A DNA stretch of 64,000 bases, taken from NCBI GenBank assembly GCA_026710945.1, contig JAPOQA010000050.1, forward strand, positions 1-64,000. Direction: 5' to 3'. A model generated the notes under the pieces. That model worked only from the letters and a program-made list of their open reading frames with translations. It did no database searches and was not told where the DNA came from. Of the stretch, positions 1 to 64,000 are shown one piece after another (within the stretch, counting starts at the first letter, position 1; each line of letters opens with the position of its first letter). The position numbers and the translations under genes were made by a program. Source of the stretch: Chloroflexota bacterium. Its GTDB lineage: Bacteria; Chloroflexota; UBA11872; VXOZ01.

Positions 1-479
1 CCTCTCCCTCGACGGGAGAGGGCTAGAGCCTGCCCCGTTCTCGATACGGGGGTGAGGGTGAATCTCCTGAATTCTCTCCATAGCATACCGATAATTGCTC
101 GGCTACAACTTGACACTGCACCAGCGCAAGGGGCCACTGCAACATAAAGACCCCCTCACCCCGACCCTCTCCCCGAGGAGAGGGAGGTTTTCTCGCCTAC
201 AGGTGAGTTACGCAAAGGTCCCCCCAGGGAGAGGGTGTAGATCTTGTGCCTCCGGCCGAATTTACGCCAAACCTGCCCCGTACTCGATACGCTGTATCGA
301 CATGATACGGGGGGTCTCCCAGGGAGAGGGAGTAGATCTTTTGCCTCCGGCCCGGGGTTACGCACAGGTCACAATTGGGAGAAGGATGTTCTCACGTCTG
401 CCCGTGCGGGCTGCGCAAGAGTCTTCCCTCAATAGAAGGAGAAACCTCTGCACAACGGGCTGCATAGACGAGCAGTCTC
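1..479. repeat. Dispersed GC-rich repeat cluster, continues off the left edge
   Basis: No gene is seen here. The stretch is made of short imperfect palindromes of the type CCCTCTCC..GGAGAGGG and of hairpins around CTCGATACGCTGTATCGA (about 276-310). The part from about 60 to 180 reappears in inverted orientation at about 32230-32345 with roughly 88% identity by eye, including the shared core CTCCATAGCATACCGATAA (77-95). The same building blocks occur at 22800-23045, 32200-32760 and 42090-42195. This looks like a non-coding dispersed repeat family. Confidence 0.75.
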
Positions 480-1415
480 CTAAGGTGAGCTGCTCGTTCC
501 CGCGCCATACCAGTTAAGCTTGCGCGCTACGCTCCACCACGGGTCCCAGGCCTCCACGCGGATGCGGCGCAGCGTGTACAACGCGTCGACCGACTGGTGC
601 ACGCCGGGTCCGATAATGACCGCGGCCTCGTATCCCGCAGCCTGCACTACCTGCCGGATCTGCTCGTTTTGGTAGCCAAGCGGATAGTCGAAGTAGCGCG
701 GGGTCCCTCCAACCCGTTCCTCCAAGAGCTGCTTCGAAATCACGACTTCCGCCAGCACCGCGCCCCAGTCTTTCACCGCAAGACGGGGCAAGTCTGCGTG
801 ATTGAGGGTGTGCGATTCCACTTCCATGCCAAAGTCCGCAATGTCGGTGAGCTGATCCCAGTCCATATACCCATCTTGGCGCTCATGAAATCCCGGCATC
901 ACGAAAAAGGTTGCCGGAACCTTGTACTGCTTGAGCACGGGAAACACCACGTCGTACTGGATTCTCCAGCCATCGTCGAACGTGAGCACGATCGGCATAT
1001 CGGGAAGCTCTGCCTCGCCCATAAGTCCCTTCAGCGCACTGTGAAGAGAGAGCGGCCGGTACCCGGCAGCGAGCATGCCGACCAGTTGTGCCTCAAAGAC
1101 ATGCGACACCGTCGCCCGGTGGTACATGAGGATCGGCAAGACGACTGAATTTTCCGGTATGGCCGGTTCGTTTCGATAAGGGGGCTGCCAGTATACCGGC
1201 TCGGCTGCTGGAGCAGCCACAGGGTTTTCCGTGGGCACCGCCTGCTGCCCCCGGTTCAAGCCCAAATCAGGGCCGCTATCGCTCAATTCAGAAGCAAACG
1301 GCGCTGCGGGAAGCCCCACCAATGGCACGGCGGCGGCAGCTCCCAAGAACTGACGCAGTACCTCCCGACGCGTGCTGTCACTGCCTTTGCGCTCGACCAC
1401 TTTTCCCAGTCCCAT
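480..1415 (-). CDS. Polysaccharide deacetylase (NodB/CE4 family), exported
   Basis: A 311-residue protein of the metal-dependent carbohydrate esterase 4 family, which removes acetyl groups from N-acetylated sugars in peptidoglycan, chitin-like or exopolysaccharide chains. The first 40 residues hold a twin-arginine-like export signal (RREVLRQFLGAAAAV at 17-31), so it is likely exported. A Pro/Ala linker follows, then the NodB domain: motif 1 TFDDGW (145-150, catalytic and metal Asp147/Asp148) and motif 2 SHTLNH (201-206, metal His202 and His206). The length is normal for a secreted single-domain member. The gene is divergent from the penicillin-binding protein gene, which fits a cell-wall role. 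The substrate cannot be told from sequence. Confidence 0.85.
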   Translation of the reverse strand: MGLGKVVERKGSDSTRREVLRQFLGAAAAVPLVGLPAAPFASELSDSGPDLGLNRGQQAVPTENPVAAPAAEPVYWQPPYRNEPAIPENSVVLPILMYHRATVSHVFEAQLVGMLAAGYRPLSLHSALKGLMGEAELPDMPIVLTFDDGWRIQYDVVFPVLKQYKVPATFFVMPGFHERQDGYMDWDQLTDIADFGMEVESHTLNHADLPRLAVKDWGAVLAEVVISKQLLEERVGGTPRYFDYPLGYQNEQIRQVVQAAGYEAAVIIGPGVHQSVDALYTLRRIRVEAWDPWWSVARKLNWYGAGTSSSP

Positions 1416-1946
1416 CGCACCATTCGCTTCTACCGGCAGTTGCTAACCGAATCGCCTCTGCTCAATTTCACCATACTACTCTCTTACGCAAAATGCACCC
1501 CCTTTTCGGTATCTCAATTAGTAGATATGGATTTGATAGCTTTGCGGACTGCATTTCATGTCATTCCGAGCGCAGCGAGGAATCTAAAATCCCGGCACTC
1601 TAGATTCTTCGTCGCTGTACTCCTCAGAATGACATAGTTGGGAGCGCTTTGGGTGTAGGTGCGCGCGATGCCTCCCGTTTCTTCACGGCCCAAGTCAGAA
1701 TCTACCCCGCTCCGTCTCCTCTTAGCTCTATCCAATTGGGTGGTTCAGGCACATGCGGTCGACACGTGCAGGACATTTGGCGAGCGCTCCACCGGACTTT
1801 CTGGGTAAGAATTGTGTACTCTGCCGGCAAACTGAGTCATTCCAGCTTGTCTAATGTATGATTGACACAATGAAGCTCAAATGAGGGTTGTGCCGCGACG
1901 AAGGGATTGATCTGCCGCGCTCCTCCCTCCAGGTGAATGCGGTTAC
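1416..1946. repeat. Intergenic region with palindromic repeat (copy D)
   Basis: This is the divergent promoter region of the deacetylase and PBP genes, with no gene seen. At 1558-1635 it carries a short copy of a palindromic repeat that starts ATGTCATTCCGAG and ends CAGAATGACAT, with an internal TCTAGATTC core. It matches the core of the larger composite elements at 17.8, 38.2 and 60.5 kb but lacks their outer arms. Confidence 0.7.
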
Positions 1947-4535
1947 ATGCTGGGGATAATCCGACAAGGCGCTGCAATACGCTGCGTATATCAAGGCCTG
2001 CGGCGTAGAGCGCAAATGGTTCTCGTCCTATGTGCAGGCGTCCTTCTGACCGCTTGCGGAGCGCAGATTGCTCCCGGAAACGACCTCGTAACTGACGCCG
2101 ACTACGCCGCGTGTCTCGACAACATCCGGACTCAGGCACTACCGGCAGCTACCTTCATCTACGACCGTCATGGCGTCTTGCTCGCAACCATAACCGATCC
2201 CGACGAAGGCCTGCGCATCGTCCTTACCAATGATGAGATTCCGCTCGTCGTCAAGCAAGCGACGGTGGCTTCCGAAGACCGCTTCTTCTATTCGCACCCC
2301 GGCTACGACATGCGGGCCATTACCCGTGCTTTCGTCCAGAATCAGCAAGCCGGCGAGGTCGTTTCCGGCGCCAGCACAATCACGCAGCAACTCGTCAAGA
2401 ATATCTGTCTCACGCCTGAGCAGACCTATGAACGCAAACTGAGAGAGATCAATCTCGCCGCTCGCCTGACCGAGCAGTTCAGCAGAGAGTCCATCCTCAC
2501 CTTCTACCTTAACAAGGTGTACTACGGCAGCCAGGCCTATGGGATCGAGGCGGCGGCCAACGTGTTCTTTGGCAAGAAGGCAATGGACCTCTCGCTTGCC
2601 GAAGCAGCGGTGCTTGCCGGGCTAACCCAGTCGCCCTCGAACGACAACCCTTACGTCAATTCGGATCGAGCAAAAGCCCGGCAGCAATATGTGCTCGCAC
2701 AGATGGTGGTGGCCGGCTACATTACACAAGCTGAGATGGAGGAAGCGCTGGCGCAGCCACTGGCGTACAAACGACTGCAGCAAGCCCCGGTAGCGGCCGA
2801 AGATGGAGAAGACGCAGAGAGCGAAGCAGCGGAAGGCGCGGTACTGGCGCCGCACTTTGTGCAATTCGTCCGCGATCAACTGGCGGAACTTTACGGGGCT
2901 GAGCGCGTGCGCCAGGGGGGGCTGCACGTATACACAACGCTTGATCTCAATCTGCAAAACATCGCCGAGGAAGTCGCGCGAGAACACATCGCGTCACTGG
3001 AAGGGTTCAACGTCTCCAATGCCGCCGTCGTGTCAATCAGACCGAAGAGCGGTGAGATACTCACCCTGGTCGGTAGCCTGGACTTTCATGATGAAGACAT
3101 CGACGGTCAGGTGAACGTCGCGTTGGCGCCGCGTCAGCCTGGCTCCGCCCTCAAGCCGCTCTTCTACGCGGCCGCATTCGAGAAGGGCTGGACGCCGGCC
3201 ACGACGATCTGGGACGTGCCGCTTTCGCTGGAGATTCCCAACGAACCCAACTATGCGCCCCGCAACTTCAGCGGCAGGTTCAAAGGCCCCGTCACCGTGC
3301 GGCACGCCCTTGCCAACTCCTTCAATGTTGCCGCAGTGCGCATGGGTCTCTTTCTCGGTTTGGAAACGGCCATCGATACCATGCAAAGCTTGGGAATGAC
3401 CACCTTCGACAACCGCAGCCGCTTCGGCCCCAGCATTGTGCTCGGCGGGGGTGAAGTAAAGCTGCTGGAGTTGACAAACGCCTACTCGGTGCTGGCGCGC
3501 GGCGGCAGCTACATTCCGGTTTCTGCGATTCTCCGCGTGGAAGATACCCAGGGCAATGTGTTGGAGCGCTATGAACTGCCGGACGTGCAGGAAGTATTCG
3601 ATCCCCGCATTGCCTACCAGATCACCAATATCCTCTCCGACAGCAAGACCCGTGCAGCCGAGTTTGGGCCATATACGCCGCTCGAGCTCTCCCGTCCCGC
3701 CGCGGCAAAGACGGGGACCACCGATGACAACCGTGACGGCTGGACGATTGGATACACCCCTCAGCTCGTTACTGGTGTTTGGGTGGGGAATTCCGACGGT
3801 TCACCAACGTGGAATCTCACTGGGATGCGCGGCGCAACGCCGATTTGGAACGCATTCATGGAAGCCGCGCTTGCGGATACACGTGTGGTGGACTTCACCA
3901 AACCCCGAGGCATGGTGGAAGTGGAAGTTTGCACCCAGACCGGTCTGCTCCCTACGCCCTACTGCGGCCAGACCCACAGTGAAATCTTCCTCGATGAGAA
4001 TACGCCGCGCCTCGTGGATAACATCTTCATTCCATTCCGAATACACAAGGAATCCGGCTTGCGCGCCGGCCCGAATGTACCGGCATCACAGACGGAAGTC
4101 AGAGTCTTCATGGTGGTACCGGAAGAGGCAAACGAATGGGCAAGAGCGGAGGCAGTGGCTACTGCGCCTACGGAGGAATACTCTATACCGCCGGACGATC
4201 CCGTGATCATCCTCTATCCGCGTGATGGTGACGTTGTGCGCAGTCTCTTGCGGATTCGCGGCAATGCGTTCTTCCCCGGCTTTCAGTCTTACGAAGTATC
4301 CTATGCCGGCAAGGAAAATCCGGACCTGTGGGTGCGGATTACGTACTCTACGGAGCCGAAAGCCAATGAAGTGCTGGCGGGGTGGGACACAATCCAGAAC
4401 CCCGACGGTGTCTATATGGTACGTCTGACTGCGCAGGACTCTGCAGGCAAGATACGATCGCAGACGGTAACATTCGCGATCAAGAATACCGAAACTGCGC
4501 AAGAGAGCGAACCCGATTCAGAGAGTTCGCAGTAG
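1947..4535 (+). CDS. Class A penicillin-binding protein (PBP1A-type), possible lipoprotein
   Basis: Bifunctional peptidoglycan synthase of 862 residues: a glycosyltransferase 51 domain polymerises lipid II and a transpeptidase domain cross-links the stem peptides outside the membrane. The GT51 domain spans about residues 55-240 with catalytic Glu110 in EDRFFYSHPG and the motif GASTITQQLVKN. The transpeptidase spans about 355-660, with SALK (nucleophile Ser400, Lys403), SFN (458-460) and KTGT (588-591). A C-terminal beta-rich domain follows. The N-terminus is unusual: RRR is followed by a hydrophobic stretch ending LLTACG, a good lipobox with Cys37, where class A PBPs normally have a plain transmembrane anchor. 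An internal ATG at 2016 would remove the charged residues, so the upstream start is preferred. Confidence 0.93.
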   Translation: MLGIIRQGAAIRCVYQGLRRRAQMVLVLCAGVLLTACGAQIAPGNDLVTDADYAACLDNIRTQALPAATFIYDRHGVLLATITDPDEGLRIVLTNDEIPLVVKQATVASEDRFFYSHPGYDMRAITRAFVQNQQAGEVVSGASTITQQLVKNICLTPEQTYERKLREINLAARLTEQFSRESILTFYLNKVYYGSQAYGIEAAANVFFGKKAMDLSLAEAAVLAGLTQSPSNDNPYVNSDRAKARQQYVLAQMVVAGYITQAEMEEALAQPLAYKRLQQAPVAAEDGEDAESEAAEGAVLAPHFVQFVRDQLAELYGAERVRQGGLHVYTTLDLNLQNIAEEVAREHIASLEGFNVSNAAVVSIRPKSGEILTLVGSLDFHDEDIDGQVNVALAPRQPGSALKPLFYAAAFEKGWTPATTIWDVPLSLEIPNEPNYAPRNFSGRFKGPVTVRHALANSFNVAAVRMGLFLGLETAIDTMQSLGMTTFDNRSRFGPSIVLGGGEVKLLELTNAYSVLARGGSYIPVSAILRVEDTQGNVLERYELPDVQEVFDPRIAYQITNILSDSKTRAAEFGPYTPLELSRPAAAKTGTTDDNRDGWTIGYTPQLVTGVWVGNSDGSPTWNLTGMRGATPIWNAFMEAALADTRVVDFTKPRGMVEVEVCTQTGLLPTPYCGQTHSEIFLDENTPRLVDNIFIPFRIHKESGLRAGPNVPASQTEVRVFMVVPEEANEWARAEAVATAPTEEYSIPPDDPVIILYPRDGDVVRSLLRIRGNAFFPGFQSYEVSYAGKENPDLWVRITYSTEPKANEVLAGWDTIQNPDGVYMVRLTAQDSAGKIRSQTVTFAIKNTETAQESEPDSESSQ

Positions 4536-4748
4536 GCGGAAGTTTCCCCCTCACCTTGCTATACTAAGGAAGGATGTCCGCGTCTTATCCGCAAGGTTAC
4601 GAAGACCAGCAATGGGGGGCCTCCATTCCAGCCGGAGCGCGGGCGTGCATAGACTCGCCGGCGATAGTGCTTCCGGTTGCCGGAATTGGAGCGCATTTGC
4701 GGGTGGCGGTAACGTCACCCATCAAAGTGAAGGGAGAGCGGCCTCGTC

Positions 4749-5897
4749 ATGGCTACAAAAGTAATTCCCGGCCTGGAAGGTGTTGCTGCGGCAGAGACCC
4801 GGTTGAGCTTTGTTGACGGTCTCGCCGGTGAACTTTTCATCGGCGGGCATCCGCTCATGGAGCTTGCTCCCAACGCGACCTTCGAAGAGGCCGCGTTTCT
4901 CTTGTGGCATGACCGACTCCCGGATGCACAGGAACTCGCGGCCCTAAAGTCCCGGTTCCAAGGCGGTCAGCACCTGCCACCCACTACCCAGCACGTGCTC
5001 GAAGCCGCCGCTGCCAGGAATGCTCCGGTGATCGACGCGCTGCGTATGGCCTGTGCCACCCTTTCCCTTGGCGACACAAACCCCGATGATACGAGCCCGG
5101 AAGGTCAGCTTCGCCGTGCGGAAAAGATCTGCGCGGCGTTTCCCGTTATCGTGGCCAATTACGTCCGTGTGAGAGAAGGCAAGGATGTCGTCGCGCCCCG
5201 GGATGATTTCGGTCACGCCGCCAATTACCTATACATGCTAACGGGCGACGAGCCGCACGCCGATTTCGTGCGCGCCGTGGATACCTACCTCGTTACGGCC
5301 ATGGACCACGGCATGAACGCCTCTACGTTTACGGGTCGCGTCATCGTCTCTACGGAGTCTGACCTCTACTCCGCCATTACCGGTTCCATCGGCGCTCTCA
5401 AAGGGCCTGCCCACGGCGGCGCACCCGGGCCGGCGCTCGACATGGTCTTTGAAATCGGCACGGCGGACCGCGCCGATGCGAACATCCGCGAACGCCTGGA
5501 ACGCGGCGAGCGTTTGATGGGCTTCGGCCACCGCGTTTACAAAGTGCGCGATCCCCGGGCCGACGTGCTCTCGCAAGCGGCGGAACGGCTCTACGAACAG
5601 GCCGGCGACCGCACGCTCTACGACCTGGCCCGTGCGGTTGAGGAAACTGCCCTGCGCCTCCTTGAAGAGTACAAACCGGGCCGCAACCTGCAGACAAATC
5701 TGGAATACTACACGGCGCTCGTGCTGCACGGTGTCGGCATGTCCGCCGAGCTCTTCACGCCCACATTCGCAGTGGGTCGCGTGGGCGGGTGGTCTGCGCA
5801 TTGCCTGGAGCAACTTTCGCACAACCGCCTCATACGTCCTTCCTCGGTCTACACGGGTCCCACCGACCGTCGCTGGGTGCCGCTGGATCAGCGCTAG
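4749..5897 (+). CDS. Citrate synthase family protein (citrate / 2-methylcitrate synthase)
   Basis: A 382-residue soluble enzyme that condenses acetyl-CoA (or propionyl-CoA) with oxaloacetate at the entry to the TCA or methylcitrate cycle. Family signatures seen in order: the N-terminal small-domain segment FIGGHPLMELAPNATFEEAA, MDHGMNASTF with a catalytic-type His, GALKGPAHGGA, GFGHRVYKVRDPRADVL and AVGRVGGWSAHCLEQ near the end, which holds substrate-binding Arg. About 380 residues is the size of the Gram-positive/archaeal dimeric type. A purine-rich AAGGGAGAG site lies 8-15 bases before the ATG. Sequence alone does not separate citrate from 2-methylcitrate synthase; no prpB or prpD neighbour is present, so citrate synthase is more likely. 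Confidence 0.92.
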   Translation: MATKVIPGLEGVAAAETRLSFVDGLAGELFIGGHPLMELAPNATFEEAAFLLWHDRLPDAQELAALKSRFQGGQHLPPTTQHVLEAAAARNAPVIDALRMACATLSLGDTNPDDTSPEGQLRRAEKICAAFPVIVANYVRVREGKDVVAPRDDFGHAANYLYMLTGDEPHADFVRAVDTYLVTAMDHGMNASTFTGRVIVSTESDLYSAITGSIGALKGPAHGGAPGPALDMVFEIGTADRADANIRERLERGERLMGFGHRVYKVRDPRADVLSQAAERLYEQAGDRTLYDLARAVEETALRLLEEYKPGRNLQTNLEYYTALVLHGVGMSAELFTPTFAVGRVGGWSAHCLEQLSHNRLIRPSSVYTGPTDRRWVPLDQR

Positions 5898-6130
5898 CAC
5901 GCTCCCTCAACGAACCTGCCGGCCTGTGGCAGTCACAGCGGCTGCCTAGAGTTCATCCGTGTCTGGAAGCGATTGTATCCCGCATCTTGTTCACTTGACT
6001 CCCGCCGCATTTCACTGCAACCTATATGGCAACATCCTGTGTAGGTATGTGTAGTGTGCGCACTTAAGACACGCGGGCTAGTTAGTTGGCGCATACTCAA
6101 GATCAACATCTATGAGAGGAGCAAATTCTC

Positions 6131-7501
6131 ATGTTGGCTAAGCGTTATTCACGGCGAGCTTTTCTAGGCGCCGCCACAGTGGTAGGCGGCGCGGCGTTCC
6201 TGGCCGCCTGCGGCGCCCAGACCGGCGCCATGCCGGCGGAAGAGATGCCGGCTGAAAAAGCAGAAGAGGCCAAAGCCGAGATGGCTCCCGAAATGGAGCC
6301 GGTGCAGCTCATCTACCTCTCGCGCGACTCAGCCTCAACCACGGAGAAGGTGCGCGCGTACTTTGACACCTATGAGGCCGAGACCCCCAATGTCACGATC
6401 GACCTGCAGAATCTGCCCAGCGTAGCTGAGGCCGAGACAAAGCTCAGGGTGGCCGCGGCGGCTGGCGTGCCCATCGACTTCTTGCGTTGCAGTTGGGGCT
6501 CGTATCTCGACCTGGCGGAAGCTGAAGTGCTCTCGCAGTTGGATGAGTTCTTCAAGCGCGATGGGCTGGTAGCCACGGAGATCTTCCTGCCTGCCACGTT
6601 GACGCAGTGGCTCGACAAAGGGGTGCTGTGGGGTATGCCGGCGTCCGGCAATTGCGATGCCTTGCTCATGAATAAGCAATTGCTCGACACGGCTGGTCTG
6701 GATGCACCGTCTACTGACCCGGCAGATGCTTCCTGGACGATGGATAAGTTTCTCGACTACGCCCAGGCAATGACCCAAGGCGAGGAGCAATTCGGGCACA
6801 CGGGCGGCGTCTCCGCGTTCAACGTTTCCGGCATCGCCACCGGCACCTACTTCGGCGAGTTCTGCTGGAACGAGGAAGAGAAGCGCGGGAACATGGATAG
6901 CCCCGTCTTCATCGACGCGCTGCAGTACTGGTACGACCTGCGCGAGAAGCATAATGTAGTTCCCAACGCGGACCAGTCCGCCGAACTCAGCGGCGAGCAG
7001 CATATCTGGCAGACCGGCAAGGTCGGTTTCCACATTACCAATGGCTACAAGCCGGCGGTGGAGTTCGAGGTGATCGGCGCGGCTCTGCCTTACACCGGCG
7101 AAGCGCCGAATAAGTCCGGCCGCGCCTGGTATCCGGCCATCCTGATGGGCGTCGGTGAAAAAGTCGACCACGCCTGGAACGTGATGAAGTGGATGATGTC
7201 GGGCGAAAACAGCGTGGGCTACACGCTGGCCGTAAACCACACCATCAGCCCGGTGGCGGCGGTTTCCACGCTGCCCGCGGAGCGGCTGAAGGAAGAGACG
7301 GGCTACGATTCGGTTGCCCACGCCAACCAGTCGGCGTACAGCGGCCCGGCCGGTTGGGGCTTGCTGCGCTACACGACCTGGGGCGAATGGCGCGCAGCCA
7401 TCGGCCCAGTCTACGAAGAGTTCAACACGGGCAACATGACCGCCGAGGAATACGGCCGCGCGGCTACCGATCTGCTGAACGCGATCATCATTCCTGAGTA
7501 G
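6131..7501 (+). CDS. Extracellular solute-binding lipoprotein, sugar ABC transporter
   Basis: A 456-residue family 1 solute-binding protein of a carbohydrate ABC importer. The N-terminus RRAFLGAATVVGGAAFLAAC is a twin-arginine-like signal ending in a lipobox, so the mature protein should be lipid-anchored at its Cys. An Ala/Glu/Pro/Met-rich linker follows (about 33-60), then the two-lobed binding fold with typical patterns such as YFDTYEAETPNVTIDLQ and GKVGFHITNGYK. A strong GAGAGGAG site precedes the ATG by 9 bases. No permease or ATPase gene follows; a strong terminator-like hairpin does, so this is an orphan binding protein whose transport partners lie elsewhere. The exact sugar is not predictable. 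Confidence 0.9.
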   Translation: MLAKRYSRRAFLGAATVVGGAAFLAACGAQTGAMPAEEMPAEKAEEAKAEMAPEMEPVQLIYLSRDSASTTEKVRAYFDTYEAETPNVTIDLQNLPSVAEAETKLRVAAAAGVPIDFLRCSWGSYLDLAEAEVLSQLDEFFKRDGLVATEIFLPATLTQWLDKGVLWGMPASGNCDALLMNKQLLDTAGLDAPSTDPADASWTMDKFLDYAQAMTQGEEQFGHTGGVSAFNVSGIATGTYFGEFCWNEEEKRGNMDSPVFIDALQYWYDLREKHNVVPNADQSAELSGEQHIWQTGKVGFHITNGYKPAVEFEVIGAALPYTGEAPNKSGRAWYPAILMGVGEKVDHAWNVMKWMMSGENSVGYTLAVNHTISPVAAVSTLPAERLKEETGYDSVAHANQSAYSGPAGWGLLRYTTWGEWRAAIGPVYEEFNTGNMTAEEYGRAATDLLNAIIIPE

Positions 7502-7565
7502 CGGTGGCGAAACTGTTCGTTCCCAACGCAGGAGAATGAGCAGTCGTACTGAAGATGGCACACAC

Positions 7566-7594
7566 AGAGGCGGGAGGTCTCACCTCCCGCCTCT
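7566..7594. terminator. Rho-independent-like hairpin between convergent genes
   Basis: A perfect 13-bp stem (7566-7578 with 7582-7594) around a 3-base loop, GC-rich, ending in TTT. It lies 65 bases after the solute-binding protein stop and before the convergent nuclease-like gene, so it could end transcription from the left. The T tract is short. Confidence 0.7.
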
Positions 7595-7751
7595 TTGCCG
7601 CTGTCATGCCGGAACTAAAGCGATCATCGGAGTCAATACGCACAAGGATCAGCAAGTAGCTGTAGCAATCCACGGGCGAGGTGTCCGGCTTGGTGAGAAC
7701 CATGTGGCTGCGACCACTGCTGAGTCGGCAGTGCGCGTCGTTTGTTTGACG

Positions 7752-9119
7752 TCAAGCAGAGGTGTTCGCTTCTTCTCCAACCTCTGGCTGAGCCATTCCG
7801 CTCCGGTTCTCCTCCAAGCAATCAAGGACGATGCTGTTGATCTCAGGGAACTGGTCTCGGGCAAAGGCCTCGAGTCTCTCCTTAATGGTCTGGCGAATCC
7901 TCTCCTCGTCCCACCAGTGCTCGTAGTCCGATCTCTCCAGTATGCTCACCCCAAAGGGCAGTTCGATGTAGTCTTCCGAATATTCCGGCAGCGGATCCTT
8001 GAACACCCAGGGCTTCGTCGCGACACGATCGTATATCCTCCTCCTCAGGTCCTCATTGGCTCTCTTGGCAATGACAAGGAATAGGTCCACCGCGTTGTTC
8101 GTGACGCGAACTTGAAAGAGCAGTAGGCTGAAAGGCCAAGTGTCAGTCTTGAGCACCTCGTACTTGCTCCATTCTGCAGAGACAAAACGATAGTATGGAA
8201 GATTGCATTTGGCTTTCTCCCATTCTTCGTGCGCGCCGACCGCCTCGTCCACCATGTGGTATCCCTCGCTCACGTAGTTGGGCTCGTACCGGTCCCGGTG
8301 TTCGATAATCAGATCGATAGCCTTCTTATGCTTCCGGTAGATCTTGCGGGCCAGATTGTGAACCTCATCGCTGACTTCAGGCACGATTTTTCTCCTCAAT
8401 GTGATCCCGTATTGACGCAGTATGGCGGCAACGTCTTGGTGAACAGAGGCACCCTTTTCCTCAATGATTCGATGAATAATCTGCGAAATGCGAGAGTAGT
8501 CAAGCGTCGTCCAATGGTCTCTTTCCATTGCGTCTTCGGGGCTATCCCCCATCCGCGTGAGAAACACCAGGAGAATCGTGTAGTCTGGGTAATTCTCTTT
8601 GAGCGCCTTCCGATAGAAGGCCAGTTGATTCTCGCCCTCCGATGCCCATACTTTGTTTTCCACTGCGCACAGGAATTTAGCCTGCTCGTTGCGAATGCAG
8701 ATGTCCAACCGGCCGTTTCCCCCGTCAAGTTCGAGGTAGTGCTCCCGGCGCACCGTCGTGCCCATCCGGGCACTGGAGCGAACTGCGCGAGCAGCACCGA
8801 TTTCGACAAGAAACTCCCTGAGGAAATAGTCGTCGAGGCCGTGATTGTCTCCAGGGCGCAACAGCCAGGCGAGGAAATCGGAATGAAAACTCTCGGAACC
8901 ATCCAATCGCAAGGTCCTGAAGACGTCCACCTTCTTTTGCCACCTTGGAGCGATGGCCGCCAACCGCGCCAGATCCTCTCCGTCCTCCTCCAAGCGCCGC
9001 AAGGACCGGCGAGCGGTTTCATCCTGGAGGATGAAGAGTTGGTCGAGGTCTCCCAAGTCGTCCTGCAGCTCTTCCAAGGCCCCAGTCAGCCCAGGGCTTC
9101 GACCGTCGTGAGTCGTCAT
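7752..9119 (-). CDS. PD-(D/E)XK nuclease superfamily protein
   Basis: About 455 residues from the chosen ATG at 9119; an in-frame start at 9206 is possible but its leader looks non-coding. The N-terminal half matches the PDDEXK_4-type nuclease fold: HSDFLAWLLRP (79-89), NGRLDICI with metal Asp139, AVENKVWASEGENQL with the E-x-K pair Glu154/Lys156 and a trailing Gln165, followed by a strand ending FLTRMG. Members of this family are often found alone or near defence and mobile genes, but their biochemical role is mostly unknown. The C-terminal 200 residues are charged, alpha/beta in character and not recognised. There is no methyltransferase beside it, so it is not an evident restriction-modification gene. 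It is convergent with the solute-binding protein gene. Confidence 0.8.
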   Translation of the reverse strand: MTTHDGRSPGLTGALEELQDDLGDLDQLFILQDETARRSLRRLEEDGEDLARLAAIAPRWQKKVDVFRTLRLDGSESFHSDFLAWLLRPGDNHGLDDYFLREFLVEIGAARAVRSSARMGTTVRREHYLELDGGNGRLDICIRNEQAKFLCAVENKVWASEGENQLAFYRKALKENYPDYTILLVFLTRMGDSPEDAMERDHWTTLDYSRISQIIHRIIEEKGASVHQDVAAILRQYGITLRRKIVPEVSDEVHNLARKIYRKHKKAIDLIIEHRDRYEPNYVSEGYHMVDEAVGAHEEWEKAKCNLPYYRFVSAEWSKYEVLKTDTWPFSLLLFQVRVTNNAVDLFLVIAKRANEDLRRRIYDRVATKPWVFKDPLPEYSEDYIELPFGVSILERSDYEHWWDEERIRQTIKERLEAFARDQFPEINSIVLDCLEENRSGMAQPEVGEEANTSA

Positions 9120-9276
9120 AGCATCTCTAAAGCCTATTTGGAAAAAACCTGCGTGGTAGGATGTGATGTGTCCGACAAACCCGCTTACCAGGCGGGAGTA
9201 TACCATTTATAGTGGTAGTGGCGCGGAGAGTTCATAACGACTTGGCGGAGCGTTGCCGGAAGGAATCGGTGCAACC

Positions 9277-10479
9277 ATGTACGGTGTAATCTGGACGTAT
9301 CCCTGGGACGTGCTGGACGCAGGGATTGACACGGCGTTGGCGCGCATCGCCAATGAAGGCGGTATGCAGGCGGTTTCCCTGAGCCATAGCTACCACAACG
9401 TCAAGCATCTGCGGCCCCATAACCCAACAAGCAAGCTCTTTGTCGCCAACTCATCGGCAATCTACTTTCAACCCGATCTCAAACGTTACGGCGCCGTCAA
9501 GCCCATCGTCGCGCCGCTTGTGCAGGAAGATGACGGCATGCGTCGCATACGGGATGCGGTGGAGAGGCACGGCCTGGCGTATCACGCCTGGACCGTTACC
9601 CTGCACAACAGTGCGCTCGGCACGATCTATCCCGACATCAACACGCTCAATGCAATGGGCGACCGCATCCCGCACTACTTGTGCCCCAGCAATCCCGACG
9701 TGCGCGCGTATATTTCAGCACTGGTCGGTGACATTGCCGACAACCTCGCCCCCGCGCAGGTCGAACTGGAGTTTCTCCACTTCGGCACGTTCGAGCACGA
9801 CGTTCACCACGGCATTCCGAGCGTGGAGTTGGACCCTTTCACCGAATACCTGTTGGGTCTCTGCTTCTGCCCGCACTGCCTGAGCCGTGCCCAAAACGAA
9901 GGCGTGGACGGCGACGCCGTGCGCAACTGGGCACGGGACCACATCATCGACTACCTGGAAGGAGATCAGTTGCCGGCCCTTGGCGGCTTAGGCGACAACA
10001 TCGCCGGCCACGCGCTGACGTTTGCGGCCCTCGACGGCTACCTGCGCATGCGCATCGAAAGCGTCATGTCGTTGTGGGCGGACTGCAAACAGGCGCTGGG
10101 CGGGAAGTCGGACTTTGTGCCCATCGTCAATATGGGTGTGGGCATGCCGGAGCAGGCCGCCATAATCCAGGCGCTGGACGGCGTGGACATCGCCCGCGCC
10201 CTTGATGAGAACATCCCCAACGAACTGCTTGACTGCGCAGCGTACTCGCTTGACGGCCTCGTGCTGGCTCGCGCCGTACATGACTTGCAGCGCCTCGTGA
10301 ATGATCGCGTGCCCATCCGTGAGGGGTTGCGCCTCATTCCGCCGCAGGTGATTACGTCGGCGGACGTGGCGGGGCAGATTGCAAAGGTGCGCGCGCTCGG
10401 CATCGACCGGGTAAACGTGTACAACTACGGCCTGATGCGGCTGGCAAACCTGCACGCGGCCAAGCAGGCGTTGGCCTAG
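9277..10479 (+). CDS. Uncharacterised protein, possible TIM-barrel sugar enzyme
   Basis: About 400 residues from the internal ATG at 9277 (MYGVIWTYPWDVL); the frame opens earlier at 9253. I do not recognise a named family. The pattern looks like a (beta/alpha)8 enzyme: early VSLSHSYHN, then AYHAWTVTLHNS, VELEFLHFGTFEHDVHH with acidic and His residues at a strand end, a FCPHCLSRA Cys pair, FVPIVNMGVG, and a final INRVNVYNYGL-like strand. The FCPHC motif resembles Cys pairs seen in glycoside-hydrolase-like TIM barrels, but no catalytic residue can be assigned safely. It is soluble with no signal peptide. A polysaccharide-deacetylase-like gene follows 146 bases downstream, which suggests a carbohydrate role by context only. 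Confidence 0.55.
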   Translation: MYGVIWTYPWDVLDAGIDTALARIANEGGMQAVSLSHSYHNVKHLRPHNPTSKLFVANSSAIYFQPDLKRYGAVKPIVAPLVQEDDGMRRIRDAVERHGLAYHAWTVTLHNSALGTIYPDINTLNAMGDRIPHYLCPSNPDVRAYISALVGDIADNLAPAQVELEFLHFGTFEHDVHHGIPSVELDPFTEYLLGLCFCPHCLSRAQNEGVDGDAVRNWARDHIIDYLEGDQLPALGGLGDNIAGHALTFAALDGYLRMRIESVMSLWADCKQALGGKSDFVPIVNMGVGMPEQAAIIQALDGVDIARALDENIPNELLDCAAYSLDGLVLARAVHDLQRLVNDRVPIREGLRLIPPQVITSADVAGQIAKVRALGIDRVNVYNYGLMRLANLHAAKQALA

Positions 10480-10529
10480 CTGACTACTGCGCCGCTCCTT
10501 TAGCAACGCATGGTGCAAGCAAACTGAGC

Positions 10530-10563
10530 GGCGTAGGGGCACGATAAATCGTGCCCCTACGCC
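10530..10563. repeat. 16-bp perfect hairpin between genes
   Basis: Perfect inverted repeat GGCGTAGGGGCACGAT (10530-10545), AA loop, then its complement (10548-10563). There is no T tract. The GTAGGGGCACGAT hairpin type is a common dispersed short palindrome in many bacterial genomes. It lies between two same-strand genes and may attenuate transcription or be a REP-like repeat. Confidence 0.65.
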
Positions 10564-10624
10564 AGAATACATAGCATTCGTATCGCCGCAAAGTGTACGA
10601 ATTACGCAAATTGAGAAGACACAC

Positions 10625-11644
10625 ATGGTCAACATCACACGCTGGAAGTTCGGTAAACGCTGGGTGTACTCCACTACCTACGACGAAGTAGTGACCTCGA
10701 CCGTGGACAACGGGCTCGCGATCCACGAGCAATTTGGCGCGCCGGGGCACCTGACGGTAGTCGTGGGGCAGATGGGCGAACCCCGCGACGTACCCAACAG
10801 CGGCTACGACGCCACCTACACGCACGTTTCGGTGGCTGAGTGCAAGCTGGCGCAGCGGTATGGCTGGTCGGTGTCCTCCCACTCCATGACCCACAACAAG
10901 CTGCCCGGCAGCATGGCCGTGCCGGAGAACGCGCGGATCGAGGTGGTGGATTCCGCGAAGCTGCTGGAGGAGCGGCTGGGCACGCCGGTTACCACATTCA
11001 TCGCGCCCGGCAACGATCACTGCCTGCAGTATGCGTGGCCGCTGGCCGAGGAGGCCGGATATCTAAGCATGTTTGGCGTGCGCGACCAGCTCAACTATCC
11101 CGATACGGACCTCATGCAGCTCTGCCGTCCGGTGGTCTACCATAAGCTGGATGATTACAACCGGAGTTACGATCCCTACCGGCTCGTCTATCGCGCCCGC
11201 GAAACGGGCGGGTGGATTGTGGACTACACCCACGCGGTGCAGGACGAACTCGTCATCCCCAACCGTGAACTGACACCCGCCGAGCTCGGCAACCGTTTGG
11301 AAGCCGTGACGCGCGTCGGCGGCGATGAAGTCTGGCTGGCGGTGCCGGAGGAGGTGGTGGACTACCTCATCATGGCGCGAGAGACGACGGTCGCAGACGA
11401 GCAACGCTCGCCGACAGCCATCACCTACCGCCTGGCAGCACCAGCCATACCGGAGCGCATCCAATGGCACACCCTGACGTTCACCTGCGCGGTACCCCAA
11501 GAGTGGCAGGATGTTGCTGTACAGGTTACGGATGCGGACGAACATGAACCGGTGGTTGTTGACCGAATCGATGACACGACCATCCGCTACAGCCACAGCG
11601 TTTCCGACGGCCAGCGCGTGACGGTTGCGCCGCAGAAGTCTTAG
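10625..11644 (+). CDS. Divergent polysaccharide deacetylase-like protein
   Basis: A 339-residue cytoplasmic-looking protein with a NodB-like core. The second family motif is clear, SSHSMTHNKL with the metal-type His-x3-His, and so is the later TTFIAPGNDHCLQYAWPLAEEAGY, which matches the R/APG and substrate region of carbohydrate esterase 4. The first motif, normally TFDDG, appears only as STTYDE, so one catalytic acid may be changed or shifted. A C-terminal beta domain (about 250-339) follows the barrel. There is no signal peptide. It sits downstream of the unknown TIM-barrel-like gene and upstream of a small coiled-coil gene. It could be an enzyme with altered metal site or a deacylase of small molecules. 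Confidence 0.65.
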   Translation: MVNITRWKFGKRWVYSTTYDEVVTSTVDNGLAIHEQFGAPGHLTVVVGQMGEPRDVPNSGYDATYTHVSVAECKLAQRYGWSVSSHSMTHNKLPGSMAVPENARIEVVDSAKLLEERLGTPVTTFIAPGNDHCLQYAWPLAEEAGYLSMFGVRDQLNYPDTDLMQLCRPVVYHKLDDYNRSYDPYRLVYRARETGGWIVDYTHAVQDELVIPNRELTPAELGNRLEAVTRVGGDEVWLAVPEEVVDYLIMARETTVADEQRSPTAITYRLAAPAIPERIQWHTLTFTCAVPQEWQDVAVQVTDADEHEPVVVDRIDDTTIRYSHSVSDGQRVTVAPQKS

Positions 11645-11721
11645 CCCAGAGCAATTGACTTTTGGGTTTATGGCGTGGATAGTAGAAGTGTGCACAGGTC
11701 ACACTAGACAGAGGGTCAAGG

Positions 11722-12153
11722 ATGCTAGATACGTACCGGGCGGTCAAGGCACTGACGGCCGTGGGCTTCACGGAGACTCAGGCCCAGACCCTGATTGAAA
11801 CCGTTGGCGAAGGGCGTGGCGACCTGGCGACGAAGGACGACATAGACAGGTTGGCACAGGTGACGAAAGCCGACATAAACGGGTTGACACAGGCGACAAA
11901 AGCCGACGTAGACAGGTTGGCACAAGCGACGAGAGACGACGTAGACAGGTTGGCACAAGCGACAAAAGCCGACCTGAATAGTTTGGATGAGAGGGTAAGC
12001 AGTCTGGAAGTTGCGGTAGTTGGATTGCGCGCCGACTTTCAGGCGCTGGAGGTGCGTATTGAGCGGCGCCTTACGAACTTAATTCTCCAACTTGCGATAC
12101 TTCAGGTCATGGTGGGTGGACTCATCGTAGCAGCGCTGAAACTGCTTCCGTAA
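11722..12153 (+). CDS. Small coiled-coil membrane-anchored protein with 11-residue repeats
   Basis: A 143-residue protein in three parts. Residues 1-35 form a short helical head (TAVGFTETQAQTLIETVGEG), 40-110 a coiled coil, and 117-143 one C-terminal hydrophobic segment (LILQLAILQVMVGGLIVAAL) that should anchor it in the membrane. The coiled coil holds four near-identical 11-residue units of the form DVDRLAQATKA, encoded by 33-bp tandem DNA repeats at 11839-11970; an 11-residue period is a hendecad coiled coil. The plan is like DUF1640-type proteins. A shorter relative with the same head and tail lies at 29224-29457. Function is unknown; an oligomeric membrane scaffold is my inference. Confidence 0.75.
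   Translation: MLDTYRAVKALTAVGFTETQAQTLIETVGEGRGDLATKDDIDRLAQVTKADINGLTQATKADVDRLAQATRDDVDRLAQATKADLNSLDERVSSLEVAVVGLRADFQALEVRIERRLTNLILQLAILQVMVGGLIVAALKLLP
11839..11970 (+). repeat. Four 33-bp tandem repeats inside a coiled-coil gene
   Basis: Four direct units (starting at 11839, 11872, 11905 and 11938), each in frame and coding for 11 residues like DxDRLAQATKA. The DNA units differ at only a few positions, so they arose by recent duplication and their copy number may vary between strains. Confidence 0.9.
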
Positions 12154-12250
12154 CTGAGAACCTCGCACCCGCGTAGAAATCCATCTCGTGCTCCGCTATT
12201 GACGGCGCAGATTCCTCACGCTTTAGTTAGCAGATTCAGGAGCGCTAGCC

Positions 12251-13573
12251 GTGTCTTCCCAGGATTTGCCCGCTACAGAGCTAAGAGACATTGTCTGTCA
12301 GGCAGCCGCAGCACAGGACGAGGCCACCACGTTCCTTAAGGTACTCGTCGCGTGCGAAACCGCTGTGCTGAGTCCCGTGACCCCGGCATTCCTCGCCGAG
12401 ACGCGCAAGTGCCGCAGTCTGGTAGCGGATTTCTTGCACGGGCTCGGGTGTGAAATCCACGAGTGGGAGACGCAGCACGGGTACCCCACCCTGGCGGCGC
12501 GGTTGCCCGGCAGCGGCGGCGGCAGATCGCTGACCTTCACCGGTCACATCGACGTGGTTCCGGTCGGTGATACGTCGGCGTGGTCCCGTGACCCCTGGGC
12601 GGGTGAGCTTGAAGACGGCAGGCTCTATGGGCGCGGCACTGCGGACATGAAGGCCGGTCTCGTGAGCATGCTCTATGCCGCCAAGTCCGTGCTGGACGCC
12701 GGGTATCGTCCGAAGGGTGACGTGTGGTTCCACGTGGTGAGCGACGAGGAGCTGGTGGGCAACGGCACGCGGGACTGCATCGCGAAGTTTCCGGCCACCG
12801 ACGCCGTGCTCGACGCCGAACCCACTGATTTGACCATCATCCCCACCGAGGGCGGACTGGAGCACCTGCGCATCGAGATCGAGGGCCGCGAGGCCCATGC
12901 CGGCAGCCGCTGGCGCAACCTGGCGCCCGGCGAGAATGGCCCCGGCGTCAATGCCGTGGAAAAAGGCGTGAAGCTTGTCACCGCCATCCAGGACCTGGAA
13001 CGACAGTGGGTGAACCGCAAGTCGCACCCGCTCTTTCCGCCCGGGTACAACTCCATACTGCCCGCTATTTTCATTGGCGGTCCCGGCGGTGGGCAGGACG
13101 GCCAACTCAACGTGGTGAACAATCCCGGCACCATGGCGAATTACTGCGCTATCGAATACAACATCTGGTACTACCCGGACGAACCGTGTGAACAGGTGAA
13201 GGCGGACTTCGAAGCGTATGTGCACGCCGTCTGCCAGACCGACGAGTGGCTGAAGGAGCACCCACCGAAGCTCACGTGGGGCCTCCGCGACGTGACGTTT
13301 CCGGCCTTCGAGACCGCCCCCGATCATCCCTTCATCGAATTGCTTGCGCAGAGTGTCCGGCAGACCGGCCTGCAGCCTGACATCAAGGGGTTTTCCGCTG
13401 CCAGCGACCTCGCCTGGTATGCCCAAGCGGAGTTGCCCGGCTGCCTCTTCGGCCCCGGCGGTATTGCCCAGGCGCATAGCCCGGATGAGTATGTGTCGCT
13501 CGCCGACTTCTACCGCGCAATTGAGATCTGCGCCCTACAGCTTGCCGGCTGGTGCGGCGTAGAGAAGGGATAG
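12251..13573 (+). CDS. M20 family metallopeptidase / deacylase (ArgE-DapE type)
   Basis: A 440-residue co-catalytic zinc hydrolase of the M20 family, which cleaves amide bonds in N-acyl amino acids, N-succinyl-diaminopimelate or dipeptides. Visible: TFTGHIDVVPVGD (metal His and following catalytic Asp), LYGRGTADMKAGL (bridging Asp), VVSDEELVGNGT (general base Glu and metal Glu), and a late AHSPDEYV (metal His). A dimerisation domain sits between about 205 and 320. The start is a GTG with AGGAG eight bases upstream. Next to an aspartoacylase-like gene it may belong to N-acyl amino-acid or peptide use. Substrate cannot be chosen among ArgE, DapE and related types. Confidence 0.9.
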   Translation: MSSQDLPATELRDIVCQAAAAQDEATTFLKVLVACETAVLSPVTPAFLAETRKCRSLVADFLHGLGCEIHEWETQHGYPTLAARLPGSGGGRSLTFTGHIDVVPVGDTSAWSRDPWAGELEDGRLYGRGTADMKAGLVSMLYAAKSVLDAGYRPKGDVWFHVVSDEELVGNGTRDCIAKFPATDAVLDAEPTDLTIIPTEGGLEHLRIEIEGREAHAGSRWRNLAPGENGPGVNAVEKGVKLVTAIQDLERQWVNRKSHPLFPPGYNSILPAIFIGGPGGGQDGQLNVVNNPGTMANYCAIEYNIWYYPDEPCEQVKADFEAYVHAVCQTDEWLKEHPPKLTWGLRDVTFPAFETAPDHPFIELLAQSVRQTGLQPDIKGFSAASDLAWYAQAELPGCLFGPGGIAQAHSPDEYVSLADFYRAIEICALQLAGWCGVEKG

Positions 13574-13894
13574 AGCGGATGCCTGCAAGACAAGTCAGCA
13601 ACAGGAATTCGATGCGTTGACAAACCTATGGGGTTGTCACACTGCCCGAATTCCTCTGCTGTAGTCGAAAACTTGGCTACCTTGATCGATCCGGTAGGTA
13701 TCTAGGTCCGGGAAGAAGTACGTCATTCCGGCGAAAAGCCTGCCCCGTACTCGATACGGGGTCGGAATCCAGTTGGCTTTGGGGATGAGCAGTAGCAGTG
13801 CGGAGAAGTCTCTTCACCCCGGTCCCAGGCAACGTACATCGGAGAGGAAGGGAATCCGCAGCGTTCATTGGATTGAGTGTAGTTCACGGCGAGA
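13574..13894. other. Intergenic region with short repeats, no gene seen
   Basis: Contains a GTCATTCCGGCGAAAAGCC...GGAATCCAG type dispersed palindrome (about 13722-13771) with an inserted CTCGATACGGGG hairpin, both common repeat modules in this window. No supported coding frame. Confidence 0.6.
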
Positions 13895-14863
13895 ATGAAT
13901 AGCACCTCTAGTGACATTGACAGATACGCGCAAGCGAGCGTACAGCAGGCTACTGTCGGCTTTCTACTAACCGACGGTTCAAGCGTGAAGATTCCCCTGA
14001 CGCGAATCTTCGGCCATACGCCAAGGCCAAGAGTCGTTGTCGTCGCGGGCGTGCATGGCGACGAGTTGGTGGGACCGCACACCTTGGTCGAACTGGCGCA
14101 AGAGCTTGCGCCTAGCGCGTTGCGCGGCACGGTCGTGCTGGTGCCGAGCGCCAATCCGCTCGCCTTTGCTGCCGGTCAGCGCAGAGCGCCGGAGGACGAT
14201 CTCGACCTGAACCGCATCTTCCCCGGCAAGAGTGGCGGCTCGGCAACAGAGCGCATTGCCCACAGCCTCGCCACGTCGGTCGTCGGTGACGCTGACATGG
14301 TAATGGACCTACACAGCGCCGGTCGCGAAGGCGATCTGGTGCCGCTAAGCGGCTTTCGTGAGGCTCACGACGACTGCGCCCGCCGCTCGGCGCGGGCAGC
14401 CGCTGCCTTTGGGCTGGAATACGACTGGATGATGCGCTGGTCGCCGGGGACGCTCTCCACCTGGGCCAATCAACAAGGCATCCCCGCGGTGGGCTGCGAG
14501 GTGGGCGGCCGCGGCACGGCCACGCGAGAGCAGATCGATCTTTACAAGGCGGGTGTCATCCGCTGCTTGCGGCACCTCGGCATGCTCGAGCCGCCGCTGG
14601 AGGTCGCGTTGCCGCCCAAGGTGTGGACGCAAGAGTATTTAACCGCCCCGTGCAGCGGCCTGCTGGAAGTCCTCGTCGAACCCGGTCAGGAAGTCGCAAG
14701 TGGCGAAACGCTCGCCCGCGTGCGCGATCTCTGGGGCAACGTGTGCGGCAACGTCACCGCGCCACGGCACGGCACAATCATGTACACACGGGTAATGCAG
14801 TCTGTAGATGAAGGTGAAAACGTCTTCTGGCTGGGACGGCAGGAAGAGAATCCGTGCTACTAG
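13895..14863 (+). CDS. Succinylglutamate desuccinylase / aspartoacylase family protein
   Basis: A 322-residue zinc carboxypeptidase-like deacylase of the AstE/AspA family. The zinc ligands are visible as GVHGDEL (His and Glu) and MDLHSAGREGD (His). The substrate-side DLDLNRIFPG motif, with Asn-Arg, is also present. A C-terminal beta-barrel-like lid (about 245-315) contains PCSGLLEVLVEPGQEV, which resembles a lipoyl/biotinyl-like hammerhead fold seen in this family. It probably removes an acyl group from an acylated amino acid. The gene follows the M20 hydrolase in the same direction after a 320-base gap, so they may act on related compounds but need not be one transcript. Confidence 0.85.
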   Translation: MNSTSSDIDRYAQASVQQATVGFLLTDGSSVKIPLTRIFGHTPRPRVVVVAGVHGDELVGPHTLVELAQELAPSALRGTVVLVPSANPLAFAAGQRRAPEDDLDLNRIFPGKSGGSATERIAHSLATSVVGDADMVMDLHSAGREGDLVPLSGFREAHDDCARRSARAAAAFGLEYDWMMRWSPGTLSTWANQQGIPAVGCEVGGRGTATREQIDLYKAGVIRCLRHLGMLEPPLEVALPPKVWTQEYLTAPCSGLLEVLVEPGQEVASGETLARVRDLWGNVCGNVTAPRHGTIMYTRVMQSVDEGENVFWLGRQEENPCY

Positions 14864-14907
14864 TCCGCATGCAGCACGAGGCGTTGGCCCCGTTCAGTTC
14901 GATACGA

Positions 14908-15255
14908 TTAAGCACACCCTTCTACTAAGAGGGAGCGAACTTCTCGGGCGAGAGTTGGGAGTTTCGTTTCAACTACGTCCCACACCAGGCGGTCGTCCAC
15001 GTCGGTGTATTGGTGGATCAAGATGTTGCGGAAAGCGATGATGCGTTGGTTATCGCTTATTCGTTCCGCCACCAACGCGTCGACTTTGACCAGCCGATTC
15101 ATTGCCTCTCCGATAATTTCGCACTGCCGCTCTACCGCGGAACGCAGCATGGCGTCACGTCCATAATCTGCAAACGTCCTGCCATGCGTAAAGTCAGTAA
15201 GCAAGTTTACAGCATGTTGGATGTCATAGAGGTACTTCTTAGCCTCAAGTCTCAT
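14908..15255 (-). CDS. HepT-like HEPN toxin (DUF86 family)
   Basis: About 115 residues from the ATG at 15255. This is an all-helical HEPN domain protein with the RNase motif R-x4-H-x-Y seen as RNILIHQY near residue 80. In known MntA-HepT pairs, HepT is an RNA-cleaving or growth-arresting toxin that the antitoxin blocks by adding AMP groups to the Tyr of this motif. The start overlaps the end of the upstream mntA-like gene by 11 bases (15245-15255), so the pair is translationally coupled, antitoxin first, as in the family. It is convergent with the aspartoacylase-like gene, 44 bases from its end. Confidence 0.88.
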   Translation of the reverse strand: MRLEAKKYLYDIQHAVNLLTDFTHGRTFADYGRDAMLRSAVERQCEIIGEAMNRLVKVDALVAERISDNQRIIAFRNILIHQYTDVDDRLVWDVVETKLPTLAREVRSLLVEGCA

Positions 15256-15556
15256 AGAGGGGCGTCCTTGTAGCCTCAACTGCTTCCAAGAAGTACGGGT
15301 TCTTGATGGCCGACTCGACTACCAGGTCCACCGGCCTCTTGAAAAGCCGCTGCAGGGCTTCAAGCAGACCAAAGTACGTGTTGGCGTAGACGCCTGGTGG
15401 CAGGGTCTTAAATTCCACCACAAAGTCGAGGTCGCTTGCCTCCGAGAAGCTCCGGCCGGTCGCGGCTGAGCCAAACAGGGCAAGCCGCCGGACTTGGTAG
15501 CGGCGGCAGAGCCGTTCCAAATCGGCGGCCCGTTCGTTAATGACCGGGTGCGGCAC
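15245..15556 (-). CDS. MntA-like nucleotidyltransferase antitoxin
   Basis: A 103-residue minimal nucleotidyltransferase. The catalytic signature GS-x9..10-D-x-D is plain: LFGSAATGRSFSEASDLDF, with Asp residues that bind Mg-ATP, followed by the family strand DLVVE near residue 80. In characterised pairs this enzyme AMPylates HepT and so neutralises it. Its stop lies inside the start of the hepT-like gene. Such pairs are widespread in archaea and bacteria and move by transfer. Confidence 0.88.
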   Translation of the reverse strand: MPHPVINERAADLERLCRRYQVRRLALFGSAATGRSFSEASDLDFVVEFKTLPPGVYANTYFGLLEALQRLFKRPVDLVVESAIKNPYFLEAVEATRTPLYET

Positions 15557-15638
15557 AACGCCCTCCCGCTATTGCAAGCATCAGACGTACTCTCATTGCT
15601 CTCTCCGGCCGTTGACCCGGTCTGGGGCGCAGCAAGTG

Positions 15639-16211
15639 TCAGGTGATCGCTTTGAAATACCCTGCAATGTGCCTATCGTAGTCTGCGGTGTGCCGGAAGG
15701 CCTTGGCGGCAAGTCGCGTGCGGAGAGCGGCATCCACCTGGCCATTGGCGAGCGCGTCGAGCACCGGCGCGTAGTCACTCGGATCAACCACTACCAGCAC
15801 GGAATCGGCGTTCTTGGCTGCGGCGCGGATGAGCGTGGGGCCGCCGATGTCGATATTCTCAACGATCACTTCGTGTCCGGCCCCGCTGTTCAGAGTTTCC
15901 ACAAAGGGATAGAGGTTCCCGGCCACCACGTCCACGGGCGCGATGGCGTGGTCGCGCAGTGTTTGCACGTGCTCGGGGTCGTCCTGCCGCGCCAGAATGC
16001 CGGCGTGTACCGCCGGGTGGAGTGTCTTTACACGCCCATCCAGAATCTCGGGAAAGCCGGTAACGTCACTGATGCCGACGACGGGGATGCCCGCTGCTTC
16101 TATCGCACCCTGGGTCCCGCCGGTAGAGACGATTTCACATCCCAACTTGGCTAGCCCTGCCGCAAACTCGACGATGCCGGTCTTGTCGAATACGCTCAGA
16201 ATCGCACGCAT
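15639..16211 (-). CDS. Stand-alone IMP cyclohydrolase domain (PurH N-terminal half)
   Basis: About 190 residues from the ATG at 16211. It matches the N-terminal methylglyoxal-synthase-like half of the bifunctional purine enzyme PurH, which closes FAICAR to IMP. Seen: ILSVFDKTGI, EIVSTGGTQGAI, VTGFPEILDGRVKTLHP, AGNLYPF, IENIDIGGPTLIRAAAKN-like region, and the end AFRHTADYDRHIAGYF. In the usual fused protein (about 520 residues) an AICAR formyltransferase domain follows at this point; here a normal stop codon comes instead and no second half lies next to it. So the two activities are either on separate genes, as in some bacteria, or this copy is truncated. Confidence 0.88.
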   Translation of the reverse strand: MRAILSVFDKTGIVEFAAGLAKLGCEIVSTGGTQGAIEAAGIPVVGISDVTGFPEILDGRVKTLHPAVHAGILARQDDPEHVQTLRDHAIAPVDVVAGNLYPFVETLNSGAGHEVIVENIDIGGPTLIRAAAKNADSVLVVVDPSDYAPVLDALANGQVDAALRTRLAAKAFRHTADYDRHIAGYFKAIT

Positions 16212-16682
16212 GGGTCCAGCTAACCTCAACTTCACGTGTAGAAATAGGAGTCCGCTTTCGCGGGAATAACGGTCGTCTGCCGTGCGGCGGGCTCACCGCA
16301 TTGCCCTTCGCATCAGTAATTATACACGTGTTCGGGCCGTACCACTGACACTTGTTTTACCCATAGATGCTGCCAGTTAGCGCGTGATCTGGAGATTCCT
16401 GACAATTCGTATGCTGCGGGAGATTATCTCGCTCACTGGGCATAGACTAGACGATATACAGCACATGTAGTTAAGATAGGCAAAGCAAGCCACCTTCGCC
16501 GATCCGCCGCGGCGGACGTCTGAGGCCCAGCAAACCTAACTGCACTTGTTCAGTTGCCTCGCCTTTGGCGACAACCGCGTTCCCGTGATATCAACTGCCA
16601 ACGGCGTGCGTGCACGCCTCCTATTTGCTATGCAGATTGTAGAGTTCTAGGTCAATGCTACGACCCAACTAAGGATGTGACT
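16212..16682. other. Intergenic promoter region, no gene seen
   Basis: Divergent region between the IMP cyclohydrolase and dehydrogenase genes. Apart from a short GCTTTCGCGGGAAT palindromic fragment near 16253-16266, no repeat, RNA gene or coding frame could be supported. Confidence 0.5.
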
Positions 16683-17648
16683 ATGGCAGACAAACGTTTG
16701 AAATTCGTCGTACCCGGTGATTCTCCGCCCCAGATTCAGGGCTCGCCACATCTGGAGCGGCTCAAGCCGTACGGCGACGTTGACCTCTATCTCGACCGAC
16801 CACAGAGCATGGAGGATCAGCTCAAGCGCGTGGAAGGCGCACACGTCATCTTGAACACGCGCGGGGCGATCAAGTGGTTTGCGCCGGCGCTGCAGGCCCT
16901 GCCCGACCTGCGCCTCATTGCCACGTGCTCCATTGGCGTCGACTCGATTGACGTTGAGGCGGCGCGGGCGTGCGGCGTAGCCGTGGCCAACCAGCCGGGG
17001 CGGACGGCCCCCGTGGTTGCCGAACACATCATCGCGCTCATGTTTGCCGTCGCCAAACGCACGGCGTTCCAGACCGGCGAACTCAAGGCCGGTCGGTGGA
17101 CACTCAAGCAGAACGTCATGCTCAGCGGCAAGACGCTCGGCGTCGTCGGCACGGGCAACGTGGGCCGTGAAGTCGCCCGCGTTGCCAATCTACTCGGCAT
17201 GCGCTGCCTGGCGTGGACCTTCAATTCGTCGCCGGAACGGGCACGCGAACTCGGGGTTGAGTTTGTTGAACTCGAGCAACTGCTGCGGGAATCCGACGTT
17301 GTGAGCTTGCACGTGCGGCTCAGTGATGAAAGTCATCACCTCATCGGTGCGCGGGAACTCGGCTTGATGAAGCCGGGCGCGCTCCTCATAAACGCCGGTA
17401 GAGGTGACTTGGTGGATACCGCCGCTCTGGTTGCTGCGCTGCAATCCGAGCACCTGGCCGGCGCCGCTCTTGATGTCTTCGATCAGGAGCCCCTGCCGCC
17501 CGATCACCCAATCTTGACCTGCGATCAGGTGGTTCTCACACCGCACCTGGCCGACCAGACTCCGGAAGGCATCGAGTTGCTGAACGAGGGCGCTGTCTCG
17601 AACACCATCGCCTTCCTGGAAGGCCGTCCGCAGAACATCGTCACGTAG
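16683..17648 (+). CDS. D-isomer specific 2-hydroxyacid dehydrogenase
   Basis: About 321 residues from the ATG at 16683; the frame is open further upstream but that part is not protein-like. NAD-dependent oxidoreductase of the D-3-phosphoglycerate / glyoxylate / D-lactate dehydrogenase family. Visible: the substrate loop IATCSIGVDSIDVEAA, the Rossmann motif GKTLGVVGTGNVGREVAR, the Arg-containing NAGRGDLVDTAAL, the Glu in DVFDQEPLP and the catalytic His in TPHLADQTPEG. An AAGG site precedes the start. There is no regulatory ACT domain, so it is not a full-length SerA with feedback control. The substrate is open. Confidence 0.88.
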   Translation: MADKRLKFVVPGDSPPQIQGSPHLERLKPYGDVDLYLDRPQSMEDQLKRVEGAHVILNTRGAIKWFAPALQALPDLRLIATCSIGVDSIDVEAARACGVAVANQPGRTAPVVAEHIIALMFAVAKRTAFQTGELKAGRWTLKQNVMLSGKTLGVVGTGNVGREVARVANLLGMRCLAWTFNSSPERARELGVEFVELEQLLRESDVVSLHVRLSDESHHLIGARELGLMKPGALLINAGRGDLVDTAALVAALQSEHLAGAALDVFDQEPLPPDHPILTCDQVVLTPHLADQTPEGIELLNEGAVSNTIAFLEGRPQNIVT

Positions 17649-17731
17649 AAGGTCCGCGTTCATCCCGAATCCGTCACTCCGGGGAAAGCCGGAGTCCAGC
17701 GGTGACGTAAAGACGGATTTCGGCTTTCGCC

Positions 17732-18001
17732 GGAATTGTAAATGTCAGGTAATTCGTTGACAGATTTGAGAACAAAAGCAACCTTCCGCAGTGCTAGACA
17801 TGACTCGTACAAATGTCATTCCGAACGAAGCGCAGCGGAGTGAGGAATCTAGAGTACTGTGCCGTATGGGCCATGTTCGACATTGATTCTAGATTCCGCG
17901 AACATCGTTCGACGCTCCGCTCGGAATGACATGCCTGTCAACTCCTCAGAATGGAAAGCGGATTCTGTCAACGAATTACTCAACACTTACAGGAATGACA
18001 G
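17732..18001. repeat. Composite inverted-repeat element A (MITE-like)
   Basis: A 270-bp element with outer inverted arms and an inner palindrome. The left arm (about 17732-17767) contains GGTAATTCGTTGACAGA, the right arm (about 17961-18001) its inverted partner TCTGTCAACGAATTACTCAA. The inner palindrome (17813-17932) begins ATGTCATTCCGAACG and ends CTCGGAATGACAT, with a TCTAGATTCCGCG core. Related copies are at 38131-38403 and 60411-60695. It carries no gene. The design is like a non-autonomous transposable element. Intergenic space 17649-18179 otherwise holds only a GGATTTCGGCTTTCGCCGG-type short palindrome at its left. Confidence 0.8.
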
Positions 18002-18179
18002 AAATGAACGGTCCCCGCTCCCTTGTGATAGTAACGGCATTCACGGAACCGCCAAGGGGCTAGTCATCCCAGGCAATGCGCGCACAAGGCGATCGCCGGT
18101 CACCAGGTCTGGCGCGTTGGTTGGGCGTAAAGAGTCTACTTCCACCTAATTGAAACTGTAATCCCCTTGGAGCATTGCT

Positions 18180-18983
18180 GTGGATAAACGCCTCGAAACG
18201 AACCGTATCAACTGGAACGAAAGAACTGCTGTTCACGCCGCTTCCGACTTCTACGACGTGGACGGCTTCAAGGCGGGCCAGTTAACCCTTAAAGACATCG
18301 AGCGGGCAGAGATCGGCCCCATAGCCGGTAAGTCGTTGCTTCACCTGCAGTGCCACTTTGGTCTGGACACCGTGTCGTGGGCGCGGCTGGGCGCACAGGC
18401 GACCGGCGTGGACTTCTCCGACGACGCAGTTGAACTCGCGCGCGCGTTGAATGCTGAAGTCGGCACGGACGCGCGCTTTTTCTGTTCTAACCTTTACGAT
18501 CTGCCGAACGTGCTCACAGAAGAATTCGACATAGTGTTCACGTCATACGGCATCTTGTGCTGGTTGCCGGACCTTGACCGCTGGGCCGAGGTGGCGTTCC
18601 GTTACCTCAAACCGGGCGGGACGTTCTACATGGTGGAATTCCACCCGGTCCTGCAAACGCTTGAGCCCTCCGCGAGTGGTGAGGCTCTGCCGTCTTACAG
18701 CTACTTCTGCCAAGAGTTGTACCTTCCGGGCGATGGGCCGTCCTATGCCGGTAGCGAAACCATCGCGAGTCCCAACTATGAGTGGCAGCACAGCCTCGGT
18801 GAGATTGTCACGGCCTTAGTTGGCTCCGGACTCAGGATCGAGTTCCTCCATGAGTTTCCCTTCTGCCACTATCAAGCGCTGCCCAACATGGTGCAGGGGG
18901 ATGACGGCTGGTGGCGGTTCCCGGAGAAAAACGAATCTATCCCGCAGATGTTCTCCATACGGGCGACCAAACCTTGCCCATAA
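18180..18983 (+). CDS. Class I SAM-dependent methyltransferase
   Basis: A 267-residue soluble methyltransferase. The SAM-binding Rossmann fold is seen as KSLLHLQCHFGLDTVSWARL (motif I, glycine-poor variant), TGVDFSDDAVELARAL (motif II with acidic residue) and EFDIVFTSYGILCWLPDLDRW (motif IV), then YLKPGGTFYMVEFHP (post IV). The start is GTG with TTGGAG eight bases before. The C-terminal part, with NYEWQHSLGEIVTAL, matches the general type annotated as small-molecule methyltransferase. The substrate is unknown. It stands alone downstream of repeat element A. Confidence 0.85.
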   Translation: MDKRLETNRINWNERTAVHAASDFYDVDGFKAGQLTLKDIERAEIGPIAGKSLLHLQCHFGLDTVSWARLGAQATGVDFSDDAVELARALNAEVGTDARFFCSNLYDLPNVLTEEFDIVFTSYGILCWLPDLDRWAEVAFRYLKPGGTFYMVEFHPVLQTLEPSASGEALPSYSYFCQELYLPGDGPSYAGSETIASPNYEWQHSLGEIVTALVGSGLRIEFLHEFPFCHYQALPNMVQGDDGWWRFPEKNESIPQMFSIRATKPCP

Positions 18984-19363
18984 CTCATAGCTTCCAGTAG
19001 AGTTCCCCGCCCGCATGGGGGAACCCCTGTATCCTGGTACGGGGCAAGCTCTGCGGAGCTGTGCCAATCGGTTGAAAACGGGTTGGATCGGTACCGATTT
19101 CCTCTACCTGGGGAGAAGGGGCTTAACCGGCTGGGAGACCGGGTTTCGCAAACATCTCTCTAGAAACCAGATTCTTGCCTCTACGAAGAATGGTTAGAGG
19201 CGACACACGCCTGCGGAACTTCGCTGCATGTTCTCTCGGACTGAGGAAACAAGAATGAGGCGCAGACTTACACCAGCCATGCCGCCGTAGGCAAGCCAAG
19301 CCAGGGAATCCTATCTTGATTCCAAGAGAGTCGGTGCAAAGCAGGCGGGGCTAGGAGCGGAAG
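18984..19363. other. Intergenic region, no gene seen
   Basis: Between the convergent methyltransferase and ftsZ genes. It holds a GGTACGGGGCAAGCTCTG fragment like the dispersed GC-rich repeats and no supported coding frame or clear terminator. Confidence 0.45.
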
Positions 19364-20545
19364 TCACCGACTGGGGCGGCGACGGCGCAGAAACGCCGGC
19401 AAGTCCAGGTCTTTTACCTCCGCCTCTTCCATCTCGACTTCCGGCCGGACGGCGGGCTCGTCGTCGCGTGTCGGGCCGCGCCTACCGGAGCGCTGCGGCT
19501 GTTCGCCGGGGAGGCCGGTGGCAATCAGCGTAACTTGCACTTCTTCCTGGTTCGCCGGATCGATAGACGCGCCGAAGATGATATTGGCTTCGCGGTCTAC
19601 CGTGGTGCTAACCATTTCAGCGGCGGCGCTGATTTCCTGAATACTCATGTCGGGTCCGCCGCGGAAGTTCAACAGCACGCCCCGAGCGCCCTTAACGGCC
19701 TTATCGGAGAGGGGATCTTTCATCGCTTCTTCCACTGCCAGCAGCATGCGATTCTCGCCGGACCCGATGCCCATCCCCATCATGGCAGTTCCCGCATCCT
19801 GCATCACCGAACGCACGTCGGCAAAGTCTACGTTGATGATCCCTGTCGTGGTCACAAGCTCGGTAATGGACTTGACACCGTTTACGAGCATCTCATCAGC
19901 CAGAGCAAACGCTTCCGTCATCGGCGCCGAAGCCGGCACTGCAGCCAGGAGGCGGTCGTTGTGAATGACGATGAGTGTATCCACGTGCTGTTGGAGCGCT
20001 TGCAGGCCGGCAGTCGCATTGCGCTGCCGTGGGCGACCCTCGAACATGAAGGGCAGCGTGACGACTCCCACCGTAAGCGCGCCGTGGCGCCTGGCTAGTT
20101 CGGCGACAATAGGCGCCGCGCCGGTGCCGGTGCCGCCGCCCATGCCCGCAGTCACAAAGACCATATCCGCGCCACTGACGAGTTGCTCAATGTCTTGGAC
20201 ACTCTCTTCAGCCGCCCGTTGGCCTAATTCCGGTTGTCCGCCCGTGCCGCGAAGACGGGTGATGCGATCTCCAATGGCGAGTTTGTCTTCCGCGCGTGAG
20301 ACCTGGAGCGCTTGCGCATCCGTATTAATGACCGCGTATGCAGCACCAACCACGTTGGATTCGATCATGCGGTTCACCGCGTTGCTACCGCAGCCGCCCA
20401 CGCCGACGATGCGAATCTGTATGATCCCACGCGCCTCGCGCGCATGGGAGCCGGGAACAACCATGTCAGGCACCACCGGGCGGGGACGCGTGCTATCTTT
20501 CACGTTCTCCAACCGCTCGGGATCAAAGCCGGGACGCTTCGACAC
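19364..20545 (-). CDS. ftsZ: Cell division protein FtsZ
   Basis: A 393-residue tubulin-like GTPase that forms the Z ring at the division site. The GTP-binding signature GGGTGTG is at 136-142, the early strand IVGVGGCGSNAVNRM at 46-60, and the synergy T7 loop NVDFADV at 238-244 provides the catalytic Asp. The C-terminal tail DLDLPAFLRRRR is the conserved peptide that binds membrane tethers such as FtsA or SepF, after a charged linker. It has about 40 extra N-terminal residues before the GTPase core. The GTG start lies inside the end of the upstream parA gene (23-base overlap), so the two are one operon. No ftsA, ftsQ or mur gene is adjacent. Confidence 0.97.
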   Translation of the reverse strand: MSKRPGFDPERLENVKDSTRPRPVVPDMVVPGSHAREARGIIQIRIVGVGGCGSNAVNRMIESNVVGAAYAVINTDAQALQVSRAEDKLAIGDRITRLRGTGGQPELGQRAAEESVQDIEQLVSGADMVFVTAGMGGGTGTGAAPIVAELARRHGALTVGVVTLPFMFEGRPRQRNATAGLQALQQHVDTLIVIHNDRLLAAVPASAPMTEAFALADEMLVNGVKSITELVTTTGIINVDFADVRSVMQDAGTAMMGMGIGSGENRMLLAVEEAMKDPLSDKAVKGARGVLLNFRGGPDMSIQEISAAAEMVSTTVDREANIIFGASIDPANQEEVQVTLIATGLPGEQPQRSGRRGPTRDDEPAVRPEVEMEEAEVKDLDLPAFLRRRRPSR

Positions 20546-21299
20546 GGTCTAACACCTCTCTGGCTAGTAGCTGATATGCATGGGTTGCTTTCTTACCGCC
20601 TGCGTATGCATTGACCGGGACTCCCGCCGACGCGGCCTCCAAAATCTTGCTGTTTATCCCAATCTCGGTAGTAAACACGCGGTCGCCCCAACGTTCGTGC
20701 AGGTACTGCCAAACCGCCTTTTCTTCGCGCAGCCGGCGGTCGTACTTGCTAAGTAACACACCCAGTATTTCAATTCTCGGATTGAGCGCTGCCGCCTCTC
20801 CAATGGTGTCTTGTAACATATACAGGCCTTGCAAGGAAAAGAAACGCGCTTCGGTAGGTATAATCACGCAGTCTGCGGCTACCAGCGCGTTTATCGTGAG
20901 CAAACCAAGTGAGGGAGGCGTGTCGATCAGGATGAAGTCGTATTGATCCCGAAATTTGTCCAAGTGCTCGCGCAGGCGCAATTCGCGACCTATGACCGCT
21001 GCCAGTTGAAACTCTACACTCGCGAGTTCCAACGATGCAGGCACGATGTCAATCGACATGCCCGCGTCGTCTTCAACGCGGTAAATGGGCAATTCCACCT
21101 TACGATCGCGCAACGCGTTCGCTACAGAGGTCTGTAACTCCCGCTCCAGACCAAAGTGAGCGGTCAAATTGGCCTGAGCATCCATGTCTACCGCCAAAAT
21201 GCGCTTACCCATCAACGAGAGAGTAGCACCTAGATTAGCAGTTGTCGTCGTCTTGCCAACACCACCTTTTTGGTTGGCACAGGCAATTATGAGCGCCAT
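20523..21299 (-). CDS. ParA/Soj family ATPase
   Basis: About 258 residues from the ATG at 21299, which has AAGGGG just upstream. Deviant Walker A motif KGGVGKTTTT with the signature lysine (residues 11-20), switch I region LAVDMDAQANLT with Asp, and Walker B FILIDTPPSLGLLT. These define the Soj/ParA chromosome and plasmid partition ATPases. No parB follows; instead ftsZ overlaps its 3' end. A ParA-type ATPase coupled to ftsZ could position the division ring, in the way MinD, MipZ or PomZ do, but that is inference from context. The deep similarity is to chromosomal Soj-type proteins rather than MinD. Confidence 0.92.
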   Translation of the reverse strand: MALIIACANQKGGVGKTTTTANLGATLSLMGKRILAVDMDAQANLTAHFGLERELQTSVANALRDRKVELPIYRVEDDAGMSIDIVPASLELASVEFQLAAVIGRELRLREHLDKFRDQYDFILIDTPPSLGLLTINALVAADCVIIPTEARFFSLQGLYMLQDTIGEAAALNPRIEILGVLLSKYDRRLREEKAVWQYLHERWGDRVFTTEIGINSKILEAASAGVPVNAYAGGKKATHAYQLLAREVLDRVEASRL

Positions 21300-21958
21300 A
21301 CCCCTTGCTCTGTTGCTTCGTGCGGCCAAGCACTCCAATCTATCCCCGTAGTGTAACATAAGGTGTATGCGCCCACAACTAACCGATTGACTGGCAATCC
21401 TTGTTGTATGAATTCCCGGTGGGACCCGGGATAGGCGCTGTCAGTACTGTACTCTACAAAGTTGTGTTGAAAGCGTTTCCGTTCGCTCTTGACTCTTTGA
21501 CAAGCCTGTGCTCAGCACTTCGACAGGCTCAGGACGAGTGGAATCTGGCTCTTCCGACGAGCTCGCAATCCGTTCATTCGATTAGTCTTCACTTTTGCCG
21601 TTCGGGGTACGCTTGTCACTGCCATTCGTGGTGAGTAGGCGTCGCGAAGCCCTTGCCGATCCATGATCGGCGATTGGCCGAGGATCTCTTGCACTATCCC
21701 CTATGACCTTGAATCGCCCCATAACGCAATAGCAAGGGCGGCGAGACTCGACCGTGCGCTTGGTTCGCACATCAGGCCAATCCCTCGCCGGGAGCCATCA
21801 AATTTCCATCTGCCGGACGAAAGAGATTTGACGCTTGACTGCGGGCCGTAGGACAATTCTTCTCCGACTTGGCGTTCGAGACGGGGAGCACAAGATTATA
21901 CGCAACTCCTCCAAGCTGTTGCGCGCTTACGTGAGACTCTGAACGTCTGTTCTTGCCA
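21300..21958. other. Intergenic region with short dispersed palindrome
   Basis: Divergent space between parA and thiE. At about 21501-21538 it contains a CTTCGACAGGCTCAGGACGAG type repeat of the family also found at 25617, 37373, 46908 and 48765. A TGCCGATCCATGATCGGC hairpin is near 21655. No TPP riboswitch signature was found upstream of thiE and no gene is supported. Confidence 0.6.
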
Positions 21959-22588
21959 ATGAGCCCTAAACGAACACTGGATCTGCGCCTCTACATTGTG
22001 CTCGATCCGGCAGTAGCCGGAGGGCGCTCCGTAGTGGCAATTGCCCGCCAGGCAATTGTCGGTGGGGCGACCATGCTCCAATTGCGCGACAAGCGCTCTC
22101 CCGACCGTGACGTTCTGGCTGCGGCGACGGCCGTATCCCAACTCTGCAGGACTGCATGCATCCCCTTTATCGTGAATGACCGTGTGGATATTGCCTATGC
22201 GTGCGGCGCGGACGGCGTGCACCTCGGTCACGACGACCTGCCGCCTGCGGTCGCCCGCAAGCTGCTGGGCGACGATGCCATCATCGGCATGTCGGCCGGC
22301 AATCTCGCTGAGTTGGCGGCGGTGCTGCCCGCCCGTCCCGACTATCTCGGCGTGGGCCCCATGTACGCGACGCGCACGAAAGACGATGCCGGTGCTCCGG
22401 TCGGCCCCGCCATGGTCCGCGCGCTGCGGGAGGCTGCGCCTGCCATTCCTCTTGTGGGCATTGGCGGCATTACGGCAGAGAACGCCGCAGCCGTGGTAGC
22501 GGCAGGCGCAGACGGCATCGCCGTCGTTTCGGCTGTGGTGGGCGCACAGGACGTCGAAGCCGCAACGCGGGCCCTGCGCACTCTCTAG
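21959..22588 (+). CDS. thiE: Thiamine-phosphate synthase
   Basis: A 209-residue (beta/alpha)8 enzyme that joins hydroxymethylpyrimidine diphosphate and thiazole phosphate to make thiamine phosphate. Family motifs in order: LYIVLDP, MLQLRDK (Arg/Lys for pyrophosphate), FIVNDRVDIAYACGADGVHLGHDDLP (Asn and Asp for Mg), YLGVGPMYATRTKDDAG, PLVGIGGIT and ADGIAVVSAV. The length equals that of the usual monofunctional enzyme. The ATG at 21959 is chosen; a TTG at 21953 is two codons upstream and possible. Neither has a strong ribosome site. No other thiamine gene is nearby. Confidence 0.93.
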   Translation: MSPKRTLDLRLYIVLDPAVAGGRSVVAIARQAIVGGATMLQLRDKRSPDRDVLAAATAVSQLCRTACIPFIVNDRVDIAYACGADGVHLGHDDLPPAVARKLLGDDAIIGMSAGNLAELAAVLPARPDYLGVGPMYATRTKDDAGAPVGPAMVRALREAAPAIPLVGIGGITAENAAAVVAAGADGIAVVSAVVGAQDVEAATRALRTL

Positions 22589-23247
22589 TGCCGATGTCAA
22601 CAATCTTCCCCAAACTCCTGCGAAGGCATCTCCGCAACTTGAGCTGGGCGCACCCGAACCTCGTCTCCCGATGCGGACCACTGCGAAACCCAAGCCCGCG
22701 AAAGAAATTGTCCCCCCTCTCCCTGTGAGCTTGTCTGACAAGTGCATCGCTCCCTGTAGTCTTGCCCATCGACAGGCCTGCGCTGAGCTTGCCGTAGTGC
22801 TCGGAACCCGCCCCGCACTCGATACGCTGAATCGAGTGCGGGGCAGGCTCTCGCCCTCTCCCGTCGAGGGAGAGGGGACATCTGCGCTGTGGCGAGGGTT
22901 GTGCAAAGGTCTTCCCAGGGAGAGGGAGTACCATACTTTCCTCAGGATCTCGTTACGCAAAGGTCTCCGTCGAGGAAGAGGGCACTCTCTCACTTCCGCT
23001 AAGGTTACGCCAAGGTCTCCACAGGGAGAGGGCCTGGGCGAGGGGAGCTTAACCATGTGCTCCCCTCTTCGCGCCCTCTTCGCGCCCTCTTCGCGCCCTC
23101 GTCACACTCACACAGTGTTTTCGGGTGAGAATTGCTTGTTTCGTAGACAGCGCGTCGTATATGCTCGATAGAGAGTGTCCGGCCAATGTTTGCGCGTTCC
23201 TCCTCGCCTTCATGCGATTGAAGTAGCAACAGGTCACAGAAACCTCC
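22589..23247. repeat. Repeat-rich intergenic region between thiE and mnmG
   Basis: Holds dispersed repeat modules. At about 22853-22912 a CCCTCTCCCGTCGAGGGAGAG block followed by ACATCTGCGCTGTGGCGAGG is nearly identical to 32353-32412. At about 22805-22845 there is a CTCGATACGCTGAATCGAG hairpin, and at 22955-23045 further GTTACGCMAAGGTCTCC modules. A CTTCGCGCC unit is repeated three times at about 23066-23099. No supported gene. Confidence 0.75.
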
Positions 23248-25212
23248 ATGAACCAATGTCAACCAGCGCACTATGATGTAATAGTCGTTGGCGCGGGCCA
23301 TGCCGGCTGTGAGGCGGCGCTCGCGGCGGCGCGCATGGGGTGCAGCACGCTGGTCGTCACCGGCGACCGCGAGCGCATCGCCTTCATGCCCTGCAATCCC
23401 TCGATTGGGGGACCGGCCAAGGGGCATCTTGTGCGAGAGATTGACGCCCTTGGCGGCGAAATGGGCAAGATCACCGACCGTACTTTTATCCAGATTCGCT
23501 TGCTCAACAGCAGCAAGGGACCCGCAGTGCAGGCGCTGCGCGCCCAGTGCGACAAGCACCTCTACGCCCAAGCAATGCGCCAAGTGCTGGAAAACCAGGC
23601 AAACTTGACCATCCACGACGGCCTGGTTGAAGATCTCATCACGACCAATACGCCTGAGGAGCGCCGCCGCGTCACCGGCGTAAAGACCAAGGCCGGCCAC
23701 TCGTTCCGTGCACCGACTGTCGTTCTGACCACCGGCACTTTCCTGCAAGGCATGCTGATTACGGGCGAGAAGCGTGTTGAGGGTGGACGCGCTGGCGAAG
23801 CGCCGGCCCAGGGTCTTTCACACGCATTGCGCGGGCTGGGCTTTCAACTACGCCGCCTGAAAACCGGCACCCCACCGCGCGTCCTCGCAGAGAGCATCGA
23901 CTTTGCGCTTACCACGCCGCAGCCCGGCTCGCAACAGCCGCTGCGATTCTCATTCACACCCCTAAGGGAAGAAGAAATCCGGCGGGAGGAGCCGGACCCG
24001 GTGTACCCCTTCCAGATCGAAACGCCCTGGCGGCGGCAGATGGTCTGCTACTTGACGCACACCAACCCGGCTACGCACGACATCATCCGCGACAACCTCC
24101 ACCGGGCGCCCATGTTCAACGGGAGCATCAGCGGAACAGGACCCCGCTATTGTCCCTCTATCGAGGACAAGATCGTGCGGTTCGCGCACAAAGACTCCCA
24201 CCAACTCTTCCTCGAGCCGGAGGGATATACCACGCATGAGGTCTATGTGCAGGGAGCGAATACCAGCTTGCCGGAAGACGTGCAGGCGGCGATGCTGCGC
24301 ACCGTTCCGGCGCTGCGCAGCGCGGAGATTGTGCGGCATGGCTACGCCGTCGAGTACGATCACGTGGTAACGGACCAGACGAACGTCACGTTGGAGGCCA
24401 AGTCGGTCTCCGGCCTCTTCTTTGCCGGTCAGATCAACGGCACCTCCGGCTACGAAGAAGCAGCGGCGCAGGGACTCATCGCCGGCATCAACGCCGCCCG
24501 TCTCGTGCAGGGCAAACCGGCCGTCGTGTTAGGGCGCGACCAAGCGTACATCGGCGTGATGCTGGATGATCTCGTAAGCCAGGAGCATCGAGAACCCTAT
24601 CGCCTGTTCACCTCCCGCGCAGAATACCGGTTGCTGCTGCGCCACGATAACGCCGACCTGCGCCTCACACCGCTTGGATATGAGGTCGGCCTGATCGACG
24701 GAGAGCGCCATGCGGCTGTCATGGCAAAGGGCGATCAGATTGGACGCGCCTTGGAGCGTCTTCGTAACCACTGGATTACGCCATCGCTCAGTACAAATGG
24801 CGCACTGGCAAGAGCCGGCGTGCAGCCGCTCAGTAGCCAGGCGAATGCGCTGAGCCTCCTGCAGCGCCCGCGCGGGCGCTACGCAGTCGTTGCCGCGCTT
24901 ATGGGCGAGCAGGCGGACGAGCTCGATCCCGAGGTCGTTGCGCAAATCGAGCTTGAAGCGCGCTATGCGGGCTATGTGGAGCGCCAGCAGTCGCAGGTGA
25001 AAAAGATGGCGCGCATGGAGGCGATGGCACTGCCGCAGGACTTCGACTACGACCAGCTTCCCTCCTTGCGGGTGGAAGCGCGACAAAAGCTGGGGCAATT
25101 TCAGCCGCGCACGATCGGCCAGGCCGCCCGCATTGCCGGAGTCACCCCGGCGGATATTGCCGTGCTCATGGTGCACGTACACCGGCATGCGGCCAAGGCA
25201 ACGGCGCGGTGA
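23248..25212 (+). CDS. mnmG: tRNA U34 carboxymethylaminomethyl-modifying enzyme MnmG (GidA)
   Basis: A 654-residue FAD enzyme that, with MnmE, modifies the wobble uridine of several tRNAs. The FAD-binding motif VVGAGHAGCEAALAAAR is at 14-30. Then come the family signatures MPCNPSIGGPAKGHLVREIDA, MGKITDRTFIQIRLLNSSKGPAVQALRAQ and LKTGTPPR. Further on are CPSIEDKIVRF and FFAGQINGTSGYEEAAAQGL. The C-terminal helical domain that docks MnmE ends at DIAVLMVHVHR. The length is standard. No mnmE, rsmG or par genes follow, although in many bacteria mnmG lies near the origin with rsmG and parAB; here parA is 2 kb upstream on the other strand. Confidence 0.96.
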   Translation: MNQCQPAHYDVIVVGAGHAGCEAALAAARMGCSTLVVTGDRERIAFMPCNPSIGGPAKGHLVREIDALGGEMGKITDRTFIQIRLLNSSKGPAVQALRAQCDKHLYAQAMRQVLENQANLTIHDGLVEDLITTNTPEERRRVTGVKTKAGHSFRAPTVVLTTGTFLQGMLITGEKRVEGGRAGEAPAQGLSHALRGLGFQLRRLKTGTPPRVLAESIDFALTTPQPGSQQPLRFSFTPLREEEIRREEPDPVYPFQIETPWRRQMVCYLTHTNPATHDIIRDNLHRAPMFNGSISGTGPRYCPSIEDKIVRFAHKDSHQLFLEPEGYTTHEVYVQGANTSLPEDVQAAMLRTVPALRSAEIVRHGYAVEYDHVVTDQTNVTLEAKSVSGLFFAGQINGTSGYEEAAAQGLIAGINAARLVQGKPAVVLGRDQAYIGVMLDDLVSQEHREPYRLFTSRAEYRLLLRHDNADLRLTPLGYEVGLIDGERHAAVMAKGDQIGRALERLRNHWITPSLSTNGALARAGVQPLSSQANALSLLQRPRGRYAVVAALMGEQADELDPEVVAQIELEARYAGYVERQQSQVKKMARMEAMALPQDFDYDQLPSLRVEARQKLGQFQPRTIGQAARIAGVTPADIAVLMVHVHRHAAKATAR

Positions 25213-25419
25213 GCGGCCAACCCACCAAACGCACACGCCGCCGCGAGCAGTAAGCCGCTCAAGCCCGCAACCGCGCCCGCAACCCCGTATGGCAGCACGT
25301 CCACGCGATAGTCTTTTTCACGGGCGTGATTCTCTTGCTCTAGCTCATTGGCCGTGCGGCCTAGCGCAGCGGCGTCCTCCGCAGTCTTCCCGGTACACCG
25401 GCGCCGATTCAGTGCAATG

Positions 25420-25628
25420 AACACATCCCGTCTGTGGACACGCCGCACCCGCCGTACCATAGCGTGCAGTCCACTTCCGGCTGGCACGTAGCGACGTAGG
25501 TGCCGTGGGGAGTGCGCAAGACGCCAATTCCAATTGAGCGTCACGTGCACTATCTTGTAGTCGGCGGCGTGCTGGTGCATAACAACTGCGAGGGCAAAAA
25601 CCGGGAGATAGCAATCCGTTCGCGCTGA
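25420..25628 (+). pseudogene. Possible remnant of a HINT / pretoxin domain
   Basis: In one forward frame the sequence reads IERHVHYLVVGGVLVHNNCE followed by a stop at 25626. The pattern HYLVVGGVLVHN-N-C is like the C-terminal end of HINT (intein-like) domains in polymorphic toxins, where His-Asn precedes the cleavage site. The upstream part of the frame is broken by a stop after HSVQSTSGWHVAT, and the downstream part is cut by a dispersed short palindrome. I read it as a decayed fragment of a larger secreted or polymorphic toxin gene. The match is short, so this is tentative. Confidence 0.3.
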
Positions 25629-26927
25629 GCCTGTCGAAGCATGAACGGAGAGACCTGCAAGCGGACTGCACAGCGTTGTACGCGGAGCTTAAGGCGTTGG
25701 CCGACCGTCATGTATACGTCGCGGCACGAGTAATGCAAAAGTCTCCTGGGCGAGAGTACGCCCTTCGTGCGGGGCAAGACCCCAAGGAGAAGTCAAGAGG
25801 TTCCGCTGTGCCCCTGGAATTGGAACTGATCGGACCCGGCTCCGCGTACCTGGCGGGCACAAATGCACAGGTGTCGCCGAGTTAAATGAAACGAGCGCAA
25901 GCCTTGGCTCACGCTCTACAGCAAAGGTACTGCCGAGATAGGCGTTTACGTCAGTGCCCGGCAGAAACCAAACAGTCCCGACCCTCGGTGGGCCCATTGC
26001 GACTTACGACGGCGCTAACACTCTGCAATTCCTACGTGCTCAAGCCTGGCAACTCTTGCAGGCCGCTTGAGACGACAAGAGGCACATGAGACTCCGTCTC
26101 GAGAAGACTGCATACGCCAAGATCTTCGCTGCACTCAGGAGCGGAGGCGACTTTGCAACACGAGTGAAACCTGTGCCGCCCCTCCAACGCCGTTCTCACA
26201 TCAAGCACAAAAAGCAAAAGTTAAACCAGTCTGACGTTCCCTGTCGAAGAAGAGCACGCCTCTGTACACTTCTCCTTATGCTACCTGGTCACCTTGCGGC
26301 AATGACCGTACCGCAATGGTTCAGTATCAAGTTGCGAGTACCTAGTTAACCATACCGCCGCTTCACGTGTCAACCGCTCTTCGTGCGCCGGTTGGAGCCC
26401 GCTCTGCCCATGCCTACGTGCGGTGGCAATGTGTGTCAAAGGAGCAGTTTTGTGAGGATATCGTACGAAACGCTGTGCTAGTTCTGACGGAGCACATGCA
26501 CGCAAATCCGCGCCTTGCTGTGTCGTTGCCGGCAGGAAATGCGATCAAATCCACCCAGTATGTTTACCGCCCAAACTCTCCGCAGCCACTAGGGCACTAT
26601 CCCTGTACACTTACCCTAACGCCTCCTTAGGTTTCACCAGCCTTCGTCCGCAAACTTAAGGTACCACCCTGCGACGCCGACCCGACCCAGGAGCTCAGCC
26701 TCCAATTTTCGGTTCCAAGTTAACCACAGTCCCGTTTCACGTGTCAAACGCTCGCAGCACTCTTCATGCACGCGTTATTCGTCGGTTGTGCCAAACCGAA
26801 ATGCAGTCTCTCAGACGCATTTTCATGCGAGCAATTCGGCCTGCGAAGGTTGCTCGCCCCCTGGCCGCGCCGACCGCAATTGGACTGCCGCAGTCTGCCC
26901 AGCGTGAAACAGTATTCGAGCGTCCTG

Positions 26928-27047
26928 CCGGCATCTTGCGGCATCCTGCCGGCGTTTTTCGGCACCTTGCCGACATCTTCCGGCACTGTGCCGACATCTT
27001 CCGGCACTGTGCCGACATCTTCCGGCACTGTGCCGAAGTCTACCAGT
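26928..27047. repeat. 21-bp tandem repeats, each able to form a hairpin
   Basis: Three near-perfect units of the form TGTGCCGACATCTTCCGGCAC, with degenerate units on each side. Within each unit GTGCCG and CGGCAC can pair around an 8-base loop, so the array could fold into a row of small hairpins. A reading frame crosses it on both strands with a 7-residue period (ADIFRHC or TVPEDVG), but neither frame looks like a real protein. Confidence 0.8.
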
Positions 27048-27783
27048 GGAAGGGCGTACACGCAGCGTTACGACCGCTACTGCGTACGAACTGGAGTTCT
27101 AAACCACTTTCACACGGCGACCAAGGATGGTCGCTCGCACTCTTGTCTCCCATTCATTTCATCGAGCCGTCCACTGCCTCGTCGCAGCACATTTCGTACC
27201 GGCGAGGTTCCAGTCTTCGGCTACGGCACCAAGTAAACCACACTATCGCTCCAAGTGTCAAACTCCCAATGGAAGCTCGCAGTGTGCGCATATCTAGTCC
27301 GTTCACACAGAACTCTCGACAGCAGCAAGGGCAAATCGTTACAATCGCAGCCCCGCCCACGCTCCCAAAGCACTCCTGGTTGCGCCATTGCGGGTGCGGC
27401 TCGCGAGACATTGACACAGCCCTGCCAACCCGAGCTATAAAGCAGCCTCCTCGCCATGGAGCACCAGTGGTTTCCCGAGTCTCACGGCGCCAGCTACCGG
27501 ATGCCTGGGCGAATCCTGAGTTGGAGCTGCAGCTTCGCTCACTGTGGGGGCATGCTTTGCATTGCCCTGGGAGAAGAGCTCAGTATGACTCCGGCCGGAT
27601 TTGCCAAGCTGCTCCCTTTGCCCTGGGCGAGGGGTAACGCGAGGACACTCTTGCTAAGCCGGTTCCAACATCCATTGAGGGTCTGCGTATAGCTGTGGCA
27701 ATTTGGCGATGGTTGGCTGAATTAAGGTGACTCACCCTCACGCCGGAACCAGATGCGGTATCGCGGGTCTATTCAAGACTCTG

Positions 27784-29043
27784 CTAGTTGGCGTGGCGCA
27801 ACGCCAGCCAGAGCCGTCGCAGGGTCATCCGCTGCCCGTAGATGAGGATGCCGGCTCGGAATACCCGCGCCGAAAGCCAGAGGAGCGCCAGGCCGCTCAC
27901 AATGGTTACACCCAGACTGAGCGCGACCTCCCAGAGCGCAACGTCGGTCACTCCGAGCCGAATCATCATGGTGGCGGGAGCAGTGAAGGGGATGAAGGTG
28001 AGTATCCGCGCGAATGCGCCGTTGGGAGCGAGTGAAATGAGTGTGGCAAGGACAAGCGGTGTCAACGCAGGCAGGAGGATGATAGTGGACAGTGAAGACG
28101 CCTCACGCGCCGAAACCGTGGCAGCGCTGATTGCCGTCATCACTACGGCAAAGACGAAATACCCGGCGAGAAAAAACACGACGATAGCCAGTGCCAGCGC
28201 CGGCGCCAGGGCCATGTCGCCGATCTCCGGAAAAGCACCCACGATGCGCGGGCCCAACACCGCCAATGAGACCAGCCAGATGCCTACCTGCAGGAGGCCG
28301 GTCGCACCGAGGCCGAGCACCTTGCCGGACATCAACGCTAAAGGCGAAACCGACGTGATAAGCACTTCGACGACGCGATTCTCTTTCTCTTCGGAGACAC
28401 TTTGCAACAATGTTCCGCTTACCATGAAGATGACCATGATCATGATCCACGCCGACAAGAAAGGCACCGTGAAGAACGTGAGTATCTGCCCTTCTTCTGC
28501 CGCGGCCACGTCGCCACCGCGTGTCACCTCGTAACGTGTGAGGTCCAGGGGATTGCGCAGGCGCCCGATTTGTTCTGCGGAAAGATCCGCAAACGTGAGG
28601 GCTTGTAGTACAAGATCGCGCATGCGGTCTTCACTGTCATCGCCCGCGATGATGCTGCTAATGCCCTTATCCGTGTGCAGCCACTCAATGCGGCCGGTTT
28701 GGATGAATTCCTCAGGAACTATGAAGAGGTCGTCCACGTCTCCCGCCTGCAAGGCGGCAATACCGGCTTGGCGGTCGGCAAATGCTAAAACTGCCGAGGA
28801 CTCCAAATTCGCGAACGTGAGGTCTGGGGAACGGTTGACGACGGCAACGACGCGTCCGTCGCCGGCGCGGTCGGCGCTCTCACTGTCACTCCCGAAGAAA
28901 CCGCGCACCAGCGGCGCCGCAAGCGCCAGCACAAGCACAATTACCACCGGCGTAAACGTGATGATGAGGTACTGCTTGCGGCGAATACCGCGTCGCACCT
29001 CTTCCGACAGGACGATGCCTATTTCGGACCAGAGTCTTTGCAC
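27784..29043 (-). CDS. ABC-2 type exporter permease (second permease)
   Basis: A 419-residue membrane protein of the NatB/ABC-2 permease type. Architecture: one N-terminal membrane segment (about 25-48), a large extracytoplasmic domain (50-185), then five or six membrane segments. The signature VSEEKENRVVEVLITSVSPLALMSGKVLG near the first core helix is typical of this family. It is similar along its whole length to the permease at 29550-30827, so the two arose by duplication and could form a heterodimer. A small coiled-coil gene lies between them. The ATPase is two genes upstream. Such systems export sodium, drugs or peptides; the substrate here is unknown. Confidence 0.88.
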   Translation of the reverse strand: MQRLWSEIGIVLSEEVRRGIRRKQYLIITFTPVVIVLVLALAAPLVRGFFGSDSESADRAGDGRVVAVVNRSPDLTFANLESSAVLAFADRQAGIAALQAGDVDDLFIVPEEFIQTGRIEWLHTDKGISSIIAGDDSEDRMRDLVLQALTFADLSAEQIGRLRNPLDLTRYEVTRGGDVAAAEEGQILTFFTVPFLSAWIMIMVIFMVSGTLLQSVSEEKENRVVEVLITSVSPLALMSGKVLGLGATGLLQVGIWLVSLAVLGPRIVGAFPEIGDMALAPALALAIVVFFLAGYFVFAVVMTAISAATVSAREASSLSTIILLPALTPLVLATLISLAPNGAFARILTFIPFTAPATMMIRLGVTDVALWEVALSLGVTIVSGLALLWLSARVFRAGILIYGQRMTLRRLWLALRHAN

Positions 29044-29223
29044 GTGCTTATCTATTCGCCAATCATGTGATTAAGCAGTGGCCGACCGGTGAAACGAGAC
29101 TCTTCGCTCCAAATGGTGTGGCGTAGATAGGAAGACGATCCGAGAGGAACTCCTCGGCATTCTTCCTACTACTCTAGTAATGGTAAAAGGTGCGCTCTGC
29201 ATAAAGACAAGCGCGAATGAACT

Positions 29224-29457
29224 TCAACGCGACAGCAGCTCGAGCGCAGCGAGAATCGCCACACCGGCCGCGACCATAGCCCCGAGGCGCAGCGTAAGTC
29301 GCAACTCTAATTCCCGCAGGCGCGCATCCAAATGATCCTTGGTTACTAACGCCCCGAATCCCTCGCGCCCCACGTCCAGCAGGGCTTGAGCTTGACGCTC
29401 CGTGAATCCTGCCTCAACCAGCGACGTAAACGCCTTGTGCGTATCGAACACCGCCAT
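29224..29457 (-). CDS. Small coiled-coil protein with C-terminal membrane segment
   Basis: 77 residues: a head AFTSLVEAGFTERQAQALLDVG, a short helix with LDARLRELELRLTLRLG and a hydrophobic tail (about 56-75). It has the same plan and head motif (GFTE-x-QAQ-L) as the protein at 11722-12153, but without the 11-residue repeats. It lies between the two permease genes of the exporter operon on the same strand, with gaps of 92 and 180 bases, so it may be cotranscribed. Its function is unknown. It could be an accessory membrane scaffold or an unrelated insertion. Confidence 0.72.
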   Translation of the reverse strand: MAVFDTHKAFTSLVEAGFTERQAQALLDVGREGFGALVTKDHLDARLRELELRLTLRLGAMVAAGVAILAALELLSR

Positions 29458-29549
29458 TAATACTGCTCCCTCGCTTCACGCGAGCTCAATTCCCACCGAT
29501 TCGTATTGTACCGGTTTTGTTTTTCAATGTGCCATTGGGGACCAGTCTC

Positions 29550-30827
29550 TCAACCGCCATACCGCAGCGCCGCCCATGCCGCACGCAGGCTCATCCGTTG
29601 GCCGTACAACAATAGGCCCGCGCGGAAGATGCGGCTTGCCAGCCAGAGCAAGAGTGCCGCCGACACAATCATCAAAACCAGACTGATTGCAACCTCGGCT
29701 GGCGCCACGTGGCTGGACGCAAGGCGCAGCATCATCGACGTCGCTGCCGTGATCGGCAGGAACGAGAGGAAGCGCGGCAACCAGTGGTCTGCTGAAGTCA
29801 GAAAGAGCGGCATGGCATAGAACGGCACAGCAAGGGGAATGATGACCAAAGCGGTGAGCGGTCCTGCTTCCGATGTCGAGGTAGTGGCAGCGCCAATCCC
29901 TGCCATGAGCGCGGCCGCGATAGCGTAGCCGGCGAGAAAGAACGCCAGCACAAGGAGCAAGAAGCCGATGTCGATGGGAATGCCACCTAGATCCGGTAGT
30001 ACTCCCGCGAAGCGGGGCACGATCAAAATGACCGCTGCAACCCATACCGACATCTGTATCAGGCCGGCCAGACCCAGCGCCAGCACTTTGCCCGTCATGA
30101 TTGCCAGCGGTGAGGCGGAGGTGAGCAAGACCTCCACCATACGGTTCTCTTTCTCTTCGGTAACGGTTTGGAGCAAGATTGTGCCGTAGGCAATCAGGGT
30201 GAAGATCAGCGCGATGGCGAAACCTTGCCCCACTATGAATGAAACTGCAACCGCTGCGCCCCTATCCTCATTCAGCGCGCCATCATCCGCTACCGTGAAG
30301 CGCTGGAATTGCGGACGCGCCAGCGCCCGTTGCCTATGCGCGGGAGACTCGGTCTCACCCAAGAGTGCGTCGGTCAGAATGAGGCGCAGTTGACCCCGGC
30401 TCGCGGTCTCATCGTCGCTGTAATAGTATTCAACATCGCCGGTGGCGGTGTAGTCCGGCAGGATGACGAAGAGTTCGTTGATTTCCCCGGTCTTTAAATC
30501 GTCCAATCCTGCCGCTGTCTCGGCGTATTCTCGAAATTCCGGGAATTGGCTGAAGTCTACGGCGAGGTCCGTCGCCTGCAGAACAATGCCAACGGGCGTG
30601 TCGGGGCCAACTTGGCCTGACTCACTCGCGGTAGAGCTGGCGGCGTTTCCGGCGCCGGAGTCTGTGCTATCGTCTGCCACGATGCCTCTGACCACCGGTA
30701 TCGCGATCCAGATGAGGACGAGCAAAACCGGTATTGCCAGCGTTGCAATGAGAAACCCCTTGCCGCCGATCTGCTTGCGAAACTCGTGCGCAAACACGAT
30801 GCGGGTGCCGTCAAGCGCTGCGGGCAC
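29550..30827 (-). CDS. ABC-2 type exporter permease (first permease)
   Basis: A 425-residue membrane protein, the paralogue of the permease at 27784-29043. N-terminal membrane segment (GFLIATLAIPVLLVLIWIAI, about 25-45), an extracytoplasmic domain to about 190, then core helices. The family signature VTEEKENRMVEVLLTSASPLAIMTGKV is present. Its start overlaps the end of the ATPase gene by 17 bases, so both belong to one operon with the ATPase first. This order (ATPase, permease, permease) is common for NatAB-like exporters. Confidence 0.9.
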   Translation of the reverse strand: MPAALDGTRIVFAHEFRKQIGGKGFLIATLAIPVLLVLIWIAIPVVRGIVADDSTDSGAGNAASSTASESGQVGPDTPVGIVLQATDLAVDFSQFPEFREYAETAAGLDDLKTGEINELFVILPDYTATGDVEYYYSDDETASRGQLRLILTDALLGETESPAHRQRALARPQFQRFTVADDGALNEDRGAAVAVSFIVGQGFAIALIFTLIAYGTILLQTVTEEKENRMVEVLLTSASPLAIMTGKVLALGLAGLIQMSVWVAAVILIVPRFAGVLPDLGGIPIDIGFLLLVLAFFLAGYAIAAALMAGIGAATTSTSEAGPLTALVIIPLAVPFYAMPLFLTSADHWLPRFLSFLPITAATSMMLRLASSHVAPAEVAISLVLMIVSAALLLWLASRIFRAGLLLYGQRMSLRAAWAALRYGG

Positions 30828-31713
30828 GACTCACCTCTTCGATGAACATGTCACGCAGGGAGGGCAAGGCGACTTCAAATCGCTCCACCGGAATGCCGGC
30901 ATCCAGGAAGGAACGGAGCACGGCGTTGGGGTCCGACCCTTCGTTCAAGAGGTACTCGAACTGTCCGTCCTCGACCTTGGCATGGCCAACTCCGGGCACG
31001 TCCGGCGGTTGTTGCGGCGCGGCTACGCGAATATTCTGTATGCCGCGCGCCCGCTTCAACTCATCGAGCGCGCCGTAGAGTAACACGTTGCCGCCGCTGA
31101 CGAGCACAACACGCTCGCACATCTCTTCTACGTCTTCCATGTTGTGTGAGCTGAAGATGATGGAAGCGCCCCGCTGCTGTTGCTCGGTGATGATCTCTTT
31201 CATCACTTGCACATTGAGAGGGTCAAGCCCGGAGAACGGCTCGTCGAGGATGACAAGATCGGGTTGGTGCAGCAGCGCGCTGGCAAACTGGGCAAGCTGG
31301 TTCATGCCGCGTGAGAGCGCCTGCACCTTCTTGGCACGGTGTTCGTAGAGGCCGACGCGATCCAGCATGGCATCGGTCCGTGCTTGCGCTTCCTTGGCGC
31401 TCAAACCCTTGAGGCGCCCCAGGTAGCGCAGCACGTCGCTGAGGACCGCCTTCTGATACAGTCCGCGTTCCTCGGGCAGGTAGCCGATCCGCTGCAAGGC
31501 CTGCCGCGTCGGCGCACTGCCGAACAACGCAACCGTGCCGGAATCCGGATGGATGATGTCTAGCGCCATGCGGATGGTAGTGGTCTTACCGGCCCCGTTG
31601 GGCCCCACCAGACCCAGTATCTCCTGCGGCTCCACCGTAAAGGAGACGCCATCGACCACCGTGGTGCGACCGAAGACCTTCTTGACACCGTCTACTATCA
31701 AGGCACTCGCCAC
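30811..31713 (-). CDS. ABC transporter ATP-binding protein (NatA/DrrA type)
   Basis: A 300-residue ABC ATPase that drives the two permeases downstream. Walker A GPNGAGKTTT (about 36-45), a degenerate signature LSRGMNQLAQFA in place of LSGGQ, Walker B LVILDEPFSGLDP, and the H-loop IIFSSHNMEDVEEM. A C-terminal extension of about 80 residues (from 215) is typical of the DrrA/NatA class of exporters. The altered signature motif is common in this class and need not mean loss of function. It is the first gene of the operon. Confidence 0.93.
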   Translation of the reverse strand: MASALIVDGVKKVFGRTTVVDGVSFTVEPQEILGLVGPNGAGKTTTIRMALDIIHPDSGTVALFGSAPTRQALQRIGYLPEERGLYQKAVLSDVLRYLGRLKGLSAKEAQARTDAMLDRVGLYEHRAKKVQALSRGMNQLAQFASALLHQPDLVILDEPFSGLDPLNVQVMKEIITEQQQRGASIIFSSHNMEDVEEMCERVVLVSGGNVLLYGALDELKRARGIQNIRVAAPQQPPDVPGVGHAKVEDGQFEYLLNEGSDPNAVLRSFLDAGIPVERFEVALPSLRDMFIEEVSRARSA

Positions 31714-33072
31714 GGGCAGGGCTCCTATGTCGCAAGCTGAGCGGCTTTAGTTAGCCTTTCTTACATTATAACGTACACCAAGAAAGTTCCGATCTGCCCT
31801 GCTCCGGCGCCAGGTGATTTGCATTGAGGTTATACCGTGCATTTGATTGGCGCCGCGCCAAGGGTCTCGCACTAGTGCAGGGACAAAACCGGCGTTGGCG
31901 GTGTGTCGTGCCGGCCGCAATCGGATGCATCGCAGCGCGGTCGCTCGTCACTACGCTCGGGGCGGGGGCCGGGTAGCGAAAGGGTGAATTCTCGACTCTA
32001 GACGGGAGACAATTGAAGATGAAGACTCTTCTAGGCTCCGCGCCGAAAGCGTGCAATTGCCTACCGCAGGGCAAAGGGTACCTTGTAGAACATTGGCCGG
32101 ATGTGCAAGAGACTCGCTCTACTTGGGAGACCTGTGCAAAGCTTCGGCCGGAGGGGGAAGCATTCTTTGTTTACCTGGGAGGCCTTCACATAGCCCCACT
32201 TTCAAGCAAAGGCACTCCCCCTCCTGGGGGAGAGGGTTGGGGTGAGGGGGTCTTTATGCTGCAATGGCCCTTTACGCTGGGCAGTGTCAAGATGTAGCCG
32301 AGCAAATGTCGGTATGCTATGGAGAGAATTCAGGAGATTCACCCTCACCCTAGCCCTCTCCCGTCGAGGGAGAGGGGACATCTGCGCTGTGGCGAGGGTT
32401 ATGCAAAGGTCTCCCTCGAGGGAGAGGGAACGCTCTCGCTTCCGCTTTGGTTTCGCAATGGTCTTCGGCGGGAGAAGGTTAGAGCCTGCCACATACTCGA
32501 TACAGTGTATCGACACGATACGCGGGTGAGGGGGGCTTTCCCGCAATCTGGGGGCTATCTTCCCGTTCTTGCACGCTTGCGTATCGGTCTTGCCGGTAAA
32601 GAGGACGGGGTAAGCAGAAGTCCCCTCACCCCAGCCCTCTCCCCGAGGAGAGGGAGTAGGTCTTGTACCTCCGGGCGGGATTACGCTAAGTTGTCCGCCG
32701 GGAGAGGGTTAGAGCCTGCCATATACTCGATACAGCGTATCGACACGGTACGGGGGTGAAGGGGAATAGGCGCGGATCCCGCTTGAATTCAGTCAATTGG
32801 CTGAGATACCCAGGGCAAACGCAATGGTCCAAAGTGAGAGTCTCCAATGTTAACGGGAACTACTCGCCACATCGAGCGACATACAAGGGTCTTACTTGGG
32901 AGGAGGAGACCGGAACCTGCCCGGTACTGGGTACGTGGGTTTAGATTGTTCCAATTTGCCCAGCCAAAGAGCACGCATCCAATTACGGTGTCTTGTTTCT
33001 GGTTGCGCGGAAGGAACTGATCGCAGTTGAGGGCACTGCCTCTACGCAGCTCGACGAGCCGGCGCGAAGCTT
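31714..33072. repeat. Large repeat cluster, inverted relative to the window start
   Basis: 1.36 kb with no supported gene. From about 32205 to 32760 it is made of dispersed modules: CCCTCTCC/GGAGAGGG palindromes, CTCGATACAGTGTATCGA hairpins (about 32495 and 32725) and the block around GGTATGCTATGGAGAGAATTC (32309-32329), which is the inverted copy of 60-180. Modules at 32353-32412 also match 22853-22912. The region 31714-32200 looks unique but non-coding. Confidence 0.75.
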
Positions 33073-33732
33073 TTATTCTTCGCTCTCTTCTCCCTCGGCG
33101 CCATCTTCGCCTTCTTCGGCGCCCTCTTCGCCCTCCAGCTCTTCGTCCTCATCCGGCGTCTCTTCCTCAATCACGCGCGGCCGTTCCGCGCGCACCACGA
33201 GATCATCGGGGTCGGCTTCTATCGTGACACCATCCGGTGCCTTGAGGTCGCTGACGAGCTGCGAGTAATCGATGTCGGCGAGCACGCTGACGTCAACTTC
33301 GAAGTTCTCGGGTATGTCATCCGGCAACGCTGAAACCGACACCTCATTGATGTGCTGGATAACGATGGCGCCGAGCTCCACAGCCGGCGCTTCGCCAGTG
33401 AGATAAACCGGCACCAACGCGCTTACGGGCTTCGTCAAGTCAACCTGCACGAAACTCACGTGCAGCACGCGACTGGTCGGCGGATCGTGCTGAACCTCTT
33501 GCACCAGCACCGGCACCGTTTCCCCGCCGTTCACCGCCAAGTCAATGACGCCGGTGGCTCCCACGCGTTGATGGACAGCGATGAATTCGAGTCCGTCCAG
33601 CGTTAGGGGAATTGAATCCAAGGAGAGACCGTAGACGTTTCCCGGCACCATACCGTTCCGGCGGAGCCGCTTCACTTTCTTGCCGAAGGTTTCTCGCCTA
33701 TCTGCTTGTAACTGCTCATGTTTTCTGGCCAT
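33073..33732 (-). CDS. rplY: 50S ribosomal protein L25 (TL5/Ctc type)
   Basis: A 219-residue protein that binds 5S rRNA in the large ribosomal subunit. The N-terminal L25 domain begins RRETFGKKVKRLRRNGMVPGNVYG, and the second beta domain includes VPVYLTGEAPAV and INEVSVSALPDDIPENFEVDV, the arrangement of the long CTC/TL5 form. The C-terminus is a strongly acidic tail of about 35 Glu/Asp-rich residues, common in this form. It is monocistronic here, although in many bacteria it neighbours pth. Confidence 0.95.
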   Translation of the reverse strand: MARKHEQLQADRRETFGKKVKRLRRNGMVPGNVYGLSLDSIPLTLDGLEFIAVHQRVGATGVIDLAVNGGETVPVLVQEVQHDPPTSRVLHVSFVQVDLTKPVSALVPVYLTGEAPAVELGAIVIQHINEVSVSALPDDIPENFEVDVSVLADIDYSQLVSDLKAPDGVTIEADPDDLVVRAERPRVIEEETPDEDEELEGEEGAEEGEDGAEGEESEE

Positions 33733-34061
33733 GCGCCCACTAAACTCCTGAGTCGCCTTGCGCGACCTACCGCTTGTTGCTCACCGTTTGTTTCCAATAA
33801 AGAAAGGCACGCTGTTTGTATTGCAAATCCATATTCCAAAAAGCGCGCCAACTACCTACTTTACACGCTTGGCAGACCCACGCCAAGTGCAAGCGCTGTT
33901 GCTGGCCATTACTCGGGAGGATGATGGTCTTTCACAGCGCATTGCGACCTCACACCTGCGAGAGAACACTACAAAGTGGCATGTGGCGGTATGTCAGGTA
34001 CAATACCAAACATAGGTGCTTGGATAGTCTTCCCAACCCTCAGGTCTGGAAAGGACCCCTT
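33733..34061 (+). other. Leader region upstream of methyltransferase gene, no clear gene
   Basis: A+T-richer than the flanking genes, like the restriction-modification genes that follow. One short frame (33758-34015, 85 codons) reads partly protein-like (ADPRQVQALLLAITREDD) but is not recognised. A TACAAT box at 33999-34004 could be a -10 element, without a clear -35. The region may carry control sites for the restriction-modification pair. Confidence 0.35.
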
Positions 34062-35030
34062 GTGGGCGCTGTCAACGTTTCCACAGAGTTTGATCCCAAT
34101 GCAGACTTTGTTCTTCACGAGGGTGATTGCCTCGATCTACTTCAGAAGCTTCCCTCGGGTTTGGCAAAGCTGATTGTTACGTCACCCCCATATAACTTGG
34201 GGAAGTCTTATGAGAAGCGCCTGGAATTGGATACCTACGTGGAGCAGCAGCGCAGAGTAATCGAACAGTGTGTACGTATTCTCCACGAGCGAGGAAGTCT
34301 CTGCTGGCAGGTTGGAAACTATGTGGACAGAGGAAAGATTATTCCACTGGATGTAGCTCTTTTTCCAATTTTTGACTCGCTGGGACTATCGTTGCGAAAT
34401 CGAGTCGTGTGGCATTTTGAACATGGTCTCCACTCCTCCAAGAGGTTCTCAGGGCGCTATGAGGTGATCTTGTGGTTCACCAAGGGTGATGAGTATACAT
34501 TCAACCTAGATGCAGTTCGTGTACCGCAAAAGTATCCGATGAAGAAGTACTTTAAAGGGCCAAAGAAGGGTCAGTACTCTGGCAATCCTCTGGGAAAGAA
34601 TCCCGGTGACCTCTGGAACATTCCGAACGTAAAGGCCAATCATGTTGAAAAGACCTCTCACCCTTGCCAGTTCCCGGTTGAACTCATAGAGAGGCTGGTG
34701 CTTTCTATGACGGACGAGAGAGACTGGGTGCTTGACCCCTTCATGGGTGTTGGCACTTCTGCAATTGCAGCCCTCATGCACGGACGCAAAGCAATCTGCG
34801 CAGAAACCCAAGCCGAATACATAGACATTGCAAGAAGCCGCATTCGGGAAGCAGAACAAGGAAAACTGCGTATTCGCCCACTGGAACGACCCGTCTACGA
34901 TCCAGATAATCCTGATATCCAAGTTCCCCCGCAAAGTGTTCACATTAATGGCATGTCCACCCAAGACAGGCTCTTTCAAAGGCCACCTAACTACGATCCT
35001 TCTGACTTACACCCCACGCCAGATGACTAG
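34062..35030 (+). CDS. Type II DNA methyltransferase, beta class (likely N4-cytosine)
   Basis: About 322 residues from a GTG at 34062, which has GGAAAGGA six bases upstream; the frame is open back to 33816 but that part is not methylase-like. The catalytic motif TSPPYN (40-45) comes first and the SAM motif DPFMGVGTSAIAA (about 225-237) last, the order of beta-class amino-methyltransferases. SPPY favours N4-cytosine. It protects the sites cut by the next gene, a BglII/BstYI-like endonuclease; the known partner methylases of that group are N4-cytosine enzymes acting in GATC-centred sites. The gap to the endonuclease gene is 56 bases. Base composition is lower in G+C than in the neighbouring purE-purK. 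Confidence 0.88.
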   Translation: MGAVNVSTEFDPNADFVLHEGDCLDLLQKLPSGLAKLIVTSPPYNLGKSYEKRLELDTYVEQQRRVIEQCVRILHERGSLCWQVGNYVDRGKIIPLDVALFPIFDSLGLSLRNRVVWHFEHGLHSSKRFSGRYEVILWFTKGDEYTFNLDAVRVPQKYPMKKYFKGPKKGQYSGNPLGKNPGDLWNIPNVKANHVEKTSHPCQFPVELIERLVLSMTDERDWVLDPFMGVGTSAIAALMHGRKAICAETQAEYIDIARSRIREAEQGKLRIRPLERPVYDPDNPDIQVPPQSVHINGMSTQDRLFQRPPNYDPSDLHPTPDD

Positions 35031-35086
35031 TTTAGTCGGCTTTCCATGTCGCAAGTCTAGCCCAGGCCTTTCATGGAGAACAGCGA

Positions 35087-35701
35087 GTGAGAATCGTCAC
35101 CCATTACTCTCACCTCAATGGGCTTGAGTTTCTGCTCGTCCACAAACCTCACCTCTGGAATGAGATAATTGCGGCAATCGCTGCCGTTGATGCTGAGGGA
35201 TGTCGAACAAAAGTGTCTGCCGAGAAACCAATGCGGGGAAAGGTGTTGTACGCGCCGATCGAAATGAATAAGAAAATGAAGAATCAGTTCGAGATGGCTA
35301 ACTGGAAAGAAAGAAGAACGAACTACTGGGTTACAGAGGACGCTCGTCTTATTCGAAAGACGATGCACATGACGCCAGACGAACAAAAGAGAGTTATTGA
35401 AGAGGCAAATCAAACGCCTTTTCGTTCTTACAATCAGACCGACTTCGTCAAAGAGCGAGTTGCTGTAGAGGTGCAGTTTGGAAAGTACTCCTTTGTCGCC
35501 TATGATCTCTTCGTAAAGCATATGGCATTCTTTGTGGGAGACATAATAGACGTGGGAGTCGAAATACTCCCGATGAAAGAACTGCAATCTAATATGTCAT
35601 CAGGGCCTTCATACTTTGAACGCGAACTCTACAATCTAATTCGTGAGGGACGCGGAGTGCCTGCTGTTCCACTTATCCTTGTCGGCGTAGCCCCAGATTA
35701 G
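35087..35701 (+). CDS. BglII/BstYI-family type II restriction endonuclease
   Basis: A 204-residue homodimer-type endonuclease. The active site reads D-x8-E-x-Q: Asp119, Glu128 and Gln130 in TDFVKERVAVEVQFGK. This spacing equals that of BglII (Asp84, Glu93, Gln95), which uses Gln where most PD-(D/E)XK enzymes have Lys. The following segment IIDVGVEILPMKELQSNMSS and the end VPAVPLILVGV also fit this family. BglII cuts AGATCT and BstYI cuts RGATCY; this enzyme should recognise a related GATC-centred site, exact specificity unknown. Length is close to BstYI. It lies directly before purE, on the same strand, 31 bases away. Confidence 0.87.
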   Translation: MRIVTHYSHLNGLEFLLVHKPHLWNEIIAAIAAVDAEGCRTKVSAEKPMRGKVLYAPIEMNKKMKNQFEMANWKERRTNYWVTEDARLIRKTMHMTPDEQKRVIEEANQTPFRSYNQTDFVKERVAVEVQFGKYSFVAYDLFVKHMAFFVGDIIDVGVEILPMKELQSNMSSGPSYFERELYNLIREGRGVPAVPLILVGVAPD

Positions 35702-35732
35702 CTGCACAATTAAGGGAAATTAGGCGATTGAA

Positions 35733-36239
35733 GTGAATGAGAATCCGCAACCCCTGGTCGGCATTATCATGGGATCGAAGTCGGACTGGGAGACGATGCG
35801 CCACGCGGTGGAGACCCTGGAGGAACTGGGTGTGCCGCACGAGGTACGCGTCGTCTCCGCGCATCGGACTCCCGACCGGATGTTTGCCTATGCGGAGACG
35901 GCGGCGGAGCGCGGCATTGAAGTCATCATCGCCGGAGCCGGAGGCGCGGCGCACCTGCCCGGCATGACCGCGGCCAAGACCAGCCTGCCCGTGCTCGGCG
36001 TGCCCGTGCAATCGCGCGCGCTCAACGGCATGGACTCGCTCCTCTCCATCGCGCAGATGCCCGCGGGCGTGCCCGTCGGTACATTGGCCATCGGACGCGC
36101 CGGCGCGGTGAACGCCGCGCTGCTTGCTACCGCAATACTTGGCACCAAGTACCCGCAATTTCGTTCGACCTATGAGAAATTTCGCGAGCAGCAGACGGGC
36201 GACGTGCTCGCACACCCCGATCCGCGAGAGTCAGCATGA
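35733..36239 (+). CDS. purE: N5-carboxyaminoimidazole ribonucleotide mutase
   Basis: A 168-residue class I PurE that moves the carboxyl group of N5-CAIR to C4, giving CAIR in purine synthesis. Motifs: [13 protein letters not shown] at the N-terminus, [12 protein letters not shown] with the catalytic-type His, [25 protein letters not shown], and [21 protein letters not shown]. The start is a GTG. It overlaps purK by four bases (ATGA), so they are coupled. The restriction endonuclease gene just upstream has probably brought or inherited the promoter of this pair. Confidence 0.96.
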
Positions 36240-37324
36240 CCGTCGGCATTCTGGGAGGCGGCCAGCTCGGCCGCATGTTGGCCCTGGCGGGATATCCGCT
36301 GGGTGTGCGCTTCCGTGTGCTCGACACGTACGCCGATGCACCGGCCGGAGAACTGGCGGAACTCGTGGTCGGAGCGAGTTTCGACGATCGAGAGGCGCTC
36401 GCGCGCTTTGCATCCGACCTTGAGTTGGTCACGTATGAATTCGAGAACGTGCCGGTGGACGCAGCGCGCTTCCTCGCCGACCACGTGCCAGTCTACCCAC
36501 CGCCCGCAGCCCTGGAAGCTTCGCAGGACCGCCTGACTGAAAAGACCTTCTTCCGAGAACTCGACATCCCAACGCCTGCCTTCAGTGCGGTTGAATCTCG
36601 CGAATCTCTTGATGACGCCTTAACCAAGCTGGGGACTCTCGCCGTGCTCAAGACCCGGCGGCTGGGCTACGACGGCAAAGGCCAGCGTATCGTCCGCCAA
36701 GCAGCCGACGTCCAGGGGGCCTGGGACACCCTCCAAGGGACGCCCCTCATCCTTGAGGCGTTCGTGCCATTCGACCGGGAGGTCTCGTTGCTCTCCGTAC
36801 GCGGACGAGACGGGGCTACGGCCTTCTATCCTCTGATCGAGAACTACCATTACAAAGGCATCTTGCGCCGCTCCATCGCGCCCGCTCCGGCTACCCCGCC
36901 GGCGCTGCAAGCGCAAGCGGAGGACTACGGCAGGCGGGTGCTCGAGGCGCTGGACTACGTGGGCGTACTGGCCATCGAGTTCTTCCAGCAGGGCAGTCAA
37001 TTGCTCGCCAATGAGATGGCGCCCCGCGTGCACAACTCCGGGCACTGGACCATCGAAGGGGCGGAAACCAGCCAGTTCGAGAACCACCTGCGCGCCGTGC
37101 TCGGCCTCCCGCTCGGCGCTACCGTCCCGCGGGGTCACTCCACAATGCTCAACCTCATCGGCGAGACTCCCGCTCCCGCTGCTGTCGCCGCCGTGCCCAA
37201 TGCCCATCTGCACCTCTACGCCAAAGAGGCGCGCCCCGGCCGCAAACTGGGACACATCACTATACGCGGCGACGACCAGGAATCCGTACAGTCGTGGGCA
37301 AGCGAGTTGGAAACACTCCTTTAG
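36236..37324 (+). CDS. purK: N5-carboxyaminoimidazole ribonucleotide synthase
   Basis: A 362-residue ATP-grasp enzyme that uses ATP and bicarbonate to make N5-CAIR from AIR; PurE then converts it. Begins [13 protein letters not shown], the family nucleotide-binding start. The ATP-grasp part has [33 protein letters not shown], and the metal site [25 protein letters not shown]. Ends with the small domain [13 protein letters not shown]-like. Normal length. The start codon overlaps the purE stop. Confidence 0.96.
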
Positions 37325-37630
37325 TAGGTGACTTAGAAACCCCAGACCCTAGGTAACTTAAGAACTCCGGAACCGTTCGTGCTGAGCCTGCCTGTCCTGA
37401 GCACTTCGACAAGCTCAGCACAGGCCTGTCGAAGGATCGAAGCACGAGTGAGTTCACTCCTTTCTTGCGGCTGACATTCTTGCACAGCTATGGGACCAGC
37501 GTAAGTGATCGTCCCGCAGCACGCCCGCAAACGTGCTTTCGCATGAGAGTAAAGATTCTACGTGCCGGGCTGGTATATAGTGAGAATCAGGAAGTTCCTG
37601 CAAGTTTCACGGTCAAGGAGAGCCTCATAT
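37325..37630. repeat. Intergenic region with CTTCGACAGGCTCAG-type repeat
   Basis: At about 37373-37450 two facing copies of a short dispersed palindrome (GAGCACTTCGACAAGCTCAG and GGCCTGTCGAAGGATCG) sit together between CCGTTCGTGCTGAG and AGCACGAGT. This family recurs at 21501, 25617, 46908 and 48765. The rest is the upstream region of the VOC gene. Confidence 0.75.
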
Positions 37631-38071
37631 ATGGATGTCCAGGTGTACGGTGTTAATCACGTTGGCATCGAGGTAGACGATGTTGAGAAGGCGGTAGCCT
37701 TTTACGAGGATGTGTTCAATCTAGAGATGTTGCGCGGCGGTGAAGGAGCGGCCTGGTGCCAACTGGGGCATCACCAGTTTCTGGCGATCTTCGAAGTAGA
37801 TGCACTGCAACCGGAGCGCTCCCGCCACTTTGGCATCATGGTGCGCGATGAGGAGCAGCTTGCAAGCGTTCGCGACAAACTGCGCACGAAGTACAATCTC
37901 GACGTCATGTCCAACGACTACATTCGCTGCGACTTTCGCGATCCCTGGGGCAACCGCATCCAGGTGGTAGACCTGCATGACGAGTCCTTGGTATGGCTGC
38001 TGCCCTACCAAGAGGTGCAAGAAGCAGGTGTTGTATTCACCGAGCCGAAATCCGCCTCGACGCCGGAGTAA
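37631..38071 (+). CDS. VOC superfamily protein (glyoxalase/dioxygenase-like)
   Basis: About 146 residues from the ATG at 37631, preceded by AAGGAGAG. A single vicinal-oxygen-chelate domain: VNHVGIEVDDVEKAVAFYEDVF (metal His in the first beta-alpha-beta module), HHQFLAIFEVD, then HFGIMVRDEEQL and RCDFRDPWGNRIQVVDL (final metal residue region) in the second module. The fold serves glyoxalase I, dioxygenases and antibiotic-resistance proteins; the activity is not evident here. It stands alone between repeats. Confidence 0.8.
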   Translation: MDVQVYGVNHVGIEVDDVEKAVAFYEDVFNLEMLRGGEGAAWCQLGHHQFLAIFEVDALQPERSRHFGIMVRDEEQLASVRDKLRTKYNLDVMSNDYIRCDFRDPWGNRIQVVDLHDESLVWLLPYQEVQEAGVVFTEPKSASTPE

Positions 38072-38130
38072 TGGGAGGCACATAAACCGTCGGGGTCTTT
38101 CGATTGTGCCTCTGGAAACACTGACTGTTG

Positions 38131-38403
38131 CTGTCATTCCTGTAAGTGTTGAGTAATTCGTTGACAGAATCCTCTTTCCAATTGGCGGTGTTGACAGTTC
38201 ATGTCATTCCGAGTGGAGCGTCGAACCCTGTTCGCGGAATCTAAGATACTGAGCCTTTTGCGTGTCATGAAGCATGGGCCCTAGATTCCTCGCTCCGCTG
38301 CGCTTCGTTCGGAATGGCAAGTGTACCTTTCATGTTTTGTCCTGCGTCAAGTTGCATTTGTACTCAAGTCAGTCAACGAATCACCTGACACTTACAATTC
38401 CGA
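38131..38403. repeat. Composite inverted-repeat element B (MITE-like)
   Basis: 273-bp relative of element A. The left arm (38131-38170) has GTTGAGTAATTCGTTGACAG, the right arm (about 38366-38403) has GTCAACGAATCACCTGACA. The inner palindrome (38201-38319) begins ATGTCATTCCGAG and ends TTCGGAATGGCA. Another half-palindrome with GAGTGGAGCGTCGAACC follows at 38396-38450. The rest of 38072-38690 includes a GGCACAGGTTACAAACCTGTGC hairpin near 38568 and no gene. Confidence 0.8.
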
Positions 38404-38690
38404 GTGGAGCGTCGAACCGGGTTCTTTGTACAGGGTTCGAGGATTCTAAGGTCCCCGCTTAGAAGCACCGTTGCGTGGCCGGAGATATCTTAGACCCTTC
38501 ACGTTGTTCAGGGCGACAATTGCAAGACCCTGCGTAGACCATGGCGACCATTGCACAATACCGGTGGGCACAGGTTACAAACCTGTGCTACCGTATCAAG
38601 CATGAATGACTGCGGTCGCCGGTGTGCAGATGCGTCAAAGAATAGTGACAATACCATGCTCTCTCGCTCCACGACGCCTGGAAGTATTAC

Positions 38691-39812
38691 ATGACACCGG
38701 CAGACGTGCGCAACCTCTTTCCCATACTTGAAGAGCGCGCGTATCTCTTCAGCGGCGGCATTGCGCCGGCATCCACGCCTATGCTGACAGCGCTCAAGCA
38801 CCATCTCGCCGCGCTTACCCACAAGACCGGCGATCTCTATCCAAACTTCATGGATGAAACCCGTGCGCTGCGCGAATCATACGCAGAACTCATGGGCGCA
38901 GACACAGATGAGATTGCCGTCAATGACAGCACGTCAGCGGGATCAAGTCTTGCCGTAAGCTTGATTTCCCCCAAACCGGGCGGTAATGTCGTGTTTGACG
39001 GCTTCCCCTATCCTTCCAGCGTGTATCCTTGGATGCTGCCGCCGCGTGATACGCTTGAGCGCCGCTTCGTCCCGCCCCGCGACGGGTTAATCCACATGGA
39101 GGACATGGAACGGGCTATTGACGACAATACCGTTGCTGTGAGCGTCTCCCACGTCACGCCCGCGCAGGGCTTTCGTCACGACATTGGCGCCCTGGCGAAA
39201 CTAGCGCATGCGCACGGGGCCTTGCTGCTCGTGGACGGCGCGCAATCGGCCGGCGCGCTCAACATCGATCTCCACGCAACCGGCGTTGATTTCTTTAGCA
39301 CTACCGCGATGAAATGGCTACTCGGCCCTGCCGGTGTCGGCTTTCTCTACGTTGCCGAACGCCATCTCGACCGACAGCCATCGACGGCAGGTTGGGTGAG
39401 CACGACCCAGACCGACCTTGAGGAACTTCAACTCCAGCCCAGCGCCGAGCGCTTTCAGCTGGGCATGCCGAACCTCATGGGCGTCGCCGCAACCCTTCCC
39501 GGCATCGCAATCCTGCTGGAGACCGGCATGGCAGCTGTGGAGGCCCACGTGCTCGATCTGACAGAGTACTGTATTGAGGGGCTGCAAGAACGAGGGATCA
39601 CCGTGCGGACACCGCGAGATTCCACCCGCCGCGGAGGCGTGATTGCCGCCGAAATAGACGACGCGGGCGACCTGCAGGCCTACCTGACCGCGCATGGTGT
39701 GGACACCTACTTCCTCCGCAATCTCTTCCGCGTAGACCCGCACGTGTTCAACGACCGCACGGACATCGACCGCTTGCTCGCAGGCATCGACGCCTTCCGC
39801 GCAGGCCACTAA
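38691..39812 (+). CDS. Class V aminotransferase family PLP enzyme
   Basis: A 373-residue PLP enzyme related to cysteine desulfurases and isopenicillin N epimerase-like proteins. Seen: YLFSGGIAPAS near the N-terminus, NDSTSAGSSLAVSLI (cofactor phosphate region), SVSHVTPAQGFRHDI, LLLVDGAQSAGALNIDL with PLP-binding Asp and His-position Gln, and FSTTAMKWLLGPAGVGFLYV with the Schiff-base lysine. No conserved Cys loop typical of IscS is seen near the end, so a role as the main Fe-S sulfur donor is unlikely. Neighbours are oxidoreductases, so a catabolic or modification role is possible; substrate unknown. Confidence 0.85.
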   Translation: MTPADVRNLFPILEERAYLFSGGIAPASTPMLTALKHHLAALTHKTGDLYPNFMDETRALRESYAELMGADTDEIAVNDSTSAGSSLAVSLISPKPGGNVVFDGFPYPSSVYPWMLPPRDTLERRFVPPRDGLIHMEDMERAIDDNTVAVSVSHVTPAQGFRHDIGALAKLAHAHGALLLVDGAQSAGALNIDLHATGVDFFSTTAMKWLLGPAGVGFLYVAERHLDRQPSTAGWVSTTQTDLEELQLQPSAERFQLGMPNLMGVAATLPGIAILLETGMAAVEAHVLDLTEYCIEGLQERGITVRTPRDSTRRGGVIAAEIDDAGDLQAYLTAHGVDTYFLRNLFRVDPHVFNDRTDIDRLLAGIDAFRAGH

Positions 39813-39971
39813 GGCACAGCCACACCCAGCCATGGAGTGGTTTGGGATTGAAGCAGCGCGATCTCGCTTTGAGCAATCTCAATGGCCCACGATGTACCTG
39901 CCTGGTGCACAATGCTTGTAATGATAGTGTCCGTTCGTAGGAGACGTAGGTGAGTCGCTAAGGAGACGAAC

Positions 39972-40997
39972 ATGCGGGTCGGTCTTGTCGGCGCAGGAAA
40001 CATGATGCAGATCACGCATCTGCCGTCTTTGCTGCAGATATCCGATGTCGAGCTAGTTGCCATCGCCGAACTTGATCGCAAACGCGCGGAGAAGCTGACC
40101 GCAGCCTATCGCATACCGCACATCTGCGGCAGTGCCGGTGAACTCGCAGAATACGCCGGCGAGTTAGACTGCGCAGTGGTTGTGACACTCAAGGAGCATC
40201 ATGCCGCTGCTATCATCCCGCTGCTGGAAGCCGGCGTGCCGGTCTTTACCGAGAAGCCCCTGGCAGGCTCGCGCGAAGACGCGGAACAGATCCGTGCGGC
40301 AAGCATGCGCACCGGCACCCCAGTCATGGTGGGGTATATGCGGCAATTCGATCCCGCCGTGCAGCTTGCCAAGAAACTGCTTGCGGAACAGCAAATCGGC
40401 GACGTGCGTTTCGCCCAATTTCGCGACTTTGGCGGAAACTCGCAGATGGGCGCGGCGACGCTCCATGCCCTGCCCATCGAACCGCAACCGGACGTGACCG
40501 CCCCGGCCTCAACCGCGCGCCCTTCTCCAGAGGAGTCCCTCCAACGCACGCTGGTCGAGTGGTTCGAATTGTGGGTGCATGACGTTAATTTGATGCGGCA
40601 CTTGCTCGGCGATCCCACCGGCGTCCGCTACGCCTCCCTGGGACCGCCGCGTTTGGCCGTGCTCGACTACGCGACGCATGAAACAGTTCTCGAAGTTGGA
40701 AAATTGGCGTATGCGAATGCTCCCTGGGACCAAGCAGCCACCATCTACGGCACCACCGGGCGCATCGAGCTTGTCCACGCGCCGCCGCTGCTCTTCCGCC
40801 AGCCGTCCGCCGTCATCCTGCACACCCCGGCGGGCACCACGCGGCTGGACGAACCTGTGCGTGAAGCCTTTACCGAGGAAATCCGCTACTTTCTCCGCTG
40901 TATCCAGCAGGGCGTTACCCCCACCCCCAACGCGGCAGAAGGCTTGGCAGACATCGCCCTCTGCGAGCAAATCGTCGCCACGGCAGCCCAAGGGTGA
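39972..40997 (+). CDS. Gfo/Idh/MocA family oxidoreductase
   Basis: A 341-residue NAD(P)-dependent sugar or inositol dehydrogenase-like protein. The Rossmann start is VGLVGAGNMMQITHLPSL, the conserved EKP motif appears as VFTEKPLAGSREDAEQI and the third helix has MVGYMRQFDPAVQLAKKLL. Many members act on hexoses, inositols or dehydro-sugars. The family-typical C-terminal alpha/beta domain covers about residues 125-341. It precedes an aldo/keto reductase gene on the same strand by 150 bases; together they suggest sugar oxidation/reduction, but the exact reaction is not readable. Confidence 0.88.
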   Translation: MRVGLVGAGNMMQITHLPSLLQISDVELVAIAELDRKRAEKLTAAYRIPHICGSAGELAEYAGELDCAVVVTLKEHHAAAIIPLLEAGVPVFTEKPLAGSREDAEQIRAASMRTGTPVMVGYMRQFDPAVQLAKKLLAEQQIGDVRFAQFRDFGGNSQMGAATLHALPIEPQPDVTAPASTARPSPEESLQRTLVEWFELWVHDVNLMRHLLGDPTGVRYASLGPPRLAVLDYATHETVLEVGKLAYANAPWDQAATIYGTTGRIELVHAPPLLFRQPSAVILHTPAGTTRLDEPVREAFTEEIRYFLRCIQQGVTPTPNAAEGLADIALCEQIVATAAQG

Positions 40998-41145
40998 GAG
41001 CTTCCACTTGTATAACAATGCGTCACCCAGTCTTTCCCTTCGCTCTCCTGGGATTGCCTAGACGGGCAACAAAATGCCGGTCGGCATTGCAGCACGCGAT
41101 TTACGGTAAGCTAGGAAAAACAACCTAAAGGCTGGAGGTAACGGC

Positions 41146-42057
41146 GTGCGGACACGAAGACTTGGCAAGAACGGCCCGGAAGTTTCAGTGCTCGGCTTTG
41201 GGGCCTGGCCGATTGCGGGCAAGCTGGGGCCGGTGGAAGAGCACGACGCCGTGACGGCGATTCAACGGGCGGTGGACGGCGGCGTGACCCTTATCGACAC
41301 GGCGGAGGCGTACGGTTTCGGCATCTCCGAGGAGCTTGTGGCCAAGGCCGTGGGCAACCGGCGCGACGAGGTCTTCATCGCGACGAAAGTCTTGCCGGAG
41401 AACTGGCGCCGCGACGACCTGCTCACTGCCGCCGAACGCAGTTTGCAGCACCTGCATACCGACTACATCGACCTCTATCAGATTCACTGGCCCAGCGACG
41501 AGATGGACTTTGCCGAAAGCATGCAGGCCATCGACGACCTGATTCAACAAGGCAAGGTACGTTACGCGGGGGTATCCAATTTCTCCGCCGAGCAGATGCA
41601 GGCGTGCTTGCAGGTGCGGCATGTTGATTCAGACCAACCCCGCTACAACCTGCTCGACCGCGAGATCGAGGCGGATGTCTTGCCGTTCTGCCAAGAGCAG
41701 GGCATTGGTGTGCTGGCGTACGCCCCTTTGGGGCAGGGCCTGCTCACCGGCAGCTACGAAGAAGACCACGTCTTTGGCGCAGACGACATCCGCAGCCAGA
41801 ACGAGCGGTTTGCAGGCGAGAAATTCAAGCGGACGATCCGCATGGCAAAGCAACTCGCCGCCTATGCCGCCGACCACGGTCACACGCTCATCGAGCTCGA
41901 TATCGCGTGGGTACTGGCGCACCCCGCCATGACGACAGCGCTGGTGGGCGCCAAAAGTCCCGCGCAGGTGGAAGGCTGGCTCGGCGCAGGCGACTGGGAA
42001 CTCTCACCCCAGCAGATGCGGGAAATCGACGAAATTGTGGCTAGCGCCGGACTCTAG
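41146..42057 (+). CDS. Aldo/keto reductase
   Basis: A 303-residue TIM-barrel NADPH oxidoreductase. The GTG start has a strong GGAGG upstream. Family features: SVLGFGAWPIAG at the N-terminus, LIDTAEAYGFGISEELV (catalytic Asp and Tyr), FIATKVLPENW (catalytic Lys), DLYQIHWP (His), YAGVSNFSAEQM and YAPLGQGLLTG. The size and the sequence after the barrel match the general AKR11/12-like bacterial group. Substrate is probably a sugar or small aldehyde; not assigned. Confidence 0.92.
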   Translation: MRTRRLGKNGPEVSVLGFGAWPIAGKLGPVEEHDAVTAIQRAVDGGVTLIDTAEAYGFGISEELVAKAVGNRRDEVFIATKVLPENWRRDDLLTAAERSLQHLHTDYIDLYQIHWPSDEMDFAESMQAIDDLIQQGKVRYAGVSNFSAEQMQACLQVRHVDSDQPRYNLLDREIEADVLPFCQEQGIGVLAYAPLGQGLLTGSYEEDHVFGADDIRSQNERFAGEKFKRTIRMAKQLAAYAADHGHTLIELDIAWVLAHPAMTTALVGAKSPAQVEGWLGAGDWELSPQQMREIDEIVASAGL

Positions 42058-42331
42058 CTCGCTGCACCTAAGCAGACCTTCGCGTAACTTGGTCTCGAGA
42101 GAAGCACATTTCCCCCTCTCCCAGAGGAGACCTTAGCGAACTATGGTCTCATGGGAAGGATATTTCTCCCTCTCCTTGGGGAGAGGGAGCTAGTTGGCAG
42201 AGTGCTAAGTTCTTGCGAAGTTCGCCTATGCCTATGGAGAAGAAAGGGGGGCACGGCATGCCGTGCCCCCCTTTCCAAGTCGATGCTCAAGGCAGCTCTT
42301 TCACGATGCTCGCAGCCGCCAACAGGAGCGC
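42058..42331. terminator. Perfect 32-bp palindrome and repeat modules between convergent genes
   Basis: 42243-42274 is a perfect palindrome (AAAGGGGGGCACGGCA joined to its complement), lying between the convergent aldo/keto reductase and solute-binding protein genes. The A/T ends flank a very GC-rich stem, so it may act as a two-way terminator. From about 42110 to 42190 there are CCCTCTCC/GGAGAGGG modules of the dispersed repeat family. Confidence 0.7.
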
Positions 42332-43720
42332 CTACGTCTTGCTCTTGTACTCCTCCAGAACCGCCGTCATGCGCTTGGCGGCTTCGTCAAGGTTGGACTT
42401 CACCTCGCCGGGCGACTCGCCAAAGATGACCTGATGTGCCTCGCGCATGATGCCGCTGCAGTCGCCGTACGTCGGCCAGTACTGGAAGTTGAACGCCAGG
42501 CCGTTGTACATGCGTTCCAGCATGAAGTCGGTCTGTATCTGCGCCTTATCCGGCTCCAGGAAGCTATAATACTGCTCCCACAGCGCGCGGTCGGAAACCG
42601 GCAGCGGCTGACCCTGGCCCAAGGCTACCCACTGTTTCCAGCCCTCGATGCCGCCGATCCACTCGGCAAGGAACCAGGCGGTATCGTGGTCCGGATGCGA
42701 TTCCGCAATCGACCACAGATGGCCTTGGGAAAAGTGCTTCTGGTCCATGGGGCCCGCGGGATACGTATGGGCCTGCCATTCGAACGGCACGTTGCCCTCG
42801 TTACGGAAATTGATCCACCAGGGCTCGTTGCCCCAGGCGTCCCACGTGGCATAGTACCCTTGATGCGACCCCAAGCCCTGAGCCTGGGGATTGGCCGCCG
42901 ACGGCATGCTGCGGTCGGCAAACGCCATCTCTTGGTAGATGTTATACATAGCAACGGCGGCCGGACTATTGACCAACGATTTGGCCTGGTCGTCGTCCAC
43001 CCAGAAGTGTTGGCCGTAGTTCCACATCACCGCGAAGTTGTCAGAGCCGGTGTTGTTTGCAAGATTCTTGCCGCCCCAGATGTTCTCCTCCGGATTGACG
43101 GTGCGCTTCGCAATGTCGCGAAGATCGTCCATCGTCCAGCCTTCGGCCGGCAATTCCAAGCCCGCGTTCTGGAAGATGGTCAGGTTGAGATAGATCAGGG
43201 TGCCGTTGAAGTCCTGTGCCGTGCCCCAGATGCGGCCCTGATACGACATGGCCTCATGCATCGGCTGGACGTAGTGGTCCAGGCTGGCAGTCGCGCTCGC
43301 TTTGACGCGATCGGTAATGTCGAGCACAATGCCGCGCTCCACGTAATTGGACTTGAATTGCGCCCACAGGTTCCAGACGTCCGGGGGCACGCCCGCCGTA
43401 ATCTGAGAAATGAGCTTGGGGTTGTACTCGGCGAACGGCGTGATAGTCGCTTCCGCCTCATACTCACCGGCAAACGTCTCGTTGAACACGCCTAAGACGC
43501 GCACATAACGCTCGAGCACCGCGGCGTTGCCGTAGCTATGGATGGATAGCTTCTGCACCTCTTTGGCGGGAGCCTCCTGGGCGGCTTCCTTGGGGGCTTC
43601 TTTCTCCTCCATGGCGGGCTCTTCAGCCGCCGGGGCGGTCTGCACCGTGCCGCACGCGGCAGCAACCAGCGCAGTGGCCGCGATACCGCTAAACTGTAGG
43701 AACTTACGTCGTGTAACCAC
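42332..43720 (-). CDS. Extracellular solute-binding lipoprotein, sugar ABC transporter
   Basis: A 462-residue family 1 binding protein. The N-terminus VTRRKFLQFSGIAATALVAAACG is a twin-arginine-like signal with lipobox, followed by an Ala/Glu/Pro/Lys linker (about 25-52). The mature part has AGVPPDVWNLWAQF, NGTLIYLNLTIFQNAGL and NYGQHFWVDDDQAK, as in sugar-binding proteins. No permease or ATPase gene lies near. It is similar in plan, but not closely, to the binding proteins at 6131-7501 and 62760-64000. The ligand is not predictable. Confidence 0.9.
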   Translation of the reverse strand: MVTRRKFLQFSGIAATALVAAACGTVQTAPAAEEPAMEEKEAPKEAAQEAPAKEVQKLSIHSYGNAAVLERYVRVLGVFNETFAGEYEAEATITPFAEYNPKLISQITAGVPPDVWNLWAQFKSNYVERGIVLDITDRVKASATASLDHYVQPMHEAMSYQGRIWGTAQDFNGTLIYLNLTIFQNAGLELPAEGWTMDDLRDIAKRTVNPEENIWGGKNLANNTGSDNFAVMWNYGQHFWVDDDQAKSLVNSPAAVAMYNIYQEMAFADRSMPSAANPQAQGLGSHQGYYATWDAWGNEPWWINFRNEGNVPFEWQAHTYPAGPMDQKHFSQGHLWSIAESHPDHDTAWFLAEWIGGIEGWKQWVALGQGQPLPVSDRALWEQYYSFLEPDKAQIQTDFMLERMYNGLAFNFQYWPTYGDCSGIMREAHQVIFGESPGEVKSNLDEAAKRMTAVLEEYKSKT

Positions 43721-43915
43721 TTTGCCTTCTCCTTACCTCAATCCAGATAGCCACCTACTCCATTCTCTACTGGAATCTAAACCAGTCGTGGGCGCGTGTC
43801 AATCGAAAAATGTGCCTTCTCTTGCGGTCGCACTGGTCCGCCAGCTTCGTAGCCGCCTGGCTATCTCACCCGGTGCTCAGCGGCAGTGGACGCCTTTCTC
43901 CGCCGGCCCGTGTGC

Positions 43916-45061
43916 TTAGTTTGGGCGGCGCAGCGGTTGCACGCTGCGATAGGTTGCGGTACGCCAGAGCCATTCTACAGGTCCGAACTGGTAGCGGCTC
44001 AACCATGCGTGCGACCACCACATCTGCAGCGCCCACACCGCGAACACAAACACCACCACAGCGCTCCGGTTAACGAAATCGACATCGCCGAGCAAGATTG
44101 TCAGAACGAGCACGCCTAGGATGCTCTGCGTAAGATAGTTTGTCAGCGCCATCCTGCCCACGGCGCGCAGCCGCCGCTTCAGCCAATTCTCGGCGCCGTT
44201 GCTCCAAAGGATGATGAGGCTCACATATCCCAACGACGCGGGGATTGTGCCCAGGTTGTTCGGCACCTGGCTTATGAGCGCGACGTCATTCGCGAAGTCT
44301 CCTAGAGCTGTAATCACCACCCCCAACGCAGCGAGCGGCAGCCCGATGCCAAGCCCCAGAATTGCAGTAATGCGGTACGTCTGTGCCGGCTTGCCGCCCG
44401 CCATGAAGCCCATGCGAAAGAGCGCAGCGCCAATGAGCACCATGCCGGGCCCACGAACGATGTACGAGGCCCACGAAAGGTACCCGATGGTAAAGTCCTC
44501 CACCTCCGTGGGATGCCAAGTGCCGCCAAGCGGCGCGCCGGCGTTTGCGAGCGCCTGTGCGTAGAGGTCGCTGGTTACGGACAGCATAAACACCGCCACA
44601 CCGAGCGTCAGCAGCGCTTTGTCCGGCAGTTTTCGCAAAGCAATCAGAATGAAGGCTGACACTGCGTAAATCCACAGAACGTCGCCGTACCACAGTTGGA
44701 AGTGAGCGATGCCCATCGCCAATAACAAGACGCTGCGCCACAGATGGAGCAAAACGGCGGGCCTTCCTCGTTGCGCGGCGCGGTCTATGAATAGCATCAC
44801 CCCCGCGCCAAAGAGCAGTGAGAACATGCCCATGAACTTCTGGTCGACGAATACCTCGCCAAAGATCCCCACGGCCCAATCCAACCACGTCTCGGAACCG
44901 GCGGCGCTGAGGTTGTAATACGCGGCTTCAACAAACCGGAATGACACCGCGTTCATCAGCAGAATGCCCAACACGGCGATGCCGCGTGTCAGGTCGAGGC
45001 TGGCAATGCGCGCTTGCTCGCTCACGGGGCCTGTTTCGGTGGTTGGGCCTGCTGCCGCCAC
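43916..45061 (-). CDS. DUF418 / YeiB-type membrane protein
   Basis: A 381-residue protein with about nine or ten membrane segments. The N-terminal part RIASLDLTRGIAVLGILLMNAVSF and the C-terminal DUF418 region GRMALTNYLTQSILG ... GPVEWLWRTATY match the YeiB family, thought to be transporters or membrane acyltransferase relatives (the start resembles OpgC/acyltransferase-3 folds). The start is a GTG. Function is unknown in the family. It stands between the sugar-binding protein gene and murJ on the same strand, with a gap of 195 bases to the former. Confidence 0.85.
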   Translation of the reverse strand: MAAAGPTTETGPVSEQARIASLDLTRGIAVLGILLMNAVSFRFVEAAYYNLSAAGSETWLDWAVGIFGEVFVDQKFMGMFSLLFGAGVMLFIDRAAQRGRPAVLLHLWRSVLLLAMGIAHFQLWYGDVLWIYAVSAFILIALRKLPDKALLTLGVAVFMLSVTSDLYAQALANAGAPLGGTWHPTEVEDFTIGYLSWASYIVRGPGMVLIGAALFRMGFMAGGKPAQTYRITAILGLGIGLPLAALGVVITALGDFANDVALISQVPNNLGTIPASLGYVSLIILWSNGAENWLKRRLRAVGRMALTNYLTQSILGVLVLTILLGDVDFVNRSAVVVFVFAVWALQMWWSHAWLSRYQFGPVEWLWRTATYRSVQPLRRPN

Positions 45062-45248
45062 GAGAATCTACCCTTTCCGCAGCGCTTTGGGAGCTATCGG
45101 CTTCCCTAATGGAGATGATGTACAAGCGATGCTGCCAGCCAGCAGAGATGCCGGCTATCGCTTCAATTGCTGGCTATAAGTATACGTGAGGTCGCCTCTC
45201 GTTTCTTGACACCCGCTGCAGGATAGGCACACTGGTCCCGTCCGCGCG

Positions 45249-46835
45249 CTACCGGCGCAGCAGGGGTAGCCGCTGCCACACGGTCCGCGCCTCCGGCACG
45301 CCGAGCAGCAGCGCGGAGGCGATGTAGACGGCAAGGAAGACCGCTCCATAGAGCACCAGCAGGAGGATGGGCGGCGCGGTGCCGAGCGGCGCCAGCCACT
45401 GCAGCCCGCCGCTCACTCCTGCGCCGAGAAGTGCGCACAGCAACAAGGGCGGCAGGCCGGTGAGAAACCGAAAGTCCGGCACCCGCCGCGCCAGCAGCAC
45501 CCACAGCCAAACAGCCTCGAGCAATACCGCCAGTGAGATGCCCAGGGCCAGGCCGCCCTGCGCCAGGGGACCCATGAGAAAGTACGCCAAAGCGATGCCC
45601 AGCCCCATGCTCACGATGCCGATCAGGACTGGCGTCCACGTGTCCTTGAGCGCAAAGAAGCCCCGGTTCAGCACTTCCACCGCGCCGTGCCCGGCCAGGC
45701 CGACCCCAAAGAAGAGCAGCGCCCAGGCGGTGAGTTCGGTGGAGGCAACGTCGAATGCGCCGCGCTCGAATATCGTGGCGACGATGAGCGGTGCGAAGAG
45801 GACTAGTCCCGCTGTCGACGGCAGCAGGAAAAAGAGCACCGTGCGCATGGCCGCCGTAAGCTGCCGAGCTAACTCAGGCGTGGGGCCGTCCACGGCGGCA
45901 GTTGCGAATTGCGGAAACCACGCCCGCGCCACGGACATGCCGAAAACGCCCAACGGCAGCATCATCAGAGTCCACGCATAGTGGAGCGACGCAACCACCC
46001 CCTCGCCCAACCCGGAGGCGAGCGTGACCATGATGAACAATAAGGAGAGGTGGACGGTAACCAGACCGGCCATCCGCGGTGCGGTGCGTTGGATGAGAAG
46101 CTTCAGCTCCGGCAGGTGCGGGTCAAGGGTTAGGCGGTAGCCCGGGCCCAAGGCGCGAAAGGCCGGTATCTGCACGAGCAGGTGCAAGCCCGCGCCAATG
46201 ACGACCCCGGCCGCCACGCCGTAGATGCCCCACTGCAGCGCCAGCACCACGGCGCCGACGAGGATGGCTGCGTTGTAGAGCAGCGGCGCCAGCGCGGGTA
46301 GCAGGAAGTGTTGCCGCGTGTGGAGCGTGGCCGTAAACACTTCGCTCGCCGCGAGCAACAAAGGCGAGAACGCGACAATGCCAAGCAGCGCGACAGTGAG
46401 TGTCCGGGTCTCGCTATTGAAGCCATGGGTAAAGAGCGGCACGATCCACGGGGCAAGCAGGATGATGACGGCGACAAAGAACCCCACGGCCAGGATGACG
46501 GCGTTGAGGGCCGCACTCGTAAAGGCGCGCGCGGCGGCGCGGTCGTTGCGCGCCAGCACCTCGCGGTAGAGCGGGATGTAGGCGGAGCTCAACGCGCCGC
46601 CGGCAAAGAGCAGGAACGCCAAATCCGGCAGCCGAAACGCCGCCACGTAGGCGTCAAGTTCGCTGGACGTCCCAAACCGCGCGCTAATGGCGACTTCCCG
46701 CGCCAACCCCAACACGCGCGAAAGCACGTAGCTCACCATGAGGATGGTCGCGCCACCAGCGACGGTGCTGCCACCAGCCCGCAGCCACGCCAAGCGGTTA
46801 GAAGAGGTTGGACTGTGAGGTTCAGACATTGTCAA
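45249..46835 (-). CDS. murJ: Lipid II flippase MurJ (MviN)
   Basis: A 528-residue MOP-superfamily membrane protein with about 14 membrane segments that moves lipid II across the membrane for peptidoglycan growth. Visible family features: SYVLSRVLGLAREVAISARFG near the N-terminus with the conserved Arg, ALSSAYIPLYREVLA, FSPLLLAASEVFTATLHTRQHF and LPLGVFGMSVARAWFPQFA. The later ENRGFFALKDTWTPV-like region (LNRGFFALKDTW) is the second conserved block. Length is standard. It fits with the PBP and deacetylase at the left end of the window. Confidence 0.94.
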   Translation of the reverse strand: MTMSEPHSPTSSNRLAWLRAGGSTVAGGATILMVSYVLSRVLGLAREVAISARFGTSSELDAYVAAFRLPDLAFLLFAGGALSSAYIPLYREVLARNDRAAARAFTSAALNAVILAVGFFVAVIILLAPWIVPLFTHGFNSETRTLTVALLGIVAFSPLLLAASEVFTATLHTRQHFLLPALAPLLYNAAILVGAVVLALQWGIYGVAAGVVIGAGLHLLVQIPAFRALGPGYRLTLDPHLPELKLLIQRTAPRMAGLVTVHLSLLFIMVTLASGLGEGVVASLHYAWTLMMLPLGVFGMSVARAWFPQFATAAVDGPTPELARQLTAAMRTVLFFLLPSTAGLVLFAPLIVATIFERGAFDVASTELTAWALLFFGVGLAGHGAVEVLNRGFFALKDTWTPVLIGIVSMGLGIALAYFLMGPLAQGGLALGISLAVLLEAVWLWVLLARRVPDFRFLTGLPPLLLCALLGAGVSGGLQWLAPLGTAPPILLLVLYGAVFLAVYIASALLLGVPEARTVWQRLPLLRR

Positions 46836-47188
46836 GACGAACAGGACACGGCAGAGCGCACCATAAGGGACTATAGCATCCTGGAGGCACCTACGAAGAG
46901 GATAACCCGTTCACCCTGAACCTGTCGAAGGGTGAACGAAAAGCGACACTGCCTAATTCTGTCCGGAGTGCTCGCGGATTCCAAGCCCAGTTGTGCAGGG
47001 GAATTAAGAGGGCTCAACATGAATCAGTGGCGAATCTAACTGCTTGCAGACTCATACTGGCAAATTCAGCAAGTGCGCCCAGTTTGCGCAAGAATGCATA
47101 GAGTCCCGATACATTCTACATAGTCTTGCGACTGCAACAAGCGAGAGCGATGCAGCCTAGAGCGAGAAGACAGGTTGAGAGGATGGCA
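46836..47188. repeat. Intergenic region with a CGTTCACCCTGAACCTGTCG-type hairpin
   Basis: At 46908-46938 CGTTCACCCT and AGGGTGAACG form a hairpin around GAACCTGTCGA, a member of the CTTCGACAGGCTCAG repeat family. The rest, to 47188, shows no gene. Confidence 0.6.
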
Positions 47189-48364
47189 CTACGGCCAGTG
47201 ACTGGCCTGCATCAAAAGGTGATCGAATCGAGGATCGTCTCGCAAGGGGTCGAAGACTTGAGAGGTCAAGAGGAAGAGGAGGGTCTTTCCAAAGTTGCCG
47301 CTTGAAGCTTTGTCGCTCAAGGAAGCCTCCAAATGTTGAAACGCACCGTCTAGATCGCCCTTTTCCAAACAGACTTTGGCCTTCTGGTAATTCAACAGGA
47401 GGTCTTCACCGTGCTCGCCAAGACTGTCTTGCAGCGTTTGCTCGACCTCGGCGTCACCGGCCATGGGCTCGAGTGTGCCCGCCAGGTCTCCGTATGCGCG
47501 TTGCACAAGCACACTGAAACGTGGATCTCTGCGCAGAGGGTCAAATCTATCTGTAGCCAAGATGAGCAGGAGGGTTTCACCAAAATCGAAGTTGCCGACG
47601 ACTGTCGTAGGATCTCTCAGGGAAACTTCGAGATGTTCCAAAGCTTCGCTAACGTCGCCGCGCCCTACCAGGTATTTCGCCTGTTGATAATTCAACATGA
47701 AGCTCCTGCCGTCGGCGGTGAGACCGGCGCGTATCGCCGACTCGGCCTTGTCATGTCTGCCCAATGTCTCCAAGACCCCTGCTAAATTGCCATAGGCTAT
47801 TGCAAGCCCCATGTGGCGTTCTTCTGGCGACGTTTTCGGCTGCGAGTGCGCTTTACGCAAATCCACCGCTGCCTGTAAGTGCGTTAGCGCGCGCTCGTAG
47901 TCGCCACCGGCGTTGTAGGCCAAACCAAGTTCGTGGTGAATGTCGTCATTCGGTCCACGGGAAGCAAGTTCTCGTTCCAAGCGGGGGATGATTTCGTCAT
48001 ATCGGCCCTCGGCATATTGATGGGGGTACTTGCTCGTATGCTTCCAAATTATGAACTTCGGGCGCAATTGGATGTGTGGCAATTCAGGGAGCCACCAGCC
48101 GAGTTTGTGGAGGATGTGGTGAAGCAGCCACTTCTTGCCGTAATGCGAACGCAACAGCCCACGGTTGAGTTCCGCTACATCGCCAAGCGCCGCCACGGCT
48201 TTTTGCTCCGCTCGCGCGCGTTCGCTGCCTTGCGCTATCCCTTGCGCAATGGAATCTTTCAGGTGCGCGCGCAATTCGTCCCTGGCTTCTTTACGCTTCC
48301 GCGACGGTAGACCTGCTACGGCCTTGCGGAGAAAGCGTTCCGTTTCCGGCGTCAAGCGCGCCAT
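47189..48364 (-). CDS. TPR-repeat protein with N-terminal helical prefix domain
   Basis: A 391-residue protein. The first 75 residues (LPSRKRKEARDELRAHLKDS ... AALGDVAELNRGLL) resemble the HAAS/permease-prefix domain often paired with PadR regulators. The next part is tetratricopeptide-like: IHHELGLAYNAGGDYERALTHL, GLAIAYGNLAGVLETLGRHDKAESAI, LNYQQAKYLVGRGDVSEALEHLE and a second similar copy LNYQKAKVCLEKGDLDGAFQHLE. The repeat pair LLxLLATDRFDPLRRDPRF / FLLTSQVFDPLRDDPRF is typical of adenylate-cyclase-like TPR proteins. Instead of membrane segments it has TPRs. Its start lies 74 bases inside the padR gene. Confidence 0.75.
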   Translation of the reverse strand: MARLTPETERFLRKAVAGLPSRKRKEARDELRAHLKDSIAQGIAQGSERARAEQKAVAALGDVAELNRGLLRSHYGKKWLLHHILHKLGWWLPELPHIQLRPKFIIWKHTSKYPHQYAEGRYDEIIPRLERELASRGPNDDIHHELGLAYNAGGDYERALTHLQAAVDLRKAHSQPKTSPEERHMGLAIAYGNLAGVLETLGRHDKAESAIRAGLTADGRSFMLNYQQAKYLVGRGDVSEALEHLEVSLRDPTTVVGNFDFGETLLLILATDRFDPLRRDPRFSVLVQRAYGDLAGTLEPMAGDAEVEQTLQDSLGEHGEDLLLNYQKAKVCLEKGDLDGAFQHLEASLSDKASSGNFGKTLLFLLTSQVFDPLRDDPRFDHLLMQASHWP

Positions 48365-48665
48365 TGATAGCCTCCACCAATGTGTGCCAGTGCTCGCGGC
48401 GTTCGGCCAGCGCTTTGCGGCCCTTCGCTGTCAGACAGTAGTACCGTCGGCGCGGGCCGCGCGGGCTGTCCTGCCAAAAGGGCTTCACCAGCCCCTCGGC
48501 TTCCAAGCGGTGCAGCGCGGGATAGAGCGTGCCTTCCTTGAAGGCGAGCACACCGTTGGTGCGCTCCCGCAGCGCCTCGGCGAGTTCGAACCCGTACATG
48601 GGCCGCGTCGCCAGCAGATCGAGCAGAAGCAGGCTGGCTGTGCCCTTGCGTAATTCGCGTAACAT
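48291..48665 (-). CDS. PadR family transcriptional regulator
   Basis: A 124-residue winged-helix regulator. The family pattern is plain: LLLLDLLATRPMYGFELAEALRERTNGVLAFKEGTLYPALHRLEAEGLVKPFW, then RRRYYCLTAKGRKALAERREHW. PadR proteins are small homodimers that repress nearby genes, often the next gene, in response to a ligand. The 3' end overlaps the start of the downstream TPR gene by 74 bases in another frame, so the pair is coupled. The promoter region is at 48666-49066, shared divergently with guaB. Confidence 0.92.
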   Translation of the reverse strand: MLRELRKGTASLLLLDLLATRPMYGFELAEALRERTNGVLAFKEGTLYPALHRLEAEGLVKPFWQDSPRGPRRRYYCLTAKGRKALAERREHWHTLVEAINGALDAGNGTLSPQGRSRSTVAEA

Positions 48666-49066
48666 GTATATAGAATATCTAGGTAGTGACAGAAAAGCAA
48701 GACCAATTTGTGGATCTTACGCACCTTATAGTGTCAATTAACCACTGATGTCGCCCCATTAACCCTTCGAACCTTCGACAGGCCTGTGCTGAGCTTGTCG
48801 AAGTGCTCAGGACAGGCAGTCTCAGGGCGATCGGGGCGGAGAACTCCCAAATCATGATGATGCGTAGAGGCTGAGACTACGACATAGAGACTGAACCTGG
48901 TTGCGAAGAGCCGTTTTGTAGGCTACGTGGGAACCACAAAAAGTCTAGAGGAAAAGTGGTCTCATGCGTGCAAATCCGGTTCCGCAGTCAACTGTCGTGC
49001 CGTATAATAGGGGGCAAGAGAACTCAGCGAGCGTGAGCGTTACGTGTAGCAGAGGAGGGACTGCCG
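48666..49066. repeat. Divergent promoter region of padR and guaB with short palindrome
   Basis: At about 48765-48820 a CTTCGACAGGCCTGTGCTGA / TTGTCGAAGTGCTCAGGACAG repeat of the dispersed family. The remaining sequence carries the guaB promoter but no gene. Confidence 0.7.
48980..49008 (+). promoter_or_regulatory. Putative guaB promoter
   Basis: A perfect TATAAT (49003-49008) lies 58 bases before the guaB start codon. The -35 at the 17-base spacing is weak (TTCCGC, 48980-48985), so strength or an activator is uncertain. Confidence 0.5.
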
Positions 49067-50608
49067 GTGATACGGAATGATACCGCCGGGAGCGAGGGCA
49101 TATCCACCACTCTTGAGCCCTTAGCTCCGACCAGCGACCCCATGTCCGCCGACAAGTTGCTGAAGCAAGGCCTGACCTTCGACGACGTTGTACTCATTCC
49201 CGATTATTCCGCAGTTCTGCCCAAAGATGCCGACACCCGCACGTGGCTGACTCCGTCCATTGCCCTCAATATCCCCCTCATTTCCGCCGCCATGGATACC
49301 GTGACCGAAGCGCGGCTTGCCATTGCCCTGGCGCGAGAAGGCGGCCTTGGCGTTATCCACCGTAACCTGGAAATCGACGTCCAGGCTGCCGAGGTCGATA
49401 AAGTCAAGCGCTCGGAAGCCGGCATGATCGTGGACCCCATCACTTTGGGGCCCAATGCCACCGTGCGCCAGGCCGTTGACCTGATGGAACGCTACCACAT
49501 CTCCGGCGTACCCATCACCGAGAACGGCAAGCTGGTGGGTATTCTCACCAACCGCGACATTCGCTTCGAGGAGAATCTCGACCAGCCGGTGAACAACGTG
49601 ATGACCAAAGAGGGCCTCATCACGGTTCCCGTCGGCACCACGCTGGAAGAGGCCAAAGACGTTCTGCGCCGCCACCGCATCGAAAAAGTCCCGGTGGTAG
49701 ACGGCAACTTCATGCTGAAGGGTCTCATAACAGTCAAGGATATTGCGAAGAAGATCCAGTTTCCGCTGGCGACGAAAGACGAAAAAGGCCGCCTACGCGT
49801 GGGCGCGGCCGTTGGCACGAGTGTCGAAGGCATCAAGCGCGCGCAAGAGGCGGTGGCAGCCGGTGTTGACGTGCTGGTGCTGGATAGCGCCCACGGCCAC
49901 TCGGCGGGCGTCATCGAGACGTTACGCAAGTTCAAGACGCTCTTCGACGTGCCGGTGATTGCCGGCAACATCGCCACGGCTGCCGCCGCAGAAGACCTCA
50001 TCAAGGCCGGCGCGGACGCGCTGAAGGTCGGCGTGGGGCCCGCTTCCATTTGCACCACACGGGTCGTCACCGGTACCGGCGTGCCGCAGATTACCGCGAT
50101 TTCCGATGTAGCTGCCGTTGCCACGCAGTACGGCGTCCCCGTGATCGCCGACGGCGGCATCCAGTATGCCGGTGACGTGGCCAAAGCCATCGCCGCCGGA
50201 GCCGACACCGTGATGATCGGCTCGCTCTTCGCCGGTGTGGAGGAGAGTCCCGGCGAGGTGGTGCTCTACCAGGGCGAGCAATTCAAAGAGTATCGCGGCA
50301 TGGGTTCGCTGGGCGCTATGAAGGCCCGCACCGCCAGCCGCGACCGCTACTTCCAGGATTACATTGGCGAGGAAGCGAAGCTCGTACCGGAAGGCATCGA
50401 GGGCCGCGTGCAATACAAAGGCCCGCTTTCGGCGCTGGTGATCCAACTGGTCGGCGGCCTCCGCCAAGCGATGGGCTACTGCGGCAACGCGAGCATCCGG
50501 GAAATGAAGGAGCACGCGCGCTTCGTCCGCATGACCTCCTCCGGCCTCCGCGAAGCCCACCCCCACGACGTGATCCTGACCAAGGAAGCGCCCAACTACT
50601 CGCGGTAG
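49067..50608 (+). CDS. guaB: Inosine-5'-monophosphate dehydrogenase
   Basis: A 513-residue enzyme that oxidises IMP to XMP, the entry to guanine nucleotides. N-terminal [17 protein letters not shown], the CBS pair (about 115-230, [21 protein letters not shown] and [18 protein letters not shown]), then the TIM-barrel signature [23 protein letters not shown] with catalytic Cys and the flap [18 protein letters not shown]. The GTG at 49067 with AGGAGG upstream is chosen; the ATG at 49142 (MSADKLLKQ) is the more usual family start but has no ribosome site. Normal length. Confidence 0.97.
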
Positions 50609-50646
50609 ATATCTAGCTTGCCTCCCTTTGGGAAGCTTCTCTCTGA

Positions 50647-51981
50647 ATGGGACTTGGTCAAATGAGTGTCCAGGGCACCTTGGAGTTTAATGAAAGGTCC
50701 TTTCGCGATCCTGCATTCACGTCAAATCGTGATGCGCCGGTCCACCGATGGGTTCCCTGGATCGCAGGATACTCAAAGCACTTCGTTGCAGACGCAATCG
50801 CTCGCTATGCAAATGGGCATGGTATCGTCCTCGATCCATTTGCGGGAGTTGGGACAACGCTCGTGGAAGCGGATCTCGCTGGGCATGAAGCCGTTGGATT
50901 TGAGATAAACCCCTATGCCGCTTTCGCTTCACAGACCAAGCTGAATGCGCATCGCGTAAGCCCAGAACGCCTACGTAGAGCTGTACAAGAGTTCAGTGTG
51001 TTCATGGGCAGTGCGCTCTCGGAGGGAACTGCGCCACGCACGAGACCCCCTCAAGGTTTTCGTACGCGCTCCCCGTTCTATAGTCCTAAAGTTCAGCACA
51101 AAGTGCTGTTGGCACTGGACTTCATTAGCGAGCAAGATAGGCCAGTTGCCGACGTTTACCGGCTTGCGTTTGCTGCTTCAATGGTTGACTTTTCCAACTA
51201 TTCTTACGAACCGAGTCTGGGCCGCAAGGTGACCGTTGGTCGTCCCGAAGTAGAAGACTTTCCAGTTTCGGAAGTACTCGCCAAGAAAGTTACACTGATG
51301 GCAAATGATGTTGCTTGGTATCGTCACGCAAGGGTACCGGGAAGGCGACGAGATGGTCGCGTTTTCGAACAGTCTTTCTTTGATGGGTACCAGCAGATTG
51401 AAGAGCAAAGCGTGGACTTGCTGATCACTTCGCCTCCCTATCTCAACAACTATCATTACAACCGAAACACACGCCCCCATCTTTATTGGTTGGGGTACTG
51501 TAGCTCTCCGCAGGACTTTAAGCGCTTGGAGAAAATGAACTTCGGCACCTACTGGCAGAATGCCCGAGACCAAGCACATATTGATCTCGATCCATTGATT
51601 GAGGACCCAGAAATTCGCCAAACGCTCGATTTGGTTCGCCAGAAGAATCCGGAGAAAGGCATCTATGGCGGGAGTGGTTGGGCCAACTATGCAGCGCGCT
51701 ATTTCAACGACTGTCTACGTTTCGTGAACGGCGCAAGGTGGTGCCTCCGGTCTGGTGCAACTGCTTTGGTAGTCATCGGGAACAGCATTTTGCAGGGCGT
51801 TCCCATTCCGACGGACCGATTCCTAGCAAGCATCGCCGAAACTAGCGGATTCAGAATCGTCGCTATCCACATTCCGCGAGAAACAAGGGTGGGTAACAGT
51901 ATCATTGATTCCAGCGTACGTGCAGGATCGAGCAATGGCCACGGACTCTACGAAGCAGTTGTTGAGATGCGCCGGTTATGA
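50647..51981 (+). CDS. DNA methyltransferase, amino-type (alpha-like order)
   Basis: A 444-residue DNA methyltransferase. The SAM motif LDPFAGVGTTLVEADLAGH (about 62-80) comes first and the catalytic motif LLITSPPYLNNYHY with TSPPY at 261-265 later, with a long stretch between that may hold the recognition domain; this order is alpha-like. SPPY favours N4-cytosine or N6-adenine chemistry. It overlaps the next gene, an Eco29kI-like endonuclease, by four bases (ATGA), so they form one restriction-modification pair. As far as I recall M.Eco29kI itself is an m5C enzyme, so this pairing is unusual. An alternative start is the ATG at 50662. It follows guaB with 38 bases between. Confidence 0.86.
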   Translation: MGLGQMSVQGTLEFNERSFRDPAFTSNRDAPVHRWVPWIAGYSKHFVADAIARYANGHGIVLDPFAGVGTTLVEADLAGHEAVGFEINPYAAFASQTKLNAHRVSPERLRRAVQEFSVFMGSALSEGTAPRTRPPQGFRTRSPFYSPKVQHKVLLALDFISEQDRPVADVYRLAFAASMVDFSNYSYEPSLGRKVTVGRPEVEDFPVSEVLAKKVTLMANDVAWYRHARVPGRRRDGRVFEQSFFDGYQQIEEQSVDLLITSPPYLNNYHYNRNTRPHLYWLGYCSSPQDFKRLEKMNFGTYWQNARDQAHIDLDPLIEDPEIRQTLDLVRQKNPEKGIYGGSGWANYAARYFNDCLRFVNGARWCLRSGATALVVIGNSILQGVPIPTDRFLASIAETSGFRIVAIHIPRETRVGNSIIDSSVRAGSSNGHGLYEAVVEMRRL

Positions 51982-52562
51982 CGGTACAACTCTACGACCC
52001 ACTTACCTTTGACAATCTAATGATCGGGATGGTTTCGCACTTTGAGAAGCAGACAATGGTGGACATGGATGCCATAGGAGACGCCAACGGGCCAGGGATT
52101 TACTCGCTGTTTTACTCCGGGCAGCTGTCAATCTATAGGTCGATATCAGGGTCCATGAATCCCATTTATGTTGGCAAAGCCGTTCCTCCAGGATCACGGA
52201 AAGGGATTAGTGTTGACGTGAATAGTCCCGCGCTGCGTAGCAGGATCAGACAGCACGCAAAGTCCATTGATGAGGCAGAAAACCTTGACGCCTCTGAATT
52301 CAAGTGCCGCTACTTGGCAGTTGTTCCGGTTTGGATAACTTTGGCAGAACGGTTCTTGATTCAGTATTACACGCCAGTTTGGAATTTGTGCATAGAAGGA
52401 TTTGGCGTTCACGATCCGGGTAAGGGTAGACGTGGCAGCCAAAGGAGTTGGTGGGACACGCTTCATCCTGGCCGTGAATTGGCAAATAGGCTTGCAATTA
52501 CAAGAAGCGCCGATGAGGCAGAGAAGATGGCTATGGAGTTCTTCTCGTCGAATTCCGATTGA
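51978..52562 (+). CDS. Eco29kI-family GIY-YIG type II restriction endonuclease
   Basis: A 194-residue GIY-YIG nuclease of the Eco29kI family. The first strand is GPGIYSLFYSG with Tyr42, and the second IYVGKA with Tyr64. RIRQH carries Arg89 and His93, and AERFLIQYYTPVWN carries Glu124 and Asn136. The gaps Arg-to-His (+4) and Glu-to-Asn (+12) match the R.Eco29kI active site (Arg104, His108, Glu142, Asn154). GFGVHDPGKGRRGSQRSWWDTLHPGR near 141-166 is the family C-terminal block. R.Eco29kI cuts CCGCGG; the site here is likely similar but not proven. The ATG overlaps the methyltransferase stop. Confidence 0.9.
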   Translation: MTVQLYDPLTFDNLMIGMVSHFEKQTMVDMDAIGDANGPGIYSLFYSGQLSIYRSISGSMNPIYVGKAVPPGSRKGISVDVNSPALRSRIRQHAKSIDEAENLDASEFKCRYLAVVPVWITLAERFLIQYYTPVWNLCIEGFGVHDPGKGRRGSQRSWWDTLHPGRELANRLAITRSADEAEKMAMEFFSSNSD

Positions 52563-52705
52563 TAGCTATTATTGGCGTATGCGTCGCGGAATTCCTCAGC
52601 GGAAGTCTATAGCGCTATTAGCCACGATATTGCAGTCCGATGACGGTTGAGAAAACTTGGTTATAATCAGTCTGGGACTATTGCGGGAGTACTCTACTTC
52701 AAGAC

Positions 52706-54049
52706 ATGCCTTCAAGTTCCCCTCCAGAGTGGTACGTACCCCGCATTAGTGCGATAAACCCCACCGGCCCGGAGATTGCGTTGGCGGTGGGCGAAACGGT
52801 CGAGTTGAGTGTGGAGATCGAGCCTTGGCAGACGGTGCCTGCGGAGCAGGCGTGGCAGCGGCGGGGGCAGCCGGTGCTTTCCACCACGAACACCAGGCAG
52901 GACTGGTCACGGGTGATGCTCTACATGCCGCGGGTCATTCGCGCCGACGGCCTTTACAAGATGTGGTACGTTGCCACGTCCGGCCCGCCGCGGCCCGCCA
53001 ACTGCAGTTTAGGCTACGCCACCTCGCTTGACGGCATCCATTGGGAAGAGTATCCCGGCAACCCCATCGTAACCGATGAAGACTTGCAGAAGGCCGGCGG
53101 CTGGGGCTGGTGCTTTCAGAGTCCCTTTGTGCTCTACGACCTGGAAGAGCGGAAGTACCGCATGTGGTTCTCCGCGCTCACCCACTGGGAGCAGACCGAC
53201 GACGGCGAGCTCGTCGAGATGACGCAGCAGGTGGGCTATGCCGAGAGCCCCGACGGCATTGCGTGGGACATCCACCCGGAGCCGGTCACGCGCAGCGGAC
53301 GCTGCGCCTCCGTTATCCAGGAAGCCGACGGCACCTTCACCATGTGGGCGAACGCCCGGCCGCTGGGCGATCCCGATCCCAGTTCGATCTACGGTCACAT
53401 CATGCTCTTGCGCTCATCCGACGGCATTCACTGGGAGGAGATTGCCGACGTCATTCAACCGGAAGGCATCTACAAGTCGTGCGTCTATCCGCACGTCATA
53501 CGCGACGGTCCGGGATTCGTCATGTGGCATGGCGGCCACCGCGAGAGTCTGCGGGATGACGTAGCGTTTGCGCGGGGTAAACTCGACGACGCCTATGGTG
53601 ACTGGTTCGACCTCACCATTGCCCGTTCGGCGGACGGCAGGGAGTGGACGGATCGCCCCGGGTATCCCGTGTTCCCACCTAGCGCGGACAAGCATGCATT
53701 CGACGCCCGCTATACCTCGACGCCCCACGTGCTCAAACTGCCCGGCCGCTACGTGCTCTACTACTCCGCCCGCGACATGCTGGAGGGCTGGGTGCAGGCC
53801 GACGGCACCCCAGGCCCCGGCCGGGGTTTCGCCTACCGCCACATCGGCTACGCGACGCTCGACGTTGCTGAGCACACCGATCCCACGCTCCGATTCGAAT
53901 GGTCGGTTGACGGCAAGTCGTTTGTCTCACATCGGACGGCTACTCTTCAATACCGCCCGCAGATTCCAGGGACACAATACGTCACCTGCCGCGTGCAAAA
54001 CGCCAACGGCGCGAACACCTACACCTGGAAACTCGTCGTAGGTGTTTAA
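52706..54049 (+). CDS. Beta-propeller glycosidase-like protein (GH43/GH32-like)
   Basis: A 447-residue protein with repeated propeller-like blades: MPRVIRADGLYKMWYVATSG, GYATSLDGIHWEEYPGNPIV, YRMWFSALTHWEQTDDG, GYAESPDGIAWDIHPEPV, LLRSSDGIHWEEIADVIQPE and ARSADGREWTDRPGYPVF. The unit SxDGIxWE is typical of five-bladed GH43/GH32/GH117-like folds that act on plant or algal sugars. A short C-terminal domain (about 395-447, RFEWSVDGKSF ... VTCRVQNANG) looks immunoglobulin-like. There is no signal peptide, and catalytic acids cannot be set with confidence. It has normal G+C and lies between two A+T-richer restriction-modification blocks, so it is probably native. Confidence 0.65.
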   Translation: MPSSSPPEWYVPRISAINPTGPEIALAVGETVELSVEIEPWQTVPAEQAWQRRGQPVLSTTNTRQDWSRVMLYMPRVIRADGLYKMWYVATSGPPRPANCSLGYATSLDGIHWEEYPGNPIVTDEDLQKAGGWGWCFQSPFVLYDLEERKYRMWFSALTHWEQTDDGELVEMTQQVGYAESPDGIAWDIHPEPVTRSGRCASVIQEADGTFTMWANARPLGDPDPSSIYGHIMLLRSSDGIHWEEIADVIQPEGIYKSCVYPHVIRDGPGFVMWHGGHRESLRDDVAFARGKLDDAYGDWFDLTIARSADGREWTDRPGYPVFPPSADKHAFDARYTSTPHVLKLPGRYVLYYSARDMLEGWVQADGTPGPGRGFAYRHIGYATLDVAEHTDPTLRFEWSVDGKSFVSHRTATLQYRPQIPGTQYVTCRVQNANGANTYTWKLVVGV

Positions 54050-54078
54050 GCTCCTTAGACTAGTGTAAAATAGCGGCC

Positions 54079-55296
54079 ATGAGTAGTCTTTCTGTTATGC
54101 CCAAGTTTCTCGCTGTTGACTTCTATTGCGGCGCTGGCGGAACCACCCGTGGCTTACTCAATGCCGACGGCTATGTTATTGCCGGAATCGACAACGATGT
54201 CGACTGTCAAGAGACCTATCAGCACAATAACATCAATTCGACATTGGATGCTGCTGTCCCCGCCTTCCTAGCCAACGACATGTTTCCCTCGTCTGTTGAG
54301 TATCCTCAGGGGCAACAGCATGAGGTGATGGCTAAGCTGGGAGAACTGATCCCACGCTATCGCGAAGCGGCAAAGAACGTACCCTTAATGTTCGCCATTT
54401 GTGCTCCATGTCAGTCCTTTAACAAGTTCGTTCAGCGGCGACTAACCGAGGGCAGAATCAGTGGCCGTGACCGTGAGCAAGACCTGCTTGCGCAAACTCT
54501 TGGGTTCATCGAACGTTTTCAGCCAGAGATGATTGTGTCCGAGAATGTGGCGACCATCAGGCGTGGCAGATACCGGAGAGTCTGGGAGTCTTTTCAACTT
54601 GCGCTGCGTGGCTTGGGATACGTTGTCGGAGAGGACACCGTTTGCGCGTCACGATTCGGAGTCGCGCAGCGCCGTCGTCGTTCAATTCTACTGGCCTACA
54701 GGAGTCAACATGGACTGAATCCCATTTTCAATCCGCCCATACCCTATCGTGACCCGGAAGCGTCGCAAATCTCCACGCATGATGCCATAGGACACTTACC
54801 TTCTCTTCAAGCTGGGGAAAGCCGTGATGGAATACCCAACCACGTATGTAGGAACTTGACGGAGATAAACCGTTGGCGCTTGATGTCGGTCAAACCAGGG
54901 GAACCAAATTTTGGCTTTGCGAAGAGCGAATTCGGGGACCTATCGCTGGAATGTCACCGTCGGCTAAGAGATGAAGGAAAGACAGGCTTTGGAGACGTAT
55001 ATACTCGAATGCATCCAGATCGTCCCGCTCCAACAATCACCACCAGATTCCACAGTGTGTCCAATGGGCGCTTTGGGCACTACGATGTAAGCCAAGTTCG
55101 AGCCCTTTCGCTTCGTGAGGGTGCTGCGCTGCAGTCATTTAGCGATGATTATGAATTCTTTGGGAGTGGCATGGATATCATCGCGAAGATGATCGGAAAT
55201 GCTGTTCCGCCAAAGCTATCCGCCTTTATGGCAGGGTGGGTTTTTGGGCTATGGAATGACACAGCGAGCGACCTGAAGCTTAGTTTAGGAGGATAG
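54079..55296 (+). CDS. DNA (cytosine-5-)-methyltransferase
   Basis: A 405-residue m5C methyltransferase. Motif I DFYCGAGGTTRG (14-25), motif IV APCQSFNKF with nucleophile Cys111, motif VI SENVATI (154-160), motif VIII GVAQRRRRSILLAY, the target domain (about 225-300), then motif IX-like DRPAPTITTRFHSVSNGRFG and motif X MIGNAVPPKLS. It methylates an unknown site. The gene opens a three-gene cassette with a GHKL ATPase and a Vsr-type endonuclease. The ATG has no ribosome site and lies 7 bases after a TAAAAT (54066-54071), so the mRNA may be leaderless. The stop codon TAG (55294) overlaps the AGGAGG that serves the next gene. Confidence 0.92.
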   Translation: MSSLSVMPKFLAVDFYCGAGGTTRGLLNADGYVIAGIDNDVDCQETYQHNNINSTLDAAVPAFLANDMFPSSVEYPQGQQHEVMAKLGELIPRYREAAKNVPLMFAICAPCQSFNKFVQRRLTEGRISGRDREQDLLAQTLGFIERFQPEMIVSENVATIRRGRYRRVWESFQLALRGLGYVVGEDTVCASRFGVAQRRRRSILLAYRSQHGLNPIFNPPIPYRDPEASQISTHDAIGHLPSLQAGESRDGIPNHVCRNLTEINRWRLMSVKPGEPNFGFAKSEFGDLSLECHRRLRDEGKTGFGDVYTRMHPDRPAPTITTRFHSVSNGRFGHYDVSQVRALSLREGAALQSFSDDYEFFGSGMDIIAKMIGNAVPPKLSAFMAGWVFGLWNDTASDLKLSLGG

Positions 55297-55298
55297 CG

Positions 55299-57731
55299 AT
55301 CAACAGTAAAGACCTATGCTTTCGTATTCTTCGAGCCGAGTCCGAGAAGGAAGTCTCAGCCATCATTGAATCAGAACCGATCCTATCGGATGCCAGTAAC
55401 TGGCATCCGATAGATGGCAGGGAAACAAACTTCAATGTAGTTACAAACCAGGCTTCTACCGGCAGCAAAGCTCTTACTGAGTTATGCACAAACATGGTGG
55501 ATGCCGTTCTTATGAAATATGCCTATAAGAAAGGTATTGACCTCACTGGCCCCGATGCACCGAAAACCGTGATAGACGGGGTTCGGGATCTCGTTCGACT
55601 CAAAGGGGCTCATAGCGGCATTCTGGCCGAAGTTGATGACGAAAGCTATCTGAGAGATTTTGCGGAGAGAAACCTAGTTATCGGTGTGACCGGCGGCACT
55701 CGTCGCGAAGATTCGCTTTGCTTTACGTTCGTTGACAATGGCGAAGGGCAGCACGCTAAGGACTTCGAAGATACATTCTTGTCCCTCAGTAAGGGCAATA
55801 AATCAGACATTCCCTTTGTGCAGGGTAAATACAACATGGGGTCTTCTGGAGTTCTGAACTACTGCGGAAGGCGATGGTACAAGTTGATAATTTCGCGCCG
55901 CTATGATGAGAGTGGTAATTGGGGATGGACTTTGGTACGCCGTCGTTCTGAAGCAAGCACGCCTATAGCCGAGTACTTTAGGCCTGTTGAGGGCATACCG
56001 TCTTTTCTAGGCTCGGTGCTGCACCCCCTAAAGCTTCAAAGTGGTGAGCCTGATTATAAGGTTCATCTTTCTTCTGGAACCATCATTAAGCTGTTCGATT
56101 ACTACATGGAGTCTGCGGCGAGCTTTAGAAACATCAGAGAGTCGATTAACGAGAACTTAGTCTCGACAATTTTGCCATTTCGATTGATGGATTACCGATG
56201 GGCTCCGCAGCGAACAGGACGAAGAAAAGAAGGTGTTGACGAGCGGCCATTCTATGGAATGGAATTTCTGTTATTGCGCAAAGAACCTGAAGATGTGGCC
56301 GAGTTTGAATCACAAGGCCAAGTGTATGAACCTAGACACGCTCAGCACATTGGAGACGATACTCACCCGGATCTGGGACACATATCCGTTAGCGCGATCG
56401 TGCTAGAGCGGGATCTACCGGGTTGGCTGAAGGCCCCACGCAATAATTCCAGGGTGTTTCACGCGGTTAATGGGCAAGTACAGTTCAAGGATAGTCGCGG
56501 CTATCTGTCACAGACTTGCAGGTTACCGGGGCTCAAGGACCGGATTGTCGTTATCGTGGATGCCAGCAACTTGTCTGAGGCCGCGCACAACGATGTGTGG
56601 AAGAGTGACCGGGAAAACATCCGGGTGACCGAAATTGGTCAGAGCTATAGAGACAGAGTCACTGAGTTGATAAGGAAATCGGATTACTTGAAGGAGCTTC
56701 AGCGCCGAATTGCGCGGGAAGAGACGGAAAAGGTAGCCCAGGAAGGACAAGTAGCGCTTTTTCAGGACTTAGTGGATACTGATCCAAGCATCGCGCAATT
56801 GTTGCCTGGTGGTGAATTGGTAAAGTTGCAGGGGGATGTTGGCAGGGCCAGGAAAGAGGATGAGGAATGGGAAGGCAAATACAGCCCGACGTTCCTGGAG
56901 TTGATAGGTAGATCAGTAAGGCAAGAAGGTGCAGAAATTGCCTTTGACGGCTTGCGAAGATTGACATTCAAGACAGACGTGGACAACGACTACCTAACCC
57001 GGCCCGACAATAGGGGGAGAGTGTCTGTTACTGCGGGCGTAGATGACAAGTTTTCTTACTCTACCGCCCTTCGCAATGGTCAACTTACTATCACGTTTCA
57101 ATCTTTATCGGACAAAGTTGATCCCGGTGATGAATTTGAGTTCTCGGTAGAGCTTCTCGATGATGCTATGCCGCAGTCAGTTACCGAGGAACTGAAGCTG
57201 ATAGTGGTTGAATCCCGTCGAGTCGATCCACCAGGGAAACCCAGTAACCGGAAACGAGATGGCCCTTGGGAACCGGGGGACGAGGAAGAGTCCACGGAAG
57301 GACGGACATTGCCGCCGATGAGGTGGCTTACTAAAGACGGGCGCTCAATCGGCGGGGATGAGACTGAACGTTGGCCCGATGACTTCACTGATCAGGACGG
57401 CGGCAAAGTTGAGGACTTGGGCGAGGATCAGAGAACCTATCTCATCAACTATGACAATGCCCATTTCCACCGATTCCTTGACAGTGAACGCGACGAACTA
57501 AACAAGAAAGTCGTCACCGAACAGTTTCGGATAAGCATGTTAGTCCTAATGATGGGTTTGGAAGACGCTTACTCCCGTATGGAACAAACGGACACAAAGT
57601 TTCAACTCGAAGAGTGCATCGACGAAATTCGCCGGCTCGCCGCTCAGGGAGCATCTACCGTGGTTATGTCTATCGCAAAGACTTTGCCAACCATCATAAA
57701 CCCCGCATCGCTTGCTGACGCAGACGATTAG
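55299..57731 (+). CDS. GHKL (MutL/MORC-like) ATPase of a restriction-associated cassette, noncanonical start
   Basis: About 810 residues if it starts at the ATC at 55299, six bases after AGGAGG. The ATP-binding GHKL fold is seen as N-box LTELCTNMVDA (Glu61, Asn65, Asp68), FVDNGEGQ (Asp146, Gly150) and GKYNMGSSG (176-184). The first in-frame ATG (55494) falls inside the N-box and would delete the catalytic Glu and Asn, so it cannot be the real start; no ATG, GTG, TTG or CTG occurs upstream in frame up to the stop at 55281. The remainder (about 250-810) is not recognised in detail, with a charged region near 455-490. Published work links prokaryotic MutL/MORC-like (paraMORC) ATPases to m5C methylases and Vsr-like nucleases, as here; its job, perhaps ATP-driven DNA remodelling in restriction, is inferred. 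Confidence 0.82.
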   Translation: MNSKDLCFRILRAESEKEVSAIIESEPILSDASNWHPIDGRETNFNVVTNQASTGSKALTELCTNMVDAVLMKYAYKKGIDLTGPDAPKTVIDGVRDLVRLKGAHSGILAEVDDESYLRDFAERNLVIGVTGGTRREDSLCFTFVDNGEGQHAKDFEDTFLSLSKGNKSDIPFVQGKYNMGSSGVLNYCGRRWYKLIISRRYDESGNWGWTLVRRRSEASTPIAEYFRPVEGIPSFLGSVLHPLKLQSGEPDYKVHLSSGTIIKLFDYYMESAASFRNIRESINENLVSTILPFRLMDYRWAPQRTGRRKEGVDERPFYGMEFLLLRKEPEDVAEFESQGQVYEPRHAQHIGDDTHPDLGHISVSAIVLERDLPGWLKAPRNNSRVFHAVNGQVQFKDSRGYLSQTCRLPGLKDRIVVIVDASNLSEAAHNDVWKSDRENIRVTEIGQSYRDRVTELIRKSDYLKELQRRIAREETEKVAQEGQVALFQDLVDTDPSIAQLLPGGELVKLQGDVGRARKEDEEWEGKYSPTFLELIGRSVRQEGAEIAFDGLRRLTFKTDVDNDYLTRPDNRGRVSVTAGVDDKFSYSTALRNGQLTITFQSLSDKVDPGDEFEFSVELLDDAMPQSVTEELKLIVVESRRVDPPGKPSNRKRDGPWEPGDEEESTEGRTLPPMRWLTKDGRSIGGDETERWPDDFTDQDGGKVEDLGEDQRTYLINYDNAHFHRFLDSERDELNKKVVTEQFRISMLVLMMGLEDAYSRMEQTDTKFQLEECIDEIRRLAAQGASTVVMSIAKTLPTIINPASLADADD
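55383..55413. promoter_or_regulatory. Perfect 15+1+15 bp palindrome in the start region of the ATPase gene
   Basis: CTATCGGATGCCAGT (55383-55397), one A, then its exact complement (55399-55413). It lies about 85 bases downstream of the methyltransferase stop and upstream of the first ATG, within the open ATPase frame. It could be a protein-binding operator, for example for the methyltransferase or the ATPase, or form an mRNA hairpin that acts on translation or frameshifting. Confidence 0.7.
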
Positions 57732-57735
57732 GAAC

Positions 57736-58203
57736 ATGGGCGACTTTCTAAGCAAAGATCGTCGTTCCGCGTTGATGTCCCGTGTAAGGAACCGGGGAAC
57801 CGCGACGGAACTGTATGTCCGTCGATCAGTGTGGTCTGCCGGCTTTCGCTACCGCCTCAACGTCCGCAAGCTGCCTGGTGCGCCCGACTTAGTGCTTCGT
57901 CGATACCGCACTGCCGTGTTGGTGCAAGGCTGTTTCTGGCATGGACATCATTGCCGGAAAGGACAGCAGCGACCGGCTACCAATCAAGACTTTTGGAACA
58001 AGAAACTGGATGGAAATATTGCACGTGACGCCGCCAATCAAGCAGAGCTAAGGAAGTTGGGTTGGTCGGTGTTCGTGGTTTGGGAGTGCCAATTATCGGA
58101 AGACACTGAGGCTTTAGTGGAAAACCTAAATGGGATGCGTTCAAGCAAAGACTCTAGATGTCTACCTGATAGCACGTCCGCCCGACGCGGCGAAACCCAT
58201 TAG
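57736..58203 (+). CDS. Vsr-like very short patch repair-type endonuclease
   Basis: About 155 residues from the ATG at 57736, just five bases after the ATPase stop. It matches Vsr mismatch endonucleases: SKDRRSALMSRVRNRGTATELYVRRSVW, GFRYRLNVRKLPGAPDLVLRRYRTAVLVQGCFWHGHHC (catalytic Asp region, metal His) and WNKKLDGNIARDAANQAELRKLGWSVFVVWECQL. Classical Vsr nicks T:G mismatches left by deamination of m5C made by Dcm. In a cassette with an m5C methylase and a GHKL ATPase it may instead be the restriction nuclease. The C-terminal 25 residues are low in structure. Translation is probably coupled to the ATPase gene. Confidence 0.9.
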   Translation: MGDFLSKDRRSALMSRVRNRGTATELYVRRSVWSAGFRYRLNVRKLPGAPDLVLRRYRTAVLVQGCFWHGHHCRKGQQRPATNQDFWNKKLDGNIARDAANQAELRKLGWSVFVVWECQLSEDTEALVENLNGMRSSKDSRCLPDSTSARRGETH

Positions 58204-58713
58204 CTACTGTTGCCGCGTGTCTTCCAGATCTGACTGTATCTCCTGGATGTCCGGCGGCCAGGTGCTCTTAATGTAGGCGAGCACCGCCCAAATCTCGCCG
58301 TCGCTCATCTTGTCTTCGAAGCCGGGCATGTTGCTCTTGTAGTCGCTGCCGACGACGGCCGTCGAGCCGTATTTCGTGACGTCGAAGAGCAGCGCGTCGC
58401 TGTGGTGCCACGTGTGTCCGGTCTTGTCGTGAGGCGGCCCGGGCAGCAGACCGTCCTCGTCCCGCTCGCGCCAGTTCGGTTGTCCTTCCAGGTCCGCGCC
58501 GTGGCAACTCGCGCAGTGCAATTGATACAGGACCTCACCGTTGCGCACCAATTGCCGATTGGTGGCGTCGGCCCGGCTGGGTTCGCCCGCGCCCCCAACG
58601 AATAACCATACGGCCGCCAACACGACAGTTGCCGTCACCACAGCGGCCGCAATCAGTACGAGCCACCGCCCTGGTGTGCCCTGGCTCTTTCTCGCCGACC
58701 TGCGTTTACTCAT
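58204..58713 (-). CDS. Membrane-anchored c-type cytochrome
   Basis: About 169 residues from the ATG at 58713 (an open frame extends upstream but looks non-coding). An N-terminal membrane anchor (WLVLIAAAVVTATVVLAAVWLFV, about 17-39) is followed by one class I cytochrome c domain outside the membrane: LYQLHCASCHGADLEG with the heme-binding CASCH, then SNMPGFEDKMSDGEIWAVLAYIKS with the axial Met. It should carry electrons, perhaps to a terminal oxidase, or be a domain of a copper-resistance or dehydrogenase module. Its stop abuts the stop of the convergent Vsr-like gene. Confidence 0.88.
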   Translation of the reverse strand: MSKRRSARKSQGTPGRWLVLIAAAVVTATVVLAAVWLFVGGAGEPSRADATNRQLVRNGEVLYQLHCASCHGADLEGQPNWRERDEDGLLPGPPHDKTGHTWHHSDALLFDVTKYGSTAVVGSDYKSNMPGFEDKMSDGEIWAVLAYIKSTWPPDIQEIQSDLEDTRQQ

Positions 58714-59072
58714 GTCAATTTCGTCCAGTACTTGTTCAAATGGAAGCGCGGGTCGCTGGTGCCGTTCGCGAAACGGCGCCGACCCTCTCGCCTGGTGCCG
58801 ACCCAAAAAACCTCTCTCATTCGCTGGCTGACATTGTACAATACTCGGCTTCATACTGGGGAGGAGTATTTTGTTCAGCAGCCTATTCTTCGTGAAAAAG
58901 GACGGCAAGTTTGCCAATCGAAGTGCAGCAGCTTCTTCGCTTGTCATAGGCGTACCGTTGCCCCGCGCGGGGAGGGGTGCTGCATCGCATAGCTAACATT
59001 ACCGTCAATGGCGTACCATACAATAGGCCTGCAAGGCGTGGCAGTACGTTCAAATGGAGGAAGTGAGCAACC

Positions 59073-60239
59073 ATGGCAACAACGAGCGGTCCGATAGGGG
59101 TAGCGGTCCTGGGGTGCGGCGGCATTTCCCATCCTCATTTCGACGGTTGGCAGCGCCTGGAAAAGGCCGGAGAGGCACGGCTGGAGGTGGCCTGCGACAA
59201 CGATATGGAACGCGCCGAAGCCAGGGTGCAGCAGTACGGCGCCAGGGCTGCGGCTTCCGACTTTGCGGAGGTGGTCAAGCGGCCGGAGGTGCAGGCGGTG
59301 GACATCTGCCTGCCCCATCACCTCCACTTGCCCGCTATTCTGGCGGCGGCGGAGGCCGGCGTGCACATCCTCTGCGAAAAGCCTCTCGTGCTCGACATGG
59401 ACGAGGCAGTGGAAGCGATTCGTGCCTGCCGCGACGCCGGTGTGAAGCTCATGACCGCCGACCGCGACCGATTCGAGCCTCCTGCCCGCGCGGTCAAGCG
59501 CATCCTCGACGCCGGCCTCATCGGCGACATCTACCATGTGCTCGAGCGTCACATGCTGCACAAGGACGTGATCACCCAGGGGTCGCGCTCCAACATGGGT
59601 TGGAAACTCGGCAAGGCCACGGCCGGCGGCGGCGCGCTCCACCGCGACGGCTGTTACTACATCGATACGCTCCTCTTCTGGGAAGGCAGCGGCGTGAAGC
59701 ACGTCGCGGGCGCGGAATTCGATAACTTCCTCTGGGAAACGGCGGAGATCGAGACCACCTCCCACGTACTCTTCCGCTTCAATAGCGGCGCAATTGGCGT
59801 CTTTGAGATGGTGTGGTGCCTGCAGGGGCCCCAGCACCGCGAGATCTTCGTGACCGGCAGCGAGGGCTACGTGAAACTTCACGGCGGCATTGGACACGGT
59901 TCCGATGCGACGATCACGCTCTTCAGTAACAAGCTCCCGTGGCTGACATTTGACGATGCGCAAGTTGCCCAGGCCTTTGCCGATTGCACCTTCGAGCAGC
60001 CGCACCGCAACAAACCGGAAAAGGCCAATGAAAAGCTCGTGCTGCACGTGCCGTATGCGGGAGGCTTCACCGCCCAGGAGAAGGAACTCCTAGCCGCTAT
60101 TCGCGAAGACCGCGAACCGGAGTCCAACGGTATCGACGGCGCCCGGGCGCTGGAAGTGGTAGAAGGCGCGTATCTCGCCGCGCAGGAGGGCCGGCGCATC
60201 GACTTTCCTTTGAAAGATTGGGAGTCGCTGGGTGGGTGA
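59073..60239 (+). CDS. Gfo/Idh/MocA family oxidoreductase
   Basis: A 388-residue NAD(P)-dependent sugar dehydrogenase-like protein. Rossmann start VAVLGCGGISHPHFDGW, cofactor-loop acidic residue in VACDNDMERAEARV, and the EKP motif HILCEKPLVLDMDEAVEAIRACRDAGVKLM. The second domain contains GGGALHRDGCYYIDTLLFWEGS, with the family His and substrate-side Asp residue. It ends with a normal C-terminal helix. The start ATG has a GGAGG-like AGGAAGTG upstream. It is separate from the other family member at 39972-40997 and about equally distant from it in sequence. Together with the aldo/keto reductase downstream it suggests sugar catabolism. Confidence 0.88.
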   Translation: MATTSGPIGVAVLGCGGISHPHFDGWQRLEKAGEARLEVACDNDMERAEARVQQYGARAAASDFAEVVKRPEVQAVDICLPHHLHLPAILAAAEAGVHILCEKPLVLDMDEAVEAIRACRDAGVKLMTADRDRFEPPARAVKRILDAGLIGDIYHVLERHMLHKDVITQGSRSNMGWKLGKATAGGGALHRDGCYYIDTLLFWEGSGVKHVAGAEFDNFLWETAEIETTSHVLFRFNSGAIGVFEMVWCLQGPQHREIFVTGSEGYVKLHGGIGHGSDATITLFSNKLPWLTFDDAQVAQAFADCTFEQPHRNKPEKANEKLVLHVPYAGGFTAQEKELLAAIREDREPESNGIDGARALEVVEGAYLAAQEGRRIDFPLKDWESLGG

Positions 60240-60410
60240 TCAGGCATATCCGATCGCGTGCTGGTGATAAGAATGTTGCTGATTGGCCTGGCATGAAGGC
60301 GGGTGGCAGCCAAGACTGTCTCAAGTGTCATTTTTGTAAATGTCAGGTAATTCGCTGGTAGATTTCGTAGAAGAGACAAAGGAGCAAGGCTCTGTGCCGG
60401 TCTGCCAGTA

Positions 60411-60695
60411 TGTAATTCCTGTAGATGTTGAGTAATTCGTTGACAGTTTTGATAGGAATTGTCAGTGGTTTCAACGTCATGTAAGACCACATTACATGTC
60501 ATTCCGAACGGAGCGTAGCGGAGTGTCGCTCAGAGCGCGGAATCTAGAGTGCTAAGCCTAACGAACACGCTTGACGTGAACCCTAGATTCCGCGAACAGG
60601 GTTCGACGCTGCGCTCGGAATGACATGTACGGTCGACGCTGCCAGTAAATAGGAGATTCTGTCAACGAATTAGTCAACATTAATAGGAATGACAT
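60411..60695. repeat. Composite inverted-repeat element C (MITE-like)
   Basis: 285-bp relative of elements A and B. The left arm (60411-60450) has GTTGAGTAATTCGTTGACAG; a second, different left arm copy with GTCAGGTAATTCGCTGGTAG lies at 60326-60366, as if one element had inserted in another. The right arm (60655-60695) has TCTGTCAACGAATTAGTCAA. The inner palindrome is 60496-60626, from ATGTCATTCCGAACGGAG to CTCGGAATGACAT. The rest of 60240-60772 has no gene. Confidence 0.8.
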
Positions 60696-60772
60696 ACAAA
60701 GTCGCTTCTGTCCAAATGTGACATTCTTGTGGGAGGAAATCTGGCCACACAGAAGAGTGAGAAGGGGGAATT

Positions 60773-61780
60773 ATGCGCTATCGTCCGCTCGGTAACACAG
60801 GACACCAGGTATCGGAAGTAGGTTTGGGCACGTACCCGCTGGGGGGTGCGCTCATTACGAGCGGCAGCTACTGGTCGGGTCCGGCCACGTACGGCACCGT
60901 AACACTTGAGACGGCGGTGGAGACCATCCATCATGGACTGTCGCTGGGCCTCAACTTCATCGACACCGCGCCGGTGTATTCGGAAGCTGAAGTCTACATT
61001 GCCGAGGCGTTGCGCCAGCGGCCTCAACATCTGAAGGACATAGAGGTCTTTGTAGAGACCAAAGGGGGCGAGCACGTTCTGCCGGCCGCTGACGGTGGGC
61101 CGCCGGTTCTCGCCCGCGACTTCACCCGAGATGCCTTGCGCGCCAGTGTCCAGCGCAGCCAGGAACGCCTGCAGACGGACCTCATCGAAGGTGTGCTCCT
61201 GCATAGTCCGCGCGCGGAAGAAATGGAAGCTGACCCTTTGGGTCTGCTCGAAGAGCTGCGCGAGCAAAGGCACGTCGGGCACGTGGGCGTTTCCGCCCGC
61301 GACGTGCCGGAGGCTATCCGGCTCATCGAGGAGGACGGCCGCGCCGAAATTATCCAAATTGGGTTCAGCCTGCTCGAACCCGCGCCCACGGCGCGTCTCC
61401 TGCCTTTAGCTGAGGAAAACGGCGTCGGCATCGTAATCCGCTCGCCGCTGGCCTCCGGGTTTCTGGCAGGCACGATCACCCCGGACCACGAGTTCGCGCC
61501 GGACGACCACCGCAGCCTGCTGTCGCGGGAGCAACTCGCCGCCCGCATCCAGGAGGCGGAGGCCTTCATGTGGCTGGTGGACGAAGGTGTGGCCCAGAGC
61601 CTGGGCGAGGCTGCCTTGCGCTACATCCTTAGCTTTTCCGGCGTGTCGTCGGTGATTCCCGGCGCCATGAATCCCGCTGAGCTCGAGCAGAACGCGGCGA
61701 TCTCCGATCTTGGCCCCCTGCCGGCGGCTGCGCTGGCGCGGATAGAGGAAACGCAGCGGGAGTTGGGTCTGCTGAGTTAG
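60773..61780 (+). CDS. Aldo/keto reductase
   Basis: A 335-residue NADPH-dependent TIM-barrel oxidoreductase. Features: YRPLGNTGHQVSEVGLGTYPLGG at the N-terminus, LNFIDTAPVYSEAEVYIAEAL (catalytic Asp and Tyr), DIEVFVETKGGEH (Lys in the ETKGG segment), and the later VGVSARDVPEAI and IGFSLLEPAPTARLLP (NADPH side). VIRSPLASGFLAG and SVIPGAMNPAELEQNA are C-terminal cofactor-binding segments. It has an extra loop around residues 35-55, ITSGSYWSGPATYG. The AAGGGGG site is well placed. Substrate is unknown. Confidence 0.9.
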   Translation: MRYRPLGNTGHQVSEVGLGTYPLGGALITSGSYWSGPATYGTVTLETAVETIHHGLSLGLNFIDTAPVYSEAEVYIAEALRQRPQHLKDIEVFVETKGGEHVLPAADGGPPVLARDFTRDALRASVQRSQERLQTDLIEGVLLHSPRAEEMEADPLGLLEELREQRHVGHVGVSARDVPEAIRLIEEDGRAEIIQIGFSLLEPAPTARLLPLAEENGVGIVIRSPLASGFLAGTITPDHEFAPDDHRSLLSREQLAARIQEAEAFMWLVDEGVAQSLGEAALRYILSFSGVSSVIPGAMNPAELEQNAAISDLGPLPAAALARIEETQRELGLLS

Positions 61781-62759
61781 GGAGGTCCGCCGTTCTTGTC
61801 TATGGCCGGTGCGTGGAAAACGACTGCATCGCCTGCAATGCGCAGTTGCGCTAGCAGCGAGTAATTCGCTCATGCTTATGCCTGTCCTGTGCGCGAAGAG
61901 CGGGGGACAAGCCCCCGCGCTACAAAGAGATGCCCTATACTTGTCGCTAGAGTGTGCGACGAACTGCCTTGGTAGCGCAGGTTTGTAACCTGCGTCCCCC
62001 GCCCGTCAAGCCTGCGCCGCCATGGCAAGCGGTCAGCATACGTCATTCGTGTGTTGAAACAGGCCTGCCGATGGGCGAAGGCGAGACGGAAGCACGAGGG
62101 GCGCGTCGTCCGTCATTCCCGCACAAGCGGTCCGCCACCGTCATTCCGGCTGTCGCCGGAATCCATCTTCTCCTGCGTGCAACCCATATTTCACCACCGG
62201 GTCTGCAGCCCTTGTGCCAAAGCGCAGGAGCGGGGGACAAGCCCCCGCGCTACGGCAGACGCGGAAAGCAACCGTCAATCCCATGCCACGATGTGAAGCG
62301 GACAGAATCCGTCAATTCCGCGCCACGATGTAATCCGGACAAATGTCGCCATTTCCGCGCCACTATGGAGAGCGGACGACATCCGTCATTTCTCCGCGTT
62401 ACCTTCCCGGCACGTGATTAGGGGCGGGAGACCATCTCTTCTTGCATCCGAATGTCCATCCTAGGCGGAAAAAGCGTTCGTGCGCTTGCCCATCCCCTTG
62501 CGTGGCTCACAGATGGAGCCCGCTTCGCCGGAATTCAACGGGTTTGACTTCCCCAATATGTATTGCATCAACCCTTCACTCCCGGCATAATACAGACTAC
62601 GGAATCCCTCAATTCAATTGGGCGAACGAAGGGAGGGCGACAACCAGTTAGACAGCTTCAACGGGGGATCCAATCGAGACCGCTTTGCTCACCAGGTAAT
62701 CGACAACCGCTATGGTTTAGGTGTGGCTTGCCGTGCAGGCAAGTCGGGAGGTAAGGCAA
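61781..62759. repeat. Repeat-rich intergenic region with 37-bp tandem repeats
   Basis: Nearly 1 kb with no supported gene. A hairpin with GCGGGGGACAAGCCCCCGC occurs twice (61898-61923 and 62228-62253). GTAGCGCAGGTTTGTAACCTGCG is near 61970, and GTCATTCCGGCTGTCGCCGG at about 62141 is another dispersed palindrome. From 62269 to about 62400 lie three and a half diverged 37-bp direct repeats that carry a CCGTCAATTCCGCGCCAC core. Confidence 0.7.
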
Positions 62760-64000
62760 GTGGAAACTGATGATCGCAAGACTCGTTTGACACGACGCTC
62801 AGTGCTTTGGCTCGGCGGTGGGACTCTCGGCGCCATCGCCCTGGCCGCCTGCGGCCAGGCAACCATGCCCGCGGCGCCGGCGGATGAAGCGCCCGCAGAG
62901 CAAGAGGCGGAAGCCAAAGAGCCGGAACCGCAGGTAGAACCGGTTTCTCTCGATTGGTCGCTCTGGGGCGACTCGACATGGTTGGAGGCGGCCCAAGCCG
63001 GCGCCGACCAGTACACGGCCGACAATCCCAACGTCACCGTCAATGTGATTGGCTTCAAGGAGAGCCTGGCAGGCTACATCACTGCGTGGTTGGCCGGATC
63101 CGGCCCGGACGTGGCGATGATGTGGGGCACCAATCTCGTCGAGGCGGGCCGCGAAGGCTTGTTTATCAACATGGACGAGTACATCAAGCGCGATAACCAC
63201 CCCATGGACGACTACATTCCCTTCCAGGTTGGCGCGATGAACTGGCCCGAGACCGGCCAGTTCGGCCTGCCGATGTACATCAACGTCTACGTGCTCTGGT
63301 ACAACCGGCAGATCTTCGACAAAGCAGGCATGGCGTATCCCGACGATACCTGGAGTTGGGATGAATACCAGGACGCGCTGCTCCGGCTCACGGACCGTCC
63401 CAACAGCGTCTATGGCGGCGTTGACATGAGTTGGGCCCGCGGCATCTGGAAGATCGTGCAGAACGGCGGCACGGTGGTCGATCCCGCGGATGACCGCCAC
63501 GCGACGTTCGACGGTCCTGAGGCGATCGAGGCCATGGAGTGGCTGCACGCGCGCTTCCATCAGGATGACAGCATCGTTCACGGCGAAGAGTGGGCGGCGC
63601 TGGAGCGCAGCAAGGTGCAGGCCCTCATGCAGGGCACTTTGGCAACCTGGGAAGAGGGCTCCTGGGGCCCGGGGCAGTACTCGGTAGACTTCCCGGAGCA
63701 GGTCGATTTCTGGGACGTGGCGCCGTTGCCGCAAGGCCCGGTGGCGCGGGCTACCCAGGGCTCCATCGACGCCTGGGTGCTCTGGGAAGGCACGAAAGAC
63801 CACGACGCGGCCTGGGACTTCCAGAAGTTCCTGCAGTCCGATACGTATCTGGACCTGCAGTGCCAGATCTCCAGCATCCAGCATCCGCGCGCCTCGATGC
63901 AAGACCGGTACATCAACATCATGAGCGAGAACTTCCCGGCGCTGGCGGATAAGAACTTGGACGCGTTCGCGCATCCCGTGCGCGGCAAGTACGCCTGGCC
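62760..64000 (+). CDS. Extracellular sugar-binding lipoprotein (partial, runs off the window)
   Basis: The reading frame starts at a GTG with GGAGG eight bases upstream and is open to the end of the window (413 codons). The N-terminus has a twin-arginine-like signal, TRRSVLWLGGGTLGAIALAACG with lipobox, followed by a Pro/Ala/Glu linker. The mature part is a family 1 solute-binding protein: VNVIGFKESLAGYITAWLAG, GPDVAMMWGTNLVEAGREGL, NVYVLWYNRQIFDKAGMAYPDDTWSWDEY and NGGTVVDPADDRHATFDGPEAIEAM. The carboxyl part lies outside the window, where permease genes would be expected. The ligand is likely a sugar or oligosaccharide. Confidence 0.9.
   Translation, partial: METDDRKTRLTRRSVLWLGGGTLGAIALAACGQATMPAAPADEAPAEQEAEAKEPEPQVEPVSLDWSLWGDSTWLEAAQAGADQYTADNPNVTVNVIGFKESLAGYITAWLAGSGPDVAMMWGTNLVEAGREGLFINMDEYIKRDNHPMDDYIPFQVGAMNWPETGQFGLPMYINVYVLWYNRQIFDKAGMAYPDDTWSWDEYQDALLRLTDRPNSVYGGVDMSWARGIWKIVQNGGTVVDPADDRHATFDGPEAIEAMEWLHARFHQDDSIVHGEEWAALERSKVQALMQGTLATWEEGSWGPGQYSVDFPEQVDFWDVAPLPQGPVARATQGSIDAWVLWEGTKDHDAAWDFQKFLQSDTYLDLQCQISSIQHPRASMQDRYINIMSENFPALADKNLDAFAHPVRGKYAW

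Follow-up and report, generated by a model that had tools for sequence, protein, structure and literature searches.

ATC, ATT and ATA are possible initiators in NCBI translation table 11, and start codons other than ATG, GTG, TTG and CTG are called non-canonical here. The infC gene, which starts with AUU, AUC or AUA, is regulated by its own product, IF3. Among the described genes that start in this way, infC begins with AUU in E. coli and with AUC in Streptomyces, while sigR of Streptomyces has a GTC start that is repressed by IF3 and a strong AGGAGGTG site (PMC5472188). For non-canonical AUN codons in E. coli reporters, the work quoted in PMC12864459 and PMC10666635 gives about 1% of AUG efficiency or less. 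A change of the rpoS start from ATG to ATA, on the other hand, cuts the protein up to 5-fold and does not abolish it (PMC12864459). Overlapping stop/start pairs are common, and in E. coli a 2-nt gap lowers reinitiation by 5 to 70% relative to overlapping genes, depending on the gene pair (PMC10666635). As to the protein discussed below, MORC and paraMORC GHKL ATPases have been described in restriction-modification operons (Iyer et al. 2008, PMC2292703).

The window, by which we mean the whole 64,000-nucleotide stretch of Chloroflexota DNA analysed, carries a three-gene cassette of a C5-cytosine DNA methyltransferase (MTase), a GHKL ATPase and a Vsr-type endonuclease (Table 1). The GC content of the cassette is 51%, against 59% for the window. 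The close relatives of the ATPase, at 46-61% identity, are 14 loci in bacterial genomes and 1 in a viral collection (L029-L042 and L109); they were recovered by profile scans, single-sequence scans of the genome and viral contigs having returned no ATPase relatives. No ATPase copy from the same species or genus was found among the genomes searched. The window MTase is 59-63% identical to the MTases that adjoin the ATPase in L029-L032, and the window Vsr is 68% identical to the Vsr found at the same place in L030.

Table 1. Features of the cassette and of the MTase-ATPase junction (window coordinates)
Feature	Position	Strand	Details
C5-cytosine DNA methyltransferase (MTase) gene, 405 aa, cassette gene 1	54079..55296	+	PF00145 E=2.6e-34; PADLOC MTase_II E=3.6e-60
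Shine-Dalgarno sequence AGGAGG, perfect	55287..55292	+	inside MTase 3' end; 6 nt before ATC 55299
MTase stop TAG	55294..55296	+	2 nt before ATPase ATC
ATC, proposed ATPase start codon	55299..55301	+	column of ATG in 11/15 close relatives; ATG/GTG <=5 codons away in other 4
MORC-like GHKL ATPase gene, cassette gene 2, 810 aa from ATC	55299..57731	+	frame open from 55284
Vsr-type very-short-patch endonuclease gene, 155 aa, cassette gene 3	57736..58203	+	PF03852 E=2.9e-28; TIGR00632 above cut-off

The ATPase lies in a stop-to-stop frame (55284-57731) whose first ATG, GTG, TTG or CTG is the ATG at 55494. The lack of any earlier canonical start had been remarked on in the initial annotation, and a codon-by-codon reading of 55284-55493 confirms it, the frame opening with TTT AGG AGG ATA GCG ATC AAC AGT AAA GAC CTA TGC. 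The ATG at 55494 falls within the N-box, LTELCTNMVDA, 3' of the N-box Glu and Asn. With local codon usage, the chance of 64 codons without ATG, GTG or TTG is ~2%, and without CTG as well about 0.3-0.6%; as any real gene has to begin at some codon, the relatives outweigh this chance figure in judging the missing starts. The Shine-Dalgarno sequence is indeed perfect, as had been noted, but it does not overlap the MTase stop as had also been claimed, ending instead 1 nt before the TAG.

The relatives fix the start. They share the ATPase, the MTase and usually the Vsr with the window, but unlike the window all 15 begin at a canonical codon, and in 11 of them an ATG stands exactly at the window ATC 55299, the window reading INSKDLCFRILRAESE where a relative reads MDSKKVCLRILRAESE. 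The start in the remaining four is displaced by a few codons (GTG at +2, ATG at -4, ATG at -4/-5 and ATG at +2). The closest relative, L029 (61% identity), has MDSKKVCLRILRAESEGEV against INSKDLCFRILRAESEKEV in the window, and distant relatives at ~25% identity agree on the start as well (L019, METKDLCMALMRA, ATG; L016, MDTADLCMALMRA, GTG). A canonical codon is found near the start, from -15 to +8 codons, in all 87 family members whose N-terminus could be read, a test that is weak alone, as at a codon frequency of 6% about three quarters of them would be expected to pass anyway. The argument therefore rests on the exact-column ATG matches. Because of these 11 matches, the fit of the distant relatives and the position of the ATC 6 nt after AGGAGG, the alignments place the ATPase start at 55299 with high confidence, whatever that codon does. 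An ATC start beside MTase termination, one of two readings offered in the initial annotation, is thus supported by the ATG column, the ideal Shine-Dalgarno spacing and the 2-nt gap. The 65 codons upstream of 55494, earlier said to look like protein, have proved to be so: the relatives align from the ATC on, and the predicted structure is confident over this region.

Residues E61, N65, D68, D146, G148, G150, Q175, G176, N179, G181 and G184 are invariant in all 58 aligned family members, which thereby conserve the N-box (E61/N65/D68), the G1 motif DNGEG and the positions of the G2 motif QGxxNxGxxG. In an AlphaFold2 model the pLDDT is 85 overall and about 90-97 for the N-terminal 65 residues, which are part of the fold. 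Among the matches listed for this model in the PDB, all are Hsp90/TRAP1/GRP94, TopoVI-B or MORC2, with E-values down to 2.7e-11 and low whole-chain TM-scores (0.2-0.3 of the query). PDB sequence searches found no relative of the ATPase, and the window protein alone has no match in Pfam, NCBIfam or PADLOC; HATPase_c_3 is matched by 5 of 11 aligned relatives. Judged by its motifs and predicted fold, the protein is a GHKL (Bergerat-fold) ATPase. Like the prokaryotic MORC/paraMORC ATPases (PMC2292703), it combines GHKL motifs with C5-cytosine methylase and Vsr-type nuclease neighbours; it differs from them in having no Pfam match, no helicase gene in its cassette and no GhXhhpXXRhl motif. This MORC-defining motif of the S5 domain (PMC2292703) is present in none of the 58 members, and we therefore call the protein MORC-like rather than assigning it to MORC itself. 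The match to paraMORC families 1-5 is limited to the neighbourhood (dcm and Vsr). The open frame of the ATPase extends over 815 codons, and the protein keeps 184 of the 187 columns that are invariant in the other 15 sequences, other members keeping 184 of 184 to 197. By these sequence measures the gene is intact and bears no signs of decay.

A second gene in the same genome also has no ATG, GTG or TTG at its start. This is infC, encoding IF3 (L117, 1489-2064, contig C14; also L134, 10002-10577), which reads ATA GTC AAA GA behind AAGGAG in all four genomes of the genus where infC was found; one of the four, L118, also has a TTG two codons 5' of the ATA. Sequence comparison thus indicates that infC is AUA-started here and that a non-canonical start is natural in this genome. 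We scanned 380 kb of the source genome for coding potential (316 kb of stretches plus the window; 242 ORFs), and six ORFs were flagged as lacking a canonical start. Of these, the ATPase and infC alone are credible, so missing starts are no general fault of the assembly. The other four have no Pfam domain, and two of them are, by eye, clearly antisense to ordinary genes.

The ATPase frame is offset by -1 from that of the MTase and runs uninterrupted through the MTase stop, features that would allow a -1 frameshift or fusion to make a single MTase-ATPase polypeptide, the other reading in the initial annotation. The relatives contradict it. In L029-L032 and L035 the MTase immediately precedes the ATPase in the same orientation and ends at its own stop, with gaps to the ATPase of -25, -4, +12, +13 and +2 nt, respectively; L029 has a 25-nt overlap, the L030 junction is an ATGA overlap, and L035 has the 2-nt gap seen in the window. 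Each of the five has a separate MTase stop, and the ATG of its ATPase occupies the aligned position; counting the window, the MTase terminates at a stop codon of its own in six of six co-directional cassettes. Eight other loci encode the MTase on the opposite strand, and fusion is hence not part of the system. Direct reading of the junction, AGT TTA GGA GGA TAG, reveals no slippery heptamer of the form X XXY YYZ, and RNA folding there is no stronger than in shuffled sequences (z=+1.2). We reject fusion, which is extremely improbable for a system in whose relatives the two genes each begin and end independently. Scarcely more credible is initiation at the ATA at 55293, two codons upstream of the ATC. 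This codon is in frame and overlaps the stop as ATAG, an arrangement of a common kind (PMC10666635), and infC in this genome uses ATA, but the spacer to AGGAGG would be 0 nt and the ATC column is precisely where 11 of the 15 relatives have their start.

Two alternatives leave the start position as it is and question the codon or its use. The ATC could be a base error, or the consensus of a minority strain, in a metagenome assembly, the true codon being ATG and the gene ordinary. ATC is one base from the codon aligned with it in those 11 relatives, and the window comes from a draft genome of 70 contigs that is 98.4% complete. Consensus assemblies seldom contain substitution errors, however, and the cassette otherwise looks error-free, with three intact frames; the scan yielded no other credible missing start than infC, and infC itself is a natural non-canonical start in the same genome. 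We regard an error as unlikely. The initial annotation held that homologues with a normal in-frame ATG would expose one; such homologues exist and fix the start position, but their ATG by itself is no proof of a sequencing error, given that infC in this genome likewise begins with a non-canonical AUN codon. Alternatively, the ATC is real and a recent natural start-loss has silenced the ATPase, or nearly so, as an early step in cassette loss. The codon differs from that of every relative, and restriction-type cassettes are often lost. Start-codon changes do arise, as with the rpoS change, which leaves part of the protein in place (PMC12864459). Against start-loss, there is no further lesion: the invariant residues are kept, the frame is full-length and the MTase and Vsr are intact, and a perfect Shine-Dalgarno sequence with a 2-nt gap should still allow some initiation. 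This history seems rather unlikely to us. Taken together, error and start-loss form a minority possibility that has to be reckoned with, because the ATC is not conserved and is unique to its lineage among those sampled.

The explanation that we favour, and consider probable, is that an intact ATPase starts at ATC 55299 as a lineage-specific AUC start helped by a strong Shine-Dalgarno sequence and by coupling. The relatives' ATG column, the Shine-Dalgarno spacing, the lack of decay, the modelled N-terminus, the infC parallel and the outcome of the scan all speak for it. Against it stand the absence of an ATC start from all 15 close relatives, whose starts are ATG or GTG, the canonical codon nearby in 87 of 87 family members, and the conservation of the rare codons of infC and sigR. 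We infer that, in the cell, the initiator tRNA would read the ATC as formyl-methionine. Ribosomes that have just finished the MTase would be positioned over AGGAGG, only 2 nt separating the stop from the ATC, and a share of them would re-initiate at that codon. Ideal spacing and MTase termination would place a 30S subunit on the ATC and partly offset the weak pairing, while IF3, which discriminates against weak third-base pairing, would hold initiation to a fraction of the ATG rate. ATPase output would then be low, methylase-dependent and held down by IF3 as for infC and sigR. The close spacing in four of the six co-directional cassettes, the window included, fits translational coupling, and ATPase levels might be tied tightly to methylase translation, as suggested earlier. 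Given the efficiency of ~1% or less quoted for AUN codons, output from the AUC could also be too low to matter.

With infC- and sigR-type genes the ATPase shares a strong Shine-Dalgarno sequence at working distance and the lack of ATG, GTG and TTG at the true N-terminus. It resembles infC in having an AUN codon behind a good Shine-Dalgarno sequence and no canonical codon at the true N-terminus; the infC codon, however, is conserved and has been proven functionally in model species, whereas the putative ATC start of the ATPase is confined to one lineage among those sampled. With sigR it has in common a non-canonical codon and an extended Shine-Dalgarno sequence in an operon whose products need a set ratio, but sigR, with its conserved rare codon, is the upstream gene, and in the window the rare codon belongs to the second gene and is confined to its lineage. 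The AUC start might even be adaptive dose control, keeping the ATPase well below the MTase so that DNA is methylated first, with the ATPase rising when IF3 activity falls under stress; the ATPase would then probably power a restriction or DNA-remodelling response. We consider such a role doubtful; if true, it would amount to IF3 control of a defence cassette.

The ATPase start is an unusual case of a known rarity and no new mechanism, with a good internal parallel in infC and a clear weakness in its lack of conservation. AUN-start genes are uncommon, and annotations often get them wrong. Gene-finding software that accepts ATG, GTG and TTG alone would begin the ATPase at 55494, and the intact enzyme, shorn of its catalytic Glu and Asn, would pass for a dead one; comparison with relatives can pin down a start where inspection of the sequence by itself leaves a choice. 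If real, the AUC start would be a rare non-canonical start in a gene other than infC, and one for which the dose in proportion to the methylase may matter.

The arrangement of the cassette varies among the relatives. In eight of them (L033, L036, L038-L042 and L109) the MTase is inverted, convergent with the Vsr and divergent from the ATPase, so that the same three genes are known in two arrangements. Vsr was not detected in the sequence examined beside the MTase and ATPase of L029, L031 and L032, the L031 sequence stopping soon after the ATPase, and may be optional in the cassette. A complete cassette of ATPase, MTase and Vsr is found on L109, a 78-kb IMG/VR contig classed as viral, which may reflect phage carriage or a host flank. 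Upstream of the cassette, the window contains a second restriction-modification pair (50647-52562), composed of an N6/N4 DNA methylase (PF01555, E=1.2e-9) and an Eco29kI-type endonuclease (PF09517, E=4.2e-49) with a 4-nt overlap, and this pair and the cassette form a small defence island.
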